Shown here: positions 1 through 64,000 of the stretch, piece after piece
How the letters are laid out: each line of letters opens with the position of its first letter
Numbering within the stretch: position 1 is the first letter of the stretch
Origin: Tridacna crocea
Lineage: Eukaryota; Mollusca; Bivalvia; Cardiida; Cardiidae
DNA: 64,000 nt
Assembly: GCA_943736015.1 (NCBI GenBank)
Contig: OX031065.1
Span: 2,363,501-2,427,500 of the forward strand
Reading direction: 5' to 3'
Notes under the pieces: generated by a model
The model's input: the letters and a program-made list of their open reading frames with translations, nothing else
What the model was told of the DNA's origin: nothing
Databases searched by the model: none
Position numbers and translations under genes: made by a program

Positions 1-1360
1 AGTGAGTTATTCAATGGAACATAATCTTCATCCGCGTTTTTACTCTTAGTTTGAACTTGTTTTCCTTTCACTAAGAATTGGCCATGTTAGAATCGAAATA
101 ATCTTCTTTCTATCGTGGTATATCGTTCAATAAACCACGTTGTGAGTTATGAGGCGCAATGAATAACCCACTCGGGCTATCGCCCTCGTGGATTATTTAT
201 TGTGCCTCATAACTCACAACTGTGGTTTATTGAACGATATACCACGATAGAAAGAAGATTATTTCTTAATTCTAACATGACACGCGACTTTGGCTCTATA
301 AACACAGTGCAAGGAAAACGTGGTAAAATCTGCGACAATCCATGTAGAGTGACGTCATCCTATATCGAGTGACGTCATTCAATGAGTGAGTTATTCAATG
401 GAACATAATCTTCATCCGCGTTTTTACTCTTAGTTTGAACTTGTTTTCCTTTCATTAAGAATTGGCCATGTTAGAATCGAAATAATCTTCTTTCTATCGT
501 GGTATATCGTTCAATAAACCACGTTGTGAGTTATGAGGCGCAATGAATAACCCACTCGGGCTATCGCCCTCGTGGATTATTTATTGTGCCTCATAACTCA
601 CAACTGTGGTTTATTGAACGATATACCACGATAGAAAGAAGATTATTTCTTAATTCTAACATGACACGCGAATTCGGCTCTATAAACGCAGTGCAATGAA
701 AGCGTGGTAAAACCGGCGACAATCCACGTAGAGTGACGTCATTCTATATCAAGTGACGTCATTCTATATCAAGTGACGTCATTCAATGAGTGGGTTATTC
801 AATGGAACTTAATTTTCATCCGGGTTTTTACTCCAAGTTTGAACTTGTTTTCCTTTCATTAAGAACTGGCCATGTTAGAATCGAAATAATTTTCCTTTTA
901 TCGTTCATTAAACCACGTTGTGAGTTATGAGGTGCAATAAATAAACCACTCGGGCTATCGCCATCGTCGATTATTTATTATGCCTCATAACTGTGGTTTA
1001 TTGAACAATAAACCACGATAGATGGAAGATTGTTTCTTAATCATACCATAGAGTGACGGCATTCTATATAGAGTGACGTCATTCAGAGTAAATTCAGTAA
1101 GTAAGTTATTCAATGGAATATAATCTGCATTTGCATTTTACTGTAAGTATGAACACGTTTTTCTTTGATTAAGAGATGGTCATGTTAGAATCAAAATAAT
1201 CTTCTTTCTATCGTGGTTTATCGTTCAATAAACCACGTGAGTTATGAAGTGCAATAAATAAACCACTCATGCTATCGCCCTCATGGATTAAATTGTGCCT
1301 CATAACTCACAACTGTGGTTTATTGAATGATAAACCATGATAGAAAGAAGATTATTTCTT
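1..1360. repeat. Tandem array of four foldback-bearing units
   Basis: Four units start near 1, 385, 789 and 1100 (spacings 384, 404, 311), each opening with a GTGAGTTATTCAATGG-like sequence. Units 1 and 2 each contain a foldback of about 197 bp (83-279 and 467-663): arms run from CATGTTAG to CTAACATG and meet at a centre reading CACTCGGGC-TAT-CGCCCTCGTG. Units 3 and 4 carry shorter, more diverged versions. Units 1 and 2 are almost identical, so the array probably grew recently. No coding potential is visible. It may be the left-truncated part of a longer array outside the window. Confidence 0.85.
340..1081. promoter_or_regulatory. CRE-like TGACGTCA octamers in a 20 bp microrepeat
   Basis: The perfect palindrome TGACGTCA occurs at about 350, 370, 734, 754, 774 and 1074, spaced 20 bp apart within clusters, in the repeat GAGTGACGTCATTCTATATC. 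TGACGTCA is the consensus site for CREB/ATF bZIP factors. I see the sites directly; any regulatory role is inference, since no adjacent promoter or gene is recognisable and the spacing follows the repeat structure. Confidence 0.4.
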
Positions 1361-1600
1361 AAGTAACTTTCCTAGTGCTCGTAATTCTCTGTTGCTGTGT
1401 AAGAAAATCTTTGCACAAAACTTTATTTTCTCATGCTACTCAAATGAAACACAGGCACAAGCAAAGCTACAACCATATAAATTTCCATATTTATTTTATG
1501 TTTTATTCATGTAAATAGTTAAAATGTTTTAGGCATGTTATGTTTTACATATATTCTTTTACACCCTGTTAAGTTTTATGTATGTAATGTATATGAGAGT
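1361..1600. other. AT-rich spacer
   Basis: No ORF, RNA gene or repeat was recognised between the foldback array and the first family A MITE. Confidence 0.5.
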
Positions 1601-1824
1601 TTATCCCTTTACCAAACAATCCCTGGTTTTTACGATCCAGAGATAAAAGCTTTGTGAAAACATTGTGGGAAAAGGAGAAAATGCTGGGAACCAGCATTTT
1701 CTCCTTCTCCCACAATGTTTTCTACTCTGCTAGAAACAAATTTCAATTTTTGAGATACCTTTGTCATCTGCAAATGTTTTCAATTTGGACCAGTCGAAAA
1801 TTTGGTCATTTAGTAAATAGTTAA
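1601..1824 (+). mobile_element. Family A MITE, copy A1
   Basis: Family A is about 225 bp. It starts TTAA-CCCTTTACCAAAC and ends GTTTGGTAAAGGG-TTAA, so the termini are inverted and flanked by TTAA, and it has a 66 bp central palindrome beginning GAAAACATTGTGGG. This copy begins TTAT (one mutation) and ends GTTAA. TTAA targets plus CCCT-type tips fit piggyBac-like non-autonomous elements (inference). No coding capacity. Confidence 0.85.
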
Positions 1825-2028
1825 GGTATGTTTTCTCTGGTATATTTAATGATAACACATAGAGTTTCATGCACAGTTTTAGTTGCTTTGTAGACTGAAG
1901 ATCAAGATCACACTATATGAATTACACTGTTTATTCTTTGATTTGCTAAGCCCATTGTGTATATAACGAGCAAAACTTTACTATTCTGGTGCTTGAATTT
2001 GTTTTCCTTACATATTGTCCAAAATTAT

Positions 2029-2391
2029 TATACCCCAGCTAAATTAATGTTTTTGGAGGTATACTGCAATCAGCCTGTCTGTGTGTGTGTCCGTCCATCT
2101 GCGAGTCCGTCTGTCCGTCCGTCCTTCCACAACGTCCGTCTGTGTGTCCGACCTTGCGTCTGTCTGTGTACAAAATACTAGTAATTTTGTGTCGCAAACT
2201 CCTCCTACAGTTTTTCTTCAATTGTATTGAAACTTTGCACATATATTGATCATATATTGAAAATTTGCAAGACACAGTTTTCAAGTGTCAACTCTTCTTG
2301 GTTGAGGAATTATCTCCCCTTGAACTTGACACTTTTTTTCTGCAAAAGCGCTGGCAGGGGTATTAAGTCACATTTAGTGACAGCTCTACTT
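2029..2391 (+). mobile_element. Helentron-like non-autonomous element H1
   Basis: The 5' end TATACCCCAGC has an inverted counterpart GCAGGGGTAT near 2355-2363. That is followed by a short hairpin GTCACATTTAGTGAC (2367-2381) and AGCTCTACTT. A GTCC/GTCT microsatellite lies near the 5' end (2078-2165). A terminal sequence repeated inverted subterminally and followed by a 3' hairpin is the plan of Helentron-associated elements (HINEs). No coding capacity; open frames over the microsatellite are artefacts. Confidence 0.65.
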
Positions 2392-2515
2392 ATATCTATG
2401 ACATATTTGAGCTTTGTTCTGTGAAAAGAGGGCTTAATGCAGCTGACAGCAAAAAGTATTGAACCAGGTCAGCTTGCACAATCCATGTAGGCTGACCTGG
2501 GTCAAAACTTTGTGC

Positions 2516-2744
2516 TTAACCCTTTACCAAACAATCCCTGGTTTTTTACGGCCCTGAGATAGGAGCCACTTGAAAACATTGTGGGAAAAGGAGAAAATGC
2601 TGGTAACCAGCATTTTCTCTTTTTTCCACAATGTTTTCAGGCCTGCTAGAAATAAATTTCAATTTTAAGTTATGTTTATCTTGCTGTCTGCAAATGGCTT
2701 CAATTTGGACGAGTCCAAAATTTTGTGATTTAGTAAAGGGTTAA
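2516..2744 (+). mobile_element. Family A MITE, copy A2
   Basis: Full-length copy with intact TTAA at both ends, CCCTTTACCAAAC tip and the central palindrome around 2572-2638. The preceding ~80 bp (2435-2515) contain another short palindrome with AGGTCAGC / GCTGACCT arms, a motif seen again near 9300, 20850 and 32210. Confidence 0.9.
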
Positions 2745-2822
2745 TTTTCACAATTTCTTTTTATGTCAAAGGATCATACGACTTCAAAAGTTATTTAATT
2801 GCATAAAAAGAGGTTTTATACA

Positions 2823-3043
2823 TTAACTCATTACCATACGACAAAAGTTTAGGTTTGTCCAAATCGAAAGTATTTGCAGATGACAAAATAAAAGTGACTG
2901 AAAATTTGAAATTAGTTTCGTGAAGGGTAGAAAACATTGTGGGAAAAGGAGAAAATGCTGGTTACCAGCATTTTCTCCTTTTCCCACAATGTTTTCAAAG
3001 GACTTCTATCTCAGGGTCGTCAAAAATAGTGGTAGTGGGTTAA
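2823..3043 (-). mobile_element. Family A MITE, copy A3
   Basis: Reverse-oriented full-length copy bounded by TTAA at both ends. The central palindrome (about 2932-2998) is essentially perfect, with ~33 bp arms. It lies 80 bp from copy A2, in opposite orientation. Confidence 0.9.
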
Positions 3044-3203
3044 TGGTAATGAGATGATTTGCGTCTTTTTATAAGCATTAAATTCCTTCTCTGCCAGAAC
3101 TTGACCCACTCATTGTAACTGTCCCTCATAGGCTCAGATTTCTGTTTAGAATATGCAGAAATTATTGTTGGAAAAGTTGTAATAATGGCTGACTGTTACT
3201 AAC

Positions 3204-3365
3204 TTAACCCTTTACCATACTATTCCGACTTTTAACGAGCCTGAGAAAACAGGCCTTTTGAAAACATTGTGGGAAAAGGAGAAAATGCAGGTAACCAGCA
3301 CTGTCTTTCCCCAGGATGTTTTTCTGCATTTCCAAAATGAAATTTCAGTTTTGAGACAACATTTA
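3204..3365 (+). mobile_element. Family A MITE, truncated copy A4
   Basis: Begins TTAACCCTTTACCATAC and keeps the left half of the palindrome. The right half is eroded (a CCAGGATG stretch replaces the expected CCACAATG) and the 3' terminus is missing. Confidence 0.75.
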
Positions 3366-3639
3366 CTGTATATGTGGATATGTATACACATGTCAAAAGA
3401 CTTGGGACTTACTAATCACAGACATTATGCAAACAGAATTGTTTGCAATTCGAGACACTTGTTATTTTGTTGGTATACCCGTGGTAAAATACACAAACAG
3501 AAAAGTTTGCAAATTTGTCAAAAGTGAAAAAATTTCTAGGTCGCAAAAATTTCCACTTATACAGTACTTTTTCAACTGCAAATAATTTTGCTGCAATGTT
3601 TTTAAAAGGTTTCTACCTTAGGATTGTTAAATTGATTCA
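3366..3639. other. Unassigned AT-rich sequence
   Basis: No gene or repeat recognised. A short piece near 3595-3630 resembles the right half of family A (ATGTTTTTAAAAGGTTTC) and may be the displaced rest of copy A4. Confidence 0.35.
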
Positions 3640-4015
3640 TTGATTGATTGACTGATTGTATGGTGTTTAATGCTATTTTCCACATAATTTTAGTTAAATC
3701 GTTGCAACCAGTGCACCTATCCATTCTTTCATGGAGTATCTTTTACCTGTACTCAGCACAATTTTTCTTTCCAAGTGACTGACTGCTTTCCCATTCCAAG
3801 TGACTGACTGCTTTCCCATTCCAAGTGACTGACTACTTTCCCACATAGCCATGGTGAAGACAGTGGTCAGCTGTGTGAGAGGAGTGAATCCTGTTGTAAT
3901 GACTATCATCAGTCTCAGAAAGAAATTGGCCGAGCCAGGGATCGGACCCACGCCTTCCTGTTCTCATGTCCTGCATGCAACCAACAGAGCAACCGGGGCT
4001 TGGCTCAGGGTCATT
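3640..4015 (-). mobile_element. tRNA-derived SINE with a 25 bp internal repeat
   Basis: On the minus strand the tRNA-like head lies at about 3935-4010: A-box-like TTGCTCTGTTGG and B-box-like GGGTCCGATCCC. The other end (3640-3700) has a tail of TTGATTGATTGA and the core TGGTGTTTAATGC. The same tail and core recur at 8686, 22900, 24188 and 57003. A 25 bp unit containing CCAAGTGACTGACTG is repeated three times at 3768-3843. It resembles V-SINE-type molluscan SINEs; that family name is inference. Confidence 0.65.
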
Positions 4016-4040
4016 AAAACATGAGATTGTTTGGTAAAAG

Positions 4041-4253
4041 TTCAACTCTTTACTAGACATTCCCTGGTTTTCATGACCCTAGAGAAAAGCCTATTGAAAA
4101 CATTGTGGGGGAAAGAAGAAAATGCGGGTAACCAGCATTTTCTCCTTCTACCCTTCAGAAAACAAATTTCAATTTATGAGTCACATTAATTTTGTTGTCT
4201 GCAAATGCTTTCAGTTTTGGCGCGTCAAAAATTTTGTCGTTTGGTAAAGTTAA
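4041..4253 (+). mobile_element. Family A MITE, copy A5
   Basis: Left end TTCAACTCTTTACTAGAC (TTAA mutated to TTCA), right end GTTTGGTAAAG-TTAA. The right arm of the central palindrome is shortened. Confidence 0.8.
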
Positions 4254-4337
4254 CAAAAACACAATGTGTTTCTTTGCTATCAGAGTACAGCATTATATAA
4301 CCAAACAAATATTTATCAAAGACAGATGGAGCACTCA

Positions 4338-4504
4338 CTACACCCCAAACAAATGTTTTCGAGGGTTTACTGGAATCAGTCTATCCATCCATGTGTTTCA
4401 CTGTTTGTCTGTGGGTCCATCTGTGTCCAAAATACCAGTAATTGCCTGTTTCTGCCAAAGCGCTAGCGGGGGTGTTATGTCACATTCAGTGATAGCTCTA
4501 GTTA
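4338..4504 (+). mobile_element. Helentron-like element H2 (short relative of H1)
   Basis: Left end TACACCCC, inverted counterpart GGGGTGTT at 4470-4477, hairpin GTCACATTCAGTGAT and then AGCTCTAGTT. Same terminal plan and partly the same sequence as 2029-2391, but only about 166 bp, so it looks like an internal deletion derivative. Confidence 0.6.
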
Positions 4505-4556
4505 TTTTGTATTGGGGTATCTCAACATATCAGCCCCAAAATGTTTGTTAATAGTG

Positions 4557-4781
4557 TTAACCCTTTACCAAACAATCCCTGGTTTTTACCACCCTGAGAT
4601 AGAAGCCTTTTGAAAACATTGTGGTAAAGGAGAAGATGCTGGTAACCAGCATTTTCTCCTTTGCCCCCAATGTTTTCTACCCTGCTTGAAACAAATTTCA
4701 AATTTTAAATTGCTTTATTTTGTCCTCTGCAAGTGCTTTCAATTTGGACCGGTCTAAACTTTTTTTTTAGCAAAGAGTTAA
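4557..4781 (+). mobile_element. Family A MITE, copy A6
   Basis: TTAA at 4557-4560 and 4778-4781. The central palindrome is slightly decayed. Its right TTAA is also the left TTAA of the family B element that follows, so the two elements share one target tetranucleotide. Confidence 0.85.
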
Positions 4782-4981
4782 CCCTTATCGTGCACAATAT
4801 CTAAAATGAAATTTGAAAATAAAACCCAAATATTGATATTTCAAAAACATGGTTTGGGGGACAATATCTATGTATCAGACTGTGTAGATTAAAGATCAGA
4901 TCGCTTAATCTGTGTAGTCTGGTCTTGATCTACACTGCGCACAAAAGGGCAGTGTGTCACGCTTAGCAACCAAAGGGTTAA
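4778..4981 (+). mobile_element. Family B MITE, copy B1
   Basis: About 204 bp. Starts TTAA-CCCTTATCGTGC and ends CCAAAGGG-TTAA. The interior carries an inverted motif AGATCA...TGATCT around AGACTG/CAGTCT words that recurs in all family B copies (16741, 59910, 61930). TTAA-flanked and without coding capacity. Confidence 0.7.
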
Positions 4982-4997
4982 TTTTTGTAAATGATTT

Positions 4998-5025
4998 TAA
5001 TGAATGAATGAATGAATGAATGAAT
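4998..5025 (+). repeat. (AATG)n microsatellite
   Basis: About seven AATG units following the family B element. Confidence 0.9.
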
Positions 5026-5837
5026 AGCGTTTCAAGGCCCGTCGACAACTTAGGTCATATTGGGCGCACATACTTAGTAAACAATAATGCGAGGTGAAAG
5101 TAACATACATGTGCAACAACATAAGACAAACATGATAAATGAGGAATGGACAAAAACACAAAATGATGCCCCTTTTGTTGCCTTTTACGACATGCACACT
5201 GTCACTTTTGTTCCGCCAGATGAAATGGCAGATGTGACGATCGCGGGTTTTGATTATTTTCGTTTATTTATCGTCGCTATCGGTTGCCCATCTGAGCGAC
5301 GCCCCCAGAAGACGGTTAGTTGTTATGGGGGATAGTGCAAGGATACAGGACGAAACTACTGAGAATTTCGCCTGGTTCTTTAACGTGCTCGATGTACAGC
5401 ACCGTCACACGGGACCTCGGTTTAACGTCTCATCCGAAAGACTATTAATAGAGATTTGCGGCCAAGAACGAAGGTGGGGGACGGGCGTCGAGGTTCGAAG
5501 TTTCAGAAGGGGTTGTCTCAAACGTATTGAAACGTAATCAGATAAGTCAGTTTCACGAAATTCACGTGGAGTTACTGTATTTTTATTGAGGCTACCTTAA
5601 ACACTGTTTTACTTTGCGCATTTTTTTTTAATTGAAAAAGATCCACTTAAGGCAATTGGAAGTTCATAGGGGGCCCCTTAATTTTGATTTAACTTGAAAA
5701 ATTCTGATCAATTTTTATGAAACGTTTCAAACTCTTTTAAAATGACCTAACCTACTCTCAGAACGATAGTTACAATTTTTCTTCGACAAGAAAGACTATA
5801 AAACCAATTTCATTTGTGTTAAATTTTCGTTCTGGAG
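5026..5837. repeat. Dispersed repeat plus unassigned sequence
   Basis: The stretch 5440-5535 (containing AGAGATTTGCGGCCAAG) recurs inverted at about 18883-18970, so it is a dispersed repeat of unknown class. A short GACGATCGCGGG word at 5237 also recurs near 18980. Open frames of 80-95 codons overlap here, but I recognise no domain. Nothing else identified. Confidence 0.5.
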
Positions 5838-5975
5838 TTAAAGGTGGCCCTTCAGATTTTGGGACGAAAATTTTACAAAAAGCAAAAAAATCATCCTTAT
5901 ACTCCAAAAGCCTTTTAATTTGCGTTCATAAAAACCCAGTAGTCGAAAACCATCCGATGACACGAGGAAGGCGCA

Positions 5976-7139
5976 GGTTCACTAACTATAGGATCCAGCC
6001 TCACATATGACCGATTTTTTGACAGCATAAAATGACTGTTTTAAAAAAATGCTGGGTACTAGCAGACTTTATACTTTCAAATGCATATCCAAATTTATTA
6101 ATACAGGTATCCGTTTTACCAGAAATTCAACGAAATGTAACGATGGTTTTGTCATTTTCTCCTGAGAACACGAAAAAACCTAGTTAAATTCCCATTTCTT
6201 CCTATGGCGCCACCCCTCGACCAACTTAATATTGCCTGAATTAGACTCTTTGAGAAACGATGAAATTAAAATAGTATGATAGATTTTGGTCGAAACCTGG
6301 CGCCATTGCTAAATTTCAGATTTTGTCCAACAGATGGAATGAGTACGTACGTACCTGGTACGAATCAACAGCAAAGTATTCTGTCATTTATTCTGCATTA
6401 AAAGTTTTCAATTAATTTAATACCATTAAGCAAAGTCCTAGAAATAATATCGGAATATCATTTTAAAAGTTAAACAGCTTATAAAAATTCGCTCGTACGT
6501 GTAAACCCTAAATTCGATTTGCTGTGATTACGAAAACAGCGAGGTACGAAAGTTTCGTCACCATGGAGTTCACAACACATCTGTGTAGTCACGGACATAT
6601 TTGTTCATAAAACGCTAGATTTCAATGTGTGTCTATTATGCATGGTACTAAGGTCTGAAAGGTGATAAAGGTACGTATGATTTTTTCCATTCTGTAACGT
6701 TCGGCTTTTGATTGTTAGACTCTAGATATTCTTTATTGTAGCTGAGTTTAAAGTATTCGTCTGCAAATTTTCTGTCACCTTCGTTCATCATTAAAAAAAG
6801 CCGTTTAAAAACAGGAGTTTAACATACGTCTCTGACATTTGATTGAAAAAAATACAGTTTAAATCGATGGCTGTGTCTTACATTATGAAATCGGGATTTT
6901 GCTGATAAATAATCGGAAAAAGAATTGCGTATGTTGTGACGTCATATCTATTGAAATGAACGACATTCCTTACATTTGCAGCTGTTTCGGAGCCATCGTT
7001 TTAATGTTTGACTATTTATATTCTAGATCGGTGTTTGCTAATATTTTCATTTGGAAAATGCAAAAATCCTCCTCCTTTTTGTCAAGAGCAATTGTGAAAA
7101 AGGAATAAATATTAATTAAGTACCTCTCTGTACAATGTT
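5976..7139. other. 5' region of the Kolobok-like element
   Basis: Between the MITE-shared left end and the first recognisable coding exon. No convincing ORF; it could hold a promoter, an upstream exon or later insertions, none of which I can identify. Confidence 0.4.
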
Positions 7140-7207
7140 GGAGTGGCACAATTGGGAGAGTGGTAGATCCCAAAATCAGAGGTATGAGGATCGAATCTAG
7201 TCTCATC
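7140..7207 (+). mobile_element. tRNA-derived SINE head
   Basis: A-box-like TGGCACAATTGGG and B-box-like GATCGAATC about 50 bp apart, followed by T-rich tracts at 7210-7252. There is no matched acceptor stem, so it is a tRNA-derived repeat rather than a working tRNA gene. It lies just upstream of the transposase exon. Confidence 0.45.
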
Positions 7208-7276
7208 TCTCTCTTTTTTTTGGTCATTAGATTTTTTTTTTTTTTTTTTTGGATTGGTAGATATTAATTGTGTTGT

Positions 7277-8518
7277 ATGTATTATATATTGTACAGAATC
7301 CCTGGTGTAAAGGATAACTACTTTAAGTGTGTCCTATGCAACAAAAGGACAAAGCCAAAGGAACGAAGAAAGTGCAATGGAAGCCTTAAGAAGTTTTTGG
7401 GGAAAACATTTTTTGTTGATTGTGAGGATTCAGTTTTGTGTAATAAATGTAGACATAAATATTACGACGCAGAAAAACACCTGTCAGCAAAAAGAAAGCA
7501 GGATTCTGATTCAGATTCTGACTATGAACCTCCACAAGAAAAGAGACCGAAAATAAGTAGCCCACCATCCATTCCAGTACCATTAAAAACAACACTCCGG
7601 TCCCATGCCTATTGTTTTATTTATAAAAAGCCAGGCCCAAAACTAGTGGTAGTTTCATCAAACAGCAGGATGCAAGTTTTAGTTAAAAAAAATATTTGGG
7701 TACCTCTTGGATCTCGATGTTGCACTACACATGTTGAAAATGGAGAACTGAAAGAGGAATGTTTGGAACATCTCAATGTGTTGTCTGACCATTGTTGCAT
7801 GAATAGAAGTACGCTATTGGATATCCTTAATCGACTTCGTGAGATTTGTATCCAACAAAACAATATTAGACTGAACTTTGATGATGTAAATGCTCTCAGT
7901 GACAATGATTACATTCAGCTGACTGGATTATCAAAAGCAAACTTTAACGATGTATTTGAGTGCATCCAACAGTGTATTAAAACTACACCAACCAGAAACC
8001 GGAAGACGACAGTGGCTTTATTTTTATGTAAAATGAAAAATGGCATGTCAAACAAGTTACTCGCTACATTGTTTAACATCAGTAACTCCAGTGTAAGAAG
8101 GGCCATACACACTGTTCGGGCAGCATTGATAGAATATTTCGTGCCAAACAACCTCGGATTTCACCACATATCAAGACAGACTCTCCTTGAAAATCATACT
8201 CGACCCTTAGCACAGAGACTTTTTGGAAATCTTGAAAAGCCCAGCACAATTTTAGTGTTAGATGGGACATACATTTATATAGAAAAGAGCAACAACTTTC
8301 TTTTCCTACGTAGATCATACAGTTTGCACAAAGGTAGACCTCTTGTTAAACCAATGGTTATCACATCAACATCTGGATATATTGTTTCCATACTAGGGCC
8401 ATACTTTGCCGATTCTAAAAACAGTGATGCTTCTATTCTGAATCACATCTTAAAGTCAAATCTTGATGATATTAGACAATGGGTACAGGAGGACAATATA
8501 TTAATTTGTAGTAGATAG
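7277..8518 (+). pseudogene. Kolobok-like transposase, exon 1 up to the frameshift
   Basis: First ATG in frame at 7277; alternatively an exon starts at 7297 after a TTGTACAG acceptor. Numbering from the frame's upstream TTG at 7268 (416 codons): Cys pairs at C21/C24 and C58/C61, with C36 and C52, suggest an N-terminal zinc-binding module. An acidic, Ser-rich linker follows at about 76-95 with a KRPK basic patch, so nuclear localisation is likely. A helical region 217-290 ends in a helix-turn-helix-like stretch (TLFNISNSSVRRAI). The DDE core then follows, with D332 in LVLDGTYIYIEK and D387 in ADSKNSDASIL. This arrangement matches DDE_Tnp_4-type transposases. The frame stops at TAG 8516-8518 because of one extra T in the run 8505-8507. 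Catalytic assignment follows the family and was not tested. Confidence 0.85.
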
Positions 8519-8645
8519 AGGATTCAGAGATTCATTGTCGCTCTTGGAAGACCTTGGTATAACTGCCCAAATGCCGAAAATCATGTCAAGGGGTGAAAAA
8601 CAACTTAGTACAGAAGACGCAAACATGAGCAGACTAGTGACAAAT
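8519..8645 (+). pseudogene. Transposase exon 1, continuation after the frameshift
   Basis: Reading from 8508 in the +1 frame gives VVDRGFRDSL and continues to a serine/arginine/leucine segment ending at about 8645. The DRGFRD block is typical of the region between the second Asp and the final Glu in DDE_Tnp_4 transposases. The frame ends at TAA 8646-8648, exactly where an intron donor is expected. The local sequence ACAAATTAAGT looks like ACAAAG/GTAAGT that lost one G and had the donor GT changed to TT. Confidence 0.75.
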
Positions 8646-9554
8646 TAAGTTAATGTAAAAGTAGGATTCACCTAGTTGATTTATGGATTGTATGGTGTTT
8701 AATGCTGTTTTCAACATTATTTCAGTTATAGGTGCATTGATCCTGGATAGCAAGGGACTGGATCAATGTATGTGGGTGCACAGGAATTTGATATTCTATA
8801 ATAAGATTATACAAGATATGTAAAAAAATACCCCCACACTTATATATAAAGTGTTTATATTATATAGAGGAGATTTTTTTTTCAAATTTTATCATTTATT
8901 TTGGTTATAGAATGTCAAAATCCTGTGGTGGGTGTTTTTAAGACCAAAAAGACATTTTTGTTAGCAAGTCTATTTAATACTCAAAATATAAGGAGTCAAA
9001 CTTGATGCATTCAACAGGAAAAGGCCTTAACCCTGAGGCCGCCTAGAGCACTTAAGGACCAGTTGCAGATAGTGTGGATCAAATTCAGACTGCATAGTAA
9101 AATGATCTCTATTGTCCGACGGGAAGATTTTGTCCTCCCGTAAAGTACCTTAAAAATAACAAAATAGGAGTTTTTTACTTTTGGTTTTACTTACTTAACA
9201 GGATAAAATAGCCACATTTTCTCATTTCTATTACACTATTCATCCATTTGGTTATTTCCAGTGATGATGGCCACACATTTGAGCTATGCTCTATGAAAAG
9301 GAGTCTTAATGCATCTGCAAAAAGTATCAACCTAGGTCAGCCTGCACCATCTGCTAAAATTTACTGCAGCTGTATCTTTTCACTTTTGTTCAATTTTCTG
9401 CATGTACAAGGATCACTCTACCTCACGATCCATTGATTTGTTAGATAAAATGGATCCATAATAATGTGATGGCCAACATGGTATTATGCATCAAGGAGAT
9501 GCATTGAGCCTTCATTTGCTAGAGTATGGCTCATTTACTTTTTCTCTTCACAAG
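8646..9554 (+). other. Probable intron of the transposase gene, with insertions
   Basis: About 910 bp between the two conserved transposase blocks. The 3' end is a good acceptor: pyrimidine-rich ACTTTTTCTCTTCACAAG ending at 9554. The donor appears mutated. The interval contains a SINE tail/core fragment (8686-8745) and palindrome words also found in other repeats (TAGGTCAGCCTGC near 9330). No coding similarity inside. Confidence 0.6.
8686..8745 (-). mobile_element. SINE tail/core fragment
   Basis: GGATTGTATGGTGTTTAATGC and TTTCAACATTATTTCAG match the tail and core of the SINE at 3640-4015. No tRNA head remains. Confidence 0.5.
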
Positions 9555-10289
9555 GTACGATGGGTAGTTGAGTCTGCTAATGCCAGGATAAAAAACTGGA
9601 AATATTTATCCAAGACACTACAGACAAACCAAGTGCTCTATATTGGTGATTATGTGAGAATCATTTGTGCTATTACCAACAAATATCCTGCGCCGTTGAG
9701 CCTACCTACCAGTCATTCTGCCGATGAAGCTGAGGCAACAAAAATGCTCCATTTATCACAACAAGTGAATTCCCTCCAGCGGTACATAGAAGAAAATAAT
9801 CTGTTGAGGAAAACATCTCCTTGGAAGCAAATAGCCAATACTGATTTATTAGACTTTCCAACACTAAGTGAGGACCAGCTGCGTGATATAACGTGTGGAT
9901 CATACCAACTAAAAGTTAGCTCCAGTTATATTCAAGAATACATAGACAGTGACAGTGACTTATTTTTTCATAAAGACGACCCAACTTTTTTGCGCATTAA
10001 GATTCAGAGCAGACACACATCTTCCAGAAAATACACAGTTTGGATACGTTACAGCAATAATGAAATTGTTTCATGGTATTGTTTATGCCGTGCTGGAGCA
10101 AGAGTAGTTGGTGTTTGTTCACATGTTGCAGCTATGTTATGGTATCTTGGTGGGGCTCGATTTTCAGGAAAGAAGTCATATGGAGTTTGTGATCCTGGAA
10201 AGACTGTCGAGGATGCAGCAGTTTTACCTGAGCTCATTGATGAGGGTGAAAGTGATACAGATTGTGTGGAACATTGTATTAAAGAATAA
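9555..10289 (+). pseudogene. Kolobok-like transposase, C-terminal exon with SWIM zinc finger
   Basis: The open frame runs from 9486, but homology starts at 9555 (VRWVVES), directly after the CACAAG acceptor. The Glu of VVES (codon 9570-9572) is the expected third catalytic acid, followed by NARIKNWKYL, which is characteristic of DDE_Tnp_4 proteins. After about 120 residues rich in charged amino acids comes CxC-x9-C-x-H (codons for CLC...CSH, about 10080-10124), the SWIM zinc-finger pattern, next to SWYCLC and AAMLWYLG. The protein ends in an acidic tail at the TAA 10287-10289. This exon itself has no frameshift or stop. SWIM domains bind DNA or proteins; the role here is unknown. Confidence 0.85.
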
Positions 10290-11025
10290 CCGGTCGATGT
10301 ATTTATACGTTTCCTGATTATAATCCATGTTTAATTAGCCATTATGAAAAATGTATTTGATCTTGAGCATAGTAGACAACATGTTTGCATGAAAGGTAGA
10401 CAGGTAAATGTTAATGATTGGTTTAAATTCTGCTCGATCTGTCATTAATTGTTACCTCATAACCCCCATTTTAAACATTAATTACTCTGTATTTTGTCTG
10501 TACTCAGGTGGCTTACACAGGGTCCGATTATCCTTTTTTTGTCCATGAAAACAACACTAAAGTGAAAATTAAGAAAACTTTATCAATTGAAAAATTTGGT
10601 TTCCATGGCAACCTTAATAGGTCATGTAAATAGTTAAGAAAAATATGTTTATTTTTCTGATAAATGAAATATAACATGTTTTAAAGCTTTTCCATCCAAT
10701 TTTTATATACTTGCATTTGTTGCCATGGTAACATGAATTTCAACATGCCTTCAGTGTGGCAAAAGATTTCTTTCAGTAGCTCATGGCAATAACGAAGCAC
10801 CATAAAAAAGTTCATGTATAGTTATTTTTTACACAAAATAATGTAGTTGAGAATGAATAAGTGGTTCCAATAGATGTTTCAAAATCAGTTGTCATGGCAA
10901 CATGTATGTCACTTTCTTTCATTTACTGATGTTTCTGTTGAGTACTCATATGATGTAATGTACTGAAACATTTTTTGTGTAAATCTGAAATAGGGCCATT
11001 TTGGGTAGTTTCTGAACCTGTGCCT
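10290..11025. other. 3' untranslated/internal part of the Kolobok-like element
   Basis: AT-rich and without ORFs. The word CATGG(C/T)AAC recurs several times (10605, 10722, 10785, 10894). This part is missing from the short derivatives. Confidence 0.45.
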
Positions 11026-11435
11026 TAGAGATTTATTACGGACCAGGATGACACCAACGGGAGACACGTTCTATTTTTAGATTATCAATTCTCTCATTTA
11101 AATACAGGAAAACACAGACAAAGTTTCAAACATCCGTCCGAAGAAGACTTTATGGAAAATAATTATTACATGTTTGTAATGTAACGGAATTTAAGCGTTA
11201 TTAGTCACGTGCCAGTCATTTGACATTCCCACAATGCATTATTGATTTTTGGCGCAAAATCTAAAAATAGCTTAAGAGGCTACGTAGCTTTTTAAGGGAA
11301 TACCATCAAACATTTTTTTTGTAATTTTATTATTCTTTATTATTGATGATTTGTATTGTTTTTTCATGTAAATTTCAATGATATATATATTTTTTGATTT
11401 GGTGTGATGTGAAAATTCTAAATACCCACCTTTAA

Positions 11436-11770
11436 ACTATCTCTAAGGTTTCGCAACGTGACAAGAACAGCAAATATGACAGATCCGTTGCATGATTTGA
11501 GTATCTCACTTTACTTCAATATGAGGCCCCAATTCTTTTTTGAGGCCCAACAAATAATATATGGTTCTATGTATACCTTACATTAACTGTTAATTTGATC
11601 ACTTTTTGGCCTTAATTTTATTTTCGACATGACTTCATCTTTCATATCACTTCTGTTGAAATATGTGTACGAAACCACCTGACGCTTAGACTCGAAGGTC
11701 TTCCATGATTTGTTCTTAATTGTTTTTGCAACGAATTTTGTTCGCCCAACCGCAGCTCGAATGCATTTTT
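11436..11770. other. Spacer between two elements
   Basis: No gene or repeat recognised between the Kolobok-like right end and the next Helentron-like left end. Confidence 0.4.
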
Positions 11771-13395
11771 ATCCCCCGCCGTAGGCGGAGGGATATAGTT
11801 TTAGCGTTGTCCGTCCGTCCGTCCGTTCGTCTGTCCGTCCGTCCGTCCGTCCGTCCGTGTGTCCGTCCCGGCAAATATCTCCAATACCATTGTACGGAAT
11901 TTCGTGAAACTTTATATACATATACAATGACCCATTCTCCCCAGACACTTTTTTTGTTTTTTTGATTCGATGTAAAATGGCCGACTGAGAGCGATTTTAA
12001 GTTTCACTTAAGTTACACTTAAGTACACTTTTAATGTTTGGAGTCTTCTCTTCAAAACTCGATTTCTCCACAACCCCTGGACCAAATTGGGTAAAACTTC
12101 ATATATGAACTCCTTGGGGTAAGGCGCCGACGTATCTTTCCCGGATTTTCAATTTGACCCCGTGTCATGGAAAAAAGGGGCTTAATGCAAAATTGCAATT
12201 TTTACCAATATCTCATTCAGTTTTTGTCAGAATATCATGAAACTTCATGGTTATATTGTTTATGGAAAGTTTTAGCATGTGCCCTTGCTATTTTCAATCT
12301 GGGCGTTTTTTAAGTTGACGTTCTGTCATGAAAAAAGGGGGTTTCTTGCAAAATTCCAATTTTTACTAATATTTCATTCAGTTTTGGTCAAAATTTCATT
12401 AAACTTCATGGTTATATTGTTTTTTCAAAGTTTCACCATGTGCTCTTGTTTCTTTATCTATGTGTTTTTCAATTTGACCCTCTGTCATGGAAAAAAGGGG
12501 GTGTCTTGTATAATGACAAGAAAAAAGGGGCCCTAATGCAAAATTGCAATTTTTACTTATATATTGTTCAATTTTTGTCAAAATTTCATGAAATTTCATG
12601 GTTCCATCTTTTTCTACAAGTTTCAACATGTGCCCTTTGTTTTTTTCAATCTATTAATTATTAATGCGCAAATATGTCTTTCCTGCTTTCTCAAATTGAA
12701 GCTGCATCATGGAAAAAGGCGACTTCATGGAAAAAATTGTTTTTCACTAATATCTCCTTTATCGGTGCTCAAAACTTTGTTAAATTTCAAATCTGAACTT
12801 GTTGGAACGTTGCCCAGGTACCTCTCTTCCTGTTTCTCAATTTCAGGCTGCATCTCGGGAAAAGGGGGCTTCATGTAAAAAATTGTTTTATGTAATATTT
12901 ACTACATGACTGCTCAAAATTTTATCAAATTTCGAATTTTGAATTATTATTTAAAAATGCCACAAATCACACACCCGTTGTTTTTATTTCAATGATCCAA
13001 TATTGTCTTATGGGAAAAGGGGGCTTAAAGGGGGCTTAAAGGGGGCTTATTGTCCTCTACAAGTTTGTGTTGGCTATCTCTAAGATAGTAATTGCCTTTT
13101 CACTTCAAATTTTGGGGGGCATGAACAGGTTCTTTTAGGATAAACGAAGTGAATTTTTATCAATTTCATATATTTTATGACAAGCACTCATTCGGGGAGC
13201 ATAACCCGTCTCTGACGGCTCTTGTTTTATCTAATGAAATCCTGTGCCATGGAACAAGGGAGATTAATGTATAATTTCTTCATGGACCAATAACAAAAAG
13301 GCCACATGTACATGCAAAACAGAATACCTCCTATACGTTTGTATCAAAAAAGGTCTTTTTCGGCGGGGGATATCATTTCAACGAAATTGCTTGTT
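11771..13395 (+). mobile_element. Nested Helentron-like composite H3
   Basis: The outer element begins with the foldback ATCCCCCGCC-GTA-GGCGGAGGGAT (11771-11794), then a GTCC microsatellite (about 11808-11868). The inverted counterpart GGCGGGGGAT (13363-13372) lies just before the hairpin ATTTCAACGAAAT (13375-13387) and TGCTTGTTTT. A second element occupies about 12050-13227, ending in the hairpin CCGTC-TCT-GACGG (13206-13218) and CTCTTGTTT. It is the same family as 57941-59152. The outer family has a decayed relative at 24495-25275, which lets the inner insertion be recognised. No coding capacity. Confidence 0.7.
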
Positions 13396-13839
13396 TTCAT
13401 TGTCATAGGGTGGTAATCTTAAAGATACTGTGTCCCTTTGATAGAAAAAAATAGTTTACAACAATACTTTGGATCTTTTCAGTTTTGTATGCTATATTAC
13501 TCTTACTTGATGAACCTTTTTTTTTAAATACAGAATGTATAAATGTCTTTGATTTGTTTGTAATTTTCAATTATGGAGGAAAAAAGAATTACATGTAATT
13601 AATCGAGTGAGACTGATACCACATGATGTGAGCCAACTTTTGACTGGGTTTCCTGGTTTGACAAGGAAAAGAAAACGTGTAAATAAGTGCGTGCAAGTCT
13701 TTGAACCCTTAAAATAAAGCAACTCAAAAAAATTGAAAAAATGAGCTACAGTCCTAGTAAATGATGTTTTTAATGTAAAAACAGTATACGAGCACAAATA
13801 CTGTACTTGCGTGAGAATTGTTTTCACAAGCAGGTAAAC
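13396..13839. other. Unassigned AT-rich sequence
   Basis: Nothing recognised except a fragmentary reverse open frame without any domain. Confidence 0.4.
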
Positions 13840-14020
13840 TAGTCCGGTCTGTTAGGTCAAAAATGTTTACTCGCCGGACGAAAGTGTGAAAATTTTATAT
13901 GATGTAAACAATACGTTTCTAAAACGAAAAAAAAGGGGTGTGCCCGATTTTAAGGCCCTAGATCAATTTTTATTGCGATTTGAAATTCGGATAACTGTAC
14001 TGTCCGAATACTCTTCCTTT

Positions 14021-15350
14021 GTAGAACAGTAATTTGGTTGTTTCCCGTTTAGTCACAATTTATAATCGACAAAAAATGGTGTTTCAGACGTATTTTGCCA
14101 TTTTAAAGGCACAGCTGTATTTAGGGATTGATTTTATGAATATTCTATATGTCTTTCGTATCTGTGTGTTTATCTGTCCGTCCATTTGCCTGTCATTTGC
14201 TTGTACTTTACATACTTAAAAAGAACTGACTTTGAATTTCGCGTATATAGGATTCCTTTGAATTTGGTCGATCGGCAGGACAAATCAAATTGCCTTCAGA
14301 TTTCAGCATACAATGCAATAGACGATTTGCCGATTACATTTGATATAACGCATATTTTCTTTTAATCCAAAGCATTTTTTTTTCAGTGACAAATGCTGTA
14401 TGTCCCGTTCGCAAACCCTTTAAATTTGGACAAATTCACAACTGAAAAGAAAATGACATAGCAAAAAATCTAGAGGAAATCAATTCTAACACAATTTAGT
14501 AATACTTCGTGGTATTGCTTTTGAAAAAAACAATCATAAACAGACAAAATATGCATTTTATGAGATCGTATTGAAATAAAGAGCATATAGAGACTAAGAA
14601 TGAATCCTCTGTAACCTGTGTATAATTCACAATCCCGTCCATAAATGATCACCACACGGGTAAATTGATATAAAACAAAAGATACGGAAGAGTCAGTTTA
14701 ATGCTTGTAAATCTGTGAGAGGACAGTACATTACAACTCTTCTAAAGGTCACCCACCCTGCAGTGCGATACCGAGATCAAAGGAACACCGAGTTAACCCT
14801 TTACCCATTTTTCACATCTTTTCACATCTTTAAATGCTCAAAATGAAGTTTGAATAAATATTTTGTGAAGACGGTATGGAAGGTTTGAAATTTGATCTGA
14901 AACCACGTTTCTTTTGCTCATGATCTATAGCATGAAGTTATTCGTCAATAGGAACATGCCTGAAAACGCAACAAAGACGGTTTGATAATAGTGCTGTTAT
15001 ATCAGTAAATGGACTGTCCCTGTCTCTCTGAAGACACTGGACAGCTATTTAACCTTTTACCAAAGTATGTCGTGTTTTGGCGACCCGGAAAAAAGGGGGT
15101 AGACGTGCCGATTTTCCCACTTTCTATTTTTTGTCTCACATCCCCAACCTCAACACCGCCCTCACCCCCGCAAAAAAAAAGTAATCAATATATTATACTA
15201 GTAGTTCAAAAACATCTGTGAAAAATGAATTTTCAAAGTGTGAGAGAAAATCTTGGGAAAAAAAGCAATCTTTCTCCAGCTTCAACAATGTTTTACTTTT
15301 TCAAGGACAATTACAACCATTTGAACCACCTTTACTCTATCGTCTCCATA
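14021..15350. other. Interior of the large TIR element, no gene seen
   Basis: AT-rich with scattered frames under 75 codons. Around 15041-15110 there is a degraded family A-like start (ACCTTTTACCAAAGTATG). No other feature supported. Confidence 0.4.
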
Positions 15351-15755
15351 TGCTGGGTATAGGACAAAAACCCAATGGAACAAAAGCCCACTGGACAAAA
15401 ACCCACTAGGACAAAAACCCACTGGGACAATAGCCCAATAGAACTTTAAGTTCTAATCATGTATGGAATTAATAAGTTTCGTATATATTATTTGACTTGT
15501 CTCTACAAAAAGCAGAAAACGTTATGTGAAAAGCAGAAAATGCTGATAAGCAGCATTTTCTTCTTCTTTCACATGGTTGTTATAAGTGTGGAAAATATCA
15601 ATAAATCTCTGTGTTTTTCTACAAAAATGATTAAAAATTTATTTCTTATACACTTCTTTTTATAAGCAGTGGGCATTGGTCCTCCCTGTCAAAATTAGCA
15701 GTGAGCTTTTGCCCAGTGGGCTTTTGTCCAGTGGACTTTTGTCCGTCGCCCATAT
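15351..15755. mobile_element. Foldback element with GGACAAAA-type microrepeats
   Basis: The left arm (15351-15440) has four or five ~16 bp units of the type GGACAAAAACCCACT. The right arm (15703-15755) carries the inverse, AGTGGGCTTTTGTCC. Tips are near TGGGTATAGGAC and GTCGCCCATAT. At 15520-15580, between the arms, lies a GCAGAAAATGCTG / CAGCATTTTCTTC palindrome resembling the centre of family A. Confidence 0.65.
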
Positions 15756-15802
15756 ACTAAGTGTATGGACGTCGTCTGGTGAAAACATTCATCGTAACTA
15801 TA

Positions 15803-16024
15803 TTTAAAACCCTATCCTGCATAACACAAGCTTTTCACGACCCTGAGAAATATAGTTTTTAAAAATGTTGTAGAAAAGTGATAAAGTTCTGGTAACCACC
15901 TTTTTCTCCTTTTCCGTTTGCTATCTTTCTTACAAACAATTTCATTTTTTCAGGTCACATTCAAATTGCCTGCAAAGGCTTGCAATTATGGCAAGTCTCA
16001 AATTTTCGTTCGCTAAAGAGTTGA
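15803..16024 (+). mobile_element. Family A MITE, strongly diverged copy A7
   Basis: Left end TTAAAACCCTATCC, interior TTCACGACCCTGAGA and CTGGTAACCAC, right end CGTTCGCTAAAGAGTTGA. The order of blocks is that of family A, but there are many substitutions and the terminal TTAA is lost on the right, so it is an old copy. Confidence 0.6.
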
Positions 16025-16740
16025 TGAAGATTCAGTATTGTAAGAAATTGGGGAAAAGGGAGAAAAATAATATTAATATAACTGCAATGGACCTTTCCTA
16101 TTTTTATGTCTGATTGATCAACTAATGTTTGCCGAATTCCGTGGCTAGGTTTTTTAACGTACTGGCTCGAAATCCAGGAATCGGTAGTTTGATTTATTTG
16201 AACTATTAAAGTAATAATTTTTGTTTTAAAAAAATCGTTCCAGTATTCTGCAAATAGACAGAGAGTTTATTTACCAAAAACTGGAATATTATACATTTCC
16301 AATTTACAGCGAAAATCCTGACTTTGAAATAATGTTTAAGGTCTCTATAGTTGCATTTTTGTCATGTTCCTGTTTGAACTACCTTATAAATTAACTATCG
16401 TAATAACAAAATTCAATTCAAATCTCAAACCTCCCATTCCTTCTAGAAAAAACAAAAGTTCGAGCACCGACTAACACACAAGTGTCATAATTAAGTGTTT
16501 ATCCCGTTCAGCCTTACGTTGATATCACTTGTAAAGGTTTGGAATGATTAAAATCTGTTACAGGGGATAAGTCTGTTCTAATTACTGGACCTAAAAGATG
16601 CATTTTTCTGCCCGAACATCCTTTTTTTGTTTTCAAATGCATTATTATGTAACCTGATTTAATCGGTCCCAGTTTAACTGTATATCAGATTCTGCACTTA
16701 TTTCTTTTGGAATGGGCTGGGGGATTTGTTTTTCAAATTA
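16025..16740. other. Unassigned AT-rich sequence
   Basis: No gene, RNA or repeat recognised. Confidence 0.4.
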
Positions 16741-16946
16741 TTAAACCTTATCCTACTAATTAAATGACACTTTAAAGCCGATCGTAAAATCCGAAATGTT
16801 ATTTCAGAGGAATATCTCGAGGAAAAATATCTCCGTATCGGACAGTGTAGATGATCTAGGATCAGACTGCACGTTGTTCGTAGTGTGATCTTAGTCAATA
16901 TTGTCTGCAAAAGATCATTAAGTCGCGCTTGGCAGCCTAAGGGTTA
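16741..16946 (-). mobile_element. Family B MITE, copy B2
   Basis: TTAA at 16741-16744 and 16943-16946; ends AACCTTATCC and GCAGCCTAAGGG. The inner inverted motif GATCAGACTGCA...GTGTGATCTTAG is the family B signature. Confidence 0.75.
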
Positions 16947-17368
16947 ATGTAGTCTGCATACTAAAAGTTCTATCAACACGCCCTACAGAAAATAGCGCTT
17001 ATGGTACTGCTTTACTCTCTGAAGTCTACCGAAAGATTGATAAAACGACATTTCTTTTTTTGTGTGTATCTTCGAAAAAGATGATTAATAAAACTACCGG
17101 CACAGCAGTTTTAGGTTTTTAGGACCTTTCAAAAATTTCGGAACTTCATATAAAAGTGAAAAAATTACTAAAAATGCCCGTTCTGGGTATCATTTCGGAT
17201 TTATTCATATCTCTATTACTGAAAATAACCCAAAATCCACCTACAGAGTAAATAAAAAAACAAATTTTCGATAAAAAATGAAGCTCTCCTAAATTTGAAA
17301 GCGTTTTGATCGACCCTCGGTGATCAAATCATTGTGAGATACTAATATATGCGTTCTGATAAAAATAC
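16947..17368. other. Unassigned sequence inside the large TIR element
   Basis: No feature recognised. Confidence 0.4.
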
Positions 17369-17547
17369 AAAGGAAGAGTATTCGGACACTACATCTATCC
17401 GAATATATAATGGACAGTAATTAATGAACTAGGCCACTAAAATCGGGCACACCAGGCGCAAATGACTCGGAATGATGCCTAGTAACTGTATGGAAAATTT
17501 GTTGCTTTTGTCCGGAGTGTAAACATTTTGCTAAAAAATCGAGTTAA

Positions 17548-18088
17548 AGGTGGCCCTTCAGATTTTGTGACGAAAATTTTACAAAAATGCAAAAAATCAT
17601 CCTTAAACTTCCAAAGCCTTTTAATTGACGTTCATAAAACCCCAGTAGTCGAAAACACATCCGACAACATGAGAAATTAGAGATTTACTACGGCCCAGGT
17701 TAACACCAACGGGAGACACGTTCTATTTTTAGATCATCAATTCTTTCATTTACATACAGGAATACATAGACAAAATTTCAAACAAAGTGTCCGAAGAAGA
17801 CATTATGGAAAATAATCATTACATGTTTGTTATGTAATGGAATTTAAGCGTTATTAGTCACGTGCCAGTCACTTGACATTCCCACAATGCTTTATTGATT
17901 TTTGGCACGAAATCTAAAAATACCTTAAGAGGCTACGTAGCCTTTTAGGGGAACACCGTCAAAAAAAAATTTTTTTTGTAACTTTATGGGTCTCAATTTT
18001 TGATGATTTGTATTATTTTTTCATATAAATTTCAGTGACTTATATAGTTTTTAATTTGGTGAGATGTAAAAATTCTAAATACCCACCT
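17548..18088 (+). mobile_element. Kolobok-like MITE (541 bp), derivative of the 5.6 kb element
   Basis: TTAA at 17544-17547 and 18089-18092; ends AGGTGGCCC and ACCCACCT. The first ~130 bp match 5842-5970 and the rest matches 11025-11431, so it is an internal deletion copy fused near GAG/AAATTAGAGATTT. It sits inside the right arm of the 13840-18104 element. The left arm supplies a paralogous unoccupied sequence (CTAACAGACCGG in inverted reading), which supports TTAA as the target. Confidence 0.85.
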
Positions 18089-18342
18089 TTAACAGACCGG
18101 ACTAAACCTTTTACAATGAATAGCGTCTACCCCTTTTAACATCACTCTACCTTTACATGTAAGATGGACTTAGCAAGTAATTGAAAACTGCGATGGAAAT
18201 TAATTACTTGCGTGCATTCTCATGTAGTTATTTTAATTCAGTAAGCGCACGTGTCTCTGGATGTAGGCGAGTGAAAATGCAAGTACTGGGCGAACGTCAT
18301 GCCTGTAACTCGTTCGGGTTTACCGTTTGTGAAAAGACAGCA

Positions 18343-18520
18343 GGGACCGTATTCACCAACCATTCTTAAGAATGTTCTTTGTCGCGATCTTCAAACTTTT
18401 TTTTATTGTGAATGTAACCAAATGGTTTAGCAAATCAGAAGTTCTGTTACTTTCACATTGACAAAATTCTGAAGAATAAGACTAAGAATATTCCTAATAA
18501 TGATTGGTGAATACGGGCCC
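18343..18520. mobile_element. Foldback MITE with GGGNCCGTATTCACCAA ends
   Basis: Left end GGGACCGTATTCACCAACC, right end GGTTGGT-type inverse ATTGGTGAATACGGGCCC. 178 bp, no ORF. The inverted termini are about 30 bp with a few mismatches. Confidence 0.75.
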
Positions 18521-18882
18521 AGGTCTTCTTCAGTAGACCAACAGTTGCGGAGCCTCCATCTAGATCAGAATCGGCCATAAAACAACTAAGGAGTGCTGTA
18601 ACTTGGGATGAAATATTGCTAATGTATCTTTCGATGGTGATGTTTGTCAGTCACAGCTCGTCAAAGAAACAAACCTTTATCTAAGTTACTTAGAAATAAC
18701 CAACTAAGAATTGTGCAACAATTTCATCACAAAACATTCTAAAATTGATATAAATTCCCGGAATAAGTTAAAACTCCGCTGGTGAAAAATGCAGTGAAAA
18801 TGAATAATTAATCGATAAGTTATTTGAGTTATCAGACAGACAACATTTTATTTCACTTGGCCTTGCATATAAAATACTTGAC

Positions 18883-19255
18883 AGCTTTGAGACAACCTCT
18901 CATTGTACGCCGACCCTCGACGTCCGTTCTCCGTCTTCGTTCTTGGCCGCAAATCTCTATTAATAACTTTTTTTTAGTTGACGATCGCGGGACTGCAGTG
19001 GTTTATTCTTATACCCCCGATTAAACCACACGGGGTCCCACAAGCCGATTGATTCCCATTCCAAACCCTATTTACATAGAGAAAAAAAATATAGGATTTG
19101 GAATAAGAACTACCCAGCCTGCTGCAATCCTACGAATTACGAGGAAAGCAGGCGTTTGTCTCTAATTTTAGTCGCCTTCTACGACATGCCATAGAGAAAG
19201 GCCGAGGTCCTATTCTATACAGTAAAAAACCCCGGGACCCCACGGGGAGTAAATG
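18883..19255. repeat. Dispersed repeat (inverted copy of 5440-5535) and adjoining block
   Basis: 18883-18970 is the reverse complement of 5440-5535. The following block contains TAGTCGCCTTCTACGACATG and CCCCGGGACCCCACGGGG (19165-19250), with an echo at 19000-19040 (CACACGGGGTCCCAC). The class is not recognised. Nothing is seen between 18521 and 18882. Confidence 0.5.
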
Positions 19256-19391
19256 ATTTTAAAAACTCAGTTTTGTTAATGTTTGTATGCACTATTTGCA
19301 CAAATTTCCTGGTTCCCAAATATCTGTTTTGAGCCATGTAGATTTCGTTGAAATGTGAAAATCAGATTTTTAAATCTGTTGACATATTCTA

Positions 19392-19619
19392 TTAACTCAT
19401 TACCATACAACAATATTTTAGGCTTGTCCAAATGGAAAACGCTTGAAGGCGACAAAATAAGAGTGACTAAAAATTTGAAATTTGTTTGTGAAGGGTAGAA
19501 AACATTGTGGGAAAAGGAGAAAATGCTGGCTACCAGCATTTTCTCCTTTTCCGACAATATTTTCTAAAGGGTTCTCTCTCAGGGTCATCAAAAGTAGGGA
19601 TTGTGTGGTAATGGGTTAA
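19392..19619 (-). mobile_element. Family A MITE, copy A8
   Basis: Full-length reverse copy, TTAA at 19392-19395 and 19616-19619, nearly intact central palindrome (about 19497-19565). Confidence 0.9.
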
Positions 19620-19740
19620 ATCTTTACCAGACGACAAAATTTAGACTTGTCTTTGAAAGCATTTGCAGACGACAAATTGAATGTGTATAGAATATGTTTT
19701 GGAAAGAGAAGAAAACAATGTGGGAAAGAGAGAAAATGAT
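19616..19740 (-). mobile_element. Family A MITE, half copy A9 sharing TTAA with A8
   Basis: Begins TTAA-ATCTTTACCAGACGAC directly at the right TTAA of A8 and keeps only the half up to the first palindrome arm (GTGGGAAAGAGAG). Confidence 0.65.
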
Positions 19741-19924
19741 CACAAATGAAAAGATTCCTCCTATGACTATATACTGTACAGTGATGAAATTTAACATCCC
19801 TGTAATTTAGCGTTGCCCTTATCAAAAACTACTGATTGACTTAAAATATAGTTCATACTGTTGAAAAACTGCCTCTTGTCTCTTTTTTGTCTAAGTTTTC
19901 CTTGCTGTGATTGTAATTTACCGT

Positions 19925-20084
19925 TTTACTTCTGGCTTTTTTACCTATGACCTTTTTTACCTACGGCCTTTTTACCTATGGCTTTTTTACCTCTGGCCTT
20001 TTTACCTCTGGCTTTTTTACCTCTGGCTTTTTTACCTATGGCCTTTTTACCTATGGCTTTTTTTTACCTCTGGCTTTTTTACCG
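19925..20084 (+). repeat. 16 bp minisatellite (TTTTTACCTATGGCCT type)
   Basis: About ten units of TTTTTACCTMTGGCYT with small length changes. Absent at the equivalent place of duplication copy 2 (after 47110). Reads as a hydrophobic repeated peptide in one frame, which I take as an artefact. Confidence 0.85.
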
Positions 20085-20653
20085 CACACCAATTTGTACT
20101 AGTGGTACAGTATCAAAAGGGCTCTTTTGTCAGAAGACATTAAGCAGTACATTAAAGTTATAAAGAACAATGACGGTTTTTAGAATATGTCAACAAGACA
20201 CTTTAGAGGACAATGGAACAGGAAAGAAAATAACCATTGATCAAGAGATGAAGTCCTTACAACTAAATGACAAACTTCTCTGAAAAGCCGCAGTTTCTTA
20301 CATGTTCTCTGTACATTAGTGACCCGAAAAATTTCATTGTTCCACTCAAAGCATTCAAAGGGGTTATATATGCTTGTATAGATCAAGATCAGACAGGGCA
20401 GAATGTAGAGTAGTCTGGATTTGGTTGTATGAAAATCTTACTCAACAATTAAGTGCCGTTATGATTCAGAGAAAAATACTTTCGAATTTACATGTTTAGG
20501 GAGAAAATGAGGTTTTGGTAAATCAGCAATTGATCCCTTTTCATCAGTGGTGTCCATCATTTACTGGGTGTAAGACAAATACAATAGAATACAGCACTTA
20601 TGATTTGTTGTCAAAGTTTGGGTTCAGAGAGTTAACCGCATGAAAACTAAGAA

Positions 20654-20916
20654 ATGTGACCCATCACGCAAAAAGGGACCATCTGCAAATTCTGTACATC
20701 AATTTAATGAAAACAGATCAACAATGGTGCAAGTCAATTTAGGTTGATAATTCAAAAATGATTGCATAAAAAGGTACAATGACCACTTTTCATACAGAAA
20801 ATATAATTGTAAGCAAAAAGTGTCAACCCTGGTCACCCTGCGCAATTCGTGCAGTCTGACCAAGGTTGATACTTTTCGCATTTCCCGGAAGGTCCCTGTT
20901 TGGGTGATGGGTCACA
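20654..20916. mobile_element. Foldback MITE with TGTGACCCATCAC ends
   Basis: Left end TGTGACCCATCACGCAAA...GGGACC, right end GGTCCC...GGGTGATGGGTCACA. The inner palindrome contains CCTGGTCACCCTGCGC and GTCTGACCAAGG. The duplicated copy is 52857-53102, where the left tip is partly lost. Confidence 0.75.
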
Positions 20917-21302
20917 AATGTAAAATTGTGTGTCTCACATATTTCCAAAAATAGTCTTTATAATTTGGCAGCTGAAGGATCAGTAATTTGTTCAGTTTGT
21001 TCTTAGTAGATGATATTACCAGCGTTTCATTTCCTTTTTCCTCAAAGTTTTGGGAAAAGGATCTTTCTGCTAGGTCGTTAAAGCATAAGATAGAATGGCA
21101 AAGGTTAAACATGACACTATCAAATACCTGAACTTATGTTACAAACAAATTGACAATTTAGACTCATTAATGGAATGTCTAAATCTTTAAAATCGGCAAA
21201 GTACATGTATATTATGGTAAGTGTTCGGAACCTATGTCTGTTGATATACAAGTTCCTATAATTGCATAGAACTTGGATAGAAGTTTGTCGTCTTTATACC
21301 GT

Positions 21303-21690
21303 TTAGTATTCGAGATTCCTTACTCAAAACATTGCCATAAGATAGCTGAAACACCTTTAGTATTCAAGATTCCTTACCCCAAAACATTGCCAAGATATAG
21401 CTGAAACACCTTTAGTATTCAAGATTCCTTACCCCAAAACATTGCCAAGATATAGCTGAAACACCTTTAGTATTCAAGATTCCTTACCCCAAAACATTGC
21501 CAAAAGATAGCTGCTACACCTTTAGTATTCAAGATTCTTTACCCAAAACATTGCCATGATATAGCTGAAACACCTTTAGTATTCAAGATTCCTTACCCCA
21601 AACATTGCCAAGATATAGCTGATACACCTTTAGTATTCAAGATTCCTTACCCAAAACATTGCCATAAGATAGCTGATACATCTGTGCTCA
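21303..21690 (+). repeat. 55 bp tandem repeat, about 7 units
   Basis: Units of TTTAGTATTCAAGATTCC... ending CTGAAACACC. Copy 2 of the duplication has only about three units (55670-55830), so copy number changed after duplication. Confidence 0.9.
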
Positions 21691-21834
21691 TTCTTTAGTT
21701 GACTGGGGACAATTTTCTGTTGGGTTATGTAACATCCTTTTATCTGTTATCTAAATAACTGAAAACATTGAAAAATGAAGCACTTGTCATTACTTCTACA
21801 TCAGAATTATTGTATAAGACCAAAACTTTAATAC

Positions 21835-22042
21835 TTAACCCCGTACCATACAACAAAATTTTAGACTGGTCCAAATCACAGCACTTGCAGACGACAAAAT
21901 AAATGTAATTCAAAAATTGAAATTTGCTTCTAGCAGGGTAGGAAACATTGTGGGTTACCAGTGTTTTCTCCTTTTCCCTCAATGTTTTCAAAAGGGTTCC
22001 ATCTCAGGGTTGAAAATAAGGGATTGTTTGGTAAAGGGTTAA
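21835..22042 (-). mobile_element. Family A MITE, copy A10 with shortened palindrome
   Basis: TTAA at both ends. The central palindrome lost about 20 bp of one arm (GTGGGTTACCAGTG). The duplicated partner 55928-56125 keeps both arms. Confidence 0.8.
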
Positions 22043-22129
22043 ATAAGAGATACAGGATTTACTGGAAAGTTGATGTATCTTTGGTTAGTTAAATACAATT
22101 TGTTGTTGTGAACGTTAGACCCTTTTATT

Positions 22130-22374
22130 ATATGGCCTACAACACACGAAAAGGGGCATTCCGACATTTGTGTATATTGTCTTCTTGGCTCAGCCTGCAC
22201 AGGCTAATCCAAGACGGTACTTTACGACTACATTAGGTTCTGAGCTTCAGTACACTTGCCTGAAACAGAAATTTACATAAAAACAGAAACTGTCGTCTCG
22301 AACTGTGCAGGCTGATCCGAGACGACACATTACGCAGATGTCCGAATGCCCCTTTTTGCGTGTTGAAGCCCATA
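22130..22374. mobile_element. Foldback MITE, family D (ATATGG ends)
   Basis: Left ATATGGCCTACAACACACG and right CGTGTTGAAGCCCATAC, with AAAAGGGGCATTC / GAATGCCCCTTTTT inverted. The inner part repeats GGCTCAGCCTGC and GCAGGCTGATCCGAG. Partner copy at 56213-56469; relatives at 46459-46857. Confidence 0.75.
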
Positions 22375-22899
22375 CACTAAAGGATATTCAATCCATTAGG
22401 ATCCAAGGAAATAAGACACAACCTTGGATTGGGAAGCTACAAAATACAAATGTTTGGGAATTTTGATGAAATGTTGAATAATATTCTCGTTGATAGCAGA
22501 TCTATGATATGGGTCGACAAAATGTGAAGTAAAGAGGGACAGTAATTATCCTTAGACTGCCAAATAAGAGTAAATTTGGTTTGTATGGTACATGTATTTA
22601 AGTAAAGAAACCCAAATAATACAGCATTTTGGATACTGTGACTTGACTAGATCTGTCTCCCAAAAGTTTGGAACCTGTAGATTGTAGATCAGACTGCACA
22701 GCTTGATCTACACCGTGTGCTTAAGTTACTATATGCTGTGTTACAGAAAGCTAAGGGAACAACACGGAAAATATTGATGATAGATGTAGAAAGTAGGTTA
22801 TTGAGAAACAATTGTTATTGTTGAGGTCATGTTCCTAAAACTGTATTGTTTATCCAACTTCCTTGACTTTCCCTTCCCTTTACAATTGACGTTTTTTTG

Positions 22900-23125
22900 A
22901 TTGATTGAATATTGTTTTACGCCTCTTTCAACAAATTTCAGTCATATGACCAGGACAGCTCACATATTCATGTATATCCTGGTAGTTACCTATACTAGGC
23001 TAGGGATCTGAGTGTCATGCCCAAGGGCACTCCCATAAAAAGCTTACTGGATCTTGTGTGGCTTGAACCCAGGGCTTCCAGATCACAACTCCTACACTTT
23101 ACCACTGAGCCACGCAGAACCCCCT
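22900..23125 (-). mobile_element. tRNA-derived SINE, His-like head
   Basis: On the minus strand a head at 23045-23120 reads with A box TGGCTCAGTGG and B box GGGTTCAAGCC. The anticodon-loop-like TTGTGAT would give GTG (His). The tail end is TTGATTGATTGAATATTG, with the core TTTACGCCTCTTTCAACA. Partner copy 57003-57238. Too degenerate in stems to be a functional tRNA. Confidence 0.65.
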
Positions 23126-23879
23126 TACAAGTAATGGTACTTTGATGTAAAACATTTTGGTTGCTTCATTTGATGCTACAAATGTTGTTTCTCATCCAAT
23201 GTTTCAGTCTTTTATAAGTATCTGTTTTTGCAGTGTTGAAGTTAAAATATTTTTACATGTGCATCAAGTTAAATAATTTTCCTGTAAAAAGCTGATGTAA
23301 GAAAACCCTTCATTTTGGAAAGAACCAAAACTAAATAGACTAATAGACCTGTATCATTTACGTGGAGTTCCGATATCCGATGTGGACTTCGGTTTAAACG
23401 GGGGAAAATCTCAAAATTAGTATTCATTTACCTGAGCAGGAATACGCATGTGAAAAGAAAGGACTTCGAGGGTTACAGACGATCCTTATTTCTTCTTTTC
23501 TACAACATTACCTTAGTTTAGTTCATAAGTTCTGTTCTTTCACCTGTACGAAAGGGATGCAAAATCTACGAAAGTTAAGTCCTATTTTATCTTCATTCCG
23601 CGATTTCACGGACAAACTTCAGCGTCCAATTTGCTCAATATATAAAACGTTATTTTTCCTCCTTAAAGAAGGTTCGTTATTTGAAAAGAATTTCAAGTAG
23701 CATAACGGGTTTAAGTGATATACTAATATCCTATCTGTTTGTTTGATCGTTTTATTTTCACGGCGGTCAGTGCACCTACGCAAGTGTTTCCTGTCAATCT
23801 TATACGAGTACTGACAAAACTTTCTTTCTGACCTTCTGGCTACTTTTTTCCAATGCATTAGAGGTGGGAGAGAAAAATT

Positions 23880-23958
23880 GCCGCCAGAAAGTTTGCCTCG
23901 AGCGGGTATCAAACACGCAACCAATTCAGATACACTGACCACCGAGTTACCAGGCCGT
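23880..23958 (-). mobile_element. tRNA-derived SINE head
   Basis: Minus strand TGGTAACTCGGTGG (A-box-like) and GTTTGATACCC (B-box-like), followed by a T-tract at 23957-23970. Confidence 0.4.
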
Positions 23959-24187
23959 TTTTTTTTTTATTATTTTTAAATCTTGAGTTGGCAGACTGTT
24001 TCAGAATCAACTCAAAAATAAACAGACTTCACTTAATTTAAGACGCAGTTAACTGACAAATTCACTTATTTTGTGAGTTGAGTCTGAAACGTTGAAAACA
24101 AGAACAAATCAACAGAGTAGTGCTGGGTTTGGCAAACTATCCTCATGCTTCGTTACCATCGATAAACGTAACACATTAACTTGCTTT

Positions 24188-24310
24188 CTTACGATGGCTG
24201 TTTACGCCGCTTTCAACATTACTATAGTTATGTAACGGCCACACTTCACTTATTCATATACATCATTAGTTTTTACCAGCACTAGGCTAGGGCTCCGAAG
24301 TTTCTTGTCA
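24188..24310 (-). mobile_element. SINE core fragment
   Basis: TTTACGCCGCTTTCAACATTAC and ACTAGGCTAGGGCTC match the SINE core at 22920-23010. The tRNA head is not recognisable. Confidence 0.5.
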
Positions 24311-24494
24311 AACGACATTCCCCGAACAACCCAGTGCTTCCAGTGAAGCTCAAATTCGGACCGTCCAGACGACAGCTGAAACAATAAACACTGCCCTGAG
24401 AATATCTTGATTAAACCATGATATCTGAAAACGTCAAATAGGGGCGTAACCAAGCCTGATAAAGCAGTTATGAGATATTTTCTTACATTTATTT

Positions 24495-25275
24495 TTCACT
24501 GAGTGCGAGGGGATAAATTTTCGCGTTGTCCGTCAGACTGTCCGTCCGTCCGGACAGATATCTTTTAAAATCCTTGACAAAAAATTATGAAACTTCATAC
24601 ATATGTTCCTTAATGATATTCCGCCGATAGTCCGCCGACATACTTTTTGTTTTGTTTTATTTGACGCTGTGCCATGAAAAAGGGGGGTTTAATGTATCTT
24701 TCCAATATGGAGCCAATATCTCTTTAACTACTTGATAAGATTCTATGAAACTTCATTCACATTGTTTATCATAAGCCATCCATGTGTTCTTTGTTACAGT
24801 TTGCGGTTAAAGTTTTTTTTTTTAAAAATCGCCTGACGTAGGCAGATGAATAAATTTTCAGAGCTCTCCGTCCATCTATCCGTGTTTGGCCGTGTCTCCA
24901 TCCGGGGCAATATCTACGATCGCACGGAATTTTGCAAAAATTTATACATGTATACAATAACCTATTCCGCCGATACTTTTTTTTTTTTTAATTTGATGCA
25001 TAATAACCGACTAGGAGCGATTTTGAGTGACGTGGTCGCGTACATTTTTGAAAAGGTCTTTTTCAGCAGGGGATATCGTTTCAACGAATCAGCATTATTA
25101 TTGTTTTTATTTAATGAAATACCATATCATGGAAAAAAAGGGGTTAAGTGTATAATTTCATAATGTACCAATAACAGAAAGGAAACGTATACATGCAAAA
25201 CACAATACCCCTATATGGTTCTATCAAAAAAGTCCTTTTCTGTTGGGAATAACATTTCAACGAAATATATCCATC
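24495..25275 (+). mobile_element. Decayed Helentron-like elements (H4)
   Basis: Two heads: GCGAGGGGATAAATTTTCGCGTTGTCCGTC (as GCGAGGGGAT + GTCC repeats) at about 24507, and GCCTGACGTAGGC at 24831 with a CGTCC region. The parts 24890-25060 and 25100-25260 match the outer portions of H3 (11860-12000 and 13230-13385). The 3' motif GGGGATATCGTTTCAACGAA is at about 25069-25088 and another at 25246-25270. Confidence 0.55.
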
Positions 25276-25992
25276 CCAGGGAATAAAGTTAATTTAAAAT
25301 CGTATGCAATATGCAATAGTTTTTGTTGTACAAACAATTTCAAAAGTATACATTTGTACACTTATTTAGTTCATGTATTTTTCCTTTGACCAAAACTTCA
25401 AACTATACGTGCTGATAGATATAACCAAATGCGGATTAAATCGGGGGAAATGAGCACAAACCTACTCGTCAAATAATCATTTATGTTTCAAACATATACG
25501 GGGGTGTCCCAAAATAATTATCTGTTACCCATTTAAACAATTATTGTTTCAATTCGGATGGAACGCACCATATATACCTAAAAGCTATATCAAAACAATG
25601 TCTACACAATAAAGCTTTGTAAAAAAAAAAAACGTGCGTACACGTATAATACATATTTATGATGTGTTGGAGAATGGCAGGACTGTGCTGATTACTCTTG
25701 AAAATCATTTCAAATTGATGTTATAGATATCATAATACAAAGTCAGTATCTCAGATTGATAGCTGTTGTTTAATCGGTGAGAGATTTAAAGAATGCGCTA
25801 TGTCAGGCCGCAGCGAAGGCACATGTTGATGTACAGTAAACGAAAGAACGAACCCGAGATAGAATGGATAATTATTGCAACCGATTATCCCGACCGGTCT
25901 ACTTCTGCAGAGGGAATGAACCTAAGTGAGTGGGTAGGCCAGGTCCAGTATGTGGGGAGGGGGGAGACGGGGCAAAATACTGACGAAATCTT
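25276..25992. other. Unassigned sequence
   Basis: No gene or repeat recognised; one 75-codon frame at 25793-26020 has no domain and overlaps a tRNA-like repeat. Confidence 0.4.
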
Positions 25993-26062
25993 TGGTGGTA
26001 CTCGAATCCACAGCCTTTGATACTAGGATCGGCGGCTTACCAAATGGGTTATTGGACCAACC
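25993..26062 (-). mobile_element. tRNA-derived SINE head
   Basis: Minus strand TTTGGTAAGCCGCCG (D-arm-like) and GATTCGAGTACC (B-box-like) about 45 bp apart. Confidence 0.4.
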
Positions 26063-26354
26063 GATACTCTAACGCATTAGAAATGTATTTATCCCTTGTT
26101 AGACGTCAGACGCATTGAAAGACTTTTTCTAAGTTACTGCAATTTCCTTCTTTATTACTTACCTGCCACAGTGCCTTTCTGACCACTTTTGACAGAAAAT
26201 TGTGGAAAAAGGAAAAATAAATTATGACGAGCAAGGTCTCATTTGTTACGATGTTTTCAAGTATATTGATATATCAAACCTTAAAGGTACAGTTTAGGTC
26301 AAATTATCAAAGCAGGTGTCAGAATACAATTAAATTAAATCGAACCATTTAAAG

Positions 26355-26560
26355 GTATAAAAAGTATTGTGGAGATGACAGTTTGTTCTCACGTGGTCAA
26401 ACCATATGTTAGTCGCTGGCAACAAAAATAAAATAAAATCAGGCAAAATGTAAACAAATGACACAGCTACCTGGCAGGTTTTAACCTAGTTTTGTTATCA
26501 ATTTTCTCTGCCAGCGACTAACTCCTTGACCGACAGTACTATCAAAACGCGATAACTGTG
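26355..26560. mobile_element. Foldback repeat with TTAGTCGCTGGCA arms
   Basis: TTAGTCGCTGGC at 26409-26420 and its inverse GCCAGCGACTAA at 26510-26521, with further paired words outside. A related foldback (GATCGCTGGCAG / CTGCCAGTGAC) is at about 61190-61390. Confidence 0.5.
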
Positions 26561-26659
26561 GCCTTTGTTTACAAACACTGGATCAGTTCAAAACATTCAA
26601 ATAGGGAATACCAGGGACGAAGCAGTTACTTATTGGTAAATTTCAACAATGGCCTGCAA

Positions 26660-26735
26660 GTAATGCTGTGGTGCAATGGTCAAAGGGACTCTGCTACCGC
26701 CCAAACGGATCGAGTTCGAGTCACAGAGATTTTTT
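26660..26735 (+). mobile_element. tRNA-derived SINE head
   Basis: A box TGGTGCAATGG and B-box-like GTTCGAGTC, then T-tracts (26730-26765). No acceptor stem pairing visible. Confidence 0.5.
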
Positions 26736-26878
26736 TTTCAGTAAAGTAACTGTTTTTTTTTTTTTAAGCTAAGTCAATGGTTACATTATTTTTTATGACA
26801 TCATAGTGAATATTTTTACTTTTACTTTTTAGTTTCATTCATATTTAATTGACATCACACGAGATTACACATTGATCC

Positions 26879-27141
26879 TTCGAAAGCATCCTCGGATACC
26901 CCGGGGTCTCCCTATTTGCCCCATCGACCCCTGGGACAATTAATTGAATTTCCCTCGCTTTACCGCTGGCTTTTCATTGGTTCCATCATCATTTTGTGAT
27001 GGGCGAGTGGACTGTACGCTATGACGTTTCGTATCGATTTTCGGCGGCTGATTCAAAGCTTTATTAATTAGTCAATTGTCCCAGGGGTCGATGTAGCGTA
27101 GCAAATAGGGAGACCCCGGGGTATCCGAGGATGCTTCGAAA
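26879..27141. mobile_element. Foldback MITE with ~60 bp arms
   Basis: The left arm starts TTCGAAAGCATCCTCGG and contains CCCCGGGGTCTCCC. The right arm has the inverse GGGAGACCCCGGGG and ends CCGAGGATGCTTCGAAAG. The centre (26950-27060) is unique. GC-rich compared with its surroundings. Confidence 0.8.
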
Positions 27142-27867
27142 GTTGGGAAAAATGAACCAAGACATTTCTTGTACAGGAATTGATGCTAGAAACAGCCTAG
27201 TGATTTAGATTTCTAAGATGACTAAAGCCACAAATTTCTGGCTACTAGTTTTCTTCCTGTTTCATGGCTTTGGCAGAAGAGACATGTCTATATACTCACT
27301 ACAGTTGGGAACTTACGCATAACGGAAGCTTGACTGCACAAGGATTTAAATTGAAACACCACTGGAACGGAACCACTTGTGAACTAATGCAACCTGAGTG
27401 GAAAAGTTACTGTAGATGTGCGGTCTTAGCAGAATAAATATTTTTTTCAAAAAGCAGACATTGCAGTTAAAAAAACCTGTGAGCAGTTCGGCGACGAGGA
27501 AGCAACAAATACTGATCGTTCAATTTTAAGAGGGTTAGGGTAAGTGAAATGAAGCAAGTTCCGATACTGCCAGAGCACGGAATGAGAGTTGCACACTTAT
27601 CATTTTATTGTTGAGTCAGTCATATAGAAATATGCTTTAAAAAAAAGAATAAAATGAATAAGAATAAAATGTAATAGTAACAAAAGAATATCAAAGACAA
27701 AAAAAAAAAAGATGTACACGTCTTAAAAAGGAAGAAGAAAGGATAAAGAAATGAAACATAAAAGACATTCAAACAAGGAAAAGAAAAGTATGGAGAGGAA
27801 ACAAAGAAAAGTAAAGCGAAAACCGAAAAAAAAAAACGCAACATGCTTCCTCAAAAAAAATAAGGTA
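27142..27867. other. Unassigned AT-rich sequence
   Basis: Purine-rich A tracts at 27630-27840 create open frames of low complexity; no gene supported. Confidence 0.4.
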
Positions 27868-27942
27868 GGTCTGACGGCTCGAACGAGGATCGCCGGCTTT
27901 AGAGACAGTGATGTTATCCATTACACCACTGCTCGCTTAGTG
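27868..27942 (-). mobile_element. tRNA-derived SINE head
   Basis: Minus strand A box TGGTGTAATGG and B-box-like CGTTCGAGCC. A fairly clean tRNA-like arrangement, but without a closed acceptor stem. Confidence 0.5.
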
Positions 27943-28790
27943 CAAATAGAGATCTTGTTAAAGTTTAAAGCCTTTTCAATTTACATTTTAACTAAAATTA
28001 TCGGATAATTTACCTGTCCTTCCCGTATACGAAAATAGAATGGTCTGAATTATTGTAAACAAAGGCCACGGTTATCGCGTTCCATTAATACAATGACAGA
28101 TTGTCATCCTCACAACAATAACAACAATACCACAATCCTGAGGAACAATACTGTGGGAAAAGAAGAAAATATTGAAAAGCAGTAGTTTCTTCTTGGCGCA
28201 CGTGCGCTTACTTGTCTTACTCTTTCAAGGACAGATCCTGCACAAATTTAACAGCACTTAGCATTTTGCCTGAAGATGCCTTAAACACAAACTAAGATGT
28301 CTTTTTTGTCTGGTGAAGAGTCAAAACTTTAATCTATACTTAACGATTTGAAATGACCTGAATGGCTGTCTTTGAATTAAGGGGATTTAGATTGCTCAGT
28401 CTGAACTTCTCGGGTAAACGAAAATTAACTTTGAGATGGCCCCTTTTTGCCCGAAGTCCACGTCCGATATCGGAGTCCACGTAAATGATAAAGGTCTATT
28501 ACCAAATACATGTACATGTATTGTACACTGAAGGCATGAATCGGTGCAAGAGGAGGCAGAGTAGATCAAGATCAGACATTTCATCCTCGGGAAAACAGTA
28601 TGTTATAAAGCAGGCAAGATGTTTAGGCAAAAAGTAGGTCCTTAGTTCACATTTTGGATCTAGATCAGATTGTATAAGTATTGTGTATAATAGTAGGTTC
28701 TACAGTAGATACTGTATATTAAGATCAGACAGTATTTTAAGTCAAAAGTAGGTGCTGGCCCACTTAGTCTATATAAAGATCAGAGACTAT

Positions 28791-29020
28791 TTAACTCATT
28801 ACCAAACGACAATATTTTAGGCTTGTTCAAATCGAAAGCACTGGCAGATGACAAAATAAAAGTGACTGAAAATTTGAAATTTGTGTTGTGAAGGGTAGAA
28901 AACACTAGGGGAAAATGAGAAAATGCTGGTGTCAGAATTTTCTTCTTTTCCCACAATATTTTCCAAAGGCTTTTTTTCCTCATGGTCGTCAAAAGTAGGG
29001 ATTGTGTGGTAGTGGGTAAA
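28791..29020 (-). mobile_element. Family A MITE, copy A11 (empty site for the 57941 insertion)
   Basis: Reverse full-length copy starting TTAACTCATTACC, ending GGTAGTGGGTAAA. Its partner in copy 2 (57754-59197) contains a 1.2 kb insertion in the run of T following AAAGGC. Confidence 0.85.
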
Positions 29021-29555
29021 AGCATTAAAATTGGTGTTATAGCACACAGTGAACATCGAGATCAGATTGATTTTTATACACAAAGTTGATTATTACAACT
29101 GCCAGTGTAGATCTAGATCAAACTTTATACTATAGACAACAGTAGGTGCTACAGCAGGCCGTTAAGATCTAATTAAGACTAAAAACTAAGGCAACACTTA
29201 ATGCTATAGCAGGGTGTGAATCCAGCAGTATGTTAAGCACAATATCAATGACTGCAGCAGGCAATTGAGATCTTTTTCAGAATACGCACCTAGGTTAAAG
29301 CCAAGATCAGAAGATGTCAAAAGCCAAGATCAGACTCTACGGAAGGCAAACAAAGGTTTTAACAGTTCAGATGAAGATCGGACTATTTATTTCTATCCAG
29401 ACAAGCAATGACTTCAGCTTTTCACCCATTAATCACAATGTAGGTCAGAAGAATACTTGTGTTAAGTGTCCAGCCTTAGACCTTTACATTGAACCATTGT
29501 TCATTGTGAATTGCACGTTTCACATTGTTCATTGTCAATTGCACGTACATCTGTT
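29021..29555. other. Duplicated unique sequence
   Basis: Matches 59198-59690 of duplication copy 2. Repeated AGATCAGA words but no gene recognised. Confidence 0.5.
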
Positions 29556-29783
29556 ATCAACTCTTTACCAAACAAACACTGTTTTTTACAACTCTGTGAA
29601 AAAGGCCTTTTGAAAACATTGTGGGAAAAGGAGAAAATGCTGGTAACCAGCATTTTCTGCGTTTCCCACAATGTTTTCTGCTTTTCCCAAAACAAATTTC
29701 AATTCTGGAGTCACTTTAATTTTGTCGTCTGCTAATGCTTTCAGTTTGGAATAGTCTAAAATTTTGTCGTTTGGTAAAGAGTA
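29556..29783 (+). mobile_element. Family A MITE, copy A12
   Basis: CTCTTTACCAAAC left tip, GTTTGGTAAAGAG right tip, near-perfect central palindrome. The left TTAA is mutated to ATCA. Partner copy 62184-62404. Confidence 0.85.
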
Positions 29784-29839
29784 GGGGAAGACAATCCTGA
29801 TTGACAGGATGTACGATGGTTTCTCTACACACATGTACA

Positions 29840-30067
29840 TTAACTCTTTACCAAACGACAAAATTTTAGACTGGTCATTATTGAAAGCACTTGCAGACGA
29901 CAAATCAAACTAAACTCAAAAATTGAAATTTGTTTCCAGCAGGGTAGAAAACATTGTGAGAAAAGGAGAAAATGCTGGTTACCAGCATTTTCTCCTTTTC
30001 CCACAATGTTTTCGAAAAGCCTTTATCTCAGGGTAGTAAAACCAGGGATTGTTTTGTAAAGGGTTAA
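29840..30067 (-). mobile_element. Family A MITE, copy A13
   Basis: TTAA at both ends and a perfect-looking central palindrome (about 29947-30014). The right TTAA is shared with the start of the family B-derived array at 30064. Confidence 0.9.
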
Positions 30068-30778
30068 TCCCTTTAGGCTGGTGAACGCGACTTACTGACC
30101 TTTTGCGGAAAGCATAGATCAAGATCAGACTGTACAGAATGGTTTGAATAATAAACCAAAGACATTTGTACTTAAAGAAGACAATCCTGTTTGGCAGGAT
30201 GTAAGAGATTGTTTCTGTACATACATGTACATTAATCCCTGTTGGCTGATGAGCGTGACTTACTGACCTTTTTTGGACGGCATAGATCAAGATCAGACTG
30301 TACAGAATCGGTTAAATAATAAACCAAAGACATTTGTACTTAAGGAAGACAATCCTGATTGACAGGATGTAATATTATTTCTCTACATACATGTACATTA
30401 ATCCCTGTAGGCTGGTGAACGCGACTTATTGACCTTTTGTGGACAGCATAGATCAAGATCAGACTGTACAGAATGGTTTGAATAATAAACCAAAGACATT
30501 TGTACTTAAGGAAGACAATCCTAATTAAGAAGATGTAAGATGGTTTCTCTACATACATGTACATTAATACCTGTAGGCTGGTGAGCGTGACTTACTGACT
30601 TTTTGCTGACAGCATAGATCAAGATCAGACTGTACAGGGCGTACAGGCTGATTTTGGATCAACACTGTTCGATAAGGGGAAATATTTCCTTCAAATATAC
30701 TTTTCATACAGAAACAATTTGGCTTTCACTATTGGTTCGACAGTTTCATGTCTTTTTTTCTCTAGCAGGATAAGGGTT
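30064..30778 (+). repeat. ~166 bp tandem repeat derived from family B, ending in a full family B copy
   Basis: Units start near 30064, 30231, 30397 and 30563 with TTAATCCCTGTAGGCTGGTG and include AGATCAAGATCAGACTG. The last unit continues to GCAGGATAAGGGTTA (30765-30779), the normal right end of family B. The array therefore appears to arise by tandem duplication of the left half of a family B element plus flanking sequence. Partner array 62405-63000 has about three units. Confidence 0.75.
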
Positions 30779-30796
30779 ACTATTTGTTTGTTTAAG

Positions 30797-32085
30797 TAGG
30801 CTTTGTTGGACCTTTCATTATGCTAGGGAATTCAACATTGCGCTTTTTAGGCTTTGTTGGACCTTTCATTATGCTAGGGAATTCAACATTGCGCTTTGTA
30901 GGCTTTGTTGGACGTTTCATTATGCTAGGGAATTCAACTTTGCGCTTTGTAGGCTTTGTTGGACCTTTCATTATGCTAGGGAATTCAACATTGCGCTTTG
31001 TAGGCTTTGTTGGACCTTACGTTATGCTGGAGAATTCAACATTGCGCTCTACAGGCTTTGTTGGACTTTCCATTATGCTAGGGAATTCAACATTGCGCTT
31101 TGTAGGCTTTGTTGGACCTTACGTTATGCTGGAGAATTCAACATTGCGCTCTACAGGCTTTGTTGGACTTTTCATTATGCTAGGGAATTCAACATTGCGC
31201 TTTGTAGGCTTTGTTGGACCTTTCATGTAGGCTTTGTTGGACCTTTCATTATGCTAGGGAATTCAACATTGCGCTTTGTAGGCTTTGTTGGATCTTTCAT
31301 GTAGGCTTTGTTGGACCTTTCATTATGCTAGGGAATTCAACATTGCGCTTTGTAGGCTTTGTTGGACCTTTCATGTAGGCTTTGTTGGACCTTTCGTTAT
31401 GCTAGGGAATTCAACATTGCGCTTTGAAGGCTTTGTTGGACCTTACGTTATGCTGGAGAATTCAACATTGCGCTCTACAGGCTTTGTTGGACTTTCCATT
31501 ATGCTAGGGAATTCAACATTGCGCTTTGTAGGCTTTGTTGGACCTTACGTTATGCTGGAGAATTCAACATTGCGCTCTACAGGCTTTGTTGGACTTTTCA
31601 TTATGCTAGGGAATTCAACATTGCGCTTTGTAGGCTTTGTTGGACCTTTCATGTAGGCTTTGTTGGACTTTTCGTTATGCTAGGGAATTCAACATTGCGC
31701 TTTGTAGGCTTTGTTGGACCCTACGTTATGCTGGAGAATTCAACATTGCGTTCTACAGGCTTTGTTGGGCTTTTCGTTATGCTGGAGATTTTAACATTGC
31801 GCTTTGTAGGCTTTGTTGGACCTTTCATGTAGGCTTTGTTGGACTTTTCATTATGCCAGAGAATTCAACATTGCGCTCTACAGGCTTTGTTGGACTTTTC
31901 GTTATGCTAGAGAATTCAACATTGCGCTTTGTAGGGTTTGTTGGACCCTTCGTTATGCTGGAGAATTCAACATTGCGCTCTACAGGCCTTGTTGGACCTT
32001 TCGTTATGCTAGAGATTTTAACATTGCGCTTTGTAGGCTTTGTTGGACCTTTCATTACGCTGGAGAATTTAACATTGCACATTTA
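30797..32085 (+). repeat. 51 bp minisatellite with higher-order structure
   Basis: About 22-25 units of TAGGCTTTGTTGGACC...GGGAATTCAACATTGCG, in two variants (GCTTTGTAG and GCTCTACAG junctions) that alternate. Shortened 23-24 bp units interrupt it. Blocks of about 426 bp repeat (for example from 31021 and 31447). 51 is divisible by 3, so long open frames (MLGNSTLRFVGFVGPF) arise by chance. Copy 2 has about one unit at 63007-63050. Confidence 0.9.
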
Positions 32086-32102
32086 ATACACAATAAAACA
32101 TT

Positions 32103-32137
32103 CTGTCTCTCTCTTTCTCTCTCTCTCACTCTCTGTG
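32103..32137 (+). repeat. (CT)n microsatellite
   Basis: Interrupted CT tract. The equivalent tract in copy 2 (63066-63172) is about three times longer. Confidence 0.85.
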
Positions 32138-33540
32138 CGATAGATATGGTATAAATATATGAGCCAGGCAAGTTTTGGCAAATGGGACTTCATGCACCTG
32201 CGAAAAGTATCGACTCAGGTCAGCCTGCGCAGGCTGACCTGGGCCGAAATTTTTCGCTATTGGTCAATTTTCTGTATATCCAAAGGCCATGTACGTCATG
32301 AACAAGTCGGTTGTGAAAAAAAAGAGTGAATATTATGGATCCATTTTAAGTGATGTCTTGCTTGGTATGATATTGCATAGAGATGCATCCCAATATTGAG
32401 GGATTGTAGTAATTAATACTTTCTTTAAAGTAGCAATGGAGGAAATGGCTTTTATCAATATGTCTGAGGAAAAATCAGGCCTGTTTTAGCTCCACATTTC
32501 TCTAAACTGCTGATCATAGCTGAATGAATCGCACCAGGCAGCGTTTTATTGAGTAAACGTTTATTCAAGTTTCAAATTCAAAGTAACTGCTGTCGTCTAG
32601 AAAAGTAGTCTGTTTTTGTACCCAGGATGCCCAAATTAGATAGCTTGTATTTATAGAATGCCATCTATCGGGAGATAATAAGATTCGAATTTCCTTGGAT
32701 TGTATTCACTGTCTGTTTTTAAATGGGATTTTTTAGGTCAGTATTAAGTTTGTAATCTCACACATTTTTTTTCGTCCGTACATTCTACCGTAGTAAATTA
32801 TGTTCAATTGTCAGCTGTTAACGTTTCAAGGTGTCGATAATAATAGAGAAAAACAGATTTCCAGTCAGATTGGTCTCCCTTTTCATTGACATTATCTTTC
32901 TGCAAATAAAAACATGTAGTCTGGCTTGTGTACTAATGTAACTGCCACAACTCCTTTGGGAGATGTATAAATACAGAAAAACAGATATTACTGGATCTAT
33001 TTGCTTTTTTCTGATTCCTAGTTTTTAAAGAACACCGTCAAAGGTATTTCAGAATTGACATTACACATGTTCATTCGATGCTCTTGCAAAACATTGAAAG
33101 GAATCTGTTTTCAGAGCCATTATTCTTTACAAAAATACCCATTGGTAAGGGATAGATTGCTGATGCATTTGAACCGAAGAAAATATGTATGTCACTAGTT
33201 TGATAATGGTACAGCATCCAGTTTACCCTGTATTTAATACGATAATTCATATTAAAGAGAAGTCTTAAGTTTACATGCCGTAAGTAAGATCTTCTTGAAA
33301 ACACACACACACAAAGAATTCTTGTCAGAAACGTACTGTACGGCTACATTCGGTAATTTTCTTTTCTGTTTTTTCGTTTAAATAATGGGGTGTAATTCTG
33401 TCTATTTTTATCACGTGAGATATGACGTCTACACACTGATTTGAATACGAACCGATGTTGTTGGTCATGTGACATTTCCACAAGTCTTAGAAAAGCACTG
33501 GCGCGAACTTTAAAGATATTTCAAGACGCTATATAGGCCA
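32138..33540. other. Mostly unassigned sequence
   Basis: Contains a perfect short palindrome CAGCCTGCGCAGGCTG (32221-32236) in a larger AGGTCAGCC/GGCTGACCT foldback (about 32195-32260). A short AC tract at 33301-33312. No gene recognised. Confidence 0.45.
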
Positions 33541-33544
33541 TTAT

Positions 33545-33896
33545 AGGTGGCCCTTCAGATTTTGGGACGAAAATTGTACAAAAATGCAAAAAAAATCACC
33601 CTTATGCTTCCAAAGCCTTTTAATTTTCATTCATAAAACCCCAGTAGTCGAACACCGTCCGACAACACGACAAATTAGAGATTAACTACAGCCCAGGCGC
33701 GAAATCTAAAAATACCTTAAGAGGCTACATAGCCTTTTAAGGGAACACCATCAAAGAAATTATTATTATTATTATTTTTTTTTTTTTGTAATTTTATGAA
33801 TCCTAAATATTGATGATTTGTATTATTTTTTCATATGAATTTCAGTGAGATATATTTTTTAATTTGGTGAGATGTAAAAATTCTAAATACCCATCT
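33545..33896 (+). mobile_element. Kolobok-like MITE (~352 bp)
   Basis: AGGTGGCCCTTCAG left end (preceded by TTAT, mutated TTAA), CCCATCT right end followed by TTAA (33897-33900). Same order of blocks as 17548-18088 but missing about 170 bp between CAGCCCAGG and CGCGAAATCT, so it is a second-step deletion form. It contains an ATT microsatellite at about 33765-33785. Confidence 0.85.
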
Positions 33897-33900
33897 TTAA

Positions 33901-34315
33901 GGCAAGAACATAAACAATACTTTCTTATCTTTTACTTTTGTCTTTCTCCTTTACTGATAATTTTTTCAGCAACCGGCCTACACCCACTCAACTCAGACAC
34001 ATTTTTCCCAAGTTTGACGAGACTATAACTATTAAATTGTTCTCTTTTGACCATTACTAAACCAAATAAGCAAGGCACTGTAATATTCGGTGGTGAGGAC
34101 TAGATGTTTGATTTGGGTCGTTGTGCCTAAGGGCATTTGCGACAGTTTCTCACAGAAATATAACTTTTGGCAGTTTAATTCGTATCAAATGGTACTCATA
34201 TAGATCTACACCCTTTTTTTCTTCTTGGGAATATCACAGCAAAGTATATTGAATTGGAGGTTTGAACAGCTATCGTGGCAGGAAAGAAGACATTTTATTG
34301 GTCAGTATTATGTTT
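33901..34315. other. Unassigned sequence
   Basis: No feature recognised. Confidence 0.4.
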
Positions 34316-34512
34316 TAACTCTTTACCAAACGATCCCGACTTTTAACCTTTGGAAAAAAAGCCTTTTGAAAACATCGCGGGAACAGGAGAAAATGCTGAT
34401 AACCGGCATTTTTTCCGTTTCCCACCTTGCTTTTTATACCCTTCCCAGATCAAATTTCAATTTTTCAGTCACATTCATTTTGTTGTCTGCAAATGCGTTC
34501 AATTTCAAAAGC
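34316..34512 (+). mobile_element. Family A MITE, copy A14, 3' truncated
   Basis: Starts TTAACTCTTTACCAAACG; palindrome arms diverged (ATCGCGGGAACAGG). The right terminus is replaced by CAAAAGCACTG. Confidence 0.75.
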
Positions 34513-34572
34513 ACTGTTGCTATAAACTACATGTGATAGAGTAGCAAATAAAAGTCGGAGTCGCACTCTGGC

Positions 34573-34728
34573 ATCTCCATGATGCCTTATACCAAGAAAT
34601 TTGTCTCCGTGATGCCTTATACCGAGCAATTTGTCTCCATGGTGCTTTATACCAAGCAATTTATCTCCATGATGCCTTATACCAAGCAATTTATCTCTAT
34701 GATGTCTTATACCAAGCAATTTATCTCA
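34573..34728 (+). repeat. 30 bp tandem repeat, five units
   Basis: Units of CTCCATGATGCCTTATACCA followed by AGCAATTTAT. A period divisible by three produces an artefactual reverse frame. Confidence 0.9.
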
Positions 34729-35122
34729 TAATTATAGATCCCTAGTATACATTTGGTCCAAAAATTGACTGTCTCAGATCTGAGGGCTCTTGGCCGTGCA
34801 GAAAATTTACAAATAGCCAAAAGCTTCGACACATTACATGTCAGCCTGATCGGATTGTACAGGCTATCAGGGGTGAACACTCCTTGGATATGCATTAAGG
34901 TCTCTTTTTACAGAGCATGGGTAAATTGGTCGAAACAAACACGCTGTGTATATTTATAGATACTTTATCATCTCATTTACCTCTGCTAACGAACAATGTT
35001 TTTTGGACGTAGCTGTCTTTGCTGGCTTTTGACCTACTTTTAGGTACTGATAACGAATGAATGAAGAGACATTTGTGATTGGTAAAAAATGTAGATGTGT
35101 TTATTCTCAGGGTCAAATGTAG
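34729..35122. other. Unassigned sequence
   Basis: No gene recognised. Its last 25 bp, CTCAGGGTCAAATGTAGA, recur at 46082-46100 on the other side of the giant foldback element. Confidence 0.4.
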
Positions 35123-35139
35123 AGACGTTTGTAGCAACC

Positions 35140-38100
35140 AGTTTTGCAATAAAAACGAGAATTGCAATAAATTATTGCAAAACTCGTTGCGATGACAGGA
35201 ACTTTATTACATTTGACTTCACAACCAGTTTTGCAATAAAAACGAGAATTGCAACAAACTCATTATAAAGACAATACTTGACCGTTTTCTAGTCAAAACC
35301 AAATTAAAATACAATCTAATGTTAAATGGGACTATGTGAGACCTAAATTAAGTTACAGAAAGTGCGCTTCAAAGACCAGTAGGAACATTTCAGGCTAAAC
35401 ACTATTAAGACTGAAATCGTTGAAAACTGTCTTAAAGTCTATTAGGTGACGTAAACAGCATGAAATTTTGATTGTTTCAGAAACAATATGTCTTAAACCA
35501 GTATTGCAGTAAATTATTGCAAATCTCGTTGCGATGACAGGAACTTTATTACATTTGACTTCACAACCAGTTTTGCAAAAAAAACGAGAATTGCAACAAA
35601 CTCATTAAATAGACCATATTCGATCGTTTTCCAGTCAAAACCAAATTCAAATACAATTTAATGTTAATTGGGACTATGTAAGACGTGAATTAAGTTACAG
35701 AAAGTGCGCTTCAAAGACCAGTAGGAACATTTCAGGCTAAACACTGTTAAGGCTGAAATCGTTGGAAACTGTCATAAAGTCTATTAGATGACGTAAACAG
35801 CATGAAATTTGGATCGTTTCAGAAACAATATGTCTTAAACAAGTATTGCAGTAAATTATTGCAAAACTCGTTGCGATGACAGAAACTTTATTACATTTGA
35901 CTTCACAACCAGTTTTGCAATAAAAACGAGAATTGCAATAAACTAATTATATAGACAATACTTGACCGTTTTCTAGTCAAAGCCAAATTAAAATACAATT
36001 TAATGTTAGATTGGACTATGTAAGGCGTGAATTAAGTTACAGAAAGTGCGCTTTAAAGACCAGTAGGAACATTTCAGGCTAAACACTATTAAAGCTGAAA
36101 TCGTTGGAAACTGTCATAAAGTCTATTAGATGACGTAAACAGGATGAAATTTGAATCATTTCAGAAACAATATGTCTTAAACCAGTATTGCAGTAAATTA
36201 TTGCAAAACTCGTTGCGATGACAGGAACTTTATTACATTTGACTTCACAACCAGTTTTGCAATAAAAACCAGAATTGCAACAAACTCATTAAATGGATCA
36301 TCTTCGATCGTTGTCCAGTCAAGACCAAATTCAAATACAATTTAATGATGAATGGGACTATGTAAGTCTTAAATTAGGTTACAGAAAGTGTGCTTCAAAG
36401 ACAAATAGGAACATTTCAGGCTAAAGACTACTAAGCCTTAAATCGTTGGAAACTGTCATAAAGTCTATTAGATGACGTAAACAGGATGAAATTTGGATCG
36501 TTTCAGAAACAATATTTCTTAAACAAGTATTGCAGTAAATTATTGCAAAACCCGTTGCGATGACAGAAACTTTATTACATTTGACTTCACAACCAGTTTT
36601 GCAATAAAAACGAGAATTGCAATAAACTAATTATATAGACAATACTTGACCGTTTTCTAGTCAAAGCCAATTTAAAATACAATTTAATGTTAGATTGGAC
36701 TATGTAAGGCGTGAATTAAGTTACAGAAAGTGCGCTTTAAAGACCAGTAGGAACATTTCAGGCAAAACACTATTAAGGCAGAAATCGTTGGAAACTGTCA
36801 TAAAGTCTTTTAGATGACGTAAACAGGATGAAATTTGGATCGTTTTAGAAACAATATGTCTTAAACCAGTATTGCAGTAAATTATTGCAAATCTCGTTGC
36901 GATGACAGGAACTTTATTACATTTGACTTCACAACCAGTTTTGCAAAAAAAACGAGAATTGCAACAAACTCATTAAATAGACCATATTCGATCGTTTTCC
37001 AGTCAAAACCAAATTCAAATACAATTTAATGTTAAATGGGACTATGTAAGACGTGAATTAAGTTACAGAAAGTGCGCTTCAAAGACCAGTAGGAACATTT
37101 CAGGCTAAACACTGTTAAGGCTGAAATCGTTGGAAACTGTCATAAAGTCTATTAGATGACGTAAACAGCATGAAATTTGGATCGTTTCAGAAACAATATG
37201 TCTTAAACAAGTATTGCAGTAAATTATTGCAAAACTCGTTGCGATGACAGAAACTTTATTACATTTGACTTCACAACCAGTTTTGCAATAAAAACGAGAA
37301 TTGCAATAAACTAATTATATAGACAATACTTGACCGTTTTCTAGTCAAAGCCAAATTAAAATACAATTTAATGTTAGATTGGACTATGTAAGGCGTGAAT
37401 TAAGTTACAGAAAGTGCGCTTTAAAGACCAGTAGGAACATTTCAGGCTAAACACTATTAAAGCTGAAATCGTTGGAAACTGTCATAAAGTCTATTAGATG
37501 ACGTAAACAGGATGAAATTTGAATCATTTCAGAAACAATATGTCTTAAACCAGTATTGCAGTAAATTATTGCAAATCTCGTTGCGATGACAGGAACTTTA
37601 TTACATTTGACTTCACAACCAGTTTTGCAATAAAAACCAGAATTGCAACAAACTCATTAAATGGATCATCTTCGATCGTTGTCCAGTCAAGACCAAATTC
37701 AAATACAATTTAATGATGAATGGGACTATGTAAGTCTTAAATTAGGTTACAGAAAGTGTGCTTCAAAGACAAATAGGAACATTTCAGGCTAAAGACTACT
37801 AAGCCTTAAATCGTTGGAAACTGTCATAAAGTCTATTAGATGACGTAAACAGGATGAAATTTGGATCGTTTCAGAAACAATATTTCTTAAACAAGTATTG
37901 CAGTAAATTATTGCAAAACCCGTTGCGATGACAGAAACTTTATTACATTTGACTTCACAACCAGTTTTGCAATAAAAACGAGAATTGCAATAAACTAATT
38001 ATATAGACAATACTTGACCGTTTTCTAGTCAAAGCCAATTTAAAATACAATTTAATGTTAGATTGGACTATGTAAGGCGTGAATTAAGTTACAGAAAGTG

Positions 38101-40915
38101 CGCTTTAAAGACCAGTAGGAACATTTCAGGCAAAACACTATTAAGGCAGAAATCGTTGGAAACTGTCATAAAGTCTTTTAGATGACGTAAACAGGATGAA
38201 ATTTGGATCGTTTTAGAAACAATATGTCTTAAACAAGTATTGCAGTAAATTATTGCAAAACTCGTTGCGATGACAGGAACTTTATTACATTTGACTTCAC
38301 AACCAGTTTTGCAATAAAAACGAGAATTACAATAAACTAATTATATAGACAATACTTGACCGTTTTCTAGTCAAAGCCAAATTAAAATAGAATTTAATGT
38401 TAAATGGGACTATGTGAGACCTAAATTAAGTTACAGAAAGGGTGCTTCAAAGACCAGTAGGAACATTTCAGGTAAAACTCTATTAAGGCTGAAATCGTTG
38501 GAAACTGTCATAAAGTCTATTAGATGACGTAAACAGGATGAAATTTGGATCGTTTCAGAAACAATATGTCTTAAACCAGTATTGCAGTAAATTATTGCAA
38601 AACTCGTTGCGATGACAGGAACTTTATTACATTTGACTTCACAACCAGTTTTGCAATAAAAACGAGAATTGCAACAAACTCATTAAATAGACCATATTCG
38701 ATCGTTTTCCAGTCAAAACCAAATTCAAATACAATTTAATGTTAAATGGGACTATGTAAGGCGTGAATTAAGTTACGGAAAGTGTGCTTCAAAGACCAGT
38801 AGGTACATTTCAGGCTAAACACTATTAAGGCTGAAATCGTTGGAAACTGTCATAAAGTCTATTAGATGACGTAAACAGCATGAAATTTGGATCGTTTCAG
38901 AAACAATTTGTCTTAAACCAGTATTGCAGTAAATTATTGCAAAACTCGTTGCTATGACAGGAACTTTATTACATATGACTTCACAACCAGTTTTGCAAAA
39001 AAAAAAAAACGAGAATTGCAACAAACTCATTATATGGACCATGTTCGATCGTTTGCCAGTCAAAACCATTTTCAAATACAATTTAATGTTAGATTGGACT
39101 ATGTAAGACCTGAATGAAGTTTCAGAAAGTGCGCTTCAGAGACCAGTAGGAACATTTCAGGCTAAACACTATTAAGGCTGAAGTCATCGGAAACTGTCAT
39201 AAAGTCTATTAGATGACGTAAACAGCATGAAATTTGGATTGTTTCAGAAACGACATGTCTTAAACCAGTATTGCAGTAAATTACTGCAAAACTCGTTGCG
39301 ATGACAGGAACTTTATTACATTTGACCTCACAACCAGTTTTGCAATAAAAACGAGAATTGCAACAAAATGATTATATGGGCCATATTCGACTGTTTTTCA
39401 GTCAAAACCAAATTCAAATACAATTTAATGTTAAATGCGACTATGTTAGACCTGAATTAAGTTACAGAAAGTGTGCTTCAAAGACCAGTAGGAACAGTTC
39501 AGGCTAAACACTATTAAGGCTGAAATCGTCGGAAACTGTCATAAAGTCTATTAGATGACGTAAACAGTATGGAATTTTGATCGTTTCAGAAACAATATGT
39601 CTTAAACCAGTATTGCAGTAAATTATTGCAAAACTCGTTGCGATGACAAGAACGTTATTACATTTGACTTCACAACCAGTTTTGCAATAAAAACGAGAAT
39701 TGCAATAAATTCATTATGTGGACCACTTTCGATCTTCTTCCGGTCAAAACGAAATTAAAATACAATTCAATGTTAAATGCAACTATGTAAGACCTCAATT
39801 AAGTTACAGAAAGTGCGTTTCAAAGACCAGTAGGAACAGTTCAGGCTAAACACTATTAAGGCTGAAATCATCGGAAACTGTCATAAAGTCTATTAGATGA
39901 CGTAAACAGCATGGAATTTTGATCGTTTCAGAAACAATATGTCTTAAACCAGTATTGCAGTAAATTATTGCAAAACTCTTTGCGATGACAGGAACTTTAA
40001 TACATTTGACTTCACAACCAGTTTTGCAATAAAAACGAGAATTGCAACAAACTCATTATATGGAGCATATTCGACCGTTTTCCAGTCAAAACCAAATTCA
40101 AATACAATTTAATGTTAAATGCGACTATGTAAGACCTGAATTAAGTTACAGAAAGTGCGCTTCAAAGACCAGTAGGAACAGTTCAGGCTAAACACTATTA
40201 AGGCTGAAATCATCGGAAACTGTCATAAAGTCTATTAGATGACGTAAACAGCATGGAATTTTGATCGTTTCAGAAACAGTATGTCTTAAACCAGTATTGT
40301 AGTAAATTATTGCAAAACTCGTTGCGATGACAGGAACTTTATTACATTTGACTTCACAACCAGTTTTGCAATAAAGACGAGAATTGCAACAAACTCATTA
40401 AATGCACCATATTCGATGGTTTTCCAGTCAAAACCAAATTCAAATACAATTTAATGTTAAATGCGACTATGTAAGACCTAAAGTAAGTTACAGAAAGTGC
40501 GCTTCAAAGACCAGTAGGAACAATTCAGGCTAAACACTATTAAGGCTGAAATCATCGGAAACTGTCATAAAGTCTATTAGATGACGTAAACAGCATGGAA
40601 TTTTGATCGTTTCAGAAACAATATGTCTTAAACCAGTATTGCAATGAATTATTGCAAAACTCGTTGCGATGACAGGAACTTTATTACATTTGACTTCACA
40701 ACCAGTTTTGCAATAAAAACGAGAATTGCAATAAACTGATTATATGGACCATATTTGATCGTTTTCTTGTCAAAACTGAATTAAAATACAATTTAATGTT
40801 AAATGGGACTATGTAAGACCTGAATTAAGTTACAGAAAGTGTGCATCAAAGACCAGTAGGAACATTTCAGGCTAAACACTATTAAGGCTTAAATCATTTG
40901 GAACTGTAATAAAGT
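35140..40915 (+). repeat. Left-arm array: ~342 bp monomers, about 17
   Basis: The landmark GTTTTGCAATAAAAACGAG occurs at about 35228, 35570, 35911, 36253, 36596, 36938, 37280, 37621, 37966, 38308, 38650, 38991, 39338, 39680, 40021, 40363 and 40704. A four-monomer higher-order unit of about 1368 bp is present twice (35570-36937 and 36938-38306): each variant monomer recurs four positions later, for example the ATGGATCATCTTCGATCG variant at 36293 and 37661. Confidence 0.92.
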
Positions 40916-40977
40916 CTATTGCCTAACGTAAACAGCATATTAGAAAAACAAAAAGATAGAGAGAAAAAGAAGAAAGA

Positions 40978-41060
40978 AATGCACTCCATGGGATTCGAAC
41001 CCATGGCCTCGAGCGCAGATATTACAGAACTGGCGCTCTACCGACTGCGCTTCAGGGCAG
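40978..41060 (-). mobile_element. tRNA-Tyr-like SINE head / tRNA relic
   Basis: Minus strand: A-box region AGTCGGTAGAGCGC, loop CTGTAAT giving anticodon GTA (Tyr), B box GGTTCGAATCC with a good T stem (CCATGGG / CCCATGG). The first seven bases do not pair with the last seven, so a working tRNA is unlikely. It lies at the inner end of the left arm. The inverted counterpart at 43305-43335 keeps only the first part, so half was lost in the right arm. Confidence 0.6.
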
Positions 41061-41436
41061 TCATGACCGTTACGGTACCAGTAATATATAAAGTCTTACA
41101 GATGTCTCCAAGGTTTGTAAAATGCCCCCTTGGTGTAAGACAATGCCATAACGTGCACAGGAGGTGAAAGTAGACACAAAGACAAGTTTGTAAAATGCCA
41201 CCTACGCGTAAGACAATGCGATAACGTGCACAGGAGGTGAATTAGACACAAAGACAAGACAAAATATCAGTCATTGATCAATAACACGATCAGTGATAAA
41301 TGATTTGATTTTTGTATGATAGATAAACAGCTGTAGGTAGCATTTCCTTCGTTTGGGTATTTATTGAGGAACTATACTACTCAACTTTTGCTAAGCATCA
41401 GAAGTTTTTTTTTAATATACTATTACATAATTTGCG
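41061..41436. repeat. Inner inverted segment of the giant foldback, left side
   Basis: Contains a ~65 bp tandem pair (GACAATGC...ACGTGCACAGGAGGTGA, at about 41130 and 41210) and the stretch ending at 41420. The inverse lies at 42976-43300, where CTTCTGATGCTTAGC begins it. Confidence 0.8.
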
Positions 41437-41745
41437 GTCGAGAAGACCTTGCATACGTATCACCTTGAGGCAACGACATCGCCAGGCGAATGGACCAGGG
41501 AGCATGCACGGTGGACTACGCAACACTGGAGACATGTTCTGTTTACTGATGAGTCCAGATTCTGCCTAGACTTTACCGATAGGCGTGCTTGAATCTGGAG
41601 AAGACGAGGGGAACGGTTTCTTGCTGCAAATGTTGCTGAGCCTGACCCTGGGTCATACTGCGGTATACGTCTAGTCATGCATTGATCTGATGCATATTGC
41701 TCTACCAGGTACAACCGAGGGATTCAATGGCTCCGAATGACCTTG
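41437..41745 (+). pseudogene. Tc1/mariner transposase fragment
   Basis: In the frame of 41488 the translation reads EWTREHARWTTQHWRHV, then LFTDESRF, a diverged C-L-D-F-T-D-R-R stretch and WRRRGERF. FTDESRF (about 41533-41553) holds the second catalytic Asp of Tc1-like DDE transposases, and the WRRRGERF block is typical just after it. Stops interrupt the frame (TGA at about 41590 and 41684), and both the N-terminal DNA-binding domain and the third acid are missing. An old insertion in the spacer of the giant foldback. The reverse-strand frame here is a shadow. Confidence 0.8.
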
Positions 41746-41844
41746 TCTGTATTAAGGGGGTCGCGATTAGAAGTAATTTTAGTCAGATGATCAATGTTGC
41801 CGGAATAACCTACTACACTTGCATCTTAGCTATTGACATACGTA

Positions 41845-41947
41845 GTCTTTTAAGGGAACACCATCAAAAAAGATTTTTTTTTTTATTTTTTTTTTCATAT
41901 AAATTTCAGTAATAAATATGAGATATGAAAAATCTAAATAGTCACCT
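41845..41947 (+). mobile_element. Kolobok-like MITE, right-end fragment
   Basis: TACGTAGTCTTTTAAGGGAACACC to TCACCT followed by TTAA (41948-41951) matches the last part of 17548-18088. The left end is missing. Confidence 0.7.
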
Positions 41948-41954
41948 TTAAGAC

Positions 41955-42850
41955 ATATTGTTTTTGAAAAAGTCAAAATTCAAAGTTGCTTACGCTTTTT
42001 AATCGACTTTATGACAGTTTCCAATGATTTAAGCGTTGATAGTGTTTAGCCTGAAATGTTCCAATTGATCTTTGAAGCACACTTTCTGTAAGTTAATTTA
42101 GGTTTTACATAATCCCATTTAACATTAAATTGTATTTTAATTTGGTTTTGACCAGAAACGATCGAATATGGTCCATGTGATGAGTTTATTGCAATTCTCG
42201 TTTTTCTTGCAAAAATGGTTGTGAGGTCAAATGTAATAATTTTTTTGTAATCGCAACGAGTTTTGCAATAATGTATTGCAATACTGGTTTAAGAAATGTT
42301 GTTGCTAAAACAGTCGAAATTTCAATGTTGTAAACGGTACGAATGATTTGAGCATTAATAGTCTTTAACCTGAAATGTTCGAAGTGGTCTTTGAAGCCCA
42401 CATTCTGTAACTTAATTTACGTCTAACATAATCTCTTTTAAAAGACATTTGTACTGTAGTTTGATTTTTATTGGAAAACCATCGAATATGGTCCATGTAA
42501 TGATTTTACTGCAATTCTCATTTTTATTGCAAAACTGTTTGTGAAGTCAAATATAATAAATTCTCTATCATTGCAACAAGTTTTGCAATAAATTTTACTC
42601 AATCTTCTTTACGTTATCTAATCGACTTTATAAGAGTTTCCAATGATTTAATAGTAAATAGTGTTTAGCCTTTAGATCGAATTGGTCTTTGAAGCACACA
42701 TACGGTAACTTAATATAGGTCTTATATAATCCCGTTTAACATTAAAAGCACTTTAATTTGGTTTTGGTTAGAAAACAATCGAATATGGTCCATATGATGA
42801 GTTTATTGCAATTCTCGTTTTTATTGCAAAACTGGTTGTGAAGTCAAATG
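41955..42850 (-). repeat. Diverged monomers of the 342 bp repeat
   Basis: Three degraded inverted monomers (landmark TTGCAATTCTCGTTTTT at about 42190, 42512 and 42810) with indels and spacing under 342 bp. They are more decayed than either main arm, so they are the oldest monomers or an abandoned arm end. Confidence 0.75.
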
Positions 42851-43345
42851 GACGAGTTGTAACGGATTAGTCGACACGGATTCATGTCGGGGGACTTTCT
42901 CAAAACATTGCTGAATCATAATTTTCAAAAATTGGAAAGAAATCTGTTTTATACTTGTAATAATATAAAAAAAAAAAACTTCTGATGCTTAGCAAAAGTT
43001 GAGTAGTATAGTTCCTCAATAAATACCCAAACGAAGGAAATGCTACCTACAGCTGTTTATCTATCATACAAAAATCAAATCATTTATCACTGATCGTGTT
43101 ATTGATCAATGACTGATATTTTGTCTTGTCTTTGTGTCTAATTCACCTCCTGTGCACGTTATCGCATTGACTTACGCGTAGGTGGCACTTTACAAACTTG
43201 TCTTTGTGTCTACTTACACCTCCTGTGCACGTTAGGGGGCATTTTACAAACCTTCGGAGACATCTGTAAGACTTTATATATTACTGGTACCGTTACGTGC
43301 CTGACTGCCCTGAAGCACAGTCGGTAGAGCGCAAGTTCCTAATAT
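42851..43345. repeat. Inner inverted segment, right side, with short unique stretch
   Basis: 42851-42964 is unassigned. From 42976 the sequence is the reverse complement of about 41420-40915, with small deletions around the tRNA-like relic. Confidence 0.75.
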
Positions 43346-46059
43346 GCTGTTTACGTTAGGTAATAGACTTTATGACAGTTCCCAATGATTTAAGCCTTAA
43401 AAGTGTTTAGCCTGAAATGTTCCTATTGGCCTTTGAAGCACACTTTCTGTAACTAAATTTAGGTCTTACATAGTCGCATTTAACATTAAATTCTATTTGA
43501 ATTTGGTTTTGACTAAAAAACAATCAAACATGGTCCATATAATGAGTTTGTTGCAATTCTCATTTTTATTGCAAAACTGGTTGTGAAGTCAAATGTAATA
43601 AAGTTCCTATCATCGCAACGAGCTTTGCAATAATTTACTGCAATACTGGTTTAAGACATATTGTTTCTGAAACGATCAAAATTCCATGCTGTTTACGTCA
43701 TCTAATAGACTTTATGACAGTTTCCGATGGTTTCAGCCTTAATAGTGTTTACCCTGAAATGTTCCAATTGGTCTTTGAAACGCACTTTCTGTAACTTAAT
43801 TCAGGTCTTACATAGTCCCATTTAACATTAAATTGTATTTGAATTTGGTTTTGACCGGAAAACGATCGAATATGGTCCACATAATGAGTTTGTTGCAATT
43901 CTCGTCTTTATTGCAAAACTGGTTGTGAAGTCAAATGTAATAAAGTTCCTGTCATCGCAACGAGTTTTGCAATAATTTACTGCAATACTGGTTTAAGACA
44001 TATTGTTTCTGGAACGATCAAAATTCCATGCTGTTTACGTCATCTAATAGACTTTATGACAGTTTCCGATGATTTCAGCCTTAATAGTGTTTACCCTGAA
44101 ATGTTCCTACTGGTCTTTGAAGCGCACTTTCTGTAACTTAATTTAGGTCTTACATAGTCCCATTTAACATTAAATGCTATTTGAATTTGGTTTTGACCGG
44201 AAAACGATGGAATATGGTCCACATAATGAGTTTGTTGCAATTCTCGTTTTTATTGCAAAACTGGTTGTGAAGTCAAATGTAATAAAGTTCCTGTCATCGC
44301 AACGAGTTTTGCAATAATTTACTGCAATACTGGTTTAAGACATATTGTTTCTGAAACGATCAAAATTCCATGCTGTTTACGTCATCTAATAGACTTTATG
44401 ACAGTTTCCGATGATTTCAGCCTTAAAAGTGTTTACCCTGAAATGTTCCTACTGGTCTTTGAAGCGCACTTTCTGTAACTTAATTCAGGTCTTACATAGT
44501 CCCATTTAACATTAAATTCTATTTGAATTTGGTTTTGACCGGAAAACGATCGAATATGGTCCACATAATGAGTTTGTTGCAATTCTCGTTTTTATTGCAA
44601 AACTGGTTGTGAAGTCAAATGTAATAAAGTTCCTGTCATCGCAACGAGTTTTGCAATAATTTACTGCAATACTGGTTTAAGACATATTGTTTCTGAAACG
44701 ATCAAAATTCCATGCTGTTTACGTCATCTAATAGACTTTATGACAGTTTCCGATGATTTCAGCCTTAATAGTGTTTACCCTGAAATGTTCCTACTGGTCT
44801 TTGAAGCGCACTTTCTGTAACTTAATTCACGTCTTACATAGTCCCATTTAACATTAAATTCTATTTGAATTTGGTTTTGACCGGAAAACGATCGAATATG
44901 GTCCACATAATGAGTTTGTTGCAATTCTCGTTTTTATTGCAAAACTGGTTGTGAAGTCAAATGTAATAAAGTTCCTGTCATCGCAACGCGTTTTGCAATA
45001 ATTTACTGCAATACTGGTTTAAGACATACTGTTTCTGAAACGATCAAATTCCATGCTGTTTACGTCATCTAATAGACCTTATGACAGTTTCCGATGGTTT
45101 CAGCCTTAATAGTGTTTACCCTGAAATGTTCCTACTGGTCTTTGAAGCGCACTTTCTGTTACTTAATTCAGGTCTTACATAGTCGCATTTAACATTAAAT
45201 TGTATTTGAATTTGGTTTTGACCGGAAAACGATCGAGTATGGTCCACATAATGAGTTTGTTGCAATTCTCGTTTTTATTGCAAAACTGGTTGTGAAGTCA
45301 AATGTAATAAAGTTCCTGTCATCGCAACGAGTTTTGCAATAATTTACTGCAATACTGGTTTAAGACATATTGTTTCTGAAACGATCAAAATTCCATGCTG
45401 TTTACGTCATCTAATAGACTTTATGACAGTTTCCGATGATTTCAGCCTTAATAGTGTTTACCCTGAAATGTTCCTACTGGTCTTTGAAGCGCACTTTCTG
45501 TAACTTAATTCACGTCTTACATAGTCCCATTTAACATTAAATTCTATTTGAATTTGGTTTTGACCGGAAAACGATCGAATATGGTCCACATAATGAGTTT
45601 GTTGCAATTCTCGTTTTTATTGCAAAACTGGTTGTGAAGTCAAATGTAATAAAGTTCCTGTCATCGCAACGCGTTTTGCAATAATTTACTGCAATACTGG
45701 TTTAAGACATACTGTTTCTGAAACGATCAAATTCCATGCTGTTTACGTCATCTAATAGACCTTATGACAGTTTCCGATGGTTTCAGCCTTAATAGTGTTT
45801 ACCCTGAAATGTTCCTACTGGTCTTTGAAGCGCACTTTCTGTTACTTAATTCAGGTCTTACATAGTCGCATTTAACATTAAATTGTATTTGAATTTGGTT
45901 TTGACCGGAAAACGATCGAGTATGGTCCACATAATGAGTTTGTTGCAATTCTCGTTTTTATTGCAAAACTGGTTGTGAAGTCAAATGTAATAAAGTTCCT
46001 GTCATCGCAACGAGTTTTGCAATAATTTATTGCAATTCTCGTTTTTTTGCAAAACTGGT
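43346..46059 (-). repeat. Right-arm array: ~341 bp monomers, about 8
   Basis: Inverted relative to the left arm, with TTGCAATTCTCGTTTTTATTGC at about 341 bp spacing (43552 to 45948). A two-monomer higher-order unit of about 683 bp is present twice (44640-45320 and 45320-46000), marked by the shared variants CGCAACGCGTTTTGC and AATAGACCTTATGAC. Confidence 0.9.
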
Positions 46060-46073
46060 TGCTACAGACGTTT

Positions 46074-46458
46074 ATTCTAGATTCTCAGGGTCAAATGTAG
46101 ACACGTTTCTACCAGGAACCCCTGCCTATTTGCTTGCAAATTAATACCGCACGTCTTTTTGAAAGATATTTCTTATTTTACTTCAAATAGACAATAAGCT
46201 CTCAAGATAAACTCTAATAATTTTATCTTACGTCAAATAAATGTGAGCAGCGATGAAAACAAGAGGCTTCATATAAAATTAGTTTCAGTTGTAGAAGTAC
46301 AGAGTAATCACCTAGTTTAGGTATATGATATACATGTACTATATTGGTGCACAGCCTTAAATGGTGCAAAAGGTAAAGAAATATTGTGAATAAGTTTTAA
46401 ATGAAGTTGAACGTGGCAACCTCTGCAAATTTTTGATATCCAGTATATCATAATTATA
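46074..46458. other. Unassigned sequence
   Basis: Begins with TTATTCTAGATTCTCAGGGTC, an echo of the left flank of the giant foldback, so the target was itself a short tandem duplication. Nothing else recognised. Confidence 0.4.
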
Positions 46459-46584
46459 ATATGGTCTGCAACACGCAAAAAGGGGCAATTGGACATTTGC
46501 GAAAAGTGTCATCTCGGATTAGCCTGCGCGGAATGCACTTTACGCAAATTCCAAATGTCCCTTTTTGCGTGTTGAGAGCCATAT
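46459..46584. mobile_element. Foldback MITE, family D, short copy
   Basis: ATATGGTCTGCAACACGC left, GCGTGTTGAGAGCCATAT right, AAAAGGGGCA / TCCCTTTTT inside. Confidence 0.75.
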
Positions 46585-46585
46585 A

Positions 46586-46857
46586 ATATGGTCTGCAACA
46601 TGCAAAAAGGGGCAATTGGACATTTGCGTAAAGTGTTGTCTCGGATCAGCCTGCGCTGACTGCATAGGCTATTTAACAGAGACGACACTCTCCATTCTTG
46701 TATTATTTTCTGTTTTTGCACACGACTACAGTAGGACAAAAGCAAATTTAGTCGTAAAGTGCCGTCTCGGATTAGCTGCGCAGACTGCGCAGGCTGATCA
46801 AAGATGACACTTTACTCAAATGTCCTAATGCCCCTTTTCATGTCTTGCAGACCATAT
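46586..46857. mobile_element. Foldback MITE, family D, long copy
   Basis: ATATGGTCTGCAACATGC to TGTCTTGCAGACCATAT, immediately adjacent to the short copy. Inner words TCGGATCAGCCTGCGC and GCGCAGGCTGATC are inverted. Confidence 0.75.
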
Positions 46858-47863
46858 CCAATACAAAATATTTTTTATAAATAGCATCATTTACCAAACT
46901 TTTTTATTAGTATAGAAGAATGGAAAGCTGGAAAGCTACCCATCCTAACCGATTACGGTACAGCCATAAAATTTTACGTCTCTGCCGTTTAGGGTACTCG
47001 AAAACATGGGGAACACGGAAGGATTCCCCATAACAAATAAATATTGATTGACTTACAATGTGGTTCATGCTTTTGAAAAACCGTCACTTGTACCTTTCTA
47101 AGTTTGCCTTGCTATGTTTGTAATTTCTAATTGTGCTAGAGTGTCGGGCCGGCCTCGTGCATTGGCGGTTCCTTGTTTGAATCTACATAAAACCACATGT
47201 AGCAGGACTTTAAGATCGATGAGAAATAAACACGTTTGGGCTAAAAATGACCAGTAAATAAGTGCGTAAAAAGAAAGTGCAGGAAGATAAAGTTACTTAA
47301 AACAAAAGCAGAACTTAGTACAGGTCAAGGGCTTACTTCAGAAGACAATGCACAGGAAAGTAACGGTACAATGAACAATATTGGTTCTAAGAACAAGTCA
47401 GCAGGGCTCTTCTATAAGCAGGACATTAAAGATAAAAACAGCAAGAGCAGGTCAACAGGGCTCTTCAATAAGCAGGACTTTAAAGTTACAAAGAACAATG
47501 ACGATCATTAGAATACGTCAACAGGACACTTTAGAGAACAATGGAAGGGGAAAGAAAAAAACCATTGATCAAGAGATGAACTATTTACAACTAAATGACA
47601 AACTTCTCTGAAAAACCGCAGTTTCTTACATGTACTCTGTACATTAAAAACGCAAAAAATTTCATTGTTCCACTCAAAGTATTCAATATTGTTTTATATG
47701 CTTGTATAGATCAAGATCAGACGGGGCAGAATGTAGAGTAGTCTGGATTTGTTTGTATGAAAATCTTACTCAACAATTAAGTGCCGTTATGATTCAGAGA
47801 AAAATACTTTAAAAGTATAGTTGGAAAATGAGGTTTTGGTAAATCAGCAATTGATCCCTTTTT

Positions 47864-50800
47864 AGCTCACCTGAGCACAAAGTGCTCATAATGAGCTTTT
47901 GTGATCGCCCAATGTCCGTCGTGCGTTGTCCGTCGTCCACAATTTCTTTAAACATCTTCTTCTCCCAAACCACCGAGCCAATCGTGATGAAACTTGGCAG
48001 GGATGTTCCTTGAGTGAAGCTCTACCAAAGTTGTTCAAGAGATTGAATCCCAGCAATAACTCTGGTTGCCATGGCAGGCAACCAAAAGGAAAAAATAGCA
48101 AAATCTTTGAAAATCTTCTTCTCTGAAACTAGAAGGCGTCGAGCTTTGATATTTTGTATATAGCATTTCCTAGTGGACCTCTACCAAGATTGTTCATATG
48201 AAGGCCCTGGGGTCAAAACTGGCCCTGCCCCGGAGGTCACAAGTTTGAAACAAAGGAACAAAGAAGGAAAACTTTAAAATTCTTCTTCTTTGAAACTAGA
48301 AAGGGCAGAGCTTTGATATTTGGTATGAAGCATCTGCTAGTTGACTTCTACCAAGTTTGTTCACATGATGTCCCTGGAGTCCAAACTGGCCCGGCTGCGG
48401 GGGTCACAAGTTCGAAACATAGGAACAAAGAAGGAAAATCTTCTTCTCTGAAACTAGAAGGGGCAGAGCTTTGATATTTGGTATGTAGCATCTACTAGTA
48501 GACCTCTACCAAGATTGTTCATATGCTCCTGGGGTTAAAACTGGCCCCGCCCCAGGGGTCACAAGTTTGAAAGATAGGAACAAAGAAGGAAAACTTTAAA
48601 ATTCTTCTTCTCTGAAACTAGAAGGGGGAGAGCTTTGATATTTGATATGAAGCATCTGCTAGTTGACTTCTACCAAGTTTGTTCATATGATGCTCCTGGG
48701 GTTAAAACTGGCCCCGCCCCAGGGGTCGCAAGTTTGAAAGATAGGAACAAAGAAGGAAAACTTTAAAAATCTTTTTCTCTGAAACTAGAAGGGGCAGAGC
48801 TTTGATATTTGGTATGTAGCATTTACCAGTAGACCTCTACCAAGGTTGTTTATATGATTCCCCTAGGGTCAAAACTGGTCCCGCCGCAGGGGTCACAAGT
48901 TTGAAACATAGGAACAAAGAAGGAAAACTTTAAAATTCTTCTTCTTTGAAACTAGAAAGGGCAGAGCTTTGATATTTGGTATGAAGCATCTGCTAGTTGA
49001 CTTCTACCAAGTTTGTTCACATGATGTCCCTGGAGTCCAAACTGGCCCAGCTGCGGGGGTCACAAGTTCGAAACATAGGAACAAAGAAGGAAAACTTTAA
49101 AAATCTTCTTCTCTGAAAATGGAAGGGAAAGAGCTTTGATATTTGGTATGTAGAATCTCCTAGTGGACCTCTACCAAGATTGTTCATATGATGCCCCTGG
49201 GGTCAAAACTGGCCCCGCCCCGGGGAGCACAAGTTTGAAACACAGGAACAAAGAAGGAAAACTTTAAAATTCTTCTTCTATGAAACTGGTTAGGGCAGAG
49301 CTTTGATATTTATTATGTAGCATCTCCTAGTGGACCTCTACCAAGATTGTTCATATGATGCTACTGGGCCCAAACTGGCCCCGCCCCCGGGCTCACAAGT
49401 TTGAAATATAGGAACAAAGAAGGAAAACTTTAAAAATCTTCTTCTCTGAAACAAGAAGGAATAGAGCTTTGATATTTGGTATGAAGCATCTGCTAGTTGA
49501 CTTCTACCAAGTTTGTTCACATGATGTCCCTGGGGTTCAAACTGGCCCGGCTGCGGGGGTCACAAGTTCGAAACATAGGAACAAAGAAGAAAAACTTTAA
49601 AAATCTTCTTCTCTGAAAATGGAAGGGAAAGAGCTTTGATATTTGGTATGTAGCATCTCCTAGTGGACCTCTACCAAGATTGTTCATATAATGCGCCTGG
49701 GGTCAAACCTGGCCCCGCCCCGGGGACCACAAGTTTGAAAAACAGGAACAAAGAAGGAAAACTTAAAAATTCTTCTACTATGAAACTAGTTAGGGCAGAG
49801 TTTTGATATTTATAATGTAGCATCTCCTAGTGGACCTCTACCAAGATTGTTCATATGATGCTAGTGGGGTCAAAACTGGCCCCGCCCCAGGGGTCACAAG
49901 TTTGAATCATAGGAACAAAGAAGGAAAACTTTAAAAATCTTGTTCTCTGAAACAAGAAGGAATAGAGCTTTGATATTTGGTATGAAGCATCTGCTAGTTG
50001 ACTTCTACCAAGTTTGTTCACATGATGTCCCTGGGGTTCAAACTGGCCCAACTGCGGGGGTCAAAATTTCGAAACATAGGAAGAAAGAAGGAAAACTTTA
50101 AAAATCTTCTTCTCTGAAACTGGAAGGGGCAGAGCTTTGATATCTGATATGTAGCATCTCCTAGTGGACCTCTATCAAGATTGTTCGAATGATGCCCCTA
50201 GGGTCCAAACTGGCCCTGCCCGGGGTCACAAGTTTAAAACATAGGAACAAAGAAGGAAAACTTTAAAAATTTTCTTCTCTGAAACTAGAAGGTGTCGGGC
50301 TTTGATATTTGGTATGTAGTATCTCCTAGTAGACCTCTACCAAGATTGTTCATACGATGCCCCTGAGGTCCAAACTGGCCCTTCCCCGGCGGTCACAAAT
50401 TTGACACAAAGGAACAAAGAAGGAAAACTTTAATTCTTTTTCTATAAAACTAGAAGGGCCAGAGCTTTGATTTTTGATTTGTAGCTACTCCTGGTGGACC
50501 TCTACCAAGATTGTTCGTATGATGCCCCTAGGGTCAAAACTGGCCCCGCCCCGGGGAGCACAAGTTGGAAAGATTGGAACAAAGCATGAAAACTTTAAAA
50601 ATCTTCTTCTCTGAAACTAGAAGGGGTAAAGCTTTGATATTTGGTATGTAGCATCTCCTAGTTGACCTCTACCAAGGTTGTTCATAAGATGCCCCTTGGG
50701 TCAAAACTGGCCCCGCCCCGGGGGTCACAAGTTTGAAACATAGGAACAAAGAAGGAAAATTTTAAAAATCTTCCTCTCTAAAATAAGAAGGAGTAGAGCT

Positions 50801-52765
50801 TTGATATTTGGTATGAAGCATCTGCTAGTTGACCTCTACCAAGTTTGTTCGCATGATGTCCCTGGGGTCCAAACTGGCCCCAAACCGGGAGTCACAAGTT
50901 CGAAACATAGGAAGAAAGAAGGAAAACTTTTAAAAATCTTCTTCTCTCAAACTGGATGGGACAGAGCTTCGATATTTGGTATGTAGCATCTCCTAGTGGA
51001 CCTCTACCAAGATTGTTCGTATGATGCTCCTAGGGTCAAAACTTGCCCCGCCCCGGGGGTCACAATTTTGAAACATAGGAACAAAGAAGGAAAACTTTAA
51101 TTCTTTTTCTTTGAAACTAGAAGGGCCAGAGCTTTGATATTTGGTATGTGGCTTCTCCTAGTGAACTTCTACCAAGATTGTTCGTATGATGCCCCTAGGG
51201 TCAAAACTGGCCCCAAACCGGGGGTCACAAGTTTGAAACAGGACCAAAGAAAGAACACTTTAAAAATCATCTCTGAAACTAGAAGGTGCAGAGCTTTGAT
51301 ATTTGGTATGTAGAATTTCCTAGTAGACCTCTATCAAGATTGTTCTTATGATGCCCCTTAGGTCAAAACTGGCCCCACCCCGGGGGTGAAAAGTTTGAAA
51401 CATAGGAAGAAAGAAGGAAAACCTTAAAATTCTTCTTCTCTGAAACTACAAGGGGCAGAGCTTTGATATTTATTATGTAGCATCTCCGAGTGGACCTCTA
51501 CCAATTTTGTTCGTATGATGCCCCTGGGGTCCAAACTGGCCCCACCCTGGGGGTCACAAGTTTGAAACATAGGAACAAAAAACGAAAGCTTTAAAAATCT
51601 TCTTCTCTGAAACAAGAAGGAGTACAGCTTTGATATTTGGTATGAAGCATCTGCTAGTTGATCTCTATGAAGTTTGTTCACATGGTGTCTTTGGGGTCCA
51701 AACTCGCTGAGTGTCGGGGGTCACAAGTTTGAAACATAGGAAAAAAGAAGGAAAACTTTAAGATTCTTTTTCTTTGAAACAAGAAGGGCCAGAGCTTTGC
51801 CTTTTGGTATGTAGTATCTCCTAATGGACCTCTACCAAGATTGTTCATATGATGCCCCTTGGGTCAAAACTGGCCCCGCCCTGGGGTCACAAGTTTGAAA
51901 CATAGGAAAAAAGAAGGAAATCTTTAAAAAAAATTGTTTGAAACTAGAAGGGGCAGGGCTTTGATATTTGGGGTGTAGCTTCTCCCAGTGGACCTCTACC
52001 AAGAGTATTCGTATGATGCCCCAGGGTCAAAATTGGCCCCGCCCCGGGGGTTACAAGTTTGAAACAGGAACAAAGAAGGAAAACTTTAAAAAATCTTCTT
52101 CTCTGAAACTACAAGGTGCAGAGCTTTGATATTTGGTATGTAGCATCTCCTAGTGGACCTCTACCAAGATTTTTCATATGATGCCCTGGAGTCAAAACTG
52201 GCCACACCCAGGGGGTCACAAGTTTGAAACACGGGAACAAAGAAGGAAAACTTTAAAATTCTGCTTCTATGAAACTAGAAGGGGCAAAGCTTTGATATTT
52301 ATTATGTACATCTCCTAGTGGACCTCTACCAAGATTGTCCATATGATGCCCCTTGGGTCAAAACTGGCCGCTGCCCGGGGGTCACAAGTTTGAAACATAG
52401 GAACAAAGAAGGAAAACTTTAAAAATATTCTCTGAAACAAGCAGGAGTAGAGCATTGATATTTGGTATGAAGCATCTGCTAGTTGACCTCTACCAAGTTT
52501 GTTCACATGATGTCCATGGGGTCCAAACTGGCCCAGCTGCGGGGGTCACAAGTTCGAAACATATGAACAAAGAAGGAAAACTTTAGAAATATTTTTCTCT
52601 GAAACTGGAAATCGTAGAGCTTTGATATTGCATTATGTAGCATCTTTTAGTGGACCTCTACCAAATACGATACGATGATCTTTTCAGAAAAGAAGAATTT
52701 TCATTGTAGACCTTTACTGTTTAGTTGTCAGGTGAGCGATATAGGACCATCATGGTCCTCTTGTT
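47864..52765 (+). mobile_element. Helentron-like element H5 carrying a 170 bp satellite (4.9 kb)
   Basis: The 5' end AGCTCACCTGAGCAC folds on GTGCTCATAATGAGCT. The inverse TCAGGTGAGC (52729-52738) precedes the 3' hairpin AGGACCATCATGGTCCT (52743-52759) and CTCTTGTT. A GTCC/GTCG-rich stretch is at 47915-47940. The interior is about 27 tandem units of 165-170 bp, containing CTTTGATATTTGG, GACCTCTACCAAG and AAACTGGCCCCGCCCC. Duplication copy 1 (about 20536-20545) is the empty site, with no target duplication visible. Reverse-strand frames repeat a peptide and are satellite artefacts. Confidence 0.8.
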
Positions 52766-52856
52766 ATCAATGATGTCCATCATTTACTGGGCGTAAAACA
52801 AATACAATAGAACTCGGCACATTTGATTTGTTGTCAAAGTTGGGTTCAAAGAGTTA

Positions 52857-53102
52857 CCCACATGAAAAAAGGGACCATCTGTGAATTCTCTACATCAATT
52901 AGATGAAAACGGATCAACCAAACGTTGGTGCAGGTCAATTTAGGTTGATAATTCAAAAATGAATGCATAAAAAGGTACAGTGACCTCTTTTCATACAGAA
53001 AACATAATTGTAAGCGAAAAGTGTCTATGCAATTCGTGCAGTCTGACCAGGGTTGATACTTTTCGCATTTCCCAATAGGTCCCTGTTTGGGTGATGGGTC
53101 AT
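52857..53102. mobile_element. Foldback MITE, duplicate of 20654-20916
   Basis: The right end GGTGATGGGTCA is kept; the left end is eroded by a short deletion around 52860. Confidence 0.65.
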
Positions 53103-53507
53103 AAACGTAAAATTGTGTGTCTCATATATTTCCAAAAATAGTCTTTATAATTTGGCAGCTGAAGGATCAATAATTTGTTCAGTCTGTTCTCAGTGGATGA
53201 TATTACCAGTTTTTCATTTCTTTTTTTCTCAAAGTTTTGGGAAAATGACTTTTCTACTGGGTCGTTAAAACATGAGATAGAATGGCGAAGGTTAAACATG
53301 GCACTGTCAAATACCTGAACTTAGATGTATTTAATGTGAGACCTTAAGTTACAAACTAATTAACAATTTAGACTCATTAATGGAATGTCTATATCTTTAA
53401 AATCAGCAAAGTACATGTATAAAATGGTCAGTGTTCAGAACCTATGTCTTTTGATATACAAGTTCCTATAATTGCATAGAATTTAGATAGAAGTTTGTCT
53501 TCTTTTT

Positions 53508-55664
53508 AGCTCACCTGAGTACGAAGTGCTCATGGTGAGCTTTTGTGATCGCCAAATGTCCGTCGTCCACCGTGCGTCATTTGCAATTTCTCTAAACATC
53601 TTCTCCTCCTAAACCACTTGGCCAATCTTGATACAACTTGGCAGGGATGTTCCTTGGGTGAAGTTCTACCAAAGTTGTTAAAGAGATTTAATTCCAGCTA
53701 TAACTCTGGTTGCCATGGCAACCAAAAGGAAATTTTCTCTGAAACTGGAAGTCGTAGAGATTTATATTTCATATGTAGCACCTTCTAGTGGACCTCTACC
53801 AAATACGGTACGATGATCCTGGGGTCCAAACTGGCCCCGCCCCGGTGGTCACAAATTTGAAACATGGGAACACAGAAGGAAAACTTTGAAATTCCTCTGT
53901 TCTGAAGAAGATGGAAACTTCTTACGTGTGTTCCTTGTGATAGTCTGACATTAACAATATTTTACCTTTATTCATTAAATGTCATGTCATTGAAAAGGGG
54001 GACTTGGTATAAATACTATGGACCAATATCTCTTTCACTATAAGTCAAAATGTAATTATGCCCCCCTTCGAAGAAGTGGGGGTATATTGCTTTGCACTTT
54101 GCGGTCGGTCCGTCGGTCTGTCGGTCGGTCCGTAGACTATATTTTTGTCCGGAGCATAACTCTAAAAATATTTCAGGTATCATCTTGAAACTACATAGGT
54201 GGATAGATCTCATTAAGGAGAAGTGCAGTGCACAAGAATCATAACTATTCCCATCATATTTATGGAGTTATTGCCCTTTGTTGATTTTCATACTTAATTT
54301 TTGTCCGGAGCATAACTCTAAAAGTATTTCAGTTATCATCTTGAAACCTCATAGGTGGATAGATCTCATTAAGGAGAAGAGCAGTGCACAATTACCATAA
54401 CTCTGCCCATCATATTTTTCGAGTTATTGTCCTTTGTTGATTTTCATACTTAATTTTTGTCCGGAGCATAACTCAAAAAGTATTTCACCTTGAAACCTCA
54501 TAGGTGGATTAATCTTGTTAAGGAGAAGTGCAGTGCACAAGATCCATAATTCTGCCTATCATATTATTGGAGTTATTGCCCTTTGTCGATTTTCATACTT
54601 AATTTTTGTCCGGAGCATAACTCAAAACGTATTTCAGGTATCATCTTGAAACTAGATAGGTGGATAGATCTCATTAAGGAGAAGTGCAGTGCACAAGAAT
54701 CATATATCGGCCCATTATATTTTTGCAGTTGTTGCCCTTTGTTGATTTTCATACTTAATTTTTGTCCGGAGCATAACCCAAAAAGTATATGAGGTAAAGA
54801 TCATGAAAATTTAAAAGTTGATAGTTCACATAAGTGCAGTGCCCAAGAATTGTTAATTTATCATTAATATTTTTTTTAGTAATTACCTTTGTTCGTTTTT
54901 ACACTTTGAACTTAACAGTTTATAATCACGTCTTATATTTAGAATTTAATGCCATGGGGGGGGAGGGCATACATGTTTTACAAACATCTCTTGTTAAACT
55001 TCATCTTGTTAAGCAACAGACAATAGTTATTTGATTTTATTTCATAAAATGACATGTTATCAAAGAAGGGGTCTAAATGTGTAATTTCATTATGGACCAA
55101 TTACAGGCAGTTTGCCCATCCATCCACCTCGACGGATATCTTCTAAAGTCCTTGGCATTTATGAAGGATAGTCTTTTGATACATTTTTTTTCTGTAAGAT
55201 GTGTCACAGAAAAAAGCTGTTACCTTTCACATACTGGACTTGGTGAGCCCCGATAGATCAGTCAGTTATGTTTGTGAGTTGTTAGTCTAGGGTTCCCATT
55301 TTGGGCTGGTTTGATTACTGTCTCGCCCAACATCCTTTTGCATTTGATCAAAAGTTACTGAGACAAGTCTCATTTGTGTCTTATCATTGAGCGAATGATG
55401 TTTTAATCTGTCATTCGACCACCATTTAGACGAGGAAATTAATACTTAACCTTCCAAGTTAATTCAATACCTTACCATACAATCCTGACTTTCAATGACC
55501 CTGAATAAGGTTGTGAAAGCATTTTCGGAAAGGAAGAAGCACAGTTACATACCCTGTCAGAATTATTTGGCCTGGAACTTTGATATTTGGTATTTATCTT
55601 TATTGTAGACCTTTACTGCTTAGTACTCAGGTGAGCGATATAGGACCATCATGGTCCTCTTGTT
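53508..55664 (+). mobile_element. Helentron-like element H6, with a nested element
   Basis: 5' end AGCTCACCTGAGTAC and 3' part CAGGTGAGC (about 55629), hairpin AGGACCATCATGGTCCT and CTCTTGTT: the same family as H5 but with only one or two satellite-type units. It contains the nested element 54058-54995 and a family A fragment at about 55466-55548 (ACCTTACCATACAATCC). Copy 1 lacks it (about 21295). Confidence 0.75.
54058..54995 (+). mobile_element. Helentron-like element H7 with ~150 bp tandem repeats
   Basis: 5' end ATGCCCCCCTTC-GAA-GAAGTGGGGGTAT. Subterminal inverse GGGGGGGAGGGCAT (about 54957-54970), then hairpin ATGTTTTACAAACAT and CTCTTGTT. A GGTC/GTCG microsatellite lies at about 54100-54132. 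The interior has five units starting ATTTTTGTCCGGAGCATAAC at about 54141, 54296, 54450, 54602 and 54760. Confidence 0.75.
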
Positions 55665-55669
55665 AATAT

Positions 55670-55830
55670 TTAGTCCTTTAGTATTCAAGATTCCTTACCC
55701 AAAACATTGCCATGATATAGCTGACACACCTTTAGCATTCAAGATTCCTTACCCCAAAAATTGCCATGATATAGCTGATACACCTTTAGTATTCAAGATT
55801 TCTTACCCGAAGCATGGCAGTACACCTGTG
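55670..55830 (+). repeat. 55 bp tandem repeat, about 3 units
   Basis: Same unit as 21303-21690, contracted or never expanded in this copy. Confidence 0.85.
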
Positions 55831-55927
55831 TTCATTTTTTAGTGGACTGGGCACAATTTTCTGTTAGGGTTATGTTACATCCTTTTATCTGCTATCTAAA
55901 TAAATGAAAGCATTGAAAAATGAAGCA

Positions 55928-56125
55928 CTGGTCCAAATTCAAAGCACTTGCAGACGACAAAACAAATGTAACTCAAAAATTGAAATTTGCTTCTAGCAGG
56001 GTAGGAAACATTGTATGAAAAGGAGAAAATGCTGGTAACCAGAGTTTTCTCCTTTTCCCTCAATGTTTTCAAAATGCTTCTATCTCAGGGTCGTAAAAAC
56101 CAGGGATTGTTTGGTAAAGGGTTAA
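55928..56125 (-). mobile_element. Family A MITE, copy A15, left end missing
   Basis: Partner of 21835-22042; begins at TGGTCCAAATTC, so the first ~40 bp were lost. Right end GGTAAAGGG-TTAA. Confidence 0.8.
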
Positions 56126-56212
56126 ATAAGAGATACAGGATTTAATGGAAAGTTGATATATCTTTGGATAGTTAAGCACAATTTGTTGTTGTGAACGTTA
56201 GACCCGTTTATT

Positions 56213-56469
56213 ATATGGCCTACAACGCACGAAAAGGGGCATTCCGACAATTGTGTATAGTGTCATCTTGGCTCAGCCTGCGCAGGCTAATTCAAGAAGG
56301 CACTTTACGACTACATTAAGTTCTGTGCTTCAGTACTATTGCCTAAAACAAATTTACATAAAAACAGAAACTGTCGTCTCGGATTAGCCGGCGTGGACTA
56401 CGTAGGCTGATCCGAAATGACACATTTCGCAGATATCCGAATGCCCCTTTTTGCGCGTTGAAGGCCATA
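56213..56469. mobile_element. Foldback MITE, family D
   Basis: Partner of 22130-22374 with ATATGG and CCATAT tips intact. Confidence 0.75.
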
Positions 56470-57002
56470 TACTAAACTTTTCAAAGGATATTCAATCCAT
56501 TAGGATCCAGGGAAATAAGACACAATCTTGGATTGGGAAGCTACAAAATACAAATGTTTGGGAACTTTTATGAAATATTGAATAATAATCTCTTTGACAG
56601 CTGATCTATGATATGGGTCGACAAAATGTGAAGTAAAGAGGGACAGTAATTATCCTTAGACTGCCAAATAAGAGTAAATTTGGTTTGTATGGTACATGTA
56701 TTTAAGTAAAGAAACCCAAATAATACAGCATTTTGGATACTGTGACTTGACTAGTTCTGTCTCCCAAAATTTTGGAACCTGTAAACTGTAGATCAGACTG
56801 CACAGCTTGATCTACACCGTGTGCTTAAGTTACTAAATGCTGTGTTACAGAAAGCTAAGGGAACAACACGGAAAATATTGATGATAGATGTAGAAAGTAG
56901 GTTATTGAGAAACAATGGTTATTGTTGATGTCATGTTCCTAAAACTATATTGTTTATCCAACTTCCTTGACTTTACCTTCCCTTTACAAATAACGTTTTT
57001 TT

Positions 57003-57238
57003 GATTGATTGAATGTTGTTTTACGCCTCTTTCAACAATATTTCAAACATATAACAAGGACAGCTCCCATATTCATGTACATATATATCCTGGGTGTCAC
57101 ATATACTAGGCTAGGGATCTGAGTGCCATGCCAAAGGGTATTCCTATAAAACGCTTATTGGATCTTGTGTGGCTTGAACCCAGGGCCTCCAGATCACAAG
57201 TCCTACACTTTTACCACTGAGACACGCAGAAACCCCTT
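57003..57238 (-). mobile_element. tRNA-derived SINE, duplicate of 22900-23125
   Basis: Same tail TTGATTGATTGAATG, core and head, with point changes (ACTGAGACACGCAG against ACTGAGCCACGCAG). Confidence 0.65.
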
Positions 57239-57753
57239 ACAAGTAATGGTACTTTGATGTAAAACATTTTGGTTGCTTCATTTGATGCTACAAATATTGT
57301 TTCTCGTCCAATGTTTCAGTCTTTTATAGGTATCTGTTTTTGCTGTGCTGAAGTTAACATATAGATAGATACATGTGCATATAGTTCGATCATTTTCCTG
57401 TTAAAAGCTGATGTAAGAAAAACCCTTAATTTTGGAAAGAACCAAAACTAAACAGACTCTAACCACATATATGTACATGTATTGTACACTGAAGGCATGA
57501 ATCGGTGCAAGAGGAGGCAGAGTAGATCAAGATCAGACTTATTTCATCCTCGGGAAAACAGTATGTTATAAAGCAGGCAAACTGTTTAGGCAAAAAGTAG
57601 GTCCTTAGTTCACATTCTGGATCTAGATCAGATTGTATAAGTGTTGTGTACAATAGTAGGTTCTACAGTAGATAGTGTATATTAAGATCAGACAGTATTT
57701 TAAGTCAAAAGTAGGTGCTGGCCCGCTTAGTCTATATAAAGATCAGAAAGTAT

Positions 57754-59197
57754 TTAACTCATTACCAAACGACAATATTTTAGGCTTGTTCAAATGGAAA
57801 GCATTTGCAGATGACAAAATAAAAGTGACTGAGAATTTGAAATTTGTTTTGTGAAGGGTAGAAAACACTATGGGAAAATGAGAAAATGCTGGGCACCAGC
57901 ATTTCCTTCTTTTCCCACAATATTTTCCAAAGGCTTTTTTATGCACCCCAAAGGGCGAGCATATAGTCGCCGCTTCGTCTGTCCATCCGTCCGAAGCCAT
58001 TTCTCCACAACCCTTGGAACAAATCGGATAAAACTTCATATATGAACTCCTTAGGGTAAAGTGCCGATCTATCTTTCCCGGTTTTTCAGTCTGACCCTGT
58101 GTCATGGAAAAAAGGGGCTTAATGCAAAATTGCAATTTTTACTAATATCTCATTCAGTTTTTGTCAAAATATCATGAAACTTCATGGTTATTTTGTTTAT
58201 GGAAAGTTTCAGCATGTGCCCTTGCTATTTTTAATCTAGGCATTTTTTTAAGTTCTGTCATGGAAAATGGGGTTTTCTTGCAAAATTCCAATTTTTACTA
58301 ATATCTCATTCAGTTTTGGGCAAATTTTATTAAACTTCATGGTTATATTGTTTTTTCAAAGTTTCACCATGTGCTCTTGTTTCATTATCTATGTGTTTTT
58401 CAATTTGACCCTCTGTCATGGAAAAAGGGGGTTTCTTGGAAAAAGCCAAGGAAAAAGGGGCCCTAATGCAAAATTGCAATTTTTACTAATATCTCGTTCA
58501 GTTTTTGTTAAACGTTCATGAAACTTCATGGTTATATCTTGTTTTATAAGTTTCAGCATGTGCCCCTGTTATTTTCAATCTATGAATTATTAATGCTCAA
58601 ATACCTATATCCTGGTTTCTCAATTTGAGGCTGCATCACGGAAAAAGAGGACTTCATGGAAAAAAATTGTTTTTCACTAGCATCTCCTACATCGTTGCTC
58701 AAAACTTTGTGAAATTTCAAATCTGAACTTGTTGGAATGTTGCCCAGGTACCTCTCTTCCGGTTTCTGAATTTCAGGCTGCGTCACAGAAAAAGGAGGCT
58801 TCATGTAAAAAATTGTTTTATGTAATATTTACTACATGACTGCTCAAAATTTTATGAAATGTCGAATTTTTAATTATTATTCAAAAATGCCACAAACCAC
58901 ACACCCGTTGTATTTATTTCAATGATGCAATATTGTCTTATGGGAAAAGGGGGCCTAAAGGGGGCTTAGTGGGCTTATTGTCCTCTACAAGTTTGTGTTG
59001 GCTATCTCTAAGATAGTAATTGCCTTTTCACTTCAATTTTTTGGGGGCATGAACATGTCCTTTTAGGATAAAAGAAGCGAATTTATATCAATTTCATATA
59101 TTTCATGAAAAGAACTTGTTCGGAGAGCATAACTCGTCTCTGACGGCTCTTATTTCTCATGGTCGTCAAAAGTAGGGATTGTGTGGTAATAGGTTAA
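57754..59197 (-). mobile_element. Family A MITE, copy A16, split by an insertion
   Basis: The left part 57754-57940 and right part 59153-59197 join to the same arrangement as copy A11 (28791-29020). TTAA at both outer ends. Confidence 0.85.
57941..59152 (+). mobile_element. Helentron-like element inserted in a MITE (1.2 kb)
   Basis: Starts ATGCACCCCAAAGGGCGAGCAT (5' foldback), then TCTGTCCATCCGTCCG. Ends with GAGAGCAT, hairpin CGTCTCTGACG (59135-59145) and GGCTCTTATT. Same family as the inner part of H3 (about 12050-13227). It inserted in a run of T without target duplication, as expected for a Helentron T/T insertion. Contains GGAAAAGGGG words at irregular ~110-150 bp spacing; no ORF. Confidence 0.8.
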
Positions 59198-59909
59198 AGC
59201 ATTAAAATTTGTATTATAGCACACAGTGAACATGAGATCAGATTGATTTTTGTGCACAAAGTTGATTGTTACAACTGCCAGTGTAGATCTAGATCAAACT
59301 TTATACTATAGACAACAGTAAGAGCTATAGCCGACCGTTAAGATCTAATTAAGACTAAAAACTAAGGCAACACTTCATGCTATAGCAGAGTGTGGATCAA
59401 GATCGGGCTGTATGTTAAGCACAATATCAATGGCTGTAGCAGGCAATTGATATCTTATTCAGAATACGCACCTAGCTTAAAAGAAGATGCCAAAAGCCAA
59501 GATCAGACTCTACCGAAGGCAAATAAAGTTATTAACAGTTCGGATGGAGATCGGACTATTCATTTTTATCCAGATGAGCAATGACTTAAGCTTTCCAACC
59601 ATTAATCACAATGTAGGTCAGAAGAACACTTGTGTCAAGTATGCAGCTTTAGACCTTTACACTGAACCTTTGTTTATTGTGAATTGCATGTTTCCTGTCA
59701 TTTTATCAAGCAAATATCATCTAAAACATAGTTTTTCAGTTGGAGACATTGCAGGAAAAATGACGAACATCACTGCTAAAATAGATTTACATATATCAAG
59801 CAATCTTCTGCAATTTGAGCTGCCTTTTCATTATTCCATGTTGATCAGGATCAGACAGTAAAATTTGCGATCAGGATCAGACAGTAAAATTTGCATACTG
59901 TGTACTTTG

Positions 59910-60116
59910 TTAACACTTAGGCTGCTAAGTGCGACTCACTGACCCTTTGCGGAGAGTATAGATCCAAGATCAGATTGCACTGAACGCGCAGTCTGATCTT
60001 GGATATACACTGTCGGATAAGAAGATGTTCATCACCAAAACATAATATTGAAATGGCAATATTTGGTTAGTTACGATTGAATTGAAAACTTAGTTATTTA
60101 GTAAGATAAGGTTTAA
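59910..60116 (+). mobile_element. Family B MITE, copy B3
   Basis: TTAA-CACTTAGGCTGCTAAG to GTAAGATAAGG-TTTAA. Inner inverted pair ATCCAAGATCAGATTGCA / GTCTGATCTTGGAT. Confidence 0.8.
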
Positions 60117-60118
60117 CA

Positions 60119-60865
60119 TTTGAACTTGTACGCTGTCCACAATGTTGAAATTTGAACTTGTACTCTGTCTACAATTTTGACATTAAAACTTCTATACTGT
60201 CCACTATGTTAAAATTTGAACTTGAACGCTGTCCACAATGTTGACATTTGAACTTGTACGCTGTCCACAATGTTGACATTGAAACTTGTACGCTGTCCAC
60301 AATGTTGACATTTGAACTTGTACGCTGTCCACAATGTTGACATTAAACTTGAACGCTGTCCACAATGTTGACATTGAAACTTGAACGCTGTCCACCATGT
60401 TGGCATTGAAACTTGAACGCTGTCCACCATGTTGGCATTGAAACTTGTACGTTGTCCACCATGTTGACATTTAAACTTGTATGCTGTCCAGCTGTCCACA
60501 ATGTTGACATTTGAACCTGTACGCTGTCCACAATGTTGACATTGAAACTTGTACGCTGTCCACAGTGTTGACATTTCAACTTGTGCGCTGTCCACTATGT
60601 TAAAATTTGAACCTGAACGTTGTCCACCATGCTGACATTTCAACTTGTACGATGTCCACCATGCTGCCATTGAAACTTGTACGCAGTCCACTATGCTGCC
60701 ATTGAAACTTGTATACTGTCAACAATGTTGACATTTGAACTTGTACACTGTCCACCGTGTTGACATTTGAACTTGTAGGCTGTCAACCGTGTTGACATTC
60801 AACTTGTACGCTGTCCGCCACGTTGGCATTCGAACTTGTACGCTATCCGCTATGTTAACATTTAA
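60119..60865 (-). repeat. ~32 bp minisatellite, about 23 units
   Basis: Units of GAACTTGTACGCTGTCCACA plus ATGTTGACATT. Begins directly after a family B element. Long reverse frames (up to 160 codons, Gln/His/Cys-rich) come from the repeat and have no domain. Confidence 0.9.
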
Positions 60866-61571
60866 ACACAATGAAAGTATATATGCTTCAATTTATTTTT
60901 CTTTACTGAAATATCTGAAATATTAATGTTGTCTTGTTATGGTAAGTCGAGAAAATAGCAACAAATTTTGAATTCAAATGTATTCTCCAGTTTTACAGTC
61001 ATTTTCAAGTAATGTAACCCTGTTTTCAATTTTTCTGTATGAGATTTTGTTGTGAGAAAGCCCTGTTATCACTATAAATTTAGACTGCACACCAGACAGT
61101 GTATTTAAAGAGCCTATACCTGCCAAAAGTAAACAATGGGGTGATAAATTGCATTTATATCACGCCATTTAAAAGTAGGTATGTTACTGTGAAGATGAAA
61201 ATCTGTCTTTGTACGACTGGTACATGTGTTGATCGCTGGCAGGAAAAGATGAAATCTAAGTTTAGGTTAAATGTTGACTAGTGGGTCAGTCTATTGTTTT
61301 CTTTTTACCTGAATCAAAAATTATTATTTCTGCCAGTGACTTACACTTAGACTGACCACACAATAACAGATTGTTGTCTTCACGATAACTTTCATATTTT
61401 TAAATGACATATTTTAAACTTAGATGCTGTTTAACATCCTGTTGCTTTTCTTTTGTTCGCTATAGGACCTTCAAATATCGAATTTAGATCAAAATCTCAC
61501 AGATACAATTTCTACCCCAAAGGGACTTCATGCACGAATATTATAGTGCTTGTTTTGCATTACAAACTCGA
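60866..61571. other. Unassigned sequence with a foldback
   Basis: A foldback of the 26355-26560 type lies at about 61100-61420 (GATCGCTGGCAGG / TCTGCCAGTGAC arms with ATTTAAA-rich tips). No gene recognised. Absent from duplication copy 1. Confidence 0.45.
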
Positions 61572-61798
61572 TTCAATTCTTCACCAGACGACAAAATTTC
61601 CACTTTATCCAAATTGAAAGCATTTGCAGACAACAATTTCAATGTTACTCAAATGGTTCATTTTTCTTCAGTAGGGTAGAAATATTGTGGGAATGGAGAA
61701 AATGTTGGCTAGCAACATTTTCTCCTTTTCCCGCAAAATTTTCAAAAGGGTTATTTCCCTTGGTCATTAATGGGAGACACTGGGCAATATAGGGTTAA
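61572..61798 (-). mobile_element. Family A MITE, diverged copy A17
   Basis: TTCAATTCTTCACCAGACG left, AGGG-TTAA right. The palindrome has a substitution shared by both arms (AATGTTGGCTAGCAACATT), suggesting arm homogenisation. Confidence 0.7.
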
Positions 61799-61929
61799 GA
61801 ACGTGAGCTTTTATACAAATAATTTTGCTTATAAACACTGGTAAATAACACAGTTGTTTAAATTGTTGTACTTTTTCCACACTGTTTTGTAGTTGTACTA
61901 AGTGTTGGAAAACTTGTAACTATCAGACG

Positions 61930-62153
61930 TCGTAATAGACTGACTCTATGGCAGCTAATCGCGACTCACTGACAATTTGAAGACAGTATAGTTCAAGATC
62001 AGACAACACAGAACGAGCAGTATGATCTTGGATCTAAACCGTACGCTTACGCGTTATAATTCCCCAAAACTTGCATTTGAAGAGGCAGTATTTTGGAATT
62101 TTATTACCATCGAATTGAAAATTTCATTTTAGTCATCTTGCAGGATAAAGCGT
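61930..62153 (+). mobile_element. Family B MITE, diverged copy B4
   Basis: ATGGCAGCTAATCGCGACTC left, TTGCAGGATAAAGCG right; terminal TTAA lost. Inner pair CAAGATCAGAC / GATCTTGGATC. Confidence 0.6.
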
Positions 62154-62183
62154 GAATGATAAACCAAATATATCTGTACTTAA

Positions 62184-62404
62184 TTAACTCTTTACCAAAC
62201 AAACACTGGTTTTTACGACTCTGTGAAAGAAGCCTTTTGAAAACATTGTGGGAAAAGGAGAAAATGCTGGTAACCAGCATTTTCTGCTTTTCCTACAATG
62301 TTTTCTTCCCTTCCCAAAGCAAATTTCAATTTTGGAATCACTTGTCGTGTGCTAATGTTTTCAGTTTGGAATAGTCTAAAATTTTGTCGTTTGGTAAAGA
62401 GTAA
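62184..62404 (+). mobile_element. Family A MITE, copy A18 (duplicate of A12)
   Basis: Starts TTAACTCTTTACCAAAC, so the original TTAA lost in copy A12 is kept here. Right end GGTAAAGAGTAAG. Confidence 0.85.
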
Positions 62405-63000
62405 GGGAAGACAATCCTGATTGACAGGATGTACGATGGTTTCTCTGCATACATGTACATTAATCCCTGTAGGCTGGTGAGCCCGACTTACTGACCTTTT
62501 GTGGACAGCATAGATCAAGATCAGACTGTACAGAATGGGTTAAATAATAAACCAAAGACATTTGTACTTAAGGAAGACAATCCTGATTGACGGGATGTAA
62601 TATTATTTCTCTACATACATGTACATTAATCCCTGTAGGCTGGTGAGCGCGACTTACTGACCTTTTGTGGACAGCATAGATCAAGATCAGACTGTACAGA
62701 ATAGGTTAAATAACAAACCAAAGACATTTGTACTTAAGGAAGACAATCCTGATTAAGAGGATGTAAGATGGTTTCTCTACGTACATGTACATAGGCTGGT
62801 GAGCGCGAATCACTGACCTTTTGCGGACAGCTTAGATCAAAATCAGACTGCACAGAGCGTACAGACTGATCTTGGATCTACATTGTTCAATAAGGAGAAA
62901 TCTTTCCTCCAAAAATACCATTCATTTAGAAACATTTTGGCTTTCACTATTGGTTTGACAGTTTAATATCGTTTTTTTTTTCTCTAGCAGGATAAGGGTA
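62405..63000 (+). repeat. ~166 bp family B-derived tandem repeat, three units
   Basis: Partner of 30064-30778. Unit starts near 62459, 62627 and 62790 (shortened). Ends GCAGGATAAGGGTAAC. Confidence 0.75.
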
Positions 63001-63063
63001 ACTATTTGTTGGACCTTCATTATGCTAGAGATTTCAACATTGCACGTTTAATACACAACAAAG

Positions 63064-63065
<2 letters not shown>

Positions 63066-63109
<44 letters not shown>

Positions 63110-63143
63110 TTCTCTCCCTCCCCCCCCTCTCTCTCTCTCTCTA

Positions 63144-63172
<29 letters not shown>
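63066..63172 (+). repeat. (CT)n microsatellite
   Basis: About 105 bp of CT with a CCCCCC interruption near 63120 and an ATCT patch; longer than the copy 1 tract. Confidence 0.95.
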
Positions 63173-63178
<6 letters not shown>

Positions 63179-63269
63179 GCCACGGATATGGAATAAATAT
63201 ATGAGCTAGGTTGGTTGTGGTAAAAAGGGACTTCATGCACTGCAAATACCGACTGAGGTCAGCCTGTGC

Positions 63270-64000
63270 AGTCTGCGCAGACTGTGCAGTCCACACAGTC
63301 CACGTAGTCTGTGCAGTCCATGCAGTCCGTGCAGTCCTTGCAGTCCGCTCAGACCGCTCAGTCCGCACAGTCTGCGCAGTCCGTACAGTTTGCGCATTCA
63401 GTTCAGTCTAGGCAGTCCACGCAGTCAGTGCAGTCCGTGCAGTCAGTGCAGTCTGTGCAGTCTGTGAAGTCTGCACAGTAAGTGCAGTCTGCGCAGCCCA
63501 TGCTTTCCATGCAGTCTGTGCAGCCCTCACAGTCCGTGCTTTTCGTGCAGTCTGTGCAGTCCAAGCAGTCCATGCAGACTGTGCAGTCCGCGCAGTCCAT
63601 GTGGTCCGCACAGTCTGCACAGTCCGTGCAGTCAGTGCAGTCCACACAGTCCATGCTTTCCGCGCAGTCTGCGCAGTCCATGCAGTCCGTTCAGTCCACG
63701 CTGTCTATGCAGTCTGCACAGTCCGTGCAGTGTGTGCAGTCCGCGCTGTCCATGCAGTCCTTGCAGTCTGCACAGTCCAAGCAGTCCATGCAGTCCGTGC
63801 TGTTCGTGCAGTCCGTGCAGTCCATGCAGTCCATGCAGTCCTTGCTGTTTGTGCAGTCGGCGCAGTCCATGCAGTCCGCACTGTCCCTGCAGTCCGCGCA
63901 GTCCGTGCAGTCTACGCTGTCCATGCAGTCTGTGCTGTCCGTGCAGTCCGCGCAGTCTGCGCAGTCCATGCTGTCCGCGCAGTCCATGCTGTCCGTGCAG
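63270..64000 (+). repeat. 9 bp minisatellite (GCAGTCCGT type), continues past window end
   Basis: About 80 units of GCAGTCYRY with a mixture of CGT/CAT/TGC/CGC endings. It starts inside the sequence that in copy 1 reads GTCAGCCTGCGCAGG, so it probably grew from the CTGCGCAG palindrome. Period 9 gives reverse-strand frames reading D-C-A/T-D-C, not a real protein. Confidence 0.95.

Follow-up and report, generated by a model that had tools for sequence, protein, structure and literature searches.

Within a stretch of 64,000 nucleotides of Tridacna crocea DNA (the window), about 17 and about 8 monomers of 342 bp form two inverted arrays that flank a 2.4-kb centre. This arrangement raises the question of whether the whole structure is one inserted mobile element and, if so, how it is moved and how its arms evolve. 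Foldback elements have long been known but are poorly understood, and their source enzymes are often unknown. The inverted arms of the Drosophila FB and sea urchin TU foldback elements are likewise composed of tandem repeats, but their repeat units are shorter and their target duplications are 9 bp and 8 bp, respectively. An initial annotation of the locus proposed a single foldback element related in plan to FB and Galileo, with an 8-bp target duplication. We find it very probable that the structure is a non-autonomous foldback DNA transposon that is moved in trans as a whole unit and generates a duplication of 6-7 bp, a degree of confidence that does not extend to the integrase-type enzyme considered below.

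Structure and genomic copies of the element

The inserted element is 10,937 bp long, begins with TGTAGCAACC and ends with GGTTGCTACA (Table 1). Its inverted tips lie at 35131 and 46065, as first described, and its tandem 342-bp arrays at 35153-40938 (16.9 copies) and 43344-46044 (7.9 copies). The arms are complementary at 94% over up to 1713 nt, and a four-monomer block is duplicated inside the left arm with an identity of 99.4-100%. The exact number of monomers per arm is that of the assembly, long inverted repeats being hard to assemble. The left tip has a DNA fold z of -5.1, and its 72-base identity is found in the best 40 of 1118 genomic candidates, these 40 being the ones scored.

Table 1. 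Features of the foldback element, with positions counted from the first nucleotide of the window
Feature	Position	Strand	Evidence or remark
Whole element	35130..46066	.	Terminal T/A in 18/18 two-ended copies
Left target-site duplication, GACGTT	35124..35129	+	6 bp inferred from 18 copies and the empty site of L010_11
Left tip, ~72 bp	35130..35201	+	Motif of the GCAAC-AGTTTTGCAATAA type present in two inverted copies
Left arm, ~17 monomers of 342 bp	35135..40938	+	Inverted-repeat and tandem-repeat analysis
Centre of the window subfamily	40939..43343	.	Parts common to L009, L010_11 and L012_13 at 92-94%
tRNA-like remnant, inner end of left arm	40988..41051	-	Weak: Rfam tRNA 23.3 bits, cut-off 29
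Inner inverted repeat, left copy	41146..41427	+	98% complementary to 42956-43237
Broken putative Tc1/mariner transposase-like piece (HWRHVLFTDESRF)	41431..41682	+	Weak: by-eye resemblance in translation
Degenerate monomers inside centre	41947..42850	-
Inner inverted repeat, right copy	42956..43237	-	Partner of 41146-41427
Right arm, ~8 monomers of 342 bp, in opposite orientation to left arm	43344..46061	-
Right tip, inverted copy of left tip	45999..46066	-	98.5% identical to left tip
Right target-site duplication, GACGTT	46067..46072	+	6 bp inferred from 18 copies

A 19-mer from the tip, with at most one mismatch, occurs 81 + 91 = 172 times in the 1.05-Gb genome, and its reversed control 0 + 0 times. 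Both inverted tips are present at 18 of the 19 element loci examined in this genome; at the other, L026, the stretch retrieved contained one tip. Inverted arms of internal tandem repeats characterize the window copy and the 17 further two-ended copies, and the counts based on these 18 are separate from 16 further stretches (L073-L088), which cover only the ends of other elements. The same tips are carried by 11 short elements of 66-251 bp, an exact duplication being present in only 3 of them. Of 824 monomer words counted, 100 were listed and 99 of these have a listed tip no more than 6 kb away; among the listed words, the monomers do not constitute a free-standing satellite with arrays outside the element.

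The satellite-like character of the arms and the difficulty of assembling long inverted repeats could be taken to mean that the locus is a free satellite array, inverted or misassembled, whose tips and duplication arose by chance. The 172 tips against none in the control, the 18 two-ended copies with their individual duplications, the empty site of one copy (see below) and the adjacency of the listed monomer words to tips refute this reading in all but the exact copy number per arm, and we accord it practically no weight. The data support the interpretation of the window structure as one inserted foldback element with satellite-like arms. The original proposal of a single insertion with arms of about 17 and 8 monomers is upheld, and monomers at other loci are accompanied by tips and duplications in 17 other two-ended copies of the same plan.

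Target-site duplication and an empty site

The octamer AGACGTTT at 35123-35130 and 46066-46073, which had been taken for an 8-bp target duplication, occurs only at these two places in the window when both strands are searched. The base adjoining GTAGC/GCTAC is T/A in all 18 two-ended copies, and the ends of the element are therefore TGTAGC..GCTACA. Because these terminal bases are part of the element, the 8-bp repeat is a coincidence; the duplication measures 6 bp in 16 of the 18 copies and 7 bp in the other two, a count that omits the one-tipped L026. Targets show a preference for NNGCNN. At 60 further tip loci, a few of them paired ends of one element or neighbours within one duplicated segment, T precedes GTAGC in 59 and GC is found at -5,-4 in 43.

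These results bear on whether the element is FB/Galileo-like, with an 8-bp duplication and a P, hAT or Mutator transposase. Such an element would likewise be non-coding and have long inverted arms that contain tandem repeats, and an 8-mer is repeated directly outside GTAG/CTAC in 6 of the 18 two-ended copies, including that of the window. The duplication of 6-7 bp in every two-ended copy, with the terminal T/A assigned to the element, makes this reading improbable. What survives of the likeness drawn earlier is the foldback plan with satellite-like arms; the 8-bp duplication does not, and the case for a P or Mutator source is weakened accordingly.

The non-autonomous element is further supported as a mobile unit by L010_11, for which other copies of its host repeat contain empty sites. 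Joining its flanks on the 6-bp duplication gave 40 scored matches, of which 37 span all 240 query bases (3 of them with small length differences) and 3 span 238-239. The junction is uninterrupted in all six loci fetched, one of which has a nearby substitution. This evidence concerns L010_11, rather than the window copy. The family thus displays defined ends, target duplications, dispersed copies and, for one copy, an empty site.

Monomers resemble altered transposon ends

TGTAG is present in 34 of 36 tips, with a single-base difference in the remaining two. Among the 323 internal copies that retain an intact CAACCAGTTTTGCAA core, those without it being left out, none has TGTAG and 308 have CTTCA. 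Judged by these sequences, each monomer is a copy of the transposon end with other bases in place of TGTAG. Since the outermost bases of the internal copies are changed, we infer that each array consists of the end repeated in tandem, of which only the outermost copy can be cut; the inner monomers may serve as extra transposase-binding sites.

Arms are inherited as units

In ten copies of the short-centre subfamily, the nearest monomer in another copy lies in the same oriented arm for 209 of 211 monomers (shuffles: mean 106, maximum 119; second set: mean 104, maximum 122) and at a similar position for 163 of 211 (shuffles: mean 41, maximum 48). In the subfamily to which the window copy belongs, the same-arm signal is less strong, at 65 of 79 monomers, or 72 of 95 with two more copies. 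These samples of 211 and of 79 or 95 were drawn from 327 monomers, which exclude degenerate ones failing the length filter; L018 and L023 were not oriented in the arm tests. Within elements, 17 monomer pairs have an identity of at least 98.8%, all inside one arm and none between arms.

Copying of one arm from the other, by foldback strand invasion or gene conversion, is a plausible way for hairpin-forming elements to make their arms and keep them alike. When monomers are compared across the two arms of an element, the mean difference is 5-10% in 17 of 18 copies, about as much as within one arm; it is 21% in L009, one of whose arms is a single monomer. Under such copying, the 209 monomers of the short-centre subfamily would not be expected to have their nearest relatives in the same arm of a different element, nor would near-identical pairs be absent between the two arms of one element, and we regard the process as very improbable here. 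Whole arrays move as units and the arms do not mix. The data favour transposition of entire arrays, together with tandem duplications arising locally inside an arm, and weigh against one arm being copied from the other.

Centre and the search for a transposase

The centre contains inner inverted repeats and degenerate monomers (Table 1). A tRNA gene in this region was rejected: ARAGORN found none in the window, the Rfam match there is below its cut-off, and the comparable stretch noticed by eye in the L014 and L017 centres has no Rfam tRNA match. Rfam listings for mir-556, mir-19, MIR2617 and rli51, also below their cut-offs, were taken as chance matches to palindromic sequence. The translation of 41431..41682 resembles, by eye, a Tc1/mariner transposase; Pfam assigned no family to the two stop-free pieces scanned, and this by-eye identity was not adopted.

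No transposase was recognised in the copies read, and the autonomous relative with these tips that the initial annotation had envisaged was not found among them. Their interior frames of at least 100 amino acids are either a nested retrotransposon or have no Pfam family over the cut-off. The former, a nested non-LTR retrotransposon, accounts for the interior of L010_11, which was rejected as a source; six other such frames make up the latter. A search with an IS3 profile, and one with its best match, gave no integrase match closer than 19 kb to a listed tip (contigs C1-C13). That best match, L089, has rve and OTU domains and no tip-like word in the 3.7 kb examined. It has one full-length copy in the genome, the next best being 47% identical, and with a single such copy and no tip nearby it was rejected as the transposase source. 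At L105-L107, where tips differ just after the 18-mer, the sequences proved to be a lone tip without a mate within 2 kb, a short element of 99 bp and an array of the ordinary kind, and no transposase was recognised by eye.

The TG..CA ends and the 6-bp duplication suggest, but do not prove, an integrase-type source, a possibility that we judge from these sequence features to be evenly balanced. A source in the hAT6 group, or in another cut-and-paste superfamily, is possible but rather unlikely. hAT ends typically begin with CAGGG or TAG, which speaks against hAT6; no transposase was found here that would count against it. According to the available text of the respective reports, hAT6 makes 6-bp duplications, as do 16 of the 18 two-ended copies here, and falls within a lineage that includes animal hAT families (PMC12730594). 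The ends TGTAG..CTACA, which also speak against hAT6, follow the TGTNR rule given for the termini of Gypsy and Ginger (PMC2836005).

Discussion

Several known systems share parts of the plan of this non-autonomous element. As described in the available text on Tetris, a foldback element of Drosophila virilis (PMC4079207), that element is also non-autonomous, with long inverted arms, tandem repeats (about 220 bp) and a variable middle; its source transposase was likewise not found, and its tips are common to a short element, DAIBAM, as those here are to the 66-251-bp elements. Unlike the present family, Tetris makes 8-10-bp duplications, compared with 6-7 bp here. In Tetris a flanking domain that can reach 866 bp lies outside the repeats, whereas the arrays here start within about 90 bp of the tip, and many Tetris repeats stand in arrays of their own, apart from the remainder of the element, whereas little free satellite is seen here among the places listed (PMC4079207). 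Galileo, a Drosophila element of the P superfamily, similarly has long, internally repetitive ends whose repeat number varies independently, and binding of the transposase THAP domain has been shown in its internal repeats (PMC3573991, PMC3688188, available text). Its 7-bp duplication is found in only 2 of our 18 copies, its ends reach about 1.26 kb, compared with arms of several kb here, and its related copies encode a P-type transposase, whereas none was found here (PMC3573991, PMC3688188). The 6-bp duplication is shared with IS3EU and GingerRoot, and the TG..CA termini of all 18 copies with a rarer, occasional form of GingerRoot; IS3EU proper always has TA..TA termini, and the available part of that account contains no element of either group with satellite arms (PMC10045372).

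A literature search, largely of freely accessible papers, found no mollusc foldback element of this plan. Three oyster-repeat papers contain the word Tetris; in the available text of PMC8268682 it stands within the reference list.

We propose that a transposase supplied in trans would recognise the 5'-TGTAGCAACCAGTTTTGCAA end at both extremities and mobilise the whole structure, both arrays included. Insertion would make a 6-7-bp duplication, preferably at NNGCNN. The outermost copy of the end alone would be cut, and the inner copies could provide additional binding sites for the transposase, as reported for Galileo. The copies show that whole units bounded by defined ends and duplications have inserted repeatedly and that complete arrays are inherited, and they record an empty site for one of them and tandem duplication within arms. 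More tentatively, this may be the first foldback family moved by an integrase-type (TG..CA, 6-bp) transposase, in which kilobases of satellite made of disabled ends would form a binding platform, only the outermost copy would be cut, and the arrays would spread as fixed units without exchange between arms.

Some tens of copies with intact ends are present in this genome. Such copies make the role of the internal repeats and the growth of the arms testable, and the data show how satellite-like arrays can spread by transposition.

Family size and structure

The window copy consists of two inverted arrays of a 342-bp monomer enclosed by exactly matching inverted tips, as the initial annotation had it, and the measured copy numbers (see the table) agree with its estimate of about 17 and 8 monomers. 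The longest inverted pairs between the two arrays show 91-94% complementarity over lengths of up to 1.7 kb, and AGACGTTT flanks the element on both outer sides and occurs nowhere else in the window.

Positions of features in the window and at other loci (L numbers, loci of the same genome; C numbers, contigs)
Feature	Position	Description
Left array	35153-40938	342-bp unit, 16.9 copies
Right array	43344-46044	342-bp unit, inverted relative to left, 7.9 copies
Tips GTAGCAACCAG / CTGGTTGCTAC	35131 and 46055-46065	exact inverted match
Flanks of the element	35100-35130 and 46076-46110	longer direct repeat in common, ATTCTCAGGGTCAAATGTAGA.ACGTTT
Neighbouring array	30796-32078	51-bp unit; longer periods 74, 102, 125, 176, 227 bp
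Neighbouring array	48101-52664	167-bp unit, ~27 copies, just downstream of element
Neighbouring array	63260-64000	18-bp unit (CAGTCTGTGCAGTCCGCG), reaching window end
Short same-tip elements	L029-L032, L035, L039, L043, L045, L047, L048, L106	eleven elements
Longest interior frame	L011:1300-4698, minus strand	1133 aa, uninterrupted, within L010_11
L058	C5:47219740-47220195	single tip
L089	C3:50117935-50121618	best IS3-profile match

When the window's own genome (1.05 Gb in 31 contigs) was searched with 378 bases of the element's left end, at least 346 matches were obtained. Twenty stretches, representing 18 further loci, were read together with the window, and both inverted tips are present in 18 of these 19 loci, L026 having only one tip within the stretch examined; the two-ended copies range from 3,678 to 18,068 bp. 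These paired tips, with a duplication individual to each copy, bear out the interpretation of the window structure as an inserted foldback element. The search for tips at other loci that had been proposed found the tip 19-mer, with up to one mismatch, at 81+91 places in the genome (172, against 0+0 for its reversed control), and the tip 18-mer, with up to two mismatches, at 120+131 (control, 25+16). Among 103 listed tips of known place, 29 on the plus strand face a minus-strand tip no more than 20 kb away, with one partner common to two of these pairs; three pairs are short (67-235 bp) and 26 exceed 3.6 kb. The foldback family is real and multi-copy.

Ten copies (L015, L016, L019-L022, L024, L025, L027 and L028) comprise a short-centre subfamily, in which the arms join at a 13-bp asymmetric spacer without an internal domain; L016 carries an additional 1.6-kb insert in one arm. 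L023 groups with these copies by monomer sequence, but its junction differs and it carries a 1.5-kb insert. The window copy represents another subfamily, with a centre that includes degenerate monomers as well as an inner inverted repeat (282 nt, 98%), a remnant resembling a tRNA, and a disrupted fragment that by eye is similar to a Tc1/mariner transposase. Pfam assigned no family to the Tc1-like pieces, the remnant scored 23.3 bits against the Rfam tRNA model (under the cut-off of 29), and ARAGORN found no tRNA. Parts of this centre are common to L009, L010_11 and L012_13 at 92-94% and, being shared among copies, were therefore carried along in transposition.

Element ends, target duplication and an empty site

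The base preceding GTAGC is T, and that following GCTAC is A, in 18/18 two-ended copies (with one-base GCTAC variants in L020 and L027), and T precedes GTAGC at 59 of 60 additional tip loci, among them a few that are the two ends of the same element. Because these terminal bases are constant they belong to the element itself, whose ends are TGTAGC..GCTACA. The direct repeat outside these ends is exactly 6 bp in 16 of the 18 copies and 7 bp in two (L017 and L012_13), so the target duplication is 6 bp rather than the 8 bp originally reported. An 8-bp repeat outside GTAG/CTAC is found in six of the 18, including the window, where the true duplication is GACGTT and the longer word arose because A happens to precede it and T to follow. 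The insertion target is preferentially NNGCNN: of the 16 six-base duplications, 14 have G at position 3 and 13 have C at position 4, and 43 of the 60 additional tips have GC at the equivalent position. The window element inserted within or beside a short local duplication, and the longer repeat common to its flanks is separate from the target duplication.

An empty site was sought for one of the 18 copies, L010_11, by joining its flanks on a single copy of its 6-bp duplication, ATGACC, to give a 240-base query. The 40 scored of 245 candidate places in the genome have 96-99% identity to it, 37 of them covering all 240 bases (three with slightly different length) and the other three 238-239. At six of six loci examined the junction is uninterrupted, without element or second ATGACC; one has a substitution near the junction. 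In by-eye translation this host sequence resembles a frame of the retrotransposon nested in L010_11, and an 80-residue piece of it matched no Pfam family.

Relationship of tips, monomers and short relatives

Tip and monomers have a common sequence from CAACCAG onward. TGTAG directly precedes this core in 34 of 36 tips (TGTAA and TGAAG in the other two) and in 0/323 internal copies with an intact core, 308 of which have CTTCA instead. Within the tip the core motif occurs as two inverted copies, and the fold of the tip beats all 200 shuffles (z -5.1). By their sequence the monomers look like disabled transposon ends, of which only the outermost copy would be cuttable and the internal copies may act as extra putative binding sites. 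Binding of the THAP domain of the Galileo transposase to internal repeats has been reported (PMC3688188).

The eleven same-tip elements range in length from just 66 to 251 bp; exact 6-7-bp duplications flank three (L032, L043 and L048) and those of the other eight have at least one mismatched base. The locus L058 has a single tip, roughly 60 bp beyond which the GGGCTC of its left flank is repeated, and is perhaps a one-ended insertion with target duplication.

A monomer word occurs at 417+407 places in the genome (control, 0). As to whether monomers occur away from tips, a check the initial annotation had called for, 99 of the first 100 of these 824 places (contigs C1-C3) have a listed tip no more than 6 kb away, C2:50433237 being the one that does not, and no long free satellite array was seen among these 100.

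Spread and growth of the arrays

In an alignment of 327 monomers from 18 copies, the nearest monomer in another element is always of the same subfamily (103/103 and 224/224). The ten short-centre copies (211 monomers) were oriented with the help of the asymmetric spacer. Of the 211 monomers, 209 then had their closest relative from another copy in the same arm (with labels shuffled, mean 106 and maximum 119; in a second run, mean 104 and maximum 122), and for 163 the ordinal of that relative from tip or centre agreed to within one position (shuffled mean 41, maximum 48). The same-arm trend is weaker in the window subfamily, at 65/79 (shuffled mean 39, maximum 49), or 72/95 with L014 and L017 included (mean 49, maximum 67). 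All 17 near-identical monomer pairs within an element (≥98.8%) lie within a single arm, 11 of the 18 copies having none, and a four-monomer block is duplicated at 99.4-100% identity in the left arm of the window copy. This same-arm and ordinal kinship, taken with the within-arm pairs, shows that whole arrays pass on through transposition as complete units, and that the arms subsequently change through local tandem duplication. Judged from the alignment, monomers of the short-centre subfamily have hardly been exchanged between the two arms.

Source of the transposase

The corrected duplication length changes the likely source enzyme, for which P, hAT or Mutator had been suggested. A TGTNR start is described in Gypsy-type and Ginger elements (PMC2836005), IS3EU/GingerRoot elements have 6-bp duplications, with occasional TG..CA termini in GingerRoot (PMC10045372), and hAT6 makes 6-bp duplications as well (PMC12730594). 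No transposase was recognised in the translated non-monomer interiors of the copies read, nor was the anticipated autonomous relative recognised in these copies or near listed tips. Interior frames of at least 100 aa occur only in L010_11 and L012_13. The longest encodes endonuclease, reverse transcriptase and RNase H domains of a nested non-LTR retrotransposon, which rules it out as the element's own transposase; the six others matched no Pfam family over cut-off.

An IS3-family profile search of the genome gave 77 matches, all under the profile cut-off. Seven of the eight loci examined (L090-L096) are, by eye, Gypsy-like polyproteins. The eighth, L089, whose protein has both an integrase (rve) and an OTU domain, is perhaps of the Ginger/IS3EU kind; it was rejected as the source, having a single full-length copy in the genome and no tip-like word within the 3.7 kb examined. 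None of 141 integrase matches compared, from the profile search and one with L089, lies within 19 kb of a listed tip (contigs C1-C13). Since none of these matches adjoins a listed tip and L089 lacks a tip-like word in the stretch examined, an integrase-type source is a lead rather than a finding.

Comparison with known foldback elements and probable recent activity

In foldback layout the Tridacna element resembles Tetris and Galileo (PMC4079207 and PMC3573991, respectively), and the FB/Galileo-like plan first proposed holds to this extent. It differs in duplication length, in size, in arrays that start no further than about 90 bp from the tip and occupy nearly the whole element, and in having little free satellite among the monomer places listed. 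No foldback element of this plan from a mollusc was found in the literature searched, which lay mostly outside subscription journals.

Divergence between the ten short-centre copies is 6.2% overall and falls to means of 1.2% in arm X and 3.0% in arm Y for the first monomer after the tip, and tips are identical over 72 bases in the best 40 of 1118 candidates, the 40 that were scored. These values suggest a recent spread, and the family was probably mobile in the recent past. Its most interesting features are the arrays of apparently disabled ends and the separation of the two arms.
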